Assembly: GCA_022614695.1 (NCBI GenBank)
Contig: JAKEIC010000331.1
Location: 1-33,669 of the forward strand
DNA length: 33,669 nucleotides
Direction of reading: 5' to 3'
Source: Planctomycetales bacterium
GTDB lineage: Bacteria; Planctomycetota; JAKEIC01
Shown here piece after piece: positions 1 to 33,669 of this stretch. A program made the position numbers and the translations under genes. The notes beneath the pieces were generated by a model, which saw only the letters and a list, made by a program, of their open reading frames with translations, was not told where the DNA came from and did no database searches. Within the stretch, counting starts at the first letter, position 1. Each line of letters opens with the position of its first letter.

Positions 1-67
1 GCCCCTCCCCGCAGGGGAGCGCGCCGCGCGGGCGCGCCAGAGCGTCCGCCGGGGGCTCCAGCTCCCC

Positions 68-3000
68 GTGGCGGCGCTCCTCCTGGTCGCGGCCCTCGCC
101 GCGGGCCGGAGATTGCGGGAGGCGGGGGGAGGCCGGGCACGGGCCGCGCTCGCGGCGCTCCCCCTCGCCACCCGCGCCGCCCTCGCAGCGCTCGGGGTCC
201 CGGTGCCGGATCCCGACTCGCCCGCGCTCTCGCCCGAAGCCTTCTCGGCGGATCGGCTCCGCCTCCTCGGATGGGACCTCCCCCTCGGCCCCGCGAGCGC
301 CCTCTTCGCGACGCCCGCGGACCTCCTCCTGACGGCGGCCGCCCTCCTCGCCTCCCTGGCGGGCTGGGGATCGTGGGACGGGAAGCCCGCCGCGCCCCAC
401 CCCACCGGCCGGCGTCGCGCCGCCTTCCGTCTCGTGCTCGGGGCGCTGGCGGTGCGCCTCGGCGTCGAGGCACTGGCCACGATCGCGCACGGCGTCGCGG
501 TCGACTCGCCCCTCGACCTCCTGCCGGCGGAGACTGTCCTGCCGGACTCGGCGGCGGCGGTCCTCCTCGGGGCCGCGGCGCTCGCGGGCCTGGCGGGGCT
601 CCTCGTGCTGGAGGCCGCCGCCTCGGCCCTCCTCCCGGCCGGGAGGCTCCTCGCCGGACGATGGGGCCTGGCGGCGGCCGCGGGAGCGGCGCTCGCCGCG
701 GCGCTCGTCCCAGCCGCCGGCGCGCCGCTCACCGCCCGCCTCGCCGCGCCGGCGGTCGGGGCCCTCTCCGCCTGGGTCGCGGCCGTCTCGGCAAGCCGGC
801 GGGGCACGGGACTCACGGCGGCGGCGGCCCGCATGCTCCTCGCTGCGGCGCTCGTGCACGGGCTCGTCGAGGCTGCCGCGGCGCGGGTCCGGGACGAGGA
901 GGCCCGGGCGCGAGTCTCGGGCGGGAGCGCGCCGGCCGAGCTCGCCCGCACGCTCCGGGACACCCTCGCGAGCGTCGCGCAGGACCCGGAGGCGGCCGTG
1001 GCGCTCGGGGAGGTGCGGAGACGGCGCGATCCGATCCCGGCCGATCTCGGGGTGGAGGCGTTCCGGGCGCTGACGCGCCAGCCCGCCGAGGAGGCCCTCG
1101 TGCGCCTCTGGGCGCGCCACGTGCGACCGGCGCGCCTCACCGCCGCGGTCCTCTGCGCCGACGACCCCTACTTCTCCTACGATCCGATCGCCGCCTTCGG
1201 ACCGGGCGCCCCGGCGCCCCTGCGGAGGCAGTTCGACCCGATCTCCCCGAGCTCCCGGTGGGATGCCGTCCGGGCCGGCCCCGAGGCCGGGCTCGATCTC
1301 CCCTGGGACTTCGCCGCGCCCAAGTCGGCCTACTTCCGGGCCCTCGGCCTGCGGGCCAGCGTCCCGGGGGAGCGCGGAACGCTCGGCGACCTCCTGCTCG
1401 TCGCCCCGGATCCCTCCGACCTGCTCGCCGCGATGGCCCCCCCCCCGCTCCCGGCGGGCGCCTCGCCGGGGACGGTCCGACGGCCGCTGCTCCTCGTCTA
1501 TGGGCCCCAGGGGCTCGTCGTCGCCTCGGATCCGCGGATCCGGCCCGGTCGGGCCCTCCCCGCGGAACTCGGCACCGCCGGGGACCGGCCCCGGCGGATC
1601 CGCGACAGGTTCGAGGACACGCCCTACGACCTCTGGGCGCGTCGCCGGGCGGACCAGGTGGAGCTGGCCGGGTATCCGGCCCCGGAGCCCGGGCCGGTCT
1701 CCCTGCGTTTCGCCCGGTTCCTCCTCGTCGCGCTCGCGGTCGGGGGGCTCGCCTTCCTCGCGGGCCTCGCCGCCCGGTTGGCCATGGGCCTGCCGTTCCC
1801 GGGTGAATGGCGGAGGCGTTTCGCCTACCGCCTCGTCTCGAGCTACCTCCTGCTCACGGTCCCCCCGTTCGTCGCGGTGGCGCTCCTCAGCCAGGAGCTG
1901 ATCTCGGTCCGGATCCTCTCGGGCATCGCCGGCCTCGACGTGGCGCTCCAGGTCGAGCGGGACGCGCTCGAGGCCGAGGTCCGGGAGTTCTACGACCCGA
2001 AGAACCCGCAGGGGCCGAAGGGGCTCAAGGCCGAGAAGCTCCGCGATCCGGACTGGTTCGGGGACGCGTGGTGCCTCAAGCGCTCGCGGGTCGTCGGGCG
2101 CGAGTTGGCGCTGTACGCGCTCGACGAGGCCGGAGGCATGACGCTCGCGGGCACGGCCCGGCGCGACCTCGCCCTGGCGGGATTCGCCGACCGGCGGCTC
2201 CCCGGCGAGGTGGCCGAAGCCCTCCTCGTCGGGAACCGGGAGGACCATGTCCTCCAGGAGGTCGTCGCCGGCGAGCGCGTGCTCGCGGTCTACCGGCCCC
2301 TCCTGAGCCTCTCCGGGCAGAGGGTCGGGGTCCTCGCCCTCACCTGGTCGGGGCGCGAGCGCCGATTCCGGAGCGAGGTCGGCGAGACGCTGGCCGTCAT
2401 CTATGCGATCTCGCTCTTCGTCGTGCTCGCCGCCGCCGGGACCGGGCTGGCGGTGGCGCGTCGGATCTCGCGGCCCGTCGAGGAGCTCACCGACGCGATG
2501 CGGACGGTGGCCGGGGGCGACCTGACGGTGCGGCTTCCGGTCGCATCCCGGGACGAGATCGGGGACCTCGTCGCCTCCTTCAACCGGATGGCCGAGGAGC
2601 TGCGCGAAGGACGCGACCGGCTCGCGCAGGCTGAGCGCGAGGCGGCCTGGCGGCTCATGGCCCAGCAGATCGCCCACGAGATCAAGAACCCCCTCACCCC
2701 GCTCAAGCTCTCCGCCCAGCACCTCGAGCGGGCCTACCGCGACAAGGCGGAGAACTTCGCCGAGGTGCTCGCCGAGGCCACGGCGCGGATCGCCGAGCAG
2801 GTCGAGGCGCTGCGCGGGATCGCCTCGCGCTTCTCGGTGTTCGCCGGGCGCGGGGAGCGCGAGATCCGTCCCGTGGACCTCTCCGAGATCGCGAAGGAGG
2901 CGGCCGGGCTCTTCGCGGGGACGGGCGGGGACGTGGAGATCCGTACCCGGATCCACTCGGGGCTCCCGCCCGTGCTCGCCGACCGCGACGAGCTGCGGCG

Positions 3001-3427
3001 GGTCGTGATCAACCTCCTCCAGAACGCGATCCAGGCGCTCGGGGGGAAGGGCGAGGTCGTGATCCGCACCCTCGCGGCCGCCCGGCCGCGCGTCGAGGCC
3101 TCGGGGGCGACGCGCCGCATCGCGGGGGCGACCCCGACCCCGGTCGCGTCGTGGGTGGGCCTCGAGGTGCGCGACAACGGCAGCGGGATCCCCCCCGACG
3201 TCCAGGCCCGCCTGTTCGAGCCCTACTTCTCGACCAAGACCGAGGGGACCGGGCTCGGGCTCTACATCTGCCGGCGGGCGGTCGAGGACCTCGGCGGCGA
3301 GATCGCCATCGCGAGCGAGCCCGGCAAGGGCACGAGCGCGTGGGTGTGGCTCCCGGCGGCCCCTGAGGCCCCGGGCGACCCCGCGGTCCCGTCCGCACGG
3401 GTTCCGGACAGCCCGGAAACCCGCTGA
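68..3427 (+). CDS. NtrY-like membrane sensor histidine kinase (start possibly upstream of window)
   Basis: This is the sensor of a two-component system: an autophosphorylating kinase in the inner membrane. The N-terminal ~260 residues hold several Ala/Leu-rich membrane segments. A soluble, probably extracytoplasmic part follows (about 270-550), then further membrane segments near 550-580 and 600-620, a second sensory stretch, and a last segment around 775-795. HAMP spans about 796-850. The H-box reads AHEIKNPLTPLKLS with the phospho-acceptor His near 870, the form typical of NtrY-type kinases. The N-box (NLLQNAIQAL, ~982-991), DNGSGIP and GTGLGLYIC give an intact HATPase. No PAS domain is obvious between HAMP and the H-box. 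The listed start is a GTG, but the frame is open to the window edge and encodes basic residues before the first membrane helix, so the true start may lie upstream. No response regulator is present in the window. Signal and target are unknown. Confidence 0.9.
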   Translation: MAALLLVAALAAGRRLREAGGGRARAALAALPLATRAALAALGVPVPDPDSPALSPEAFSADRLRLLGWDLPLGPASALFATPADLLLTAAALLASLAGWGSWDGKPAAPHPTGRRRAAFRLVLGALAVRLGVEALATIAHGVAVDSPLDLLPAETVLPDSAAAVLLGAAALAGLAGLLVLEAAASALLPAGRLLAGRWGLAAAAGAALAAALVPAAGAPLTARLAAPAVGALSAWVAAVSASRRGTGLTAAAARMLLAAALVHGLVEAAAARVRDEEARARVSGGSAPAELARTLRDTLASVAQDPEAAVALGEVRRRRDPIPADLGVEAFRALTRQPAEEALVRLWARHVRPARLTAAVLCADDPYFSYDPIAAFGPGAPAPLRRQFDPISPSSRWDAVRAGPEAGLDLPWDFAAPKSAYFRALGLRASVPGERGTLGDLLLVAPDPSDLLAAMAPPPLPAGASPGTVRRPLLLVYGPQGLVVASDPRIRPGRALPAELGTAGDRPRRIRDRFEDTPYDLWARRRADQVELAGYPAPEPGPVSLRFARFLLVALAVGGLAFLAGLAARLAMGLPFPGEWRRRFAYRLVSSYLLLTVPPFVAVALLSQELISVRILSGIAGLDVALQVERDALEAEVREFYDPKNPQGPKGLKAEKLRDPDWFGDAWCLKRSRVVGRELALYALDEAGGMTLAGTARRDLALAGFADRRLPGEVAEALLVGNREDHVLQEVVAGERVLAVYRPLLSLSGQRVGVLALTWSGRERRFRSEVGETLAVIYAISLFVVLAAAGTGLAVARRISRPVEELTDAMRTVAGGDLTVRLPVASRDEIGDLVASFNRMAEELREGRDRLAQAEREAAWRLMAQQIAHEIKNPLTPLKLSAQHLERAYRDKAENFAEVLAEATARIAEQVEALRGIASRFSVFAGRGEREIRPVDLSEIAKEAAGLFAGTGGDVEIRTRIHSGLPPVLADRDELRRVVINLLQNAIQALGGKGEVVIRTLAAARPRVEASGATRRIAGATPTPVASWVGLEVRDNGSGIPPDVQARLFEPYFSTKTEGTGLGLYICRRAVEDLGGEIAIASEPGKGTSAWVWLPAAPEAPGDPAVPSARVPDSPETR

Positions 3428-3574
3428 CCAACTTGGTCGGGTCGTATCCGAACGCCTCCGCGCCCGGGTGCCAGTGCCAACCACAACCCATTGCGATAAA
3501 ATGCGTTACGAGTTGGGCGCATGACGCGCAAGCCGGTACGACGGTTGCGCTTGGAGGTCCCTGGAGGTGTCTCG

Positions 3575-4450
3575 ATGACCCGAGCGACGCTCGTCCTCTC
3601 GACCCTGGCCCTCGCCGCCCCGTTGGCTTCGGCCGACGTCGTCCACCTGAAGAACGGCCGGTCGCTCGAGGGGAAGGCCGAGGCGAAGGACGACAAGGTC
3701 GTCCTCCGGACCCTCCACGGGATCGCGATCGTGGCGGCCGCGGACGTCCAGAGGATCGAGACCAAGCGCTGCGTCCTCGACGACTACGCGGACAAGCTCG
3801 CCGCGACGAGCCTCGGGGACGCGGAGTCGCTCCACGCCCTCGCCTCCTGGTGCCGCTCGGTGGGCTACGCCTCGAAGGCCAAGGAGCACGCGCGGGCCGC
3901 GATCTCGATCGAGCCCAACCACGTCGGCGCGCGCGGGATCCTCGGCCATGCCCTGGTCGCGGGCGCCTGGGTGACGCGGGAGGAGGCCCTCCGGTCGGCG
4001 GGCCTCGCCGAGCACGACGGCAAAGTCGTCACGACCGAGGAGGCGGAGAAGGCCGACGCGGCCGCGGCCGCGAAGTCCCGGCGGGCGCGCCTCCAGAGGG
4101 TGGTGGACCGTCTGGTGCGTACCATGGCCTACCCCGACGCCGAGAGCCGCCGGATCTCCCGCGAGTCGCTCGAGAAGATCGCGGAGGTCGAGAAGATCCC
4201 GGGCCTGAAGGAGTCCGTGGACAAGGTCTACAAGTACTACGAGCGCGTGGCGCCCGCCGTCCAGACGGGGGGCGGCGTCGCCATCATCGAGATGCGGTTC
4301 ACGAAGGCGGAGCTCAAGCGCCCGATACAGGAGATCAAGACGAACCTCGGGCAGGCGAACTCCACCCAGGTGACGATCCAGCTCCCCGAGCTCTCCATCG
4401 TGGGCGTCGAGACCACGGTCGCCGTGCCGCTCGGGCTGCAGGGGGACTAG
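3575..4450 (+). CDS. secreted protein of unknown function with N-terminal beta domain and TPR-like helices
   Basis: The product is predicted to be exported and its function is unknown. I place the start at the ATG at 3575, residue 19 of the listed ORF. It has a GGAGGTG Shine-Dalgarno a few bases upstream and begins a clean Sec signal (MTRATLVLSTLALAAPLASA). The mature start, DVVHLKNGRSLEGKAEAK, resembles the small beta unit seen at the N-terminus of many planctomycetal secreted TPR proteins (a family impression, not a database hit). It is followed by helical TPR-like segments (HARAAISIEPNHVGARGILG) and a Lys/Glu-rich middle. The C-terminal ~60 residues are more beta-like (TQVTIQLPELSIVGVETTVAV). 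The next gene begins 21 bp downstream in the same frame, so only one stop codon separates them. Confidence 0.8.
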   Translation: MTRATLVLSTLALAAPLASADVVHLKNGRSLEGKAEAKDDKVVLRTLHGIAIVAAADVQRIETKRCVLDDYADKLAATSLGDAESLHALASWCRSVGYASKAKEHARAAISIEPNHVGARGILGHALVAGAWVTREEALRSAGLAEHDGKVVTTEEAEKADAAAAAKSRRARLQRVVDRLVRTMAYPDAESRRISRESLEKIAEVEKIPGLKESVDKVYKYYERVAPAVQTGGGVAIIEMRFTKAELKRPIQEIKTNLGQANSTQVTIQLPELSIVGVETTVAVPLGLQGD

Positions 4451-4457
4451 GCTCGGG

Positions 4458-4463
4458 TACGAT
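4458..4463 (+). promoter_or_regulatory. putative -10 element (TACGAT) for a leaderless kinase-TPR mRNA
   Basis: TACGAT lies 8 nt before the GTG start at 4472. With the usual ~7 nt from -10 to the transcription start, the mRNA would begin at or next to the GTG. No convincing -35 hexamer is seen 16-18 bp upstream. The same arrangement recurs before several other genes in this window. It bears on whether the truncated kinase is expressed. Confidence 0.4.
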
Positions 4464-4471
4464 TCCCGGGC

Positions 4472-6547
4472 GTGCCGACCGGGCCGCGGGCCTTCCTCAC
4501 CGACTTCGGGCTCGCGAAGTCCGTCGCGACGGGCTCCAAGCTCACCCGCACCGGCCAGGCCCTGGGCACGCCGGCCTACATGAGCCCGGAGCAGGCCCGT
4601 GGCGAGACATCCTCCCTCGCGGCCGCGACGGACGTATGGGGACTCGGGTGCGTCCTCTACGAGATGCTCGCCGGCCGCCGGCCCTTCGCCGGGGAGACAG
4701 CGCCCGAGCTCCTCGCGAGGATCCTGGAGGAGGATCCTCGGCCGCTCCGCGCCGCCCGTCCCGACGTGCCGCGCGGCCTCGAGGTCGTCGTGGGGGTCGC
4801 GCTCGGGAAGGCCCCGCGCTCCCGCTACGCGGAGATCGCCGCGCTCCGGGACGACCTGGACCGGGTGCTGCGCGGGGAGCTGCCGTCCGCCCGCCAGGCC
4901 CGCCGCAGACGCCGCGGGCCCCTCCTCCTCGCGGGCGTCGCGGCCGCGGGGCTCGCGGGCGTCGCGGGGGCGGTCGTGGTCGGGTCCCGAGGGCCGGCCG
5001 ATCCCGGGTCGAGGGCCACCTCCCCGCCTCCGGCCTCGGTCGCCGAAGCCCTGGCCGGCCAGGCGCGGCGCCTGCGCTTCTCCGACCCCCGGGGCTCGGC
5101 CCGGCTCCTGGCTCAGGCGATCGGGGAGGCGGAGGACCATCCGCGTCGAGAGGCCTGGCGGCTCGAGCGAGGGCTCCTCCTCTGGTCCACCGGCGAAGGC
5201 GCGGCCGCCCACGGGGAGTGGGGACGCATCCCGCCCGGGGCGCCGGAGGCTCCCGCGGCGAGGCTCTACCGCGGGCTCGAGAGGCTGTTCGAGCGCGACG
5301 TCGAGGCCGCCCTCGCCGAGCTGGACCTCGTGTCGGCCGTGGACCAGGGAGGCTCGCGCGAGCCCCGGCTCGCCCGGGCGGCGATCCTCACCGTGCGCGG
5401 GACCCTCGAGGAGGCGCGCGAGGCGCTCCAGGGCGAGGAGGGGTGGGAGGCGGCCATCCTGCGTGCGGCCACGCACCACTTTGATCCCGCGGGCGACCGG
5501 GCGGCCGCCGCCCGGGAATACACGCGGGCGCTCGAGGAGGGGCTCCCGTTCGCCTGGCTCTACCTGAACCGCGGGGTCGCCCGCCAGGAGCTGCGGGAGC
5601 TGGGACCCGCTATCGAAGACTTCACCGAGGCGCTGCGGATCCGGCCCGACTGGCCCTCGGCGCTCGGGAACCGCGCCCTGGCGCGGGGCGAGCGGGGAGA
5701 CAAGCGGGGGGCGCTCGGGGACTACGAGGCCGTCGCCCGGCTCCGGCCCGAGGATCCGGACTTCCGGTACAACGTGGGCGTCCTCCGCCACGACCTGGGC
5801 GACGCCGCCGGAGCGATCGCGGAGTACGACCTCACGTTGCGGCTCCTTCCGGACGACCCGGTGACGCTCACGGCGCGCGGCGACTCCAAGACGGCGCTCG
5901 GCGACTTGCGAGGGGCGATCGAGGACTACTCCGCCGCGATCCGGAGTCGCCCCGATCACGCCAACGCCTGGAACAACCGGGGGGCCGCTCGTCACACCTT
6001 GGGGCAGCACCTCGAGGCGATCGCCGACCTGAACGAGTCGCTCCGGCTGGAGCCCGACGACCCGGCCGCCCTGAACAACCGCGCGAACGCCCGGGCCTCG
6101 CTCGGGCGGATGGAGGAAGCGCTCGCCGATTGGGACGAGGCGCTGCGGCTCCGGCCGGACCACCCGGCCGCGCTCGCCGCGCGCGGGCTCGCCCTCACGG
6201 AGCGGGGGCAGCCGGAGCGGGGGCTCCCGGACTTCGAGGCCTCGCTGCGGCTCCGGCCGGACCACCCCGAGACGCTCGTCCACCGGGCCGACGCCCGCCG
6301 GCGCCTCGGGGACCTTGGGGGGGCCCTGGCGGACGTCGAGGCCGCGCTTCGGATCCGACCCGGGTACGCCTACGCGCTCGCCCACCTCGGGTGTGTCCGG
6401 GAGGACCTCGAGGACCTCCCCGGCGCCGCCGAGGCCTGGGCCGAGTTCCTGCGCGTGGCGCCGGGCGACCCGCAGGCGAAGGAGGTGCGGGAGTGGCTCG
6501 CGAAGTGCCGAGAGCGGATCGCTGCCGCCGGGAGGCCGGGGAAGTGA
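4472..6547 (+). CDS. Ser/Thr-kinase-like protein lacking the N-lobe, with TM helix and nine TPR repeats
   Basis: The protein opens directly at the activation segment: FLTDFGLAKS (D11-F12-G13), then GTPAYMSPEQA (S38-P39-E40) and TDVWGLGCVLYEMLAGRRPF, which is kinase subdomains VII-XI. The glycine loop, the VAIK lysine, the alpha-C Glu and the HRD catalytic loop (roughly 150 residues) are absent. An in-frame stop, that of the preceding gene, lies only 21 bp upstream, so the missing part is not encoded there. A basic stretch (RQARRRRRG) and one transmembrane helix follow near 149-173. After a ~190-residue helical region come about nine 34-residue TPRs (~360-670) of the form AIEDFTEALRIRPD. As encoded it cannot be a competent kinase. 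It could be a scaffold/pseudokinase or a decayed receptor kinase. The C-lobe and TPRs carry no frameshift or stop, and a -10-like element sits just upstream, which favours expression. Confidence 0.8.
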   Translation: MPTGPRAFLTDFGLAKSVATGSKLTRTGQALGTPAYMSPEQARGETSSLAAATDVWGLGCVLYEMLAGRRPFAGETAPELLARILEEDPRPLRAARPDVPRGLEVVVGVALGKAPRSRYAEIAALRDDLDRVLRGELPSARQARRRRRGPLLLAGVAAAGLAGVAGAVVVGSRGPADPGSRATSPPPASVAEALAGQARRLRFSDPRGSARLLAQAIGEAEDHPRREAWRLERGLLLWSTGEGAAAHGEWGRIPPGAPEAPAARLYRGLERLFERDVEAALAELDLVSAVDQGGSREPRLARAAILTVRGTLEEAREALQGEEGWEAAILRAATHHFDPAGDRAAAAREYTRALEEGLPFAWLYLNRGVARQELRELGPAIEDFTEALRIRPDWPSALGNRALARGERGDKRGALGDYEAVARLRPEDPDFRYNVGVLRHDLGDAAGAIAEYDLTLRLLPDDPVTLTARGDSKTALGDLRGAIEDYSAAIRSRPDHANAWNNRGAARHTLGQHLEAIADLNESLRLEPDDPAALNNRANARASLGRMEEALADWDEALRLRPDHPAALAARGLALTERGQPERGLPDFEASLRLRPDHPETLVHRADARRRLGDLGGALADVEAALRIRPGYAYALAHLGCVREDLEDLPGAAEAWAEFLRVAPGDPQAKEVREWLAKCRERIAAAGRPGK

Positions 6548-6562
6548 GGGCCCGCGCGGAGC

Positions 6563-7549
6563 CTACGCGCCGTCCCGAAGCTCCCGCAGCGCACGGATCA
6601 CGTACTGGCGGACCATCTCCTTGCGCCACGCGAGGCCGAAGTCGGTGTTGTCCATCGGTTTCGCCGGCTTGAAGGCCGCCTCGGCGGCCGCGGCGATGGA
6701 GGTGTCGTCGAGCGTCCTCCCGACGAGGGCGGCCTCGGCCTCGCGGGAGCGATAGGGGCGCGACGCCACCGCGCCGAGGACGACCCGGGCCTCCGCGACG
6801 CGGTCCCCATCCCGTCGCACCGCGGCCGCCACGCCGAGCACGGGAAAGTCGAATGAGCCTCGCCGGCGGAGCTTCTGGTAGGTCGCCCGCCAGCCGTCCA
6901 CCGGGGGCAGCTCGATCCGCAAGAGCAGCTCCTCGGGCTTCTTTGCGGCGTAGGCGATCCCGTCGTCCCGGTAGAGGTCCTCGGCGGAGACCGTCCTCTC
7001 GCCGTCGGGACCGAGGAACGCGAGGCGCGCCCCGAGAGCGATCGCGACGGGCGCCCCGTCCGAGGAGTTCACGGCCCAGCAGCGCGGGCTCCCGGGCGCG
7101 ACCCAGCAGGTGTCGCCGTCCTTCTTCATGCAGAAGTGGATCGCCTTCCGCCACTCCTGGTTCTGATTGTAATAGTTGCAGCGCGTGTCGAGGAGGAGGT
7201 TCCCGCCGATCGTTCCCATGTTCTGGAGGATCGGCGTGGAGATGAGGAGGCAGGCGCGGGCGAGCGCGGGGTAGGCCTTCCGGACATCGGGGTCGCGGGA
7301 GACCTCCGTGAGCGTGAGGTTCGGGCCGAGGGTCAGCCCCGCCGTCGGGGAGCCGGACTTCGCGCGCAGCTCGCGGACCCTCCGGAGCCCCACGACGACC
7401 CTCGGGGTCTGGTGGCGTCGCTTCATGTTGGGGTAGAGATCCGTGCCTCCGGCCACGTACATCCCCTCGGGCCCGGCGTCGGCGGCCGCCTGGACCGCGT
7501 CGGCCGCGGTCCGCGGCTGGAGGTACCGGAACTTGGGAAGCCGCATCAT
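6563..7549 (-). CDS. molybdenum hydroxylase FAD subunit with HcrB-type [4Fe-4S] loop
   Basis: This is the FAD-binding medium subunit of a three-subunit xanthine-dehydrogenase-family enzyme. It would carry electrons between the 2Fe-2S subunit and an acceptor or donor. The FAD motif YVAGGTDLYPNMK (~31-43) and TIGGNLLLDTRCNYY (~113-127) fit the family. Four cysteines, C124, C140, C148 and C157 (C-x15-C-x7-C-x8-C), lie in an inserted loop containing DGDTCWVAPGSPRCWAV. This loop is the hallmark of the beta subunit of 4-hydroxybenzoyl-CoA reductase (HcrB), where it binds an extra [4Fe-4S] cluster; ordinary xanthine or CO dehydrogenases lack it. Length (328) suits that family. The start ATGATG follows GAGGGT. 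It is the last gene of the operon and ends 15 bp from the convergent TPR-kinase gene. The substrate is not identifiable, so no hcr symbol is given. Confidence 0.9.
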   Translation of the reverse strand: MMRLPKFRYLQPRTAADAVQAAADAGPEGMYVAGGTDLYPNMKRRHQTPRVVVGLRRVRELRAKSGSPTAGLTLGPNLTLTEVSRDPDVRKAYPALARACLLISTPILQNMGTIGGNLLLDTRCNYYNQNQEWRKAIHFCMKKDGDTCWVAPGSPRCWAVNSSDGAPVAIALGARLAFLGPDGERTVSAEDLYRDDGIAYAAKKPEELLLRIELPPVDGWRATYQKLRRRGSFDFPVLGVAAAVRRDGDRVAEARVVLGAVASRPYRSREAEAALVGRTLDDTSIAAAAEAAFKPAKPMDNTDFGLAWRKEMVRQYVIRALRELRDGA

Positions 7550-7558
7550 CGCTACCCT

Positions 7559-7590
7559 CGCCGCGTCCCCGCGTCGCCGTGTCGCCGCGT
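7559..7590. repeat. four tandem 8-bp units (CGCCGCGT type) between subunit genes
   Basis: Four consecutive octamers, CGCCGCGT, CCCCGCGT, CGCCGTGT and CGCCGCGT, fill most of the 55-bp gap between the FAD and molybdopterin subunit genes. A related CCCCGCGTCG string occurs near 14824 between the toroid genes. It is probably a short dispersed repeat. No hairpin or terminator is formed. Confidence 0.6.
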
Positions 7591-7604
7591 CGAGTGTGGC
7601 TCCC

Positions 7605-10082
7605 TCACTTCGAGACCCCTGTGGCGAGCCCGCCCTGCCGCCGCCCTCCCGCCCCGCGCTCGGCCGCCCGCGCCTCCCCCGCCACGGCGCGGCCGTCCCC
7701 CCCCTCCCATGGCGGGGGCACCCGAATCGCCTCCGGCCAGGGGACGTCGGGGAACCTCGTCGGCCCGACGCGCGCCTCCTTCCCCGCCGCGCGGAGCTTC
7801 AGGGCCCGCAGGACCTTCTCCGGCGTGATCGGCACCTCGTCCACGCGGACGCGGACCGCGTCGTAGACCGCGTTGGCGATGGCCGGGGGCACCGGAAGGA
7901 GAGGCCCCTGCCCGACCTCCTTCGCGCCGTAGGGCCCGTTCGGGTCGGGGTCCTCGACCAGGTAGGTCACGACATCGGGCATCTCGAGGGTCGTCGGGCT
8001 CTTGTACTCGAGCATGGAGGGGATCTTGTGCACCCCGAAACGGTTCCCCCGGTAGGCCATCTCCTCCATGAGGGCCTCGCCGACCCCCATGTAGACGGAG
8101 CCCTCGACCTGGCCGAGCGCGAGGATCGGGTTCACGGCCCGCCCGATGTCGTGCGCGATCCAGATCCGCTCGACCCGGACGATCCCCGTGCCACGGTCGA
8201 CCGCGACCTCGGCCACGCAGGCCGTGTAGGAATAGGCGGCCGAGGGGCCGACGCCCGCCCCCTTGTAGCGGCCCGGAGACGGGGGAGGCGAGTAGGAGCC
8301 GACGGTCCCGACGGTCCCGACCTTGCTCTCGGCGCATACGACGGCCTCGGCGAACGTCATTCCCTTCGCCGGGTCCTCGACGTCGAAGACGCGGCCTTCG
8401 GCGAAGCCGAGGCGCGTCGGGGGGACACCGAGCTTCGCCCCCGCGTGCGTCGCGAGGATCTCACGGGCGCGCTCGGCCGCCTGGATCGCGGCGTTCCCCG
8501 TCATGAGCGTCACGCGGCTCGAGTAGGAGCCGAGGTCCACCGGCGTGAGGTCCGTGTCGGCCGTGACGATCCGGACGTCGGCCGGCGGGATGCCGAGCCC
8601 CTCCGCGACCATGAAGGCGAGGACGGAGTCGGAGCCCTGCCCGATCTCGGTCGAGCCGCAGAAGGCCGTCACCCCCCCGCCGCGATCGAGGAGGAGTTGC
8701 ACGCCCGACTGCGGCAGGTTGTTCCAGTAGATGGGGAGCCCCGCGCCGCAGATGTAGGAGGAGCAGGCGAGCCCGACGCCTCTTCCCTCCGGGAGCTTCC
8801 GGAACTTCGACCTCCAGCCCGAGCCCTCGACGACCTTCTCGAGGCAGGAGCGGAGCCCCATGCTCCCCACGCGGAGGTAGTTTGCCGTGAGCGAGTTCGG
8901 CGGGTGGAGGGTCCGGAGCCGCATCTCGGCCGGGTCGAGCCCGAGGCTCTCGGCGATCTTGTCGAGCTGGACCTCGAGCGCGTGCCGCGGCTGCGGCGTC
9001 CCGTGGCCGCGCTTGGGGCCGCACGGGGGCTTGTTCGTGAAGGCGCGCGCCCCCCGGAACCGGTAGCGCGGCACCCGGTAGGTGACGGTCTGGAGCGCGC
9101 CGGTGTAGTAGGTGGAGGCGACCCCGTAGGAGCCGTAGCCGCCTCCGTCGAGCAGGGTCCGGAAGTCCATCGCGGTGATCGAGCCGTCGCGCTTCACCCC
9201 GGTCTTCACGGCCATGAGCGTCGGGTGCCGCCCGCGGTGGCAGTAGAAGACCTCCTCGCGGGTGAGGGTGAGCTTCACGGGCCGGCCGGTGAGCATCGCG
9301 AGCTTCGCCGCGACGATCTCGTGGTTGAACGGGTCGCTCTTCCCGCCGAACCCGCCGCCGTTCGGCGTGGCGATCACGCGGATTCGGCTTGCCGGGAGTC
9401 CGAGGACCTTCGCCAGGGCGCGGTGGACGTAGTGCGGCGTCTGCGTCGAGGACCAGAGGGTCACTCGGCCATCCGCGTCCTGGGTCGCGAGCGCCGCGTG
9501 CTGCTCCATCGGCAGGTGCGTGTTCCCCTCGAAGAAGACGAGGTCCTCGCGCACGAGGTCCGCCTCCCGGAAGCCCTCCTCCACGTCCCCGAACTCGAGC
9601 GCGACCACCTTGTGGAGGTTCCCCTGGTCGGCGTAGTCGTGGATCTTGGGCTCGGAGTGCGCGAGGGCGTCCTCGGGGTCGGCGATGAGCCGGAGCGGCT
9701 CGTATTCCACCCGGATGAGGTCGCACGCCTCGGCCGCCGCGTCCTCGGTCGTGGCGGCGACCGCGGCGACGGGGTCGCCCACGAACCGGACCTTGTCGAG
9801 AGAGAGCGCATGCTCGTCCTCGGAGACGGGGAGGATCCCGAACGGGACGGGCAAGTCCTTGCCGGTGAGGACCGCCCTCACGCCCGGGTGCTTCGAGGCG
9901 CCCGAGACGTCCACGGAGACAATACGGGCGTGGGCCTCGGTGCTCCGGAGGAGCCTCGCGAAGAGCATCCGGGGGAGGAAGAGGTCGTCGGCGAACTTCG
10001 TGAGGCCGGTGACCTTGGCGCGCCCGTCCACGCGCCGGACGGGCTTCCCGATCACCCGGAGCGTCTTGTCAGCGCCCGCCAC
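7605..10082 (-). CDS. molybdenum hydroxylase large (molybdopterin-binding) subunit, HcrA-like
   Basis: This is the catalytic subunit, expected to bind molybdopterin cytosine dinucleotide and the substrate. The N-terminal domain begins LRVIGKPVRRVDGRAKVTG. Cofactor and active-site segments follow in order: GGGFGGKSDPFNHEIVAAKLA, PCGPKRGHGTPQPRHALE, FCGSTEIGQGSDSVLAF, TLMTGNAAIQAAERAREI and, near the C-terminus, GPYGAKEVGQGPLLPVPPAI. The segment styles match 4-hydroxybenzoyl-CoA-reductase-like enzymes better than xanthine dehydrogenase, in line with the FeS loop in the FAD subunit. In KEVGQG the residue expected to be the family's active-site Glu (KEVGEG) is Gln, at position 725, codon CAG. The length, 825 residues, is slightly longer than HcrA-type proteins because of an Arg/Gly-rich tail. 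The GTG start overlaps the small-subunit gene by 14 bp, suggesting translational coupling. Substrate unknown. Confidence 0.9.
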   Translation of the reverse strand: MAGADKTLRVIGKPVRRVDGRAKVTGLTKFADDLFLPRMLFARLLRSTEAHARIVSVDVSGASKHPGVRAVLTGKDLPVPFGILPVSEDEHALSLDKVRFVGDPVAAVAATTEDAAAEACDLIRVEYEPLRLIADPEDALAHSEPKIHDYADQGNLHKVVALEFGDVEEGFREADLVREDLVFFEGNTHLPMEQHAALATQDADGRVTLWSSTQTPHYVHRALAKVLGLPASRIRVIATPNGGGFGGKSDPFNHEIVAAKLAMLTGRPVKLTLTREEVFYCHRGRHPTLMAVKTGVKRDGSITAMDFRTLLDGGGYGSYGVASTYYTGALQTVTYRVPRYRFRGARAFTNKPPCGPKRGHGTPQPRHALEVQLDKIAESLGLDPAEMRLRTLHPPNSLTANYLRVGSMGLRSCLEKVVEGSGWRSKFRKLPEGRGVGLACSSYICGAGLPIYWNNLPQSGVQLLLDRGGGVTAFCGSTEIGQGSDSVLAFMVAEGLGIPPADVRIVTADTDLTPVDLGSYSSRVTLMTGNAAIQAAERAREILATHAGAKLGVPPTRLGFAEGRVFDVEDPAKGMTFAEAVVCAESKVGTVGTVGSYSPPPSPGRYKGAGVGPSAAYSYTACVAEVAVDRGTGIVRVERIWIAHDIGRAVNPILALGQVEGSVYMGVGEALMEEMAYRGNRFGVHKIPSMLEYKSPTTLEMPDVVTYLVEDPDPNGPYGAKEVGQGPLLPVPPAIANAVYDAVRVRVDEVPITPEKVLRALKLRAAGKEARVGPTRFPDVPWPEAIRVPPPWEGGDGRAVAGEARAAERGAGGRRQGGLATGVSK

Positions 10083-10611
10083 GCGGGCCCTCCTCGCGCA
10101 TCCGTGCCGCCGCCTGCTCGACCGCCTCGTATATCTTGAGGTAGCCCGTGCACCGGCAGAGGTTCCCGGCGAGCGCCTCCCGGATCTCCTCGCGGCTCGG
10201 GCTCGGCTTCTCCTCGAGGAGCGCCTTCGCCGTGAGGAGGAACCCCGGAGTGCAGTAGCCGCACTGGGCGGCGCCGAGGTCGGCGAAGGTCTCCTGGAGG
10301 GGATGGAGCTGGGCGCCGTCGGCCATCCCCTCGACGGTCGTGATCTCGCGCCCCTCGTAGTCGGCTGAGAGCGCCAGGCACGAGAGGATCGGCTGCCCGT
10401 CCACGAGCACGGTGCAGGTCCCGCACTCGCCCAGCTCGCACCCGTGCTTCGTGCCGGTGAGCCCGAGGTCCTCCCGCAGCGTCTCGAGGAGGGTCCTGTG
10501 CGGGGCCGTCGTCACCTCGCGGTCCTCGCCGTTCACGCGGAGGAGCAGGTGGACGGCGGACTTCGTCCCCCGGGCGCGCCGCGGCTTCTTCGGAGTGCGG
10601 GCCTCGGGCAT
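10069..10611 (-). CDS. molybdenum hydroxylase small subunit, two [2Fe-2S] clusters
   Basis: This is the electron-transfer subunit of the enzyme. The start is taken at ATG 10611, not at the listed ORF start 11031, because the upstream 140 residues are a shadow of the tetR gene in another frame. From this start the protein has 180 residues. A basic tail (~1-18) precedes a ferredoxin-like domain with C58, C63, C66 and C78 (GCELGECGTCTVLVDG). The helical domain carries C117, C120, C152 and C154 (QCGYCTPGFLL and CRCTGYLKIYEA). All eight cluster ligands are present. The gene starts 14 bp after tetR ends and overlaps the large-subunit gene by 14 bp, so the four genes form one operon. Confidence 0.93.
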   Translation of the reverse strand: MPEARTPKKPRRARGTKSAVHLLLRVNGEDREVTTAPHRTLLETLREDLGLTGTKHGCELGECGTCTVLVDGQPILSCLALSADYEGREITTVEGMADGAQLHPLQETFADLGAAQCGYCTPGFLLTAKALLEEKPSPSREEIREALAGNLCRCTGYLKIYEAVEQAAARMREEGPRGGR

Positions 10612-10625
10612 CGGCGCGCTCCGGC

Positions 10626-11351
10626 CTACTTCCTGAGGCCCCGCACGAGGCGGGAGGCCATCTCCTGCCCGATCGTGGACGGCGTGAGCCGCTCCCCCGG
10701 GCGGTACCACTGCGCCGTCCAGTTCACGGCGCCCAGCGCCATGCGGGCGAGGAGCCCCGGGTCCCCCGGGGCGAAGGCCCCGGCCCTCTGCCCCTTCGCC
10801 ACAAGGGCTCGTACAGCCCGCTCGTAGCGATCTCGCTGGCCCACGATACGCCGCCGGAGCGCCGCCGGGAGCGCGCCCACCTCCAGGTGGGCAGGCCCCC
10901 CGGCCGTCTCGTCGAGCAACGTGACGACGTGCTCGGCAAGGAGCGTCTCGAGCGCTTCCGCTGCCGGCAGCCTCTCGCGGCGGACACGACGGGCGGTCCC
11001 GAGCAAACGCGCCAGCGTTTGCTCCTGGCAAAAGTAGAGCAGCTCCTCCTTGCTCGCGAAGTAGTAGTAGAGCGAGGCCTTGGTCCGGTCGAGGGCGGCC
11101 GCCACGTCGTCGAGGCGGGCGCCGTGGAAGCCCTTCTGCCGGAAGGCTGCCGCCGCCCCGCGCAGGATCTCGAGCCGTGTCCGGAGAGCGCGCCGGCTGC
11201 CGGCCGCCGCGACGCGGCGCCCTCCGGCCGCCGCCTTTCCGGGGTCCTCGCGGGCTCCCCCGCGTCCCGCCGCCCGCGCGGCAGTCCCCGGCTCTCCAGC
11301 CGCCCGCAGGCTCGGAGGTATATTCGACCCGAAGGTAGAATTTCGACGCAC
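10626..11351 (-). CDS. TetR/AcrR-family repressor heading the molybdenum hydroxylase operon
   Basis: The helix-turn-helix region, LRGAAAAFRQKGFHGARLDDVAAALDRTKASLYYYFASKEELL, is a standard TetR DNA-binding domain. A helical ligand-binding domain follows, resembling fatty-acid or aromatic-catabolism TetR proteins. The listed ORF starts at a TTG (11369), but the promoter lies across that point. The next in-frame start is GTG at 11351, about one base after the predicted transcription start, so a leaderless GTG start is the simplest reading. No other ATG, GTG or TTG occurs in frame before the HTH. This leaves an unusually long Ala/Gly/Arg-rich N-terminal tail of ~55 residues. Being first in the operon with an inverted repeat over its own promoter, it probably represses the whole operon until an inducer binds. 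The inducer is unknown. Confidence 0.85.
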   Translation of the reverse strand: MRRNSTFGSNIPPSLRAAGEPGTAARAAGRGGAREDPGKAAAGGRRVAAAGSRRALRTRLEILRGAAAAFRQKGFHGARLDDVAAALDRTKASLYYYFASKEELLYFCQEQTLARLLGTARRVRRERLPAAEALETLLAEHVVTLLDETAGGPAHLEVGALPAALRRRIVGQRDRYERAVRALVAKGQRAGAFAPGDPGLLARMALGAVNWTAQWYRPGERLTPSTIGQEMASRLVRGLRK

Positions 11352-11360
11352 GGGTCGAAT
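11322..11360. promoter_or_regulatory. inverted repeat ATTCGACCCG-N19-CGGGTCGAAT, candidate TetR operator
   Basis: Two perfect 10-bp inverted arms (11322-11331 and 11351-11360) are separated by 19 bp. The upstream arm overlaps the last bases of the -10 element and the predicted transcription start. The position suits steric repression, and the adjacent TetR gene is the obvious candidate binder. The arm spacing is wider than a simple TetR site, so two dimers or a different core are possible. Confidence 0.55.
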
Positions 11361-11386
11361 CCTAGCCAAGCTTCCCGGGATGTCAA
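11359..11386 (-). promoter_or_regulatory. promoter: TTGACA - 16 bp - TAGGAT
   Basis: On the minus strand a perfect -35 TTGACA (11386-11381) is followed after 16 bp by TAGGAT (11364-11359). The expected start of transcription is near 11352, immediately before the GTG at 11351. It is the clearest sigma-70-type promoter in the window and drives tetR and the three hydroxylase genes. Confidence 0.7.
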
Positions 11387-11436
11387 GGGGAATCTCAGGG
11401 GGCGGGTTGCGGCGAGGGGACGGGAGAGGCCCGGGC

Positions 11437-11442
11437 TAGAAT
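11437..11442 (+). promoter_or_regulatory. putative -10 element (TAGAAT) for leaderless VOC gene
   Basis: TAGAAT ends 6 nt before the GTG start at 11449. No Shine-Dalgarno is evident at the expected distance. The -35 region is weak. Confidence 0.4.
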
Positions 11443-11448
11443 GCGGCG

Positions 11449-11895
11449 GTGGCCGCGCCGTTCGGGAGGCTGCTCTACCTGTACGTCGGGACCTCCGACT
11501 TCGTTCGGGACCTCGCGTACTGGCGCGACCGCGTCGGGGCCGAGGTCGTCTGGAGCCTCGAGAAGTTCGGCGCGCGCGTGGCCGCGCTCCGGGTCGGGGC
11601 CGGCGTCCCCTTCCTCCTCGCCGACCACCGGCCGGCGGGGTCGTGCATGCCGATCTGGGAGGTGGAGGACCTGCGGACGTCCATGAAGACGCTCGTCGCG
11701 CACGGGTGGAAGCCGCGAGGGGGGCCCTTCGACGTCCCGGACGGACCCTGCTGTCGCTTCGACGACCCGAGCGGGAATGCCTTCGCGATCCTCCAGATGG
11801 ACCGGCCGGACGCGCTTGGGGGGAACCTCCACGCCGCGCCGGGCGCTCCGGCCCGGGCGGACGCGCGGCCTTCCCGGCGCCGCCGATCGCGGTAG
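11449..11895 (+). CDS. VOC/glyoxalase-fold protein
   Basis: This small protein (148 residues) has the paired beta-alpha-beta-beta-beta units of the vicinal oxygen chelate fold: LLYLYVGTSDFVRDLAYWRDRVGAEVVW at the start and FDDPSGNAFAILQM near 105-118. In metal-dependent members the last segment usually carries a Glu ligand (NxxE). Here it reads NAFAI, so a divalent-metal enzyme is doubtful and a binding or resistance-type role is possible. The C-terminal ~25 residues are Ala/Arg/Pro-rich and probably disordered. The gene is divergent from the tetR operon across about 100 bp. Substrate unknown. Confidence 0.8.
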   Translation: MAAPFGRLLYLYVGTSDFVRDLAYWRDRVGAEVVWSLEKFGARVAALRVGAGVPFLLADHRPAGSCMPIWEVEDLRTSMKTLVAHGWKPRGGPFDVPDGPCCRFDDPSGNAFAILQMDRPDALGGNLHAAPGAPARADARPSRRRRSR

Positions 11896-11914
11896 ACTCG
11901 GGGTCGGGGTGCCC

Positions 11915-12307
11915 ATGGACAAGGAGATCGAGTCGCTCCTGCGGAAGGCCCGGCGGAGCCTCAACGTCAGCCGGAGCCTCTTCGACCAGCACGAGTACGA
12001 CTTCGCTGTCTCGCGTGCGTACTACGCGATGCACTACGCCGTCGAGGCGCTCCTCGTCGCCAAGGGCTACGTGCGGACGAAGGACGCGGCGCTCGTGAAT
12101 TCGTTCGCGAAGTACCTGGTGAAGGGAGGCCCCTTCAGCGAGGAGCACCACTCCGCCCTCCGGACCGCCTTCGAGCAGAAGCAGGTGGCCGATTACGAGG
12201 AGGAGGGCTTCCCCCGCACGGCGGCCGGGGGGATCCTCGACTGGGCGGGCAAGCTCGTCGGCGAGGCGGACGTCTGGCTCCGGAAGGCGGAGGGGAAGCG
12301 GAAGTAG
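11915..12307 (+). CDS. HEPN-domain protein (orphan)
   Basis: A 130-residue all-helical protein. The start is the ATG at 11915, residue 47 of the listed ORF, preceded by GGGGT; the upstream part of the ORF overlaps the VOC gene in another frame. The core SRAYYAMHYAVEALLVAKG is typical of HEPN/UPF0332 proteins. RAYYAMH also satisfies the R-x(4-6)-H pattern of HEPN ribonuclease toxins. Such proteins usually pair with a MNT-type nucleotidyltransferase antitoxin, but none is adjacent: upstream is the VOC gene and downstream is a convergent peptidase gene. It could be a solitary RNase toxin or a nucleotide-binding HEPN protein without toxin function. Confidence 0.8.
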   Translation: MDKEIESLLRKARRSLNVSRSLFDQHEYDFAVSRAYYAMHYAVEALLVAKGYVRTKDAALVNSFAKYLVKGGPFSEEHHSALRTAFEQKQVADYEEEGFPRTAAGGILDWAGKLVGEADVWLRKAEGKRK

Positions 12308-12311
12308 GGCG

Positions 12312-13307
12312 CTAGCGCGTCCAGGACGAGAGCGGACGGAGCCGGTGGTAGGCCGCGTCGTCCCAGGGCACCCCGCAGCAGTCAAGGACCGCCTTGGCCA
12401 TCTCCTCCTCGCAGACGGGGCAGAAGGGCACCGCCCTCTCTCGCATCCGGCACTTCCCCCAGGGGCGGAAGACTCCCTTCGGGCGGTAGTAGCCCCCCTC
12501 ATGGAGCCAGGTCCTCTTCTCGGCGCCCGGCAGATCCAGGAAGTGCCGCCACTTCACGGTCTTCCGCAGGGTCTCGAGTGACGCCCCATCGAAGTGCGCA
12601 GGCAGCGTGACGTTCGGCGAGAGGAGATCCGACCCGTCCTGCGGGAGTGGAAACCGGGCGCGCTCGGCGGGATCGTCGTACTCGTCCGCCAGTCGCGCGA
12701 AGCTGTGACCGAGCTCGTGGACGGCGATCAGGAAGGAGGCGGTGTCGTTCGCCGCGAAAGTCGGGGCCGGGCAAGGGCGGCCTCGCACCTCGAGATCTCG
12801 GAGGACGGTCCCGGCGCCCCCGTGCTTCTCGGTGTTCACCATCACGAACACGATGTCCACGGGCCCGGACGACTCCACGAGGGACCTCAAACGGGCGGAG
12901 TCCTTGAACACCAGGAGACGGCCGGAGGGACTGTCGAAGTGGCTCTCGAGCGCCGTCTCGACCTTGTTCTCGAGCGGCGAGAGGTCGCACCCCTCTTGCC
13001 GCGACTCCAGGAAGAGGAAGCTCACGTTGAACCGGTTCCGATAGAGGGCGAAGGGCATGTCCTCCAGGAACCTCTTCGCGTATCGCTGGAAGTCCTTGCC
13101 GTACTTGAGGCCGACCTGCGCGGCCGTGTAGCCGTCGCCCACGAAGAGGACGTCCACGCACTTCTCGGGGGGGCCGGACTTGAGGTACACCCCGACGCGT
13201 GGCCTTGGTCCCTCGGGCCCGGGGCCGCTCCGCCGCTCCTGCGCGGGTCCGGCGGCCGCCCAGCCGACGACCGCCAGCATGGCTGCGCCCGCCCGGCTCC
13301 GGAGCAT
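12312..13307 (-). CDS. secreted M64 (IgA peptidase-like) zinc metallopeptidase
   Basis: The protein has 331 residues with a Sec signal (residues ~1-23, ending GPAQ). The zinc site is HELGHSFARLADEYD, with H197, E198, H201 and a downstream Asp near 208, the HExxHxxxxxxD pattern of the M64 family. Other M64 features are VDVLFVGDGYTAAQ near 51-64 and the C-terminal GGYYRPKGVFRPWGKCRMRE followed by FCPVCEEEM. The ATG follows GGAGGG. The gene lies 25 bp downstream of the second toroid gene on the same strand and is probably co-transcribed. Its stop faces the HEPN stop across 4 bp, with a perfect GCGCTAGCGC palindrome over the junction. It should act outside the cytoplasm; the substrate is unknown. 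Confidence 0.9.
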   Translation of the reverse strand: MLRSRAGAAMLAVVGWAAAGPAQERRSGPGPEGPRPRVGVYLKSGPPEKCVDVLFVGDGYTAAQVGLKYGKDFQRYAKRFLEDMPFALYRNRFNVSFLFLESRQEGCDLSPLENKVETALESHFDSPSGRLLVFKDSARLRSLVESSGPVDIVFVMVNTEKHGGAGTVLRDLEVRGRPCPAPTFAANDTASFLIAVHELGHSFARLADEYDDPAERARFPLPQDGSDLLSPNVTLPAHFDGASLETLRKTVKWRHFLDLPGAEKRTWLHEGGYYRPKGVFRPWGKCRMRERAVPFCPVCEEEMAKAVLDCCGVPWDDAAYHRLRPLSSWTR

Positions 13308-13332
13308 GTCCCTCCGCCTTGCCGCCGCCGGA

Positions 13333-14754
13333 CTAGTGTCCCCCCGTCCCTGCGGCCTTCACGGGCACGGTCGCGCGCGTGAGGAAGAGCAGCGCGAAGC
13401 AGGTCGCGCAGGTCTGGCCCTCCCCCTCGCCGCCCCAGGAGCCGTCGCCCGCCTGCAAGGACATGAGCGCCTCGGCGCCCTCGCGGTACCAGTCGTGGCG
13501 GCCGATGTGGACGCGGTCGGCGAGGACCCCGGCCCGCTCGAGGCCGTACATGTAGTAGAAGTACCAGGAGTGGTGGCAGGGGTTCTTCTCGACAGAGAAG
13601 TTCTCGCTCATCCACGCGAAGCCGTCGTGGACGCTCCGCTCGTAGTCGGCCTTGCGGCTCTTGAGCACCGCCTGGGCCTGCGCGCGCGACTCGTTCGACC
13701 ACCCGAATCCCCCCCGCTCCCCCGCGTCCACGAGCTCGCTCCAGGCGAGCTCCACGCTCGCGATCCCGACGCAGGTCATCGAGCCGGTCGCGCACCGATA
13801 GGGGTCGAGCGAGGAGCTCTCAGGCGCCAGCCCTCCGGGGTAGCCCCAGCCACGGGCCTGGTCCTTCACCGAGGACGTGCTCGTCGAGATGTAGCCCTCG
13901 CGCCGCGCCTTCTCGTTCACCTCAATCCTCTGCACGCGGGGCCCCACGTTCTCCTGCGTCTCGATCATGTTGCCGAAGACCGCGAGCCAGAGGTCCATCG
14001 GGGGCCGGAGATCCGCGCGCTTGGCGGCGGGCGCGAGGCGCGAGGCGCTCTTCAGCCCCAGGATCGCGTACTGCGTGTTCGAGTGGTCGGAGAACGACTT
14101 GCTCGGCTGCGGGTAGGACCAGGCGTCCTTCACCTCCTCCGACATGTTCGTCCCCGTCTTCCCGACCGCCACCCTCCGGCGGCCGACGGAGACCTGGTCC
14201 ACGATGAAGTCCTTGAGCTGCTTCACCCACTCGGCGTCAGGGGGCTTGATCTTGAGCCCCCCCGCGGCCAGCGCGGTGTCGCCGGCCCGGCCCCGCAGCG
14301 AGGGCGGCTTCCAGCGGGCGCGGGCCTCGATCGCCATGAGCGTGAGCCCGACCTCGTAGGTCTTCCAGGACCGCTCGGTGTAGAGCTCGCCACCGGAGGC
14401 CTTCCACGCGTCCCACATCTCGCGGAGGACCTTGAAGCCCTTCTCGACCGGGGGATCGAACGGGGTCGAGCCCGAGTGGAGGAGGGTGAGCAACGCCAGC
14501 GCCGTCGGCCCGTGGGGATAGGGGCCGTGGCCCGCCTTCTCCGCGATCGGCTCCCAGAAGCGGCCGTCCGGCTCCTGCTTCGAGAGGAGCCACTTCCGGC
14601 CCTTCTCGACCGCCTCGTTCACGCGGGCCGTGAAGGCCGTGTCTCGCTCCCCGAGCTTGATCCGGACCCCCTCGGGATCCTCGCCCTTCTTCTCCTGGGC
14701 GAGGCCGGGCGACGCCCCGAGGGCGAGGAGGAGCGCGAGGCCCGATCGCCTCAC
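13333..14754 (-). CDS. secreted alpha/alpha-toroid (prenyltransferase/squalene-oxidase repeat) protein, copy B
   Basis: This is an exported helical-repeat protein of 473 residues. I place the start at GTG 14754, which gives a compact signal peptide (RRSGLALLLALGASPGLAQ). The listed ORF reaches 16107, but its first part is a shadow of the neighbouring paralogue, and an alternative ATG at 14838 would translate a tandem DNA repeat. Repeat motifs include KGRKWLLSKQEPDGRFWEP, YPHGPTALALLTLLHSG and RGWGYPGG. The C-terminal block, YYMYGLERAGVL and GRHDWYREGAEALM, is typical of toroid proteins abundant in planctomycetes. It ends CATCFALLFLTRATVPVKAAG, with a CxxC. No DxDD cyclase motif or thioester GCGEQ motif is seen, so a binding or structural role is more likely than terpene cyclisation. 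It is a paralogue of the next gene upstream. Confidence 0.85.
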   Translation of the reverse strand: MRRSGLALLLALGASPGLAQEKKGEDPEGVRIKLGERDTAFTARVNEAVEKGRKWLLSKQEPDGRFWEPIAEKAGHGPYPHGPTALALLTLLHSGSTPFDPPVEKGFKVLREMWDAWKASGGELYTERSWKTYEVGLTLMAIEARARWKPPSLRGRAGDTALAAGGLKIKPPDAEWVKQLKDFIVDQVSVGRRRVAVGKTGTNMSEEVKDAWSYPQPSKSFSDHSNTQYAILGLKSASRLAPAAKRADLRPPMDLWLAVFGNMIETQENVGPRVQRIEVNEKARREGYISTSTSSVKDQARGWGYPGGLAPESSSLDPYRCATGSMTCVGIASVELAWSELVDAGERGGFGWSNESRAQAQAVLKSRKADYERSVHDGFAWMSENFSVEKNPCHHSWYFYYMYGLERAGVLADRVHIGRHDWYREGAEALMSLQAGDGSWGGEGEGQTCATCFALLFLTRATVPVKAAGTGGH

Positions 14755-14758
14755 CGCC

Positions 14759-14816
14759 GTGCCCTGAGACTGTCGAAGGGCGTCGCCGCCGTGCCCTGAG
14801 CCTGTCGAAGGGCGTC
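14759..14816. repeat. tandem 32-bp repeat containing GCCCTGAG(A/C)CTGTCGAAGGGC
   Basis: Two units start at 14759 and 14791 (period 32, second unit partial) and differ at one position in the shared core. Each core has GCCCT/AGGGC inverted ends and can form a small hairpin. Similar CCTTCGACAGGCTCAGGG-type repeats are dispersed in many unrelated genomes. The array separates the two toroid genes and lies just before the proposed GTG start of copy B. Confidence 0.7.
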
Positions 14817-14849
14817 CCAGTGTCCCCGCGTCGAGCATCGCGGCGGCGG

Positions 14850-16301
14850 TTAGCCCGTGCCGGCGGCCTTCACAGGGACCGTCGCCTTGGTCAGGAACAG
14901 GATCGCGAAGCAGGTCGAGCAGAGCGGGCCGTCGCCCTTGCCCGAGTCCCACATCGCGCCGCGCTGGTTCTTGAGCAGGTACTCGGCCCCCTCGCGATAC
15001 CAGTCGTGCGCGCCGAAGTGCCAGCGGTCGGAAAGGACCCCCGCCCGCTCGAGGCCGTAGAGGTAGTAGTAGTGCCACGAGCCCGACGGGTGCTCGGGGT
15101 TCTTCTCGACGGACCAGTGCTTGTCCATCCAGGCGACCCCGTCGTGGACCGACTTCTCGTATTTCTGCCGCAGATCCTTGAGCGCGTCCTCCCCGAGCTT
15201 CAAGTCGTCCTTGCTCCAGCCGAACTGCTCGTTCGGGCGGCGCGGCGCCTCGAGCTCCGACCAGATCAGCTCCACGCTCGCGATCCCGACGGTCGTCATA
15301 CTGCCGGTTGCCGCCGTGTGGTCGCTCCCGGGCGTCGGCATGTTCGCCCCCGCGTAGCCCCAGCCACGCGCCTCGTCGAGTATGCTCGAGACCGTCGGCG
15401 CGTAGCCGTCGCGCTTCTTCTCCTTCTCGTCGAGGATCACCCGCGAGACCTTCGGCCCCGTCGTCTCCTGGAACTTGAGGAAGTTCTTGACCACGAGCAC
15501 CCAGAGGTCCATTGGCGGTCGGAGGTCGGCGCGGCGCGACATGATCGCCATCCGGCTGGCGCTCTTCAGCCCCAGGATCGCGTACTGCATGTTGGAGCGG
15601 TCCGTCTTTGTCTTCACCTTGTCCGGGTAGGACCAAGCGTCCTTGACATCGATGCTCACCGGCATCCCGCCGTTCTTGCCCGGGCTCCCCGGCAGGACGT
15701 GGGAGACCACCACGTTGTCCACGAGGAAGTCGCGGAGCTGCTTCACCCACTCCCAGTCCTGCGGGGTCATCTTCACCTTGGGCATGTTCGCCTGGGTCCC
15801 GTGGACCGAGGCGAGGGTGTGCGGCTTCCAGCGCGCCTTCGCCTCGATCGCCATGAGGAGGATTCCTACCTCGTAAGTGCGCCACGACACGCCCGTGTGG
15901 AGGATCCGGCCGCCGGCCATCCAGTTGTCCCACCGGTCCTTGCACCACTTGAAGCCCTTCTCGATCCGATCGTCCACGGGCGGGACGCCGCCATGGATCG
16001 CGGCGAGCAGCGAGAGGCAAGTGGCGCCGTGCGGGAAGGGGCCGTGCGGGGCGTTGTCGTGCCCCGACTCCCAGTGGCCGTCGGGCTTCTGCTCCTTCAT
16101 CAGCCACTCGGTCGCCTTCGAGACCGCGGCGTCCACGCGCTTCATCAGGTCAGGGTCGCGGAAGCCGATCTTGATCTTCGCAGCGACCTTCTCATCCTTC
16201 GCCTTGCCGGCGCCCGGGCCGTCGGCGGCGGCGCCGCCGCCGTCCAGGAGAGACAGCGCGAGAAGGCCGGAGAGGGCCAGAGGCGCGCGGATCCCCAGCA
16301 T
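14850..16301 (-). CDS. secreted alpha/alpha-toroid protein, copy A
   Basis: This 483-residue paralogue of the following gene shares its layout throughout. Matching pieces include ATEWLMKEQKPDGHWESG, FPHGATCLSLLAAIHGG, SWRTYEVGILLMAIEAKARW, QYAILGLKSASR, YYLYGLERAGVL, AHDWYREGAEYLL and CSTCFAILFLTKATVPVKAAG. The start at ATG 16301 (residue 20 of the listed ORF) follows a strong GGAGGGAGGG and begins the signal peptide MLGIRAPLALSGLLALSLL. The mature N-terminus is Gly/Ala/Lys-rich. As in copy B, a CxxC occurs about 20 residues from the end, and no catalytic cyclase motif is seen. LysR lies 61 bp upstream on the same strand. Role unknown; protein or glycan binding is a guess. Confidence 0.87.
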   Translation of the reverse strand: MLGIRAPLALSGLLALSLLDGGGAAADGPGAGKAKDEKVAAKIKIGFRDPDLMKRVDAAVSKATEWLMKEQKPDGHWESGHDNAPHGPFPHGATCLSLLAAIHGGVPPVDDRIEKGFKWCKDRWDNWMAGGRILHTGVSWRTYEVGILLMAIEAKARWKPHTLASVHGTQANMPKVKMTPQDWEWVKQLRDFLVDNVVVSHVLPGSPGKNGGMPVSIDVKDAWSYPDKVKTKTDRSNMQYAILGLKSASRMAIMSRRADLRPPMDLWVLVVKNFLKFQETTGPKVSRVILDEKEKKRDGYAPTVSSILDEARGWGYAGANMPTPGSDHTAATGSMTTVGIASVELIWSELEAPRRPNEQFGWSKDDLKLGEDALKDLRQKYEKSVHDGVAWMDKHWSVEKNPEHPSGSWHYYYLYGLERAGVLSDRWHFGAHDWYREGAEYLLKNQRGAMWDSGKGDGPLCSTCFAILFLTKATVPVKAAGTG

Positions 16302-16362
16302 GGGTCCCTCCCTCCTGGGACAGACCCTGATTCTCGCCCCGCGGGAGGCGGGAGTCAACGAC

Positions 16363-17319
16363 TCAGGCTCTAGACGGGCTCGGGGAGAGCCCCTCGGCCC
16401 GGCTCGGGGCGAGCAGGTGCTTCTCGAACTCGCGCCGGAGCGGCGAGGAGGCCCTCCGCCGGTCGGTCACCAGCACGAACGGCCGCTCGAGGACGATCGG
16501 TCCGCCGGAGCCCTCCAGGACGGGGCAGCGCAGGAGCCCGCACTCCATCTCGTGGGCGATCGAGAGCGAGGAGAGGAAGCTGAACCCGAGCCCCGTGACG
16601 ACGGCCTGCTTCACGGCCTCGTTGCTCCCCAGCTCCGCCAGGGGCACGAGCCTCTCGGGGGGAAGCCCCGCCTCGGCCAGCACCTCCTCGACCTTCTCGC
16701 GCGAGCCGGACCCCCGCTCGCGGACGAGGTAGGAGCCCTCGGGAAGCTCCGAGAGGCTCACCTTCTCGCGCCCGGCCCAGGGGTGGCCTTTCCCCACCGC
16801 CAGCAGGAGCCGGTCGCCCGCAAGGGGGCGGGCAAGCAGGGGGGAGCCCTTGGGAGGGCGGCTCCCGACCACGCCCAGGTCCAGGTCCCCGCCGGCCACG
16901 GCGTCGAGGATCTCCTTCGAGTCGCCGACGCGGAGCGTCACCCGCACCCCCGGCCGCCCCTCCAGGAACGAACGGATCGCCCCGGGCAGGAGGTAGGCCC
17001 CCGGGATGTTGCTGCCGCCCGCCTCGAGCAGCCCCGCGGAGATCCCCCGCATCGCCTCCACCGCCCCGAGCGCCTCGCCCCGGAGCCGGAGGAGGTCGCG
17101 CGCGTAGCGGTAGACCAGCCGCCCCTCCTTGGTCGGTAGGATCTCGCCCTGCACGCGGTTGAACAGCTGGACACCGAGCGCCTTCTCGAGCGAGGCGAGG
17201 TGGCCGGAGACGGTGGGCTGCGCCAGCCCGAGCGCCCGCGCGGCCTTCGAGACGCTCTTCTCCTCGAGGACCCGCGCAAAGACCTCGAAGTGGTGGAGAT
17301 CGGGGGCGGAAGCGGCCAT
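16363..17319 (-). CDS. LysR-type transcriptional regulator
   Basis: This 318-residue regulator has the winged HTH at residues ~10-65 (KSVSKAARALGLAQPTVSGHLASLEKALGVQLFNR) and a two-lobed effector domain in the style of CysB/CysL-like LTTRs (e.g. GGSNIPGAYLLPGAIRSFLEGRPGVRV). The ATG lies 12 nt downstream of a perfect TATAAT. It is transcribed in the same direction as the toroid genes. Unlike a classical LysR layout there is no divergent target: the gene upstream is also on the minus strand. Candidate targets are the toroid/M64 genes or its own promoter. The effector is unknown. Confidence 0.9.
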   Translation of the reverse strand: MAASAPDLHHFEVFARVLEEKSVSKAARALGLAQPTVSGHLASLEKALGVQLFNRVQGEILPTKEGRLVYRYARDLLRLRGEALGAVEAMRGISAGLLEAGGSNIPGAYLLPGAIRSFLEGRPGVRVTLRVGDSKEILDAVAGGDLDLGVVGSRPPKGSPLLARPLAGDRLLLAVGKGHPWAGREKVSLSELPEGSYLVRERGSGSREKVEEVLAEAGLPPERLVPLAELGSNEAVKQAVVTGLGFSFLSSLSIAHEMECGLLRCPVLEGSGGPIVLERPFVLVTDRRRASSPLRREFEKHLLAPSRAEGLSPSPSRA

Positions 17320-17331
17320 GGCGGCGCGCGG

Positions 17332-17337
17332 ATTATA
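17332..17337 (-). promoter_or_regulatory. -10 element TATAAT upstream of the LysR gene
   Basis: A perfect TATAAT on the minus strand stands out in this GC-rich context, 12 nt before the LysR ATG. The -35 region is not recognisable. Confidence 0.5.
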
Positions 17338-17357
17338 GGCACTCGTGCAGTCGCTGA

Positions 17358-17376
17358 GCGGGGGCTCCGCCCCCGC
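17358..17376 (-). terminator. GC hairpin after the transglutaminase gene, possible terminator
   Basis: A perfect 8-bp stem with a 3-nt loop (GCGGGGGC-tcc-GCCCCCGC) starts 16 bp past the stop of the minus-strand transglutaminase gene and before the LysR promoter. There is no T-tract, so intrinsic termination is uncertain, but it would separate the two transcription units. Confidence 0.4.
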
Positions 17377-17392
17377 ACCCCCGGAGGACCGC

Positions 17393-18490
17393 CTAGCGCA
17401 GGTCCCGGAACGCGAGCGTCGCCTTGCCCTGGACCGGGGCTCCGTCCGCCTCGGCGTAGGGATAGACGAAGTAGTTGAGAGGCGGGCCCTCCTGGGCGGG
17501 GTCGAGAGTGAGGTCGCGGCCGACCGTAAAGAGGATCCGGTCCTCGGTGAGGTTCCCGAAGTAGTAGTACTTCATCTCCGGGCGCTTCGCGACCTCGGAG
17601 ATGTCCACGGGGATCCAGCCCGTCCCGGCCACGAAGGCCCGGGCCCAGCAGTGATAGCCGGGCACCTCGCCCTCGCCCCGCTTCGCGGGCAGGGGGATCC
17701 CCATCTCGAAGCGGGCCGGGATGCCGCGCGTGCGACAGAGCGAGATGAACACGGAGTGGAAGTCGGTGCAGTTCCCGTAGCGCGCGTCGCAGGCCCAGAG
17801 GGAGTCTCCCCGACCCCAGCCCTGGCCCTCCTTCGAGTATTTCATCGTGGACGCGAGGTGGTCGTAGATCCGCCGCAGCGCCTCCAGGGGAGGCTCGGCG
17901 GGGGGCACGACCTCGGCCAGGATCTCCTCGAAGGCCCCTCCCACGGGGACGAGGGCGTCGGCCTGGAGGTAGCGCTCGAGGCCCGGCCCGGCCGCGGGTC
18001 CCGACGAGTCGGGAATCCCCGGGTCCGGCGAGGGCCGCAGGTTCGCCCACGTCTCGCGCCGCGTGACCCGGAAGCGGAGCGCCACCTCCACCCGCTCGGG
18101 CACCGGGGCCGCGAGGACGAACGAGGCCATCCGGTTCCCGTACTCCTTCTCGGTGCCGACCGCGTGCGGGACGGGCCCGGCGATCTCGAGACCGGAGATC
18201 TCCTGGTCCGGGTCGTCGTCCCGGGGAAGCGGGACCCAGACGCGGACGCTCTTCGCCCCGCCCGGGATCCCCGCCACGACGCCCCGATAGGTGACCTCGA
18301 GCTGCCGCGCGGAGATCGGCACCTCGACCACCGGGCGGGCCGAGGACGCCGCGCGCGGGATCGGCAGGGCCGGGGACCCCACGATCCCGGGAGCGCTCGG
18401 CGCGGGCTGCTGGCAGGACGCGAGGGCGGCCGCCAGGACCGCCAGACCGGCGATCGGCGACCAGAAGATATGGCCGGGGCCGTGTCCCAT
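17393..18490 (-). CDS. transglutaminase-like lipoprotein
   Basis: This is a 365-residue exported protein. The lipobox at the end of the signal, AALASC with Cys 26, predicts lipid anchoring. Residues ~55-150 are beta-rich. The C-terminal half is a transglutaminase/microbial cysteine-peptidase core with the triad C241 (YGNCTDFHSVF), H280 (GYHCWARAF) and D296 (GWIPVDISE). All three are present and correctly spaced, so the enzyme should be active in peptide hydrolysis or crosslinking outside the cytoplasm. It is divergent from a second lipoprotein gene across 131 bp. The stop is followed by a GC hairpin, so it probably forms its own transcription unit. Confidence 0.9.
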   Translation of the reverse strand: MGHGPGHIFWSPIAGLAVLAAALASCQQPAPSAPGIVGSPALPIPRAASSARPVVEVPISARQLEVTYRGVVAGIPGGAKSVRVWVPLPRDDDPDQEISGLEIAGPVPHAVGTEKEYGNRMASFVLAAPVPERVEVALRFRVTRRETWANLRPSPDPGIPDSSGPAAGPGLERYLQADALVPVGGAFEEILAEVVPPAEPPLEALRRIYDHLASTMKYSKEGQGWGRGDSLWACDARYGNCTDFHSVFISLCRTRGIPARFEMGIPLPAKRGEGEVPGYHCWARAFVAGTGWIPVDISEVAKRPEMKYYYFGNLTEDRILFTVGRDLTLDPAQEGPPLNYFVYPYAEADGAPVQGKATLAFRDLR

Positions 18491-18550
18491 GCCGTCAGAG
18501 GATTAACCGCCTGCCGAGCGCGGGTTGCTAGCGCGGAACCCCCGATACCT

Positions 18551-18580
18551 GCGGCCGATGGCATCGGAAGGGCCGATGCC
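18551..18580. promoter_or_regulatory. overlapping CCGAT/ATCGG inverted repeats between divergent genes
   Basis: GGCATCGG and CCGATGCC (18560-18567 and 18573-18580) form a perfect 8-bp inverted repeat with a 5-bp spacer. A further CCGAT at 18555 pairs with the same central ATCGG. The three half-sites lie in the 131-bp divergent gap and could be an operator. No partner regulator is adjacent and no clear -35/-10 pair is seen for either gene. Confidence 0.35.
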
Positions 18581-18621
18581 GACCCCTTGCGCGGCGGGCT
18601 CCCTCGGGCGGGAATGGGGGG

Positions 18622-19248
18622 GTGCGCAGCCGCGCCGGCTCCCGGGCACTCCTGGCGGTCCTCCTGGCAGGGTGCGCTGCCCCGCCCGCCCGCACCCGGC
18701 CGATCCCCGCGGGCGACTGGGCGTTCGACGCCCCCGGACCGCACGCGGCCGAGAACGCCCTCTGGATCCGCGTCAGGTACCCGCGGGACGGGGCCCAGAG
18801 GGCCACGGTTCGCGGGATCGTGGGCGGCGCCAGGATCCTGAGGATCCGGCCGCTCGGGGAGAGGACGGACGGCGAGTCCAACCTCCTTCCGCTCGGAAAC
18901 GAGCCGGCGGCCGTGGCGTGGGAGGTGGAGGGCCGGACCCCCGAAGGCCAGCCGGTCAGCGCGCGCGTCGAAGCGCGCCTTCCCCGCCTGCCCCTCCCCC
19001 CGCCGGGGGCCGATCCGAACGACCCGCTGGCGGAGGTGCGTCTGGACCTCCTCGACCTCGAGGCCGCGGGCACGGTGACGATCGGAAGGACCCGCGTCCC
19101 GATCCGCGGGGCCGCCCCGGTCGAGGAGCCCTTGCCCGGCGACGACGAGCCCCCCGCGATCCCCGAGGAACCGCCGCCCGACCCGACGGCCCCCCCCGGG
19201 AAGCCGGCCCGGCCGCCGGCTCCGGGCGCTAACCGGCCGAGGTCTTGA
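18622..19248 (+). CDS. predicted lipoprotein of unknown function
   Basis: A 208-residue protein beginning at a GTG preceded by a G-rich tract. The signal peptide ends LLAVLLAGC, a standard lipobox with Cys 18. The mature part is beta-rich for ~130 residues (e.g. ALWIRVRYPRDGAQRATVRG), and the last 40 residues are Pro/Glu/Asp-rich and probably disordered. No family is recognised. The 3' end overlaps the convergent GlcG-like gene by 20 bp. It could be an envelope partner of the divergent transglutaminase lipoprotein, but that is only context. Confidence 0.7.
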   Translation: MRSRAGSRALLAVLLAGCAAPPARTRPIPAGDWAFDAPGPHAAENALWIRVRYPRDGAQRATVRGIVGGARILRIRPLGERTDGESNLLPLGNEPAAVAWEVEGRTPEGQPVSARVEARLPRLPLPPPGADPNDPLAEVRLDLLDLEAAGTVTIGRTRVPIRGAAPVEEPLPGDDEPPAIPEEPPPDPTAPPGKPARPPAPGANRPRS

Positions 19249-19684
19249 TCCCCCGCAGCAGCGCGTCCAACCCCGCCTGCGCCACGTCGCGGTCCTGCTC
19301 GGGGCTCCCGGAGGAGCAGCCGACCCCGCCGATCGTCTCCCCGTCCACCGCGATGGGGAGGCCTCCCCCGAAGACGGTGAACCGGCCCCCGTGGCTCGCG
19401 TGGATCCCGAACGCCGGTCCGCCGTGCCCGGCGATCGCGGCGTACTCGTGCGTGCCCTTCCGCGTGCCGGCCGAGGTGAAAGCCTTGTTGATCGCGATCT
19501 CCGCGCTCGTGAGCTTTGCCCCGTCCATCCGGGCGAAGGCCAGGAGGAGCCCCCCCGAGTCCACGACAGCGATGTCCATGGGGACCCCGATCTCCCGGGC
19601 TCGGGCCTCGGCCCCGGCGAGGATGGTCTTGGCGCCAGCGAGGGTGAGGCGGACATGGCCGCGCGTGACCAGGGGATCCGACAT
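19229..19684 (-). CDS. GlcG/HbpS-family (DUF336) protein
   Basis: This 151-residue protein starts at ATG 19684, residue 53 of the listed ORF. The DUF336 pattern is clear: LTLAGAKTILAGAEARAREIGVPMDIAVVDSGGLLLAFARMDGA, then GGRFTVFGGGLPI and GGVGCSSGSPEQDRDVAQAGLDAL. Family members bind heme or corrinoid or accompany glycolate/diol metabolism, and their exact role is often unknown. No such pathway genes are adjacent. A TAGAAT 7 nt upstream of the ATG and the lack of a Shine-Dalgarno suggest a leaderless mRNA, and a 19-bp inverted repeat lies just upstream. No signal peptide is seen with this start. Confidence 0.88.
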   Translation of the reverse strand: MSDPLVTRGHVRLTLAGAKTILAGAEARAREIGVPMDIAVVDSGGLLLAFARMDGAKLTSAEIAINKAFTSAGTRKGTHEYAAIAGHGGPAFGIHASHGGRFTVFGGGLPIAVDGETIGGVGCSSGSPEQDRDVAQAGLDALLRGIKTSAG

Positions 19685-19691
19685 CGGCGGG

Positions 19692-19718
19692 ATTCTAATG
19701 CGTATCGGCGTGATACGC
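19692..19718 (-). promoter_or_regulatory. -10 element TAGAAT with adjacent inverted repeat GCGTATC-N5-GATACGC
   Basis: On the minus strand TAGAAT (19697-19692) lies 7 nt before the GlcG-like start. A perfect 7+7 bp inverted repeat (19700-19718) occupies the would-be spacer between -35 and -10, where a bound regulator would control access. No -35 consensus is seen. Confidence 0.45.
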
Positions 19719-19869
19719 CCCCCTCGCGCGACGTCCGCCAGTTCGGACACCCTCCCGGCGGGCCCGCCGACCGGCCCCGCGCAAGTGCCCGGCGCTTCGC
19801 GGCTTGCGGGATCCCAGTTTTCGACGAACTCGGCACGCACTTTGTGAGTCTATGGCGGTAGGGGGAACG

Positions 19870-20238
19870 ATGGTCGCCGATCAGCCGGCATCGCGGGGGA
19901 CCACGGAGGTGCGGCTCGCGCCCGGGGAGGAGTATCGGGAGATGTACGAGGCGATCCTCGACATCGGAGGCGCCCCGTCGCCGGTCCGGGCCGTCCTCAC
20001 GACCCGCCGGATCCTCCTGGTGCCGGTGGAGCCCCTGGGAGGACCGTCTCCGGAGCGGCTCGCGGCGCCGCTTCCGATCTCGCTCGCCGGGCTCGGGACG
20101 CGGGTGGAAGGGGCCGAGGTCGGCCTCCTCTCCGAGGACGGGATCGTCCGCCTCCAGTTCCCGACGCGGCTCAAGGCCCTGGCCTTCGAGCTGGGCGTGC
20201 GAGCCACGGGCGCGGAGCTGCCGGGCTCGGCGGCCTAG
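19870..20238 (+). CDS. small cytoplasmic protein of unknown function
   Basis: A 122-residue protein. I start it at ATG 19870, preceded by AGGGGGAA, instead of the listed ATG 19804. No signal peptide or membrane helix is present. After a short N-terminal helix (EEYREMYEAIL) the sequence is mainly predicted beta: VRAVLTTRRILLVPVEP, PISLAGLGTRVEGAEVGLL and IVRLQFPTRLKALAFELG. The pattern is reminiscent of small PH/GRAM-like beta domains, but I cannot assign it. Its stop codon abuts the left end of a palindromic element, sharing the first G, so the 3' end may have been altered by the element's arrival. Confidence 0.65.
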   Translation: MVADQPASRGTTEVRLAPGEEYREMYEAILDIGGAPSPVRAVLTTRRILLVPVEPLGGPSPERLAAPLPISLAGLGTRVEGAEVGLLSEDGIVRLQFPTRLKALAFELGVRATGAELPGSAA

Positions 20239-20401
20239 GCTCTGTCTGGCAATCCCATGCCTAGTGCGGCGCGCGATCCCCGTCGCCTGGCTTCGTTACT
20301 CCCCCTCGGCGTACCTCTCCGTTGGTACGCCTTCGTCGTCGCGCCTCGCCAGGCTCGGGTCTCCCGCGCCTCGTGACGGCAGCGGATCACAAGACAGAGC
20401 C
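20238..20401. repeat. 164-bp nested palindromic (MITE-like) element
   Basis: The element has perfect 10-bp terminal inverted repeats, GGCTCTGTCT (20238-20247) and AGACAGAGCC (20392-20401). Inside is a second inverted pair, GCCTGGC (20285-20291) and GCCAGGC (20348-20354). At the centre is an 8-bp hairpin, GGCGTACC-N8-GGTACGCC (20308-20331). The whole can fold into one long interrupted hairpin. It carries no ORF of its own that looks real. It fills most of the 210-bp gap between two plus-strand genes and begins at the last base of the upstream stop codon. No target-site duplication is evident. Confidence 0.7.
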
Positions 20402-20410
20402 AGCCCTTCC

Positions 20411-20439
20411 TTGAACGCTCCCCCGCCCCCGAGTACGCT
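20411..20439 (+). promoter_or_regulatory. promoter: TTGAAC - 17 bp - TACGCT for the HD-GYP gene
   Basis: TTGAAC (20411-20416) and TACGCT (20434-20439) are spaced 17 bp apart. Transcription would start about 3 nt before, or at, the ATG at 20449, so the mRNA would be nearly leaderless. It lies immediately downstream of the palindromic element. Confidence 0.5.
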
Positions 20440-20448
20440 CGCGCGGCG

Positions 20449-22365
20449 ATGGCCGACCCTGTCTCTTTCGCGCCGAGGGGGTCGCCCCACCTCGCGGGCT
20501 GGGAGAGGGTCGCGCGCGCCGCCGGCGTCCGGTGCGAGCCGGTGGACCTCCCCATCGGCGAAGGGAGCGACGGTGGCGACTCCCGGGCGCCGCGGGCCCT
20601 CCTCCTCGACCTGACCGGGCCGGACGCGCCGAGGCTCCGTGAGCGCGCCGAGTCGCTTGGGCTCCTCCCGCGCTCGGTCGTCCTCCACACCGCGCCCGAG
20701 GAGGCCGGGGCGGAGTTGCGCCGCGCGGGCGCGATCGAGGTGCTGCCGCCCGCTCCTCCCGACGGGATCGCGCGCGTGGCCGTCAGCCTGCTCACCCGGA
20801 TCGCCGCGCTCGAGACCGAACTGGACGGCCGCCGCGAGGCGCTCCGCAAGCTCAACAAGATCGGCTATGCGCTCTCGAACGTCACCGACATCCGCGAGCT
20901 GCTGAAGCTCATCCTGGCCGGGGCGCGCGACCTCCTCTCGGCCGACTCGGGATCGGTCTACCTCGTCGAGGACGAGGGCGGGGTCCCGAGCTACCTCCTA
21001 TTCGCCGAGGCCCAGAACGACTCGATCCCCCTCGACTTCCGGAGCGCGCGGCTGCCGCTCGACACCAAGAGCATGGCCGGTTACTGCGCCGTGCGCGGCC
21101 GGATCCTCAACATCGCCGACGCCTACGCCATCCCGGGCGACGCGGAGTACCGGTTCAACCCGGCCTTCGACCAGCAGTCGGGCTACCGCACCGTCTCGGT
21201 GCTCGGGATCCCGATGCGGAACCGCGACCGCGAGGTGATCGGGGTGATCCAGCTCATGAACCGCAAGCGCCGGGCCGCCGCGCGACTCGCGAGCCCGGCC
21301 GAGTTCGCCCGAGAGGTGATCCCGTTCGACACCGCCTGCGAGGAGCTGGCCGAGTCGCTCGCCTCGCAGGCGGCGGTCGCGATCGAGGGCGCGCGCCTCT
21401 ACCGGGAGGTCGAGACCCTCTTCGAGACCTTCGTCGAGGCCTCGGTGACCGCGATCGAGGCGCGGGATCCGACGACGGCCGGCCACTCGGGCCGTGTCTC
21501 GACACTCTGCGTGACGCTCGCCCGGCGGATGGCCGACATCGGATCGGGGGCCTTCCGGGACGTCCGCTTCACGTCGGACGAGATCACCGAGCTCCGCTAC
21601 GCTGCCCTCCTCCACGACTTCGGGAAGATCGGCGTCCGGGAGCGCGTCCTCGTGAAGCCGAACAAGCTCTACGACGAGGAGCTGCAGAAAATCCTCGACC
21701 GCCTCGCGGTCGCGCGCGAGCGGCTGCGCACCGAGTTCGCGCTGCGTCGAGCCGAGAAGCTGCGGGTGGGGGCGCCGCGGGAGCACCTCGAGGCGCTCGA
21801 GACGGAGTTGGCGGCCGCCGAGGCGGCCCTCTTCGCGGAGATGGACTTCCTCCGCGACGTGAACAAGCCCTACGGCACGAAGCCGGAGCACCGCACGCGG
21901 CTCGAGGCGCTCGCCGAGCGCCGGATCCCCGGCGGCGAGGAGAGGCTCCTCCTCCCCGACGAGCTGCGCCGGCTCTCGATCCCCCGGGGCTCCCTCGACG
22001 AGGCCGAACGGCGCGAGATCGAGTCGCACGTGACCCAGACCTTCCGCTACCTCTCGAAGATCCCGTGGACCCGCAAGCTGCGCAACGTCCCCAACGTGGC
22101 CTATGCGCACCACGAGAAGCTCGACGGGAGCGGCTATCCCCGGGGCCTCACCGCGGCGCAGATCCCGCTCCCGAGCAAGATCATGACGGTCGCCGACATC
22201 TTCGACGCGCTCACGGCCGCGGACCGTCCCTACAAGAAGGCGATGGCGGCCGAGAAGGCCCTCGCGATCCTCCACGAGGAGGAGCGCGCGGGCCACGTGG
22301 ACCGGGAGATCCTCGGCCTCCTCGAGCGGGAGAGGCTCTGGAGGGCGATCCTGCCGGAGGGGTAG
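20449..22365 (+). CDS. GAF - HD-GYP signalling protein (probable c-di-GMP phosphodiesterase)
   Basis: This 638-residue cytoplasmic protein has a degenerate receiver-like or unassigned N-terminus (1-115), a short coiled coil, and a GAF domain (~140-315, e.g. ADSGSVYLVEDEGG and VLGIPMRNRDREVIGVIQLMN). An HD-GYP domain follows. The metal motif is HDFGKIGV (H389-D390), and the signature HHEKLDGSGYPRGL (H554-P564) has all key residues, so cyclic-di-GMP hydrolysis is expected. Between the two motifs lie ~165 residues, longer than in short HD-GYP domains, containing a coiled-coil insertion. This long form with SKIPWTRKLRNVP before the HH motif is seen in other bacterial HD-GYP proteins. No GGDEF partner is in the window. 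Confidence 0.9.
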   Translation: MADPVSFAPRGSPHLAGWERVARAAGVRCEPVDLPIGEGSDGGDSRAPRALLLDLTGPDAPRLRERAESLGLLPRSVVLHTAPEEAGAELRRAGAIEVLPPAPPDGIARVAVSLLTRIAALETELDGRREALRKLNKIGYALSNVTDIRELLKLILAGARDLLSADSGSVYLVEDEGGVPSYLLFAEAQNDSIPLDFRSARLPLDTKSMAGYCAVRGRILNIADAYAIPGDAEYRFNPAFDQQSGYRTVSVLGIPMRNRDREVIGVIQLMNRKRRAAARLASPAEFAREVIPFDTACEELAESLASQAAVAIEGARLYREVETLFETFVEASVTAIEARDPTTAGHSGRVSTLCVTLARRMADIGSGAFRDVRFTSDEITELRYAALLHDFGKIGVRERVLVKPNKLYDEELQKILDRLAVARERLRTEFALRRAEKLRVGAPREHLEALETELAAAEAALFAEMDFLRDVNKPYGTKPEHRTRLEALAERRIPGGEERLLLPDELRRLSIPRGSLDEAERREIESHVTQTFRYLSKIPWTRKLRNVPNVAYAHHEKLDGSGYPRGLTAAQIPLPSKIMTVADIFDALTAADRPYKKAMAAEKALAILHEEERAGHVDREILGLLERERLWRAILPEG

Positions 22366-22394
22366 GGCTGCGAGTCCGGGGAGAGGAGGCCGTC

Positions 22395-23084
22395 ATGCGC
22401 AGACTCGTCGGTGCGTCGTTCGTCGTCGCGGCCGTCGCAATCGCCGCCCCCGCGGCGCAGGACGTGCCCCCGCTCGCCCAGCGGTGCGAGGCGGTGGCGT
22501 GGGGCCGCCCCCCGATGAAGGAGGTCCTCCTCGAGGAGGACCTCGTCCCGGCGGGGCTCCGGGCGATCGCAAAGGAGCTCGTCGCTGCCGGGCCGGGCTC
22601 GCTCGCGTCGGTCGAGGAGTCGCTCCCTCACAGCCGCAACCTCCGGCGGATCGCCGCGAAGGTCGTCGCCGAGTGGCCCGGCGACCGCTCGCGGGCCCTC
22701 TTGCTGCGGCTTCTCTCGGACCCCGACGAGCCGACCGCCGAGTCGGCCGCGTTCCACCTCGGGATCGTGGGGGGGAAGGAAGTCGTGCCCGCGCTGCTCA
22801 AGGCCGCGGCGGACGGGTTCCCGATGCTGCGCCACAACGCCCTGAACTCGCTCGGCTGGCTGGGGCGCGCCGACGAGGCGCTCGAGGTCGGGAAGGCGGG
22901 GCTAACGCACTGGGAGAGCTCCGTCCGCCACTCCGCGGCCCAGCTCCTCGAGAAGGTCGAGGGCTCGGGTTCGATCCGGGACGCTCTCGAGGCGCTCCGG
23001 CGGCACGCCTTGAAGGAGCCGGAGCCGGGGGCGCGGAAGGCCTCGGAGCGCGCGATCCGGATCCTGCAGGCGAAGCAGTCCTAG
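22395..23084 (+). CDS. secreted HEAT-repeat protein
   Basis: A 229-residue protein. The start is the ATG at 22395 (the listed ORF begins inside the HD-GYP gene in another frame), preceded by GGAGAGGAGG. The signal peptide is MRRLVGASFVVAAVAIAAPAAQ. HEAT/PBS-type helical repeats follow, for example RALLLRLLSDPDEPTAESAAFHLGIVGGKEVVPALLKAA and MLRHNALNSLGWLG. It is probably a periplasmic protein-protein interaction scaffold. It sits 29 bp after the HD-GYP gene, possibly in the same transcript. Its TAG overlaps the stop of the convergent Nudix gene at a shared CTAG. Confidence 0.8.
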   Translation: MRRLVGASFVVAAVAIAAPAAQDVPPLAQRCEAVAWGRPPMKEVLLEEDLVPAGLRAIAKELVAAGPGSLASVEESLPHSRNLRRIAAKVVAEWPGDRSRALLLRLLSDPDEPTAESAAFHLGIVGGKEVVPALLKAAADGFPMLRHNALNSLGWLGRADEALEVGKAGLTHWESSVRHSAAQLLEKVEGSGSIRDALEALRRHALKEPEPGARKASERAIRILQAKQS

Positions 23085-23611
23085 CCGGAGCCGAACCGCC
23101 CGAGCCAAGCCTTGAGGGCGTCCCGCGTGCTCCAGAAGGCCAGCTCGTCCCACGGGAGGTCGGCCGCCGGGAAGACCCGCACCTCCCGCGCGTCGTCGCC
23201 GGCGCGGAGGTCGCCGCCGACCACGCGGGCGGCGTAGGCGACGATGACAACGCGGAGCGAGGTGTCGCCCCGGGGAGGAGGATACGAGTAGGCGCCGAGG
23301 AGGCCCTCCAGCTCCACCCTCGCCCCGCACTCCTCCTCGGTCTCTCGGACGGCCGTCTGCTCGAGGGTCTCCTCGATCTCGACGTAGCCGCAGGGGAAGC
23401 TCCAGAGCCCCTCCCCCGGCGGGACGCCTCGGCGGATCAGGACGAGGCCGCCGGGAGTCGCCGGCACGGTCCCGGCCGCCACCTTCGGGTTCTCGTAGAG
23501 GACGAAGGAACAGCGCGGGCAGACGAGCCGGGGCCGCTTCTCGCCAGGAGGCGGGAAGCGCGCGAGCTCGCTCCCGCACTGGGGACAGAACCTCGCATCG
23601 GCGAAGCTCAT
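23081..23611 (-). CDS. Nudix hydrolase with N-terminal zinc ribbon
   Basis: A 176-residue protein. The real start is ATG 23611; the listed ORF to 24478 is a shadow upstream of that. A zinc ribbon (C9, C12, C31, C34: CPQCG and CPRCS) precedes the Nudix domain. The Nudix box G75-x5-E81-x7-R89-E90-x2-E93-E94-x-G96 is complete (GYVEIEETLEQTAVRETEEECG), so a nucleoside-diphosphate-X pyrophosphatase activity is expected, with NADH- or ADP-ribose-type substrates likely for ribbon-bearing members. The ATG overlaps the stop of the upstream membrane-protein gene (ATGA), indicating translational coupling. A TAGAAT lies 7 nt before the start but inside the upstream coding sequence. Confidence 0.92.
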   Translation of the reverse strand: MSFADARFCPQCGSELARFPPPGEKRPRLVCPRCSFVLYENPKVAAGTVPATPGGLVLIRRGVPPGEGLWSFPCGYVEIEETLEQTAVRETEEECGARVELEGLLGAYSYPPPRGDTSLRVVIVAYAARVVGGDLRAGDDAREVRVFPAADLPWDELAFWSTRDALKAWLGRFGSG

Positions 23612-24150
23612 GCGGGAGATTCTACGGCCGCGACCGGCGCGGCACCGGTGCGACCGCGGCGCCGCCAGGTGTGGACGCACACCACGATCCCCCCCACGAA
23701 CCCGCTCCCGTACGAGACGAGGTGGGCCCAGAGGTCCATGATGTAGCGGACGTGCCTCTCGCGGGGGACGCGGCTCGCGAACGGCTCGACGAGCCATACC
23801 CCGCCCGTCGAGGCGGCGATCCCGCCCGCGAGCCCGCCGAGCAGCGCGAGGGAGCCCATCACGACGAGGAGGCTCACGATCGGCCTTGCGAGGTCGCGGG
23901 CGGCGAGCTTCGGCCGCTGCCCCGCGCGCGCGCAGGCGGCGAGCGGGACTCCCAGGAGGAGCCCCACCCACCACGTCGCGATGATCCCCCACCCGATGCC
24001 GAGGAGGGTCGGGTCCTCGGTCCCGAACACCGGCGGATGGCCGATCGTGAAGTATTCGACGCAGACCCTGGCCGTCACCTGATCGTGGAGGATGCCGTAC
24101 GCCACCGCGGCGGCGACGGAGAGGGCGACGATCTTCGCGGACTCGACCAT
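23608..24150 (-). CDS. four-helix membrane protein of unknown function
   Basis: This 180-residue protein has about four transmembrane segments: AKIVALSVAAAVAYGILHD, GIGWGIIATWWVGLLLGVPLAA, PIVSLLVVMGSLALLGGLAGGIA and YGSGFVGGIVVCVHTW. A loop with EYFTIGHPPVFGTEDPTLLG follows helix 1. That pattern recurs in an uncharacterised family I have seen in diverse bacteria, with no assigned function. It is the first gene of a two-gene unit with the Nudix gene (4-bp overlap) and is divergent from the GH2-like gene across 41 bp. Confidence 0.8.
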   Translation of the reverse strand: MVESAKIVALSVAAAVAYGILHDQVTARVCVEYFTIGHPPVFGTEDPTLLGIGWGIIATWWVGLLLGVPLAACARAGQRPKLAARDLARPIVSLLVVMGSLALLGGLAGGIAASTGGVWLVEPFASRVPRERHVRYIMDLWAHLVSYGSGFVGGIVVCVHTWRRRGRTGAAPVAAVESPA

Positions 24151-24176
24151 GCGCGACCGACCGGAGTGTAACCAGG

Positions 24177-24182
24177 TACGAT
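24177..24182 (+). promoter_or_regulatory. putative -10 element (TACGAT) for the GH2-like gene
   Basis: TACGAT lies 9 nt before ATG 24192 and no Shine-Dalgarno is present. The sequence matches the element before the truncated kinase gene, including a following CCCGGG. Confidence 0.35.
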
Positions 24183-24191
24183 CCCGGGGCG

Positions 24192-27100
24192 ATGGCCCGC
24201 GGACCCTCGCCGTTCCGACGCGCCTCCCTCGCCGTGCTGCTCGCCTGCGGCGGCGCCCCCGGGACCGGCCTCGGCCAGGACCCCGCCGTCGCGAGTCTGC
24301 CGGAAGGCGTGCGGGCCGTGTGGGGGCTGGGTTCTGCCACGCGCGAGGCCACGGTGACCCGAGAGCGCCTCTGCCTGAACGGGCTCTGGCGGTGGCAGCC
24401 CGCGTCGCCCTCGGCGGAGACGCTGCCCAAGGGACGCTGGGGGTTCTTCAAGGTCCCCGGGTGCTGGCCGGGGATCACCGATTACATGCAGAAAGACTGT
24501 CAGACGGTCTTCGCACACCCGGCCTGGAAGGGTGAGGCGCTCTCGCGGGTTTCCGCGGCGTGGTACCAGAGGGAGATCGAGGTGCCCGCCGGATGGGCGG
24601 GCCGCCGCGTCTCCCTCCGGGCCGAGTACGTCAACTCGTTCGCCGTCGCATACGTGGACGCGGCGCGGACTGGCGAGATCCGATTCCCGGGCGGCTCGTG
24701 CGACGTGACGCCGGCCCTCCGGCCGGGCGCGCGGCACGTCCTGAGCCTCCTGGTCGTGGCGCTGCCCCTCAAGGCCGTCCGGCTCTCCTTCAGCGACTCG
24801 GCCTCGGCCCGGGAAGTCCGGGGACGGGTCGAGAGGCGGGGGCTCTGCGGCGACGTCTGGCTCGAGAGCGCTCCCGCGGGCCCGCGGATCGCCGGGGTCG
24901 CGATCGCCACGTCGGTCCGCCTTGGCGAGATCTCGGTCCGCGCTGAGCTGGAGGGGCTCGCGGACCGGGCGGCCCTCGTCCTCCGGGCGCGCGTCGGGGA
25001 TCGCGGGCGGACGGTGAAGGAGTTCGTCAGCGCGGCGTTCACCGGGGCCGACCTCGAGGAGGGCCGGTTCGAGTTCACCGCGGCCTGGAAGCCGGACCGG
25101 CTCTGGGATCTCCACACCCCGGACCATGTCTACACGCTCGACATCGGCCTCGAGACTGCGGACGGCGCCGCGCTCGACGCGGCATGGCCGGAGCGCTTTG
25201 GCTTCCGCGAGCTCTGGATCGAGGGCCGGGACATCCACCTGAACGGGTCCCGGCTTTTCCTCTCCGTCGTCCCGCTCGACAACGCCCAGGTCGGGGCCGG
25301 GCTCGCGAGCGAGGCGGCCGCCCGCGAGACGTTCTCCCGCCTGAAGGGGGCCGGGGTCAGCGCGGTCTACACCCATCACTACGGGTGCGAGCCGGGCTCC
25401 CACCTGGACGTGTCGGGGATCCTGCGGGCCGCGGACGACTCGGGGGTGCTCGTCCTCCTCTCCCAGCCGCACTTCGGCGCCTACGACTGGGGGGGACCCG
25501 AGGCGGACGCGAACAACGGCTTCGCCCGGGACGCGGAGTACTTCGTGCGCGTCGCCGGGAACCACCCCTCGGTCGTCCTCTACGCGATGTCCCACAACGG
25601 GGCCGGCTACGCGGAGGACATGAATCCCGACCAGCTCGGGACCGGGAGCGCCGCGCGCGACGAGTGGTCCCGCAGGAACTCCCTCCGGGCGCTGCGGGCC
25701 GAGGCCATCGTCCGCCGGCTCGACCCCTCCCGTATCGTCTACCACCACTCGGCGGGGGACCTCGGCTCGATGCACACGGTGAACTTCTACGCGAACTTCG
25801 TCCCCATCCAGGAGATGTCGGACTGGCTCGCGACCTGGGCCACCCGAGGAGTGAAGCCTCTCTTCCTCTGCGAATACGGCGTCCCCGTCTCCTGGGACTG
25901 GACGATGTACCGCGGGTGGTACGAGGGCCGGCGCGAGTTCGGTAGCGCCGCGGTCCCGTGGGAGTTCTGCCATGCCGAGTGGAACGCCCAGTTCCTCGGC
26001 GACCGGGCTTTCTCCCTGGGGGAGCCGGAGAGGCGGAACCTGCGGTGGGAGGCGAAGCAGTTCCGTGAGGGGAAGCTCTGGCATCGGTGGGACTACCCCG
26101 TGCCCGTCGGGTCGAACCGGCTCGACGACCGCGCCGAGGTGATCGGGGAGTACCTCTCCGAGAACCTGCGGGCCCTCCGCGCGTGGGGGCTCTCGGCGTG
26201 CTGCGTCTGGGACCACGGGTCGTTCTGGCGGGTCCGCGACGGCGTGGACCGGAGCCGGCGGGCGCTCCCCGTGGACTGGGACCGCCTCCAGAGGCCCGGC
26301 TTCAGCGCCGACTTCGTCGGCGAGCAGTACGAGAGCTTCGAGTGCGCGTTCGAGCCCGGCGACTGGACGCCCACGGCCGCGGGGCGGGCCCTCCTCCGGA
26401 ACAACGGCCCGAGGCTCGGGTTCATCGGAGGGGGCCCCGACCGTTTCACGGCGAAGGACCACCTCTTCCGGCCGGGCGAGACCGTGGCGAAGCAGCTCGT
26501 CGTGATCAACAACTCGCGCGCACCGGAGGCCTGCGCCTGCTCGTGGTCGCTCGACTTCCCCGAGCCGATCGCCGGGGCGCGCGAGCTCCGGATCGGGACC
26601 GGGGAGATCGCGAGGGTCCCCCTCTCTTTCGCGCTACCTTCCGGCCTTGCGCCGAGGGCCTACACGCTGGCGGCGACGTTCCGGTTCGGGAACGGCAAGG
26701 TGCAGGAGGACCGGTTCACGATCCACGTCCTCGCTCCGGAGCCCCGCCCGCCCCCGGCCGCCCGGATCGCGATCTTCGATCCCGGGGGCGAGACGGCGCG
26801 ACTCCTGGCGGGCCTCGGGATCGCCGGCGACCCGGTGGGGCCGGGCGCGGACCTGGGCGGCTACGACCTCCTCGTCGTCGGCCGGAACGCCCTCACCGTG
26901 GACGGCCCCGCCCCGGACATCGGGCGGGTGCGGGACGGGCTCCGGGTCGTCGTCTTCGAGCAGCCGGCGGCCGTCCTTGAGAGGCGTCTCGGATTCCGGG
27001 CCACGGAGTACGGCCTGCGCCGGGTCTTCCCGCGGCTGCCCGGCTCGCCGCTCCTCGACGGGCTCGACGAGGCGGCGCTGCAGGACTGGCGGGGGGAGGC

Positions 27101-28103
27101 CACGCTCCTCCCGCCGAGGCTCGCGTACGAGATGCGGCCCATGCACGGGCCGACCGTCTCGTGGTCCGGCCTGCCCGTCACGCGGGCCTGGCGTTGCGGG
27201 TGCCGGGGGAGCGTCGCTTCCGTCCTGGTCGAGAAACCGGCGCGAGGCGACTCCCTCCCGGTGCTCGACGGAGGGTTCAGCGAGCAGTACGCCCCCCTCC
27301 TGCTCTACCGCGAGGACCGGGGGCTGGTCCTCTTCTGCCAGGCGGACGTGACCGGCCGGACGACGGCGGACCCGGGCGCGGAGAGGCTCGTGCGAAACGT
27401 CGTCTCGTTCTCGCTCGCGACGACGCCCGTTCCCCGGCGGAGGGTCGTCTACGCGGGGGAGCCGGCCGGCCTCTCCTTCCTCGCGTCGGCCGGGCACGCT
27501 CCGGAACCCTACCGGGGCGGGCCGCCGCCGCGGGACTCGGTGCTGGTCGCGGGCCCGGGCGGCGGGGCAGCGCTCGCGGCGCACCGGGCCGACGTGGGGG
27601 CCTGGGTGGAGGCGGGAGGGGCCGTGCTGGCGCTAGGGCTCGAGGGCAAGGAGCTCTCGGCGTTCCTGCCCGCCCCTGTCGCCACGAGCACGCGAGAACA
27701 CATCGCGGCGGTCTTCGACCCCGAGGCGCCCGATTCCCCGCTCGCCGGAGTCGGCCCCGCCGACGTCCACGACCGTTCCGCGCGGAGGATCCCCCTCGTG
27801 ACCGGCGGCGCGCAGGCGGTCGGGGACGGCGTCCTCGCGGTCGCGAACGGGGGCCGCGTCGTCCTCTGCCAGCTCGTCCCCTGGCACTTCGGGGACCCGG
27901 CGAACAAGGGCCTCCGCCGCACGTTCCGCCGGAGCGCCTTCCTGGTGAACCGGCTCCTCGCGAACCTCGGGGCGGCCGGCTCCACTCCTCTCCTTGTCCG
28001 GTTCCGCACCCCGGCGACGGCCGACGAGCGCCGCTGGCTGGACGGCTTCTACCTCGACGCCCCGGAGGAGTGGGACGATCCCTACCGGTTCTTCCGGTGG
28101 TGA
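24192..28103 (+). CDS. very large secreted GH2-like glycosidase-fold protein with amidotransferase-like C-terminal domains
   Basis: A 1303-residue exported protein. The signal ends near residue 29 (GLGQ); LLAC at 16-19 is a poor lipobox alternative. Residues ~55-195 look like the GH2 sugar-binding jelly roll (LCLNGLWRWQP, WYQREIEVPAGWAGRRVSL), ~220-310 like the Ig-like domain, and ~330-640 like the TIM barrel. The barrel keeps the nucleophile-type motif LFLCEYGVP (E561). Where GH2 enzymes have Asn-Glu for the acid/base, this protein reads MSHNGAGY (N469-G470), so that Glu is missing. After a beta linker come two alpha/beta segments (~850-1080 and ~1115-1300; VVVFEQPA, VLALGLEG, RVVLCQLVPWHFGD) resembling the amidotransferase-like tails of large planctomycetal glycosidases. 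It might be a retaining glycosidase with an alternative acid/base, or a carbohydrate-binding pseudo-enzyme. The substrate is unknown. Confidence 0.82.
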   Translation: MARGPSPFRRASLAVLLACGGAPGTGLGQDPAVASLPEGVRAVWGLGSATREATVTRERLCLNGLWRWQPASPSAETLPKGRWGFFKVPGCWPGITDYMQKDCQTVFAHPAWKGEALSRVSAAWYQREIEVPAGWAGRRVSLRAEYVNSFAVAYVDAARTGEIRFPGGSCDVTPALRPGARHVLSLLVVALPLKAVRLSFSDSASAREVRGRVERRGLCGDVWLESAPAGPRIAGVAIATSVRLGEISVRAELEGLADRAALVLRARVGDRGRTVKEFVSAAFTGADLEEGRFEFTAAWKPDRLWDLHTPDHVYTLDIGLETADGAALDAAWPERFGFRELWIEGRDIHLNGSRLFLSVVPLDNAQVGAGLASEAAARETFSRLKGAGVSAVYTHHYGCEPGSHLDVSGILRAADDSGVLVLLSQPHFGAYDWGGPEADANNGFARDAEYFVRVAGNHPSVVLYAMSHNGAGYAEDMNPDQLGTGSAARDEWSRRNSLRALRAEAIVRRLDPSRIVYHHSAGDLGSMHTVNFYANFVPIQEMSDWLATWATRGVKPLFLCEYGVPVSWDWTMYRGWYEGRREFGSAAVPWEFCHAEWNAQFLGDRAFSLGEPERRNLRWEAKQFREGKLWHRWDYPVPVGSNRLDDRAEVIGEYLSENLRALRAWGLSACCVWDHGSFWRVRDGVDRSRRALPVDWDRLQRPGFSADFVGEQYESFECAFEPGDWTPTAAGRALLRNNGPRLGFIGGGPDRFTAKDHLFRPGETVAKQLVVINNSRAPEACACSWSLDFPEPIAGARELRIGTGEIARVPLSFALPSGLAPRAYTLAATFRFGNGKVQEDRFTIHVLAPEPRPPPAARIAIFDPGGETARLLAGLGIAGDPVGPGADLGGYDLLVVGRNALTVDGPAPDIGRVRDGLRVVVFEQPAAVLERRLGFRATEYGLRRVFPRLPGSPLLDGLDEAALQDWRGEATLLPPRLAYEMRPMHGPTVSWSGLPVTRAWRCGCRGSVASVLVEKPARGDSLPVLDGGFSEQYAPLLLYREDRGLVLFCQADVTGRTTADPGAERLVRNVVSFSLATTPVPRRRVVYAGEPAGLSFLASAGHAPEPYRGGPPPRDSVLVAGPGGGAALAAHRADVGAWVEAGGAVLALGLEGKELSAFLPAPVATSTREHIAAVFDPEAPDSPLAGVGPADVHDRSARRIPLVTGGAQAVGDGVLAVANGGRVVLCQLVPWHFGDPANKGLRRTFRRSAFLVNRLLANLGAAGSTPLLVRFRTPATADERRWLDGFYLDAPEEWDDPYRFFRW

Positions 28104-28108
28104 GCGGC

Positions 28109-28114
28109 TAAGAT
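28109..28114 (+). promoter_or_regulatory. putative -10 element (TAAGAT) for leaderless ygfZ-like gene
   Basis: TAAGAT ends 8 nt before ATG 28123 in the 19-bp gap after the GH2-like gene, followed by CCCGGGCG as at other leaderless candidates. No -35 consensus is seen. Confidence 0.35.
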
Positions 28115-28122
28115 CCCGGGCG

Positions 28123-29214
28123 ATGGCCGACGACCCTCTCGTCTCGCTCTGGCTCTCGCTCGGGGCATCGCTTTGCGACGCGGACGGGCGCGACGTCCCG
28201 CGGGCGTTCGGGGACGCGGCGGCGGAGTGCCGCGCGGCACGGCAGGGAGCGGCCCTCTTCGACTTCTCGGCCGGGGGGCGGCTGCTCGTGCGCGGGCGGG
28301 ACGGGCTCGACCTCCTGCACCGGATCTCGACGGCGGACCTGAAGGGGCTGGCCGTCGGGGCGACCCGGCCCACGGTCTTCACCGACAACAAGGGGCGGAT
28401 GGTGGACCTGGTCGGGGTCTTCCGACGGCCGGACGACCTCCTGCTCGCCACCTCGGTCGGCGCGCGGACCGCCGTCGCGGCGCACCTCGAGAGGTTCATC
28501 ATCAGCGAGGACGTCCAGGTGGAGGATCCCGAGCCCGCCTGGGCGAGCCTCCTCCTCTGGGGGCCGCAGGCGGCCGAGACGGCCGCCCGCGCGGGGCTCC
28601 CGGCCGCCCCTCCGGGCGAGGCGGTCTCAGAGCCCGACCTCACGGTGGCCCGCGCCGCCGGCCCGCCGGGCGTCGGCGTCCACGGCCGCGTCGCCCGGGT
28701 CGCCGACGCCGCGGCACGGCTCGCGGCGGCCGGCGCCCGCCCCGCCGGGACCGAGGCGTGGGAACTCCTCCGAATCCTGGAGGGGATCCCCGCCTACGGT
28801 CGTGAGATCACGCCCGACTGGAATCCCCTGGAGGCCGGGCTCGGTCCCGCGATCTCCTTCACGAAGGGGTGCTACGTCGGACAGGAGGTGATCGCCCGGC
28901 TCCACACCTACGAGAAGCAGAGGCGCGCGCTCTTCCGGGTGGCGCTCTCCGGGGACCCCGGCCCCTTGCCCGCCCCCGTCCGGATCGGGGACCAGGAGGC
29001 CGGCCGGCTCACCTCCGCGGCGGAGGTGCCGGGAGAGGGCTGGCGAGGGCTCGCCTACGTCCGGCTCGAGCACGCCACCCCCGGGTCCCGGCTCGCGGCG
29101 GGATCGGCCCGCGCGGAGATCCTCGGCCGCTGCGGGAGCGATCCCGTGGCGCCGCCGCCCGTGTCCAGGGGCCCCGCGGGCCTGGGGTTCCGGAAGTTCC
29201 CGAAGAGCGGGTAA
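28123..29214 (+). CDS. ygfZ: YgfZ/GcvT-like folate-binding protein
   Basis: This 363-residue protein starts at ATG 28123; the listed ORF extends into the GH2 gene. It has the GcvT fold, beginning AALFDFSAGGRLLVRGRDGLDLLHRIST (~45-75). The YgfZ signature KGCYVGQEVIARLH has Cys near 250, which distinguishes it from true glycine-cleavage T proteins. YgfZ (IbaG/Iba57 group) uses tetrahydrofolate to help maintain or assemble some iron-sulfur proteins. That fits the FeS-rich neighbours, the radical SAM enzyme immediately downstream and the molybdenum hydroxylase. A C-terminal Pro/Gly-rich tail follows the usual beta-barrel domain. The mqnC ATG comes 13 bp after the stop. Confidence 0.85.
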   Translation: MADDPLVSLWLSLGASLCDADGRDVPRAFGDAAAECRAARQGAALFDFSAGGRLLVRGRDGLDLLHRISTADLKGLAVGATRPTVFTDNKGRMVDLVGVFRRPDDLLLATSVGARTAVAAHLERFIISEDVQVEDPEPAWASLLLWGPQAAETAARAGLPAAPPGEAVSEPDLTVARAAGPPGVGVHGRVARVADAAARLAAAGARPAGTEAWELLRILEGIPAYGREITPDWNPLEAGLGPAISFTKGCYVGQEVIARLHTYEKQRRALFRVALSGDPGPLPAPVRIGDQEAGRLTSAAEVPGEGWRGLAYVRLEHATPGSRLAAGSARAEILGRCGSDPVAPPPVSRGPAGLGFRKFPKSG

Positions 29215-29227
29215 TATCCACGTCCCG

Positions 29228-30379
29228 ATGGTCGCGGCCGTCGAGACCAGCTCCCGAGCCACGGAAGCTCTCGCGAAGGCGCGGGCCGGCGAGAGGCTCT
29301 CGGTCCCCGAGGCCCGCTGCCTCTACACCGAGGCGAGCCTCCTCGACCTCGGCGCCGCCGCCCGCGCGCGGCGGCAGGCTCTCGTCCCCGGCCGCGAGGT
29401 GACCTACCTCGTGGACCGGAACATCAACTACACGAACGTCTGCCTCACCGATTGCCTCTTCTGCGCCTTCTACCGGCCGCCCGGCCACCCGGAGTCCTAC
29501 ACCCTCACGCGGGACCAGATCGCGGGGAAGATCGAGGAGCTGCGCGCGGTCGGGGGGACGCGGATCCTCATGCAGGGGGGCCACAACCCGGCGCTCCGGA
29601 TCGGCTGGTACGAGGACCTCCTGCGGTGGCTCCGCGCGACCTTCCCCGACATCGAGGTGGACGCCTTCTCCCCCTCCGAGATCGGCCACCTCGCCGACCT
29701 CGAGGGGATGACGATGCGGGACGTCCTCGCGCGCTTGAAGGACTGCGGGCTCGCGGGGCTTCCGGGGGGCGGGGGCGAGATCCTCCACGACGAGATCCGC
29801 CACCGGGTCTCCCCGAAGAAGCAGAAGACCGACGGCTGGCTCGAGGCGATGCGCCACGCCCAGTCGCTCGGGCTCGTCACCTCCTCGACCATGGTCATCG
29901 GCTTCTCCGAGACGGTAGACCACCGGCTTTCGCACCTCTCCCGCCTCCGCGACCACCAGGATCGGAGCCTCGCCGAGTTCGGGAACGGCTTCGGGTCGTT
30001 CATCTCGTGGACGGTCCAGCTCGAGAACACGCCCCTCGGGGCGAGCCGCCACCGACCCCGGTACGGCGCGGGCGGGCAGGAGTACCTCCGCCACCTCGCG
30101 ATCGGCAGGCTCTTCCTCGACAACACCCGGCACCACCAGGCGTCCTGGCCGACCCAGGGCCTGAAACTTGCCCAGGTGGCGCTCGAGTTCGGGGCCGACG
30201 ACTTCGGCTCGACGATGCTCGAGGAGAACGTCGTCTCGGCCGCGGGCACGGAGCGGTGCCGCGTGATGGTCGAGGAGATCCACCGCGAGATCCGGGACGC
30301 GGGCTACGAGCCGGTGCAGCGCGACTCGCGCTACCGCGTCGTGAGGCGGTTCGAGCCGGAGCCGGCCGGGGTCGCTTGA
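29228..30379 (+). CDS. mqnC: MqnC, cyclic dehypoxanthine futalosine synthase (radical SAM)
   Basis: This is an enzyme of the futalosine route to menaquinone; it cyclises dehypoxanthine futalosine by a radical mechanism. The 383-residue protein has DRNINYTNVCLTDCLFCAFYR, giving the radical SAM motif C72-x3-C76-x2-C79. Downstream signatures typical of MqnC (rather than MqnE or CofH) include LMQGGHNPALRIGWYEDLLRW, AFSPSEIGHLADLEGMT, GLPGGGGEILHDEIRHRVSPKK and GADDFGSTMLEENVVSAAG. All cluster cysteines are present and the length is normal. No other mqn genes are in the window. The next gene overlaps by 4 bp (TTGA), so the two are translationally coupled. The presence of mqnC implies menaquinone-based respiration. 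Confidence 0.93.
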   Translation: MVAAVETSSRATEALAKARAGERLSVPEARCLYTEASLLDLGAAARARRQALVPGREVTYLVDRNINYTNVCLTDCLFCAFYRPPGHPESYTLTRDQIAGKIEELRAVGGTRILMQGGHNPALRIGWYEDLLRWLRATFPDIEVDAFSPSEIGHLADLEGMTMRDVLARLKDCGLAGLPGGGGEILHDEIRHRVSPKKQKTDGWLEAMRHAQSLGLVTSSTMVIGFSETVDHRLSHLSRLRDHQDRSLAEFGNGFGSFISWTVQLENTPLGASRHRPRYGAGGQEYLRHLAIGRLFLDNTRHHQASWPTQGLKLAQVALEFGADDFGSTMLEENVVSAAGTERCRVMVEEIHREIRDAGYEPVQRDSRYRVVRRFEPEPAGVA

Positions 30380-31221
30380 GCCGGGAGCCGTCCGCCCCCG
30401 GCGAACAGGATCTCGCCGCCGTCGAAGCCCGCCTCGACGAGGGCGACCCCGAGGGGGCCGTCCGGCTCCTCCGGGGCCTCGCCGGGGGGGACCTCGGGGC
30501 GGCGCCGATGCCGATCCCCGCGCTGGCAGCGGAGGCGCTCCTCCTCGGGGACGACCCGGCGGGGGCGGAGAGGATCGTCCTCGCCGGTCTCTCGCGCGCC
30601 CCCGGCGATCCCGACCTCCTCGTCTGGAAGGCCGCGGCCGAGTACCGGCTCTGGAAGTTCCGCGAGGCCGCCGAGTCGGCCCGGCTCGCCCTCGCGGCGG
30701 ACGCGGACGTCGCCTACGCCCATCAGGTGCGCGGCCTCGCGTGCGACCACCTGGGGCGGCGGGACGAGGCGACCGCCCACCTCGCGCGGGCCAGCCGGCT
30801 CGACCCGGACGCGTTCCCGCCCGAGCCGAAGATCCCGCGGGAGGCCTTCGATCGTGTGGTGCGCGAGACGGTCGAGGACGTGCGGAGGGACCAGAGCCTC
30901 GCGAAGGTCCTCGAGGAGGTCGCCGTGGTGGTGGAGGACCTGCCTTCCGAGGCCGTCCACAGGGCCGGCGCCGACGACCCCGACCTCCTCGGCTTCTTCG
31001 CGGGCCGGTCGCTTGCGGACCGGGCCGCGGACTCGGGCGGCTGGGGACCGGGTCCCGGGGCGCCCCATCCGGGGACGCTCTACCTCTTCCGGAAGAACCT
31101 GATGCGCGCCTGCCGCGACCGGGCGGAGCTGGCCGAGGAGATCCGCGTGACGGTGCTCCACGAGCTGGCGCACCTGCTCGGGTTCGACGAGGAGGAGATG
31201 GAGGGGCTTGGCCTCGAGTGA
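30376..31221 (+). CDS. TPR - zincin metallopeptidase-like protein
   Basis: A 281-residue protein. The listed ORF starts inside mqnC; the sensible start is the TTG at 30376, which overlaps the mqnC stop as TTGA. The N-terminal ~150 residues are TPR-like helices (LLLGDDPAGAERIVLAGLSRAPGDPDLLVWKAAAEYRL, and DEATAHLARASRLDPDAFPP). The C-terminal ~120 residues match the small zincin family (TTHA0227-type): FDRVVRETVEDV, VVVEDLPSEA, GTLYLFRKNL and the metal site VLHELAHLLGFDEEEMEGLG with H262, E263 and H266. No signal peptide, so it is probably cytoplasmic. The family's function is poorly defined. The TPR fusion suggests binding of a partner. Confidence 0.85.
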   Translation: MSREPSAPGEQDLAAVEARLDEGDPEGAVRLLRGLAGGDLGAAPMPIPALAAEALLLGDDPAGAERIVLAGLSRAPGDPDLLVWKAAAEYRLWKFREAAESARLALAADADVAYAHQVRGLACDHLGRRDEATAHLARASRLDPDAFPPEPKIPREAFDRVVRETVEDVRRDQSLAKVLEEVAVVVEDLPSEAVHRAGADDPDLLGFFAGRSLADRAADSGGWGPGPGAPHPGTLYLFRKNLMRACRDRAELAEEIRVTVLHELAHLLGFDEEEMEGLGLE

Positions 31222-31225
31222 GCCG

Positions 31226-31759
31226 ATGGCGCCCCTGAACCCCGGAGACGGCCTGGACCGCGCCGTGCGCGCCTCGCGCGCGTGTGGGTGGCTCGCCGCC
31301 GTCTACTCCCCGCTCGCGCTTGCCGCGGCCTGGCTCTCCGTCCCGGGCCCGGCGTCGCTCGGCGACGGACCGGGGACCGAGTGGGCCGACGCCCGCTGGA
31401 CCCTCGCGCCGGGCGTCTCGCTCGCCATCCCCTTCCCGGCCGCCCTGGTCGCCCTCACGCTCCCCCCAGTCCTCGCGCTCGGGGCCGCGACCCTCGTCAT
31501 CCGCAGGGCGTCCCGGGATCCGGGCCGCTTGCCCGGAGCGCTCCTCCTGGGGGCGGCGGCGTCCGGACTCGGGATCGTCCCCGGGCTCTTCGTCTCCCTC
31601 GAGAGGCACTGGCGCTCGGCGCGCTCGTCCGCGGACATCTCCTCGAGCGGGCTGACGGGTCTCCCGCTCCTGCTGCTCAGCGCGGCGTTCCTCTGGACGT
31701 GGTTCCGGCACGCGGGGGTCCTGCGGGGGCAGGAGTCGGGACCGACGGGAGCGTGCTAG
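31226..31759 (+). CDS. small multi-pass membrane protein, unknown
   Basis: The start is taken as ATG 31226, 4 bp after the zincin stop, instead of the TTG at 31208. The 177-residue product has about four hydrophobic segments: GWLAAVYSPLALAAAWLSV, SLAIPFPAALVALTLPPVLALGAATLV, GALLLGAAASGLGIVPGLFVSL and LPLLLLSAAFLWTWF. A loop between the first two contains DARWTLAPG. No family is recognised. It is probably co-transcribed with mqnC and the zincin gene. Confidence 0.7.
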   Translation: MAPLNPGDGLDRAVRASRACGWLAAVYSPLALAAAWLSVPGPASLGDGPGTEWADARWTLAPGVSLAIPFPAALVALTLPPVLALGAATLVIRRASRDPGRLPGALLLGAAASGLGIVPGLFVSLERHWRSARSSADISSSGLTGLPLLLLSAAFLWTWFRHAGVLRGQESGPTGAC

Positions 31760-31782
31760 AATCGAGGGGTCGAGGGAGCCCG

Positions 31783-32007
31783 ATGCCGATCTACGAGTTC
31801 ACCTGCTCGGAGTGCCGGCACGAGTTCGAGGAGCTGGTCCACGGCGGGGTCCGGCCCCCGTGCCCCCGTTGCGGGAGCGGGAAGATCGAGAAGAAGTTCT
31901 CGGCCTTCGCGGTCTCGGCCGCGCCGAAGGCCGAGGAGTCGCCGCCGCCCGGCGCGTGCGGCCGTTGCGGGGACCCTCGAGGGCCGGGCGCCTGCTCCGT
32001 GAACTAG
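31783..32007 (+). CDS. FmdB-family zinc-ribbon protein
   Basis: A 74-residue protein beginning MPIYEFTCSECRHEFEELV and continuing PPCPRCGSGKIEKKFSAF, the standard FmdB/CxxC-CxxC regulatory-protein pattern. All four zinc ligands are present. The tail carries additional cysteines (GACGRCGDPRGPGAC), a common extension in this family. A GAGGGAG ribosome site precedes the ATG. Most members have no proven function. The listed ORF starts 501 bp upstream in a shadow frame. Confidence 0.9.
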   Translation: MPIYEFTCSECRHEFEELVHGGVRPPCPRCGSGKIEKKFSAFAVSAAPKAEESPPPGACGRCGDPRGPGACSVN

Positions 32008-32777
32008 GCATAGGGACCGCGCTCGCGGCGGCGGCGGCCGGCTGCGGGCGCGGCGGCCCGCCCGCCTCGCTCGGCGAGCGTGTCTACGAGCGAGACTGCG
32101 CCTCCTGCCACGGCGCGGCGGGGGACGGCGCAGGGCCGGCGGCCGCGTTCCTCGACCCGCGCCCGCGCGACTTCCGGGCGGGACGCCTCCGGTACCACTC
32201 GGGCCCGCCGGGGAGCGTGCCTTCGGACGCGGACCTCGAACGGGTCGTCCTCCGCGGGATCCCCGGCACGGCGATGCCTGGTTCCCGATGGATGTCGGAA
32301 GAGGAACGACGGGCGGTCGTCCAGCGGGTGAAGGCGTTCTCGGCGCGGTTCCGGGAGGAGTCCCCCCGGCCACCTGCGGCCGTCCCTCCCGACCCGTGGG
32401 CCGACCCGTGGGCCGACCCGTGGGGCCGGGCCCACGACGCGGCCGTCGCGAGGGGCCGGGCCCTCTACCACGCGCGCGGCGGGTGCGCGGACTGCCACCC
32501 CTCCTACCTCACAGACCCGCCCGGCGACCGCAAGCGCGACACGAAGGACGAGGACGGGAGCCTCTTGCTCCCCCCCGACTTCCTTCGCCAGCGACTCAAG
32601 GTGGCGGACACGCCCGAGGGGCTGTGGCGGGCGATCTCCTGGGGAGTCGGCGGGACGGCGATGCCCGCGGTCCCGGAAGGCCTCTCGGAGGGCGAGGTCT
32701 GGGCCCTCGTCCACTACGTGCGCTCCCTCGGGCGCGAGAGGACCCGGAGGCTCTGGCGCCCGGGAGGGACGGGATGA
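31956..32777 (+). CDS. diheme cytochrome c lipoprotein
   Basis: About 273 residues. The listed ORF starts at 31812, but the protein-like part begins with a short basic region and GTALAAAAAGCG, a lipoprotein signal. GTG 31956 or TTG 31965 are the usable starts, both inside the out-of-frame fmdB gene. Two c-type heme sites occur: CASCH (C48-H52) and CADCH (C177-H181). Each is followed by a GTAMP segment that could give the axial Met. The linker between domains is Pro-rich and contains DPWADPWADPWG, encoded by a 12-bp tandem DNA repeat. The second domain has an insertion rich in charged residues. The stop overlaps the next ATG (ATGA). It is likely an electron donor to the following oxidase-like protein. 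Confidence 0.82.
   Translation: MRPLRGPSRAGRLLRELGIGTALAAAAAGCGRGGPPASLGERVYERDCASCHGAAGDGAGPAAAFLDPRPRDFRAGRLRYHSGPPGSVPSDADLERVVLRGIPGTAMPGSRWMSEEERRAVVQRVKAFSARFREESPRPPAAVPPDPWADPWADPWGRAHDAAVARGRALYHARGGCADCHPSYLTDPPGDRKRDTKDEDGSLLLPPDFLRQRLKVADTPEGLWRAISWGVGGTAMPAVPEGLSEGEVWALVHYVRSLGRERTRRLWRPGGTG
32391..32425 (+). repeat. 12-bp tandem repeat (GACCCGTGGGCC, 2.9 copies) in cytochrome linker
   Basis: Three near-perfect copies in frame encode DPWA-DPWA-DPWG in the linker between the two heme domains. It may vary in copy number between strains. Confidence 0.75.
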
Positions 32778-33669
32778 CGGACACGCCCGAGCCGCCCGTC
32801 CCGCCGCCCCTCGCGGGCGCCGCCGACCCCGCGCTGGTCCGGTGGCACCTCGCGGCCTCGCTCGCGTGGCTCCTGGCCGGGCTCCTCGCGGGCCTCTGGG
32901 TGGCGGCCTGCCTCGTCTGGCCCGGGCTCGCCCCCGGGATCCCCTGGCTCGCCCCGGGGCGGCAGAGGATGGTCCACACGACGGTCCTCGGCCAGGGCTT
33001 CCTCTGGAACGGGCTCGTCGGGGCCCTCTACTCGATCGTCCCGGCAGCGGCGGGACGGGCGGTCCTCTCGCGCCGCCTGGGAGTCGCGGCCTTCTGGCTC
33101 TGGCAGGCGGTGGTCGCCGCGGGCGCGGCCGGGATCGCCGCCGGCGGCGCGCGCGGCGTCGAGTGGGCCGAGGGGCCGGCCCTCCTCGATCCCCTGGTCA
33201 CGCCGCTCCTGGCGGCGACCGCCGTGAACCTCCTCGCGCCGATCCTTGCCGAGCCGCGGCGCGCGGCGGCGCCGCCGCTCGGCTACGTCGCGGCCGGTCT
33301 CGCCTGGACCGTGCTTCTGGACCTCCTCGGGCGACACGGAGTCCCCGCCGCGCCCCCGGGCGCGGCGGCCCTCTCGCTCTCGGGCCTCTACCTCCACGCG
33401 AGCACCGGCCTGGCCCTCGCGCCTCTCGGGTTCGCGATCCTCCTCCACGGGGCGGCCGAGGCGGCGGGGGGGAGGCTACGCTACGGCGGCCTGGCCCGCG
33501 CGGGGATGTGGGTATTCGTGATCGCCTACCCGCTCAATGCGCTCGATCCGTTCCTCCGAGGTGTCCTCCCGGGGAGCCTCCCCGGGCTCTCCGGGCTCCT
33601 GGTCCTCGTGGTCTCGTTCGTGGTCCTCGCGGTCGTGCTCCCCGTGGCGGCCTCGCTGGCCTCGGCCCC
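32774..33669 (+). CDS. heme-copper oxidase subunit I-like membrane protein (partial, 3' end outside window)
   Basis: This frame is absent from the ORF track because it runs off the window with no stop, over about 298 codons. The ATG overlaps the cytochrome stop as ATGA. After a Pro-rich cytoplasmic start the protein is strongly hydrophobic, with roughly seven helices in view. RMVHTTVLGQGFLWNGLVGALYSIVP (H68) resembles the helix-2 heme ligand region of cbb3-like oxidase or NorB-type subunits. LYLHASTGLALAPLGFAIL (H208) could be a metal-ligand helix further on. Together with the diheme cytochrome directly upstream this suggests a terminal oxidase or a related quinol/cytochrome enzyme. The C-terminal ligand helices are outside the window, so the call is provisional. 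Confidence 0.6.
   Translation, partial: MTDTPEPPVPPPLAGAADPALVRWHLAASLAWLLAGLLAGLWVAACLVWPGLAPGIPWLAPGRQRMVHTTVLGQGFLWNGLVGALYSIVPAAAGRAVLSRRLGVAAFWLWQAVVAAGAAGIAAGGARGVEWAEGPALLDPLVTPLLAATAVNLLAPILAEPRRAAAPPLGYVAAGLAWTVLLDLLGRHGVPAAPPGAAALSLSGLYLHASTGLALAPLGFAILLHGAAEAAGGRLRYGGLARAGMWVFVIAYPLNALDPFLRGVLPGSLPGLSGLLVLVVSFVVLAVVLPVAASLASA

Follow-up and report, generated by a model that had tools for sequence, protein, structure and literature searches.

The window analysed here, a stretch of 33,669 nucleotides, contains at 4472..6547 on the forward strand a gene for a C-lobe-only kinase/TM/TPR receptor of 691 amino acids, identified from its uninterrupted open reading frame (ORF) with a GTG start, from Pfam and from AlphaFold. 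The ORF begins ten residues ahead of the DFG motif (residues 11-13), and its match to the Pfam Pkinase profile covers only positions 139-212 of 263, beginning after HRD. The HRD catalytic loop is not encoded in the ORF, and the Gly-rich P-loop and the VAIK lysine of subdomains I-II are absent from both the ORF and its upstream DNA. On the same strand, a separate gene of 309 amino acids (3521..4450) sets the 5' limit of the C-lobe gene; its TAG stop lies 21 bp 5' of the GTG, and the two share a frame by chance. This neighbour gave no Pfam match and is not a kinase; its start resembles a signal peptide, and a weak, sub-cutoff NCBIfam match was obtained to PTPDL_fam. The -10-like hexamer TACGAT (4458..4463, forward strand), separated from the GTG by an 8-nt spacer, is the probable promoter of a leaderless transcript, and the same arrangement, in the DFG frame, was found in 54 of 120 paralogues. 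Repeats were searched for around the window junction, and nothing was found. The first-pass annotation had reported a start ten residues before DFG without P-loop, lysine or HRD, an unrelated complete gene ending 21 bp upstream, TACGAT 8 nt ahead of the GTG and a frame free of stops and frameshifts, and our results agree with it on each of these points.

The kinase C-lobe, delimited by the Pfam match and by conservation, extends from beta8 (AFLTDFG) to alphaI (4490..4882, forward strand, as are all features of the gene) and includes the activation segment from DFG to SPEQ (4502..4594). A TM helix is predicted at residues 145-171 (4904..4984) from the sequence and an AlphaFold helix; an Arg-rich stretch lies just before it, and by the positive-inside rule the kinase side is predicted to be cytoplasmic. 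The helical repeat domain (5039..6532), recognised by Pfam TPR and modelled with a pLDDT mostly above 95, consists of about four irregular pairs followed by about 10 TPRs; the annotated TM helix was retained, and the annotated nine TPRs became about 10 regular ones plus the irregular pairs. The closest solved structures are of PknB/PknA type, such as 3f61 and 3oro (E 5e-26 over residues 9-138). The window C-lobe is similar in sequence to these Hanks-type kinases, but the window protein corresponds to PknB only from about residue 157 onward. Of the features of a complete Hanks-type kinase, DFG, an APE-type motif, the alphaF Asp and the subdomain XI Arg are present and invariant or nearly so across 123 C-lobe-only (C-only) sequences. 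Compared with kinase-TM-TPR receptors, the window protein has the TM helix and the TPRs, but only half of the kinase domain.

The source genome (G000) is a Planctomycetota MAG of 5.0 Mb in 369 contigs, 88% complete. A search of it with the window protein revealed dozens of paralogues with 45-52% identity across most of the length, most of which likewise begin just ahead of DFG, and the DNA pattern DFGLAK..TGS..LT occurred at 140 places compared to none for the reversed control. We took a census of the 619 kb around the matches, classifying C-lobes by profile HMMs. The results showed 160 C-lobes, of which 31 share their ORF with an N-lobe and 129 do not; for 122 of the 129, at least 600 nt of upstream DNA were included, and the C-only genes are accordingly counted as at least 122. 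About 13 family members have a full kinase domain. An independent whole-genome Pfam scan yielded about 115 full kinases, many matches starting at about profile position 139 and one match covering only positions 1-132. The C-only units adjoin one another in tandem at 44 junctions, forming runs of 2-5, and of the 104 assessable copies 98 remain open for at least 540 codons beyond DFG, a few copies being broken. Assembly error was ruled out by the at least 122 loci, many of them tandem arrays within contigs. A missed or frameshifted N-lobe upstream was also rejected, since a convincing N-lobe-like ORF within 1.5 kb was present only on contig C52; one further upstream match, on C331, was negligible (E 0.016). 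The gene first noticed as a single oddity belongs to a large, lineage-specific family in which relics of N-lobe loss are preserved.

The starts of the C-only genes were assessed in the 130 nt before AFLxDFG. The pattern TANNNT-N(3-15)-start codon occurred 54 times in the DFG frame compared to 2 and 4 times in the other frames, with spacers peaking at 6-9 nt and TAGACT, TAGGAT and TACGAT as the commonest hexamers. By its sequence, this is the arrangement of leaderless genes, and it marks the starts as real. In tandem units the start codon often overlaps the preceding stop (GTGA), as on C347 and C100, leaving just two residues ahead of AFLADFG. Together, the at least 122 paralogues and the in-frame -10/start arrangement place the C-lobe-TM-TPR architecture beyond chance.

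Constraint was strongest in the kinase part. Among 97 C-only genes, the activation segment, more conserved than any other stretch of the family, had a median pairwise nonsynonymous difference of 0.10. The value rose to 0.23 for the C-lobe, 0.43 for the TPRs and 0.52 for the TM helix plus linker; synonymous differences in the same genes were 0.42-0.57, near saturation in every part. We report pN and pS because dN/dS proper is not meaningful under synonymous saturation at 75% GC. In thirteen full family members, pN was 0.16 in the activation segment and 0.25 in the C-lobe. Since synonymous sites are near-saturated everywhere, in the C-lobe as in the TPRs, the C-only pattern reflects selection on the protein, and recent gene conversion was not supported as the source of C-lobe conservation. 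Among the C-only sequences, the DFG-Asp (123/123), P+1 Thr (123/123), alphaF Asp (122/123) and APE-type Glu (122/123) are practically invariant. Their roles are to contact Mg-ATP or the catalytic loop, or to stabilise the C-lobe itself, the contacts of the first three being established from the structure of PKA; the ATP site and catalytic loop that they contact are not encoded in the C-only proteins. The activation-loop Ser/Thr residues show higher conservation among C-only sequences than among full kinases of the family (T14.96, S16.98, T19 1.0, T21.93), and a C-only-specific alphaG and P+1 signature (L85, A78, A35, A79, K16, C60) distinguishes the two groups (P 2e-8 to 4e-4, with kinship among sequences ignored).

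AlphaFold, run on the window protein with 59 paralogues, gave confident C-lobe helices and TPRs, and low scores (blocks 29-57) for residues 1-48, which include DFG and P+1; taken alone, the activation segment is predicted to be disordered. For the full family kinase on C141, modelled with 26 sequences, the DFG block scored 82 and P+1/APE 94, the insert and the activation loop proper scored low, and the model, which folds like PknB, matched PknB structures. These predictions suggest that the most conserved stretch, from DFG to APE, does not fold without the missing half and is mostly ordered with an N-lobe.

Traces of the lost half were found in the leaders of the C-only genes: 9 of 84 resemble the opening 26 residues of kinase domains at P<=0.01, compared to 0.8 expected. 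Such relics precede the C-lobes on C301 (MRPGPYEVVAERGRSGEINREG-VYLADFG), C194 (MRTGPYETHAELDREGR-PHLADFG) and C201 (MRIGPSEFHEPIGRAGVANVHGTRHVEPL-AFLTDFG). Because their junctions differ, the N-lobes were lost through internal deletions, probably in more than one event. C167 retains MNVGP fused to HRDVKPPDIL. In the full kinases of the family, the beta7-beta8 turn is enlarged by 14-46 residues at precisely the point of the split, and some C-only leaders look similar to these inserts (C270 compared to C120 and C141). The inserts lie between NIL and AFLTDFG in the full kinases of loci L026, L027, L029, L042, L054, L105 and L148 and are of two main kinds: a well conserved RKWGDEDVAHGAPRNARS with a short GCGCGAAGCGCG hairpin, present in eight kinases, and a longer, hairpin-forming kind rich in ACAAACG repeats. 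They are in frame and look like small repeat elements that may have opened the way to the split. Minisatellite-like DNA, comprising GTGAACCGTGAACCGT and related sequences, lies directly before the C-lobes on C72, C130 and C290 and also at L054:764-1687, and such sequence forms a loop insert inside one N-lobe (PPTVNSERGTVNC). One family kinase at a contig edge (L102, G000:C202:14858-15492) has a degenerate catalytic loop, HRDVSPETI, with YLCDFG, and is possibly an intermediate on the way to loss of activity. The family tree is star-like and poorly resolved, with full and C-only forms mixed; 9 parsimony changes were counted, 2 of them forced by strongly supported (starred) branches, and dating the truncations by the tree was given up for its poor resolution.

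A search for an isolated N-lobe ORF ending in HRDxKxxN, proposed in the first-pass annotation, returned exactly one gene in the genome. It lies on C52 (L075:1573-2073) and encodes 167 amino acids (MNVGPYEVLSELGRGGF...VALKV...HRDVKPGNILIGRKV, then a Pro/Ala tail and a stop). The protein covers Pfam Pkinase positions 1-132 of 263 and ends in the beta7-beta8 turn, complementary to the start of the C-only proteins. A second gene encoding the complementary kinase half is therefore present in this genome, and pairing the C52 N-lobe with any C-only protein gives one copy of every kinase motif. Its nearest N-lobe, that of the C141 kinase, shares 80% identity with it, with a pN of 0.11 compared to a pS of 0.36. 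Two C-only genes follow the C52 gene downstream, a TfoX_N-type gene intervening. The gene is preceded by the promoter TTGACG-N17-TATAAG and a Shine-Dalgarno sequence. In all 5 Mb of the genome (about 75% GC in the sampled part) there are only four near-consensus TTGACN-N16-18-TATAAN sites (G000:C33:4616, C52:1491, C157:5117 and C205:30361), the C52 site being the one before the N-lobe gene; this rarity is a post hoc observation and should be weighed as such. Neither tblastn with the N-lobe nor PF00069 over the genome detected a second N-lobe-only gene, contig-edge N-lobes on C164, C255 and C98 aside.

The 80 named loci compared, drawn from Planctomycetota and other phyla, contained 88 kinase C-lobes, all of them in full kinases. 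Of the C-lobes checked in new loci, 27 of 28 were full, and the remaining C-only-looking one (L244) was cut at the locus edge. The C-only family was not found among 293 other Planctomycetota genomes, for which best matches rather than every kinase were compared; the best match to the window C-lobe there had an E of 4e-39 (48%), compared to values down to 2e-63 for its own paralogues. The only same-order genome compared (G001) encodes full kinases, frequently carrying long inserts in this beta7-beta8 turn, and in it we detected neither the C-only family nor a functional N-lobe-only gene. It contains a single C-lobe-only protein, perhaps an independent case, with a Cys-rich N-terminus, a C-lobe piece and a beta-helix-like repeat domain (L121, G001:C99:8036-8404), and a degenerate N-lobe fragment, not a functional gene, in which FIHRDIKPANLM is followed by an unrelated frame (L264, G001:C144:12375-12578).

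Pseudokinases as a rule keep the two-lobed fold and lose single residues. The C-only proteins resemble pseudokinase receptors and scaffolds as kinase-derived receptor parts with no catalysis alone, but they lack a whole lobe and yet keep DFG, and the window protein, with no N-lobe at all, is not a bilobal fold minus catalytic residues (pseudokinases are reviewed in PMC7586955 and PMC8141879). In the Planctomycetota member 'Ca. Uabimicrobium amorphum', a lineage-specific expansion of kinase-TM-TPR/WD40 receptors has been described, with 525 of 610 counted as functional for keeping K and both catalytic D, and an N-lobe-less group is not discussed in the main text (PMC11032199). The present family shares with those receptors the lineage-specific expansion, the cytoplasmic Pkinase part, one TM helix and a TPR array predicted to be periplasmic; unlike the functional kinases, at least 122 of its members are without the whole N-lobe and catalytic loop. 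As in two-gene split enzymes, complementary parts lie in two genes and meet at an insert-tolerant loop, but here about 120 C-parts occur per one N-part. Kinase-TM-TPR expansions are already known in Planctomycetota (PMC11032199), but in the literature covered, mainly papers outside subscription journals, we found no report of an N-lobe-less family or of a natural kinase split between the lobes.

We consider completion in trans by an N-lobe donor to be the best explanation of the C-only receptors, with a probability approaching but not reaching an even chance. It is favoured because of the invariant DFG-Asp, the catalytic-loop contacts and the complementary N-lobe gene; the first-pass annotation had offered this reading alongside a constitutive decoy or scaffold, which remains its rival. 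Under completion in trans, about 120 paralogous membrane receptors would each hold a Hanks-type Ser/Thr kinase C-lobe in the cytoplasm, joined by one TM helix to a TPR sensor across the membrane. The family would derive from kinase-TM-TPR receptors with an insert-tolerant beta7-beta8 turn, the N-lobe having disappeared through an internal deletion or through a start that newly arose within that turn. An N-lobe bringing the P-loop, Lys and HRD catalytic loop would complete each C-lobe; its donor would be the C52 protein and/or the N-lobes of the roughly 13 full family kinases, and signals sensed by the TPRs would select the receptor that recruits this common half or activates it. The data show the family with its starts, constraint and relics, and the lone N-lobe gene with its unusual promoter; binding, catalysis and sensing are what we infer for these receptors.

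Several sequence features favour completion in trans: the at least 122 C-only genes alongside one N-lobe-only gene ending at the complementary point, the lowest nonsynonymous difference in the activation segment and C-lobe, the inserts of full kinases at the split point, and the rare promoter, Shine-Dalgarno sequence and low pN relative to pS of the C52 gene. The disorder of DFG and P+1/APE modelled alone, and their order with an N-lobe in the C141 kinase, are suggestive in the same direction. Against it stand a single N-lobe-only gene from one 88%-complete MAG, which, at 80% identity, could have arisen recently as a truncated duplicate of a C141-like kinase, and a DFG whose invariance could be partly inherited if the truncations were recent. 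We hold with less confidence a specific form of completion in trans, a one-to-many split kinase, in which one strongly expressed soluble N-lobe with the catalytic loop would be common to about 120 membrane-bound C-lobe/TPR receptors, each turning into an active kinase with its own sensing only on capture of that half.

Alternatively, the C-only receptors may be non-catalytic phospho-acceptors or scaffolds, on whose alphaG/activation-segment surface full kinases dock and phosphorylate the conserved Ser/Thr; they would then be substrates, decoys or adaptors that never form an active site. This is a real possibility, although we lean away from it. We retain it because the activation-loop Ser/Thr at T14, S16, T19 and T21 are conserved beyond those of full members and the alphaG is distinct, the alphaG/P+1 signature (L85, A78, A79, A35) suggesting a docking partner of its own, and some 13 full kinases of the same family are available in the genome; however, it leaves unexplained both the separate N-lobe gene and the invariance of DFG-Asp, P+1 Thr and alphaF Asp in proteins without an ATP site or catalytic loop. 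It is improbable that the TPRs do the work of the protein while the C-lobe is an inert anchor in the cytoplasm, or a relic, in a family spread by duplication: the TPRs are intact and folded in the model, tandem duplication is frequent and the N-terminal part is predicted to be disordered alone, but a C-lobe far more conserved than the TPRs (pN 0.23 compared to 0.43, and 0.10 in the activation segment) fits this poorly. Simple decay, with kinase pseudogenes spread by recombination, would account for the differing relic junctions and the few broken copies but fits as poorly with the intact state of 98 of the 104 assessable copies, with promoters and starts that keep the frame and with strong constraint; we judge it very unlikely, as the first-pass annotation did in calling the gene unlike a randomly decaying one, which the at least 122 paralogues with real starts, intact ORFs and a C-lobe as their most conserved part bear out. 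Equally slight is the chance that the C-lobe/TPR units are silent cassettes recombining behind an N-lobe at the beta7-beta8 turn, in line with arrays of 2-5 units, repeat-like inserts at the junction and a tree of mixed forms, since each unit comes with a promoter and a start codon of its own and the paralogues are highly diverged, with near-saturated synonymous sites and thus no recent conversion visible.

The usual view of a protein kinase is that of a two-lobed unit that cannot be divided. If completion in trans is true, this family would be the first case known to us in which a kinase is split between its lobes and put to combinatorial use. Even as scaffolds, these proteins would form by far the largest N-lobe-less kinase family known to us and a clean system for the role of a lone C-lobe. 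In either case, counts of kinases by Pfam in genomes of this kind take in many proteins unable to be kinases alone.
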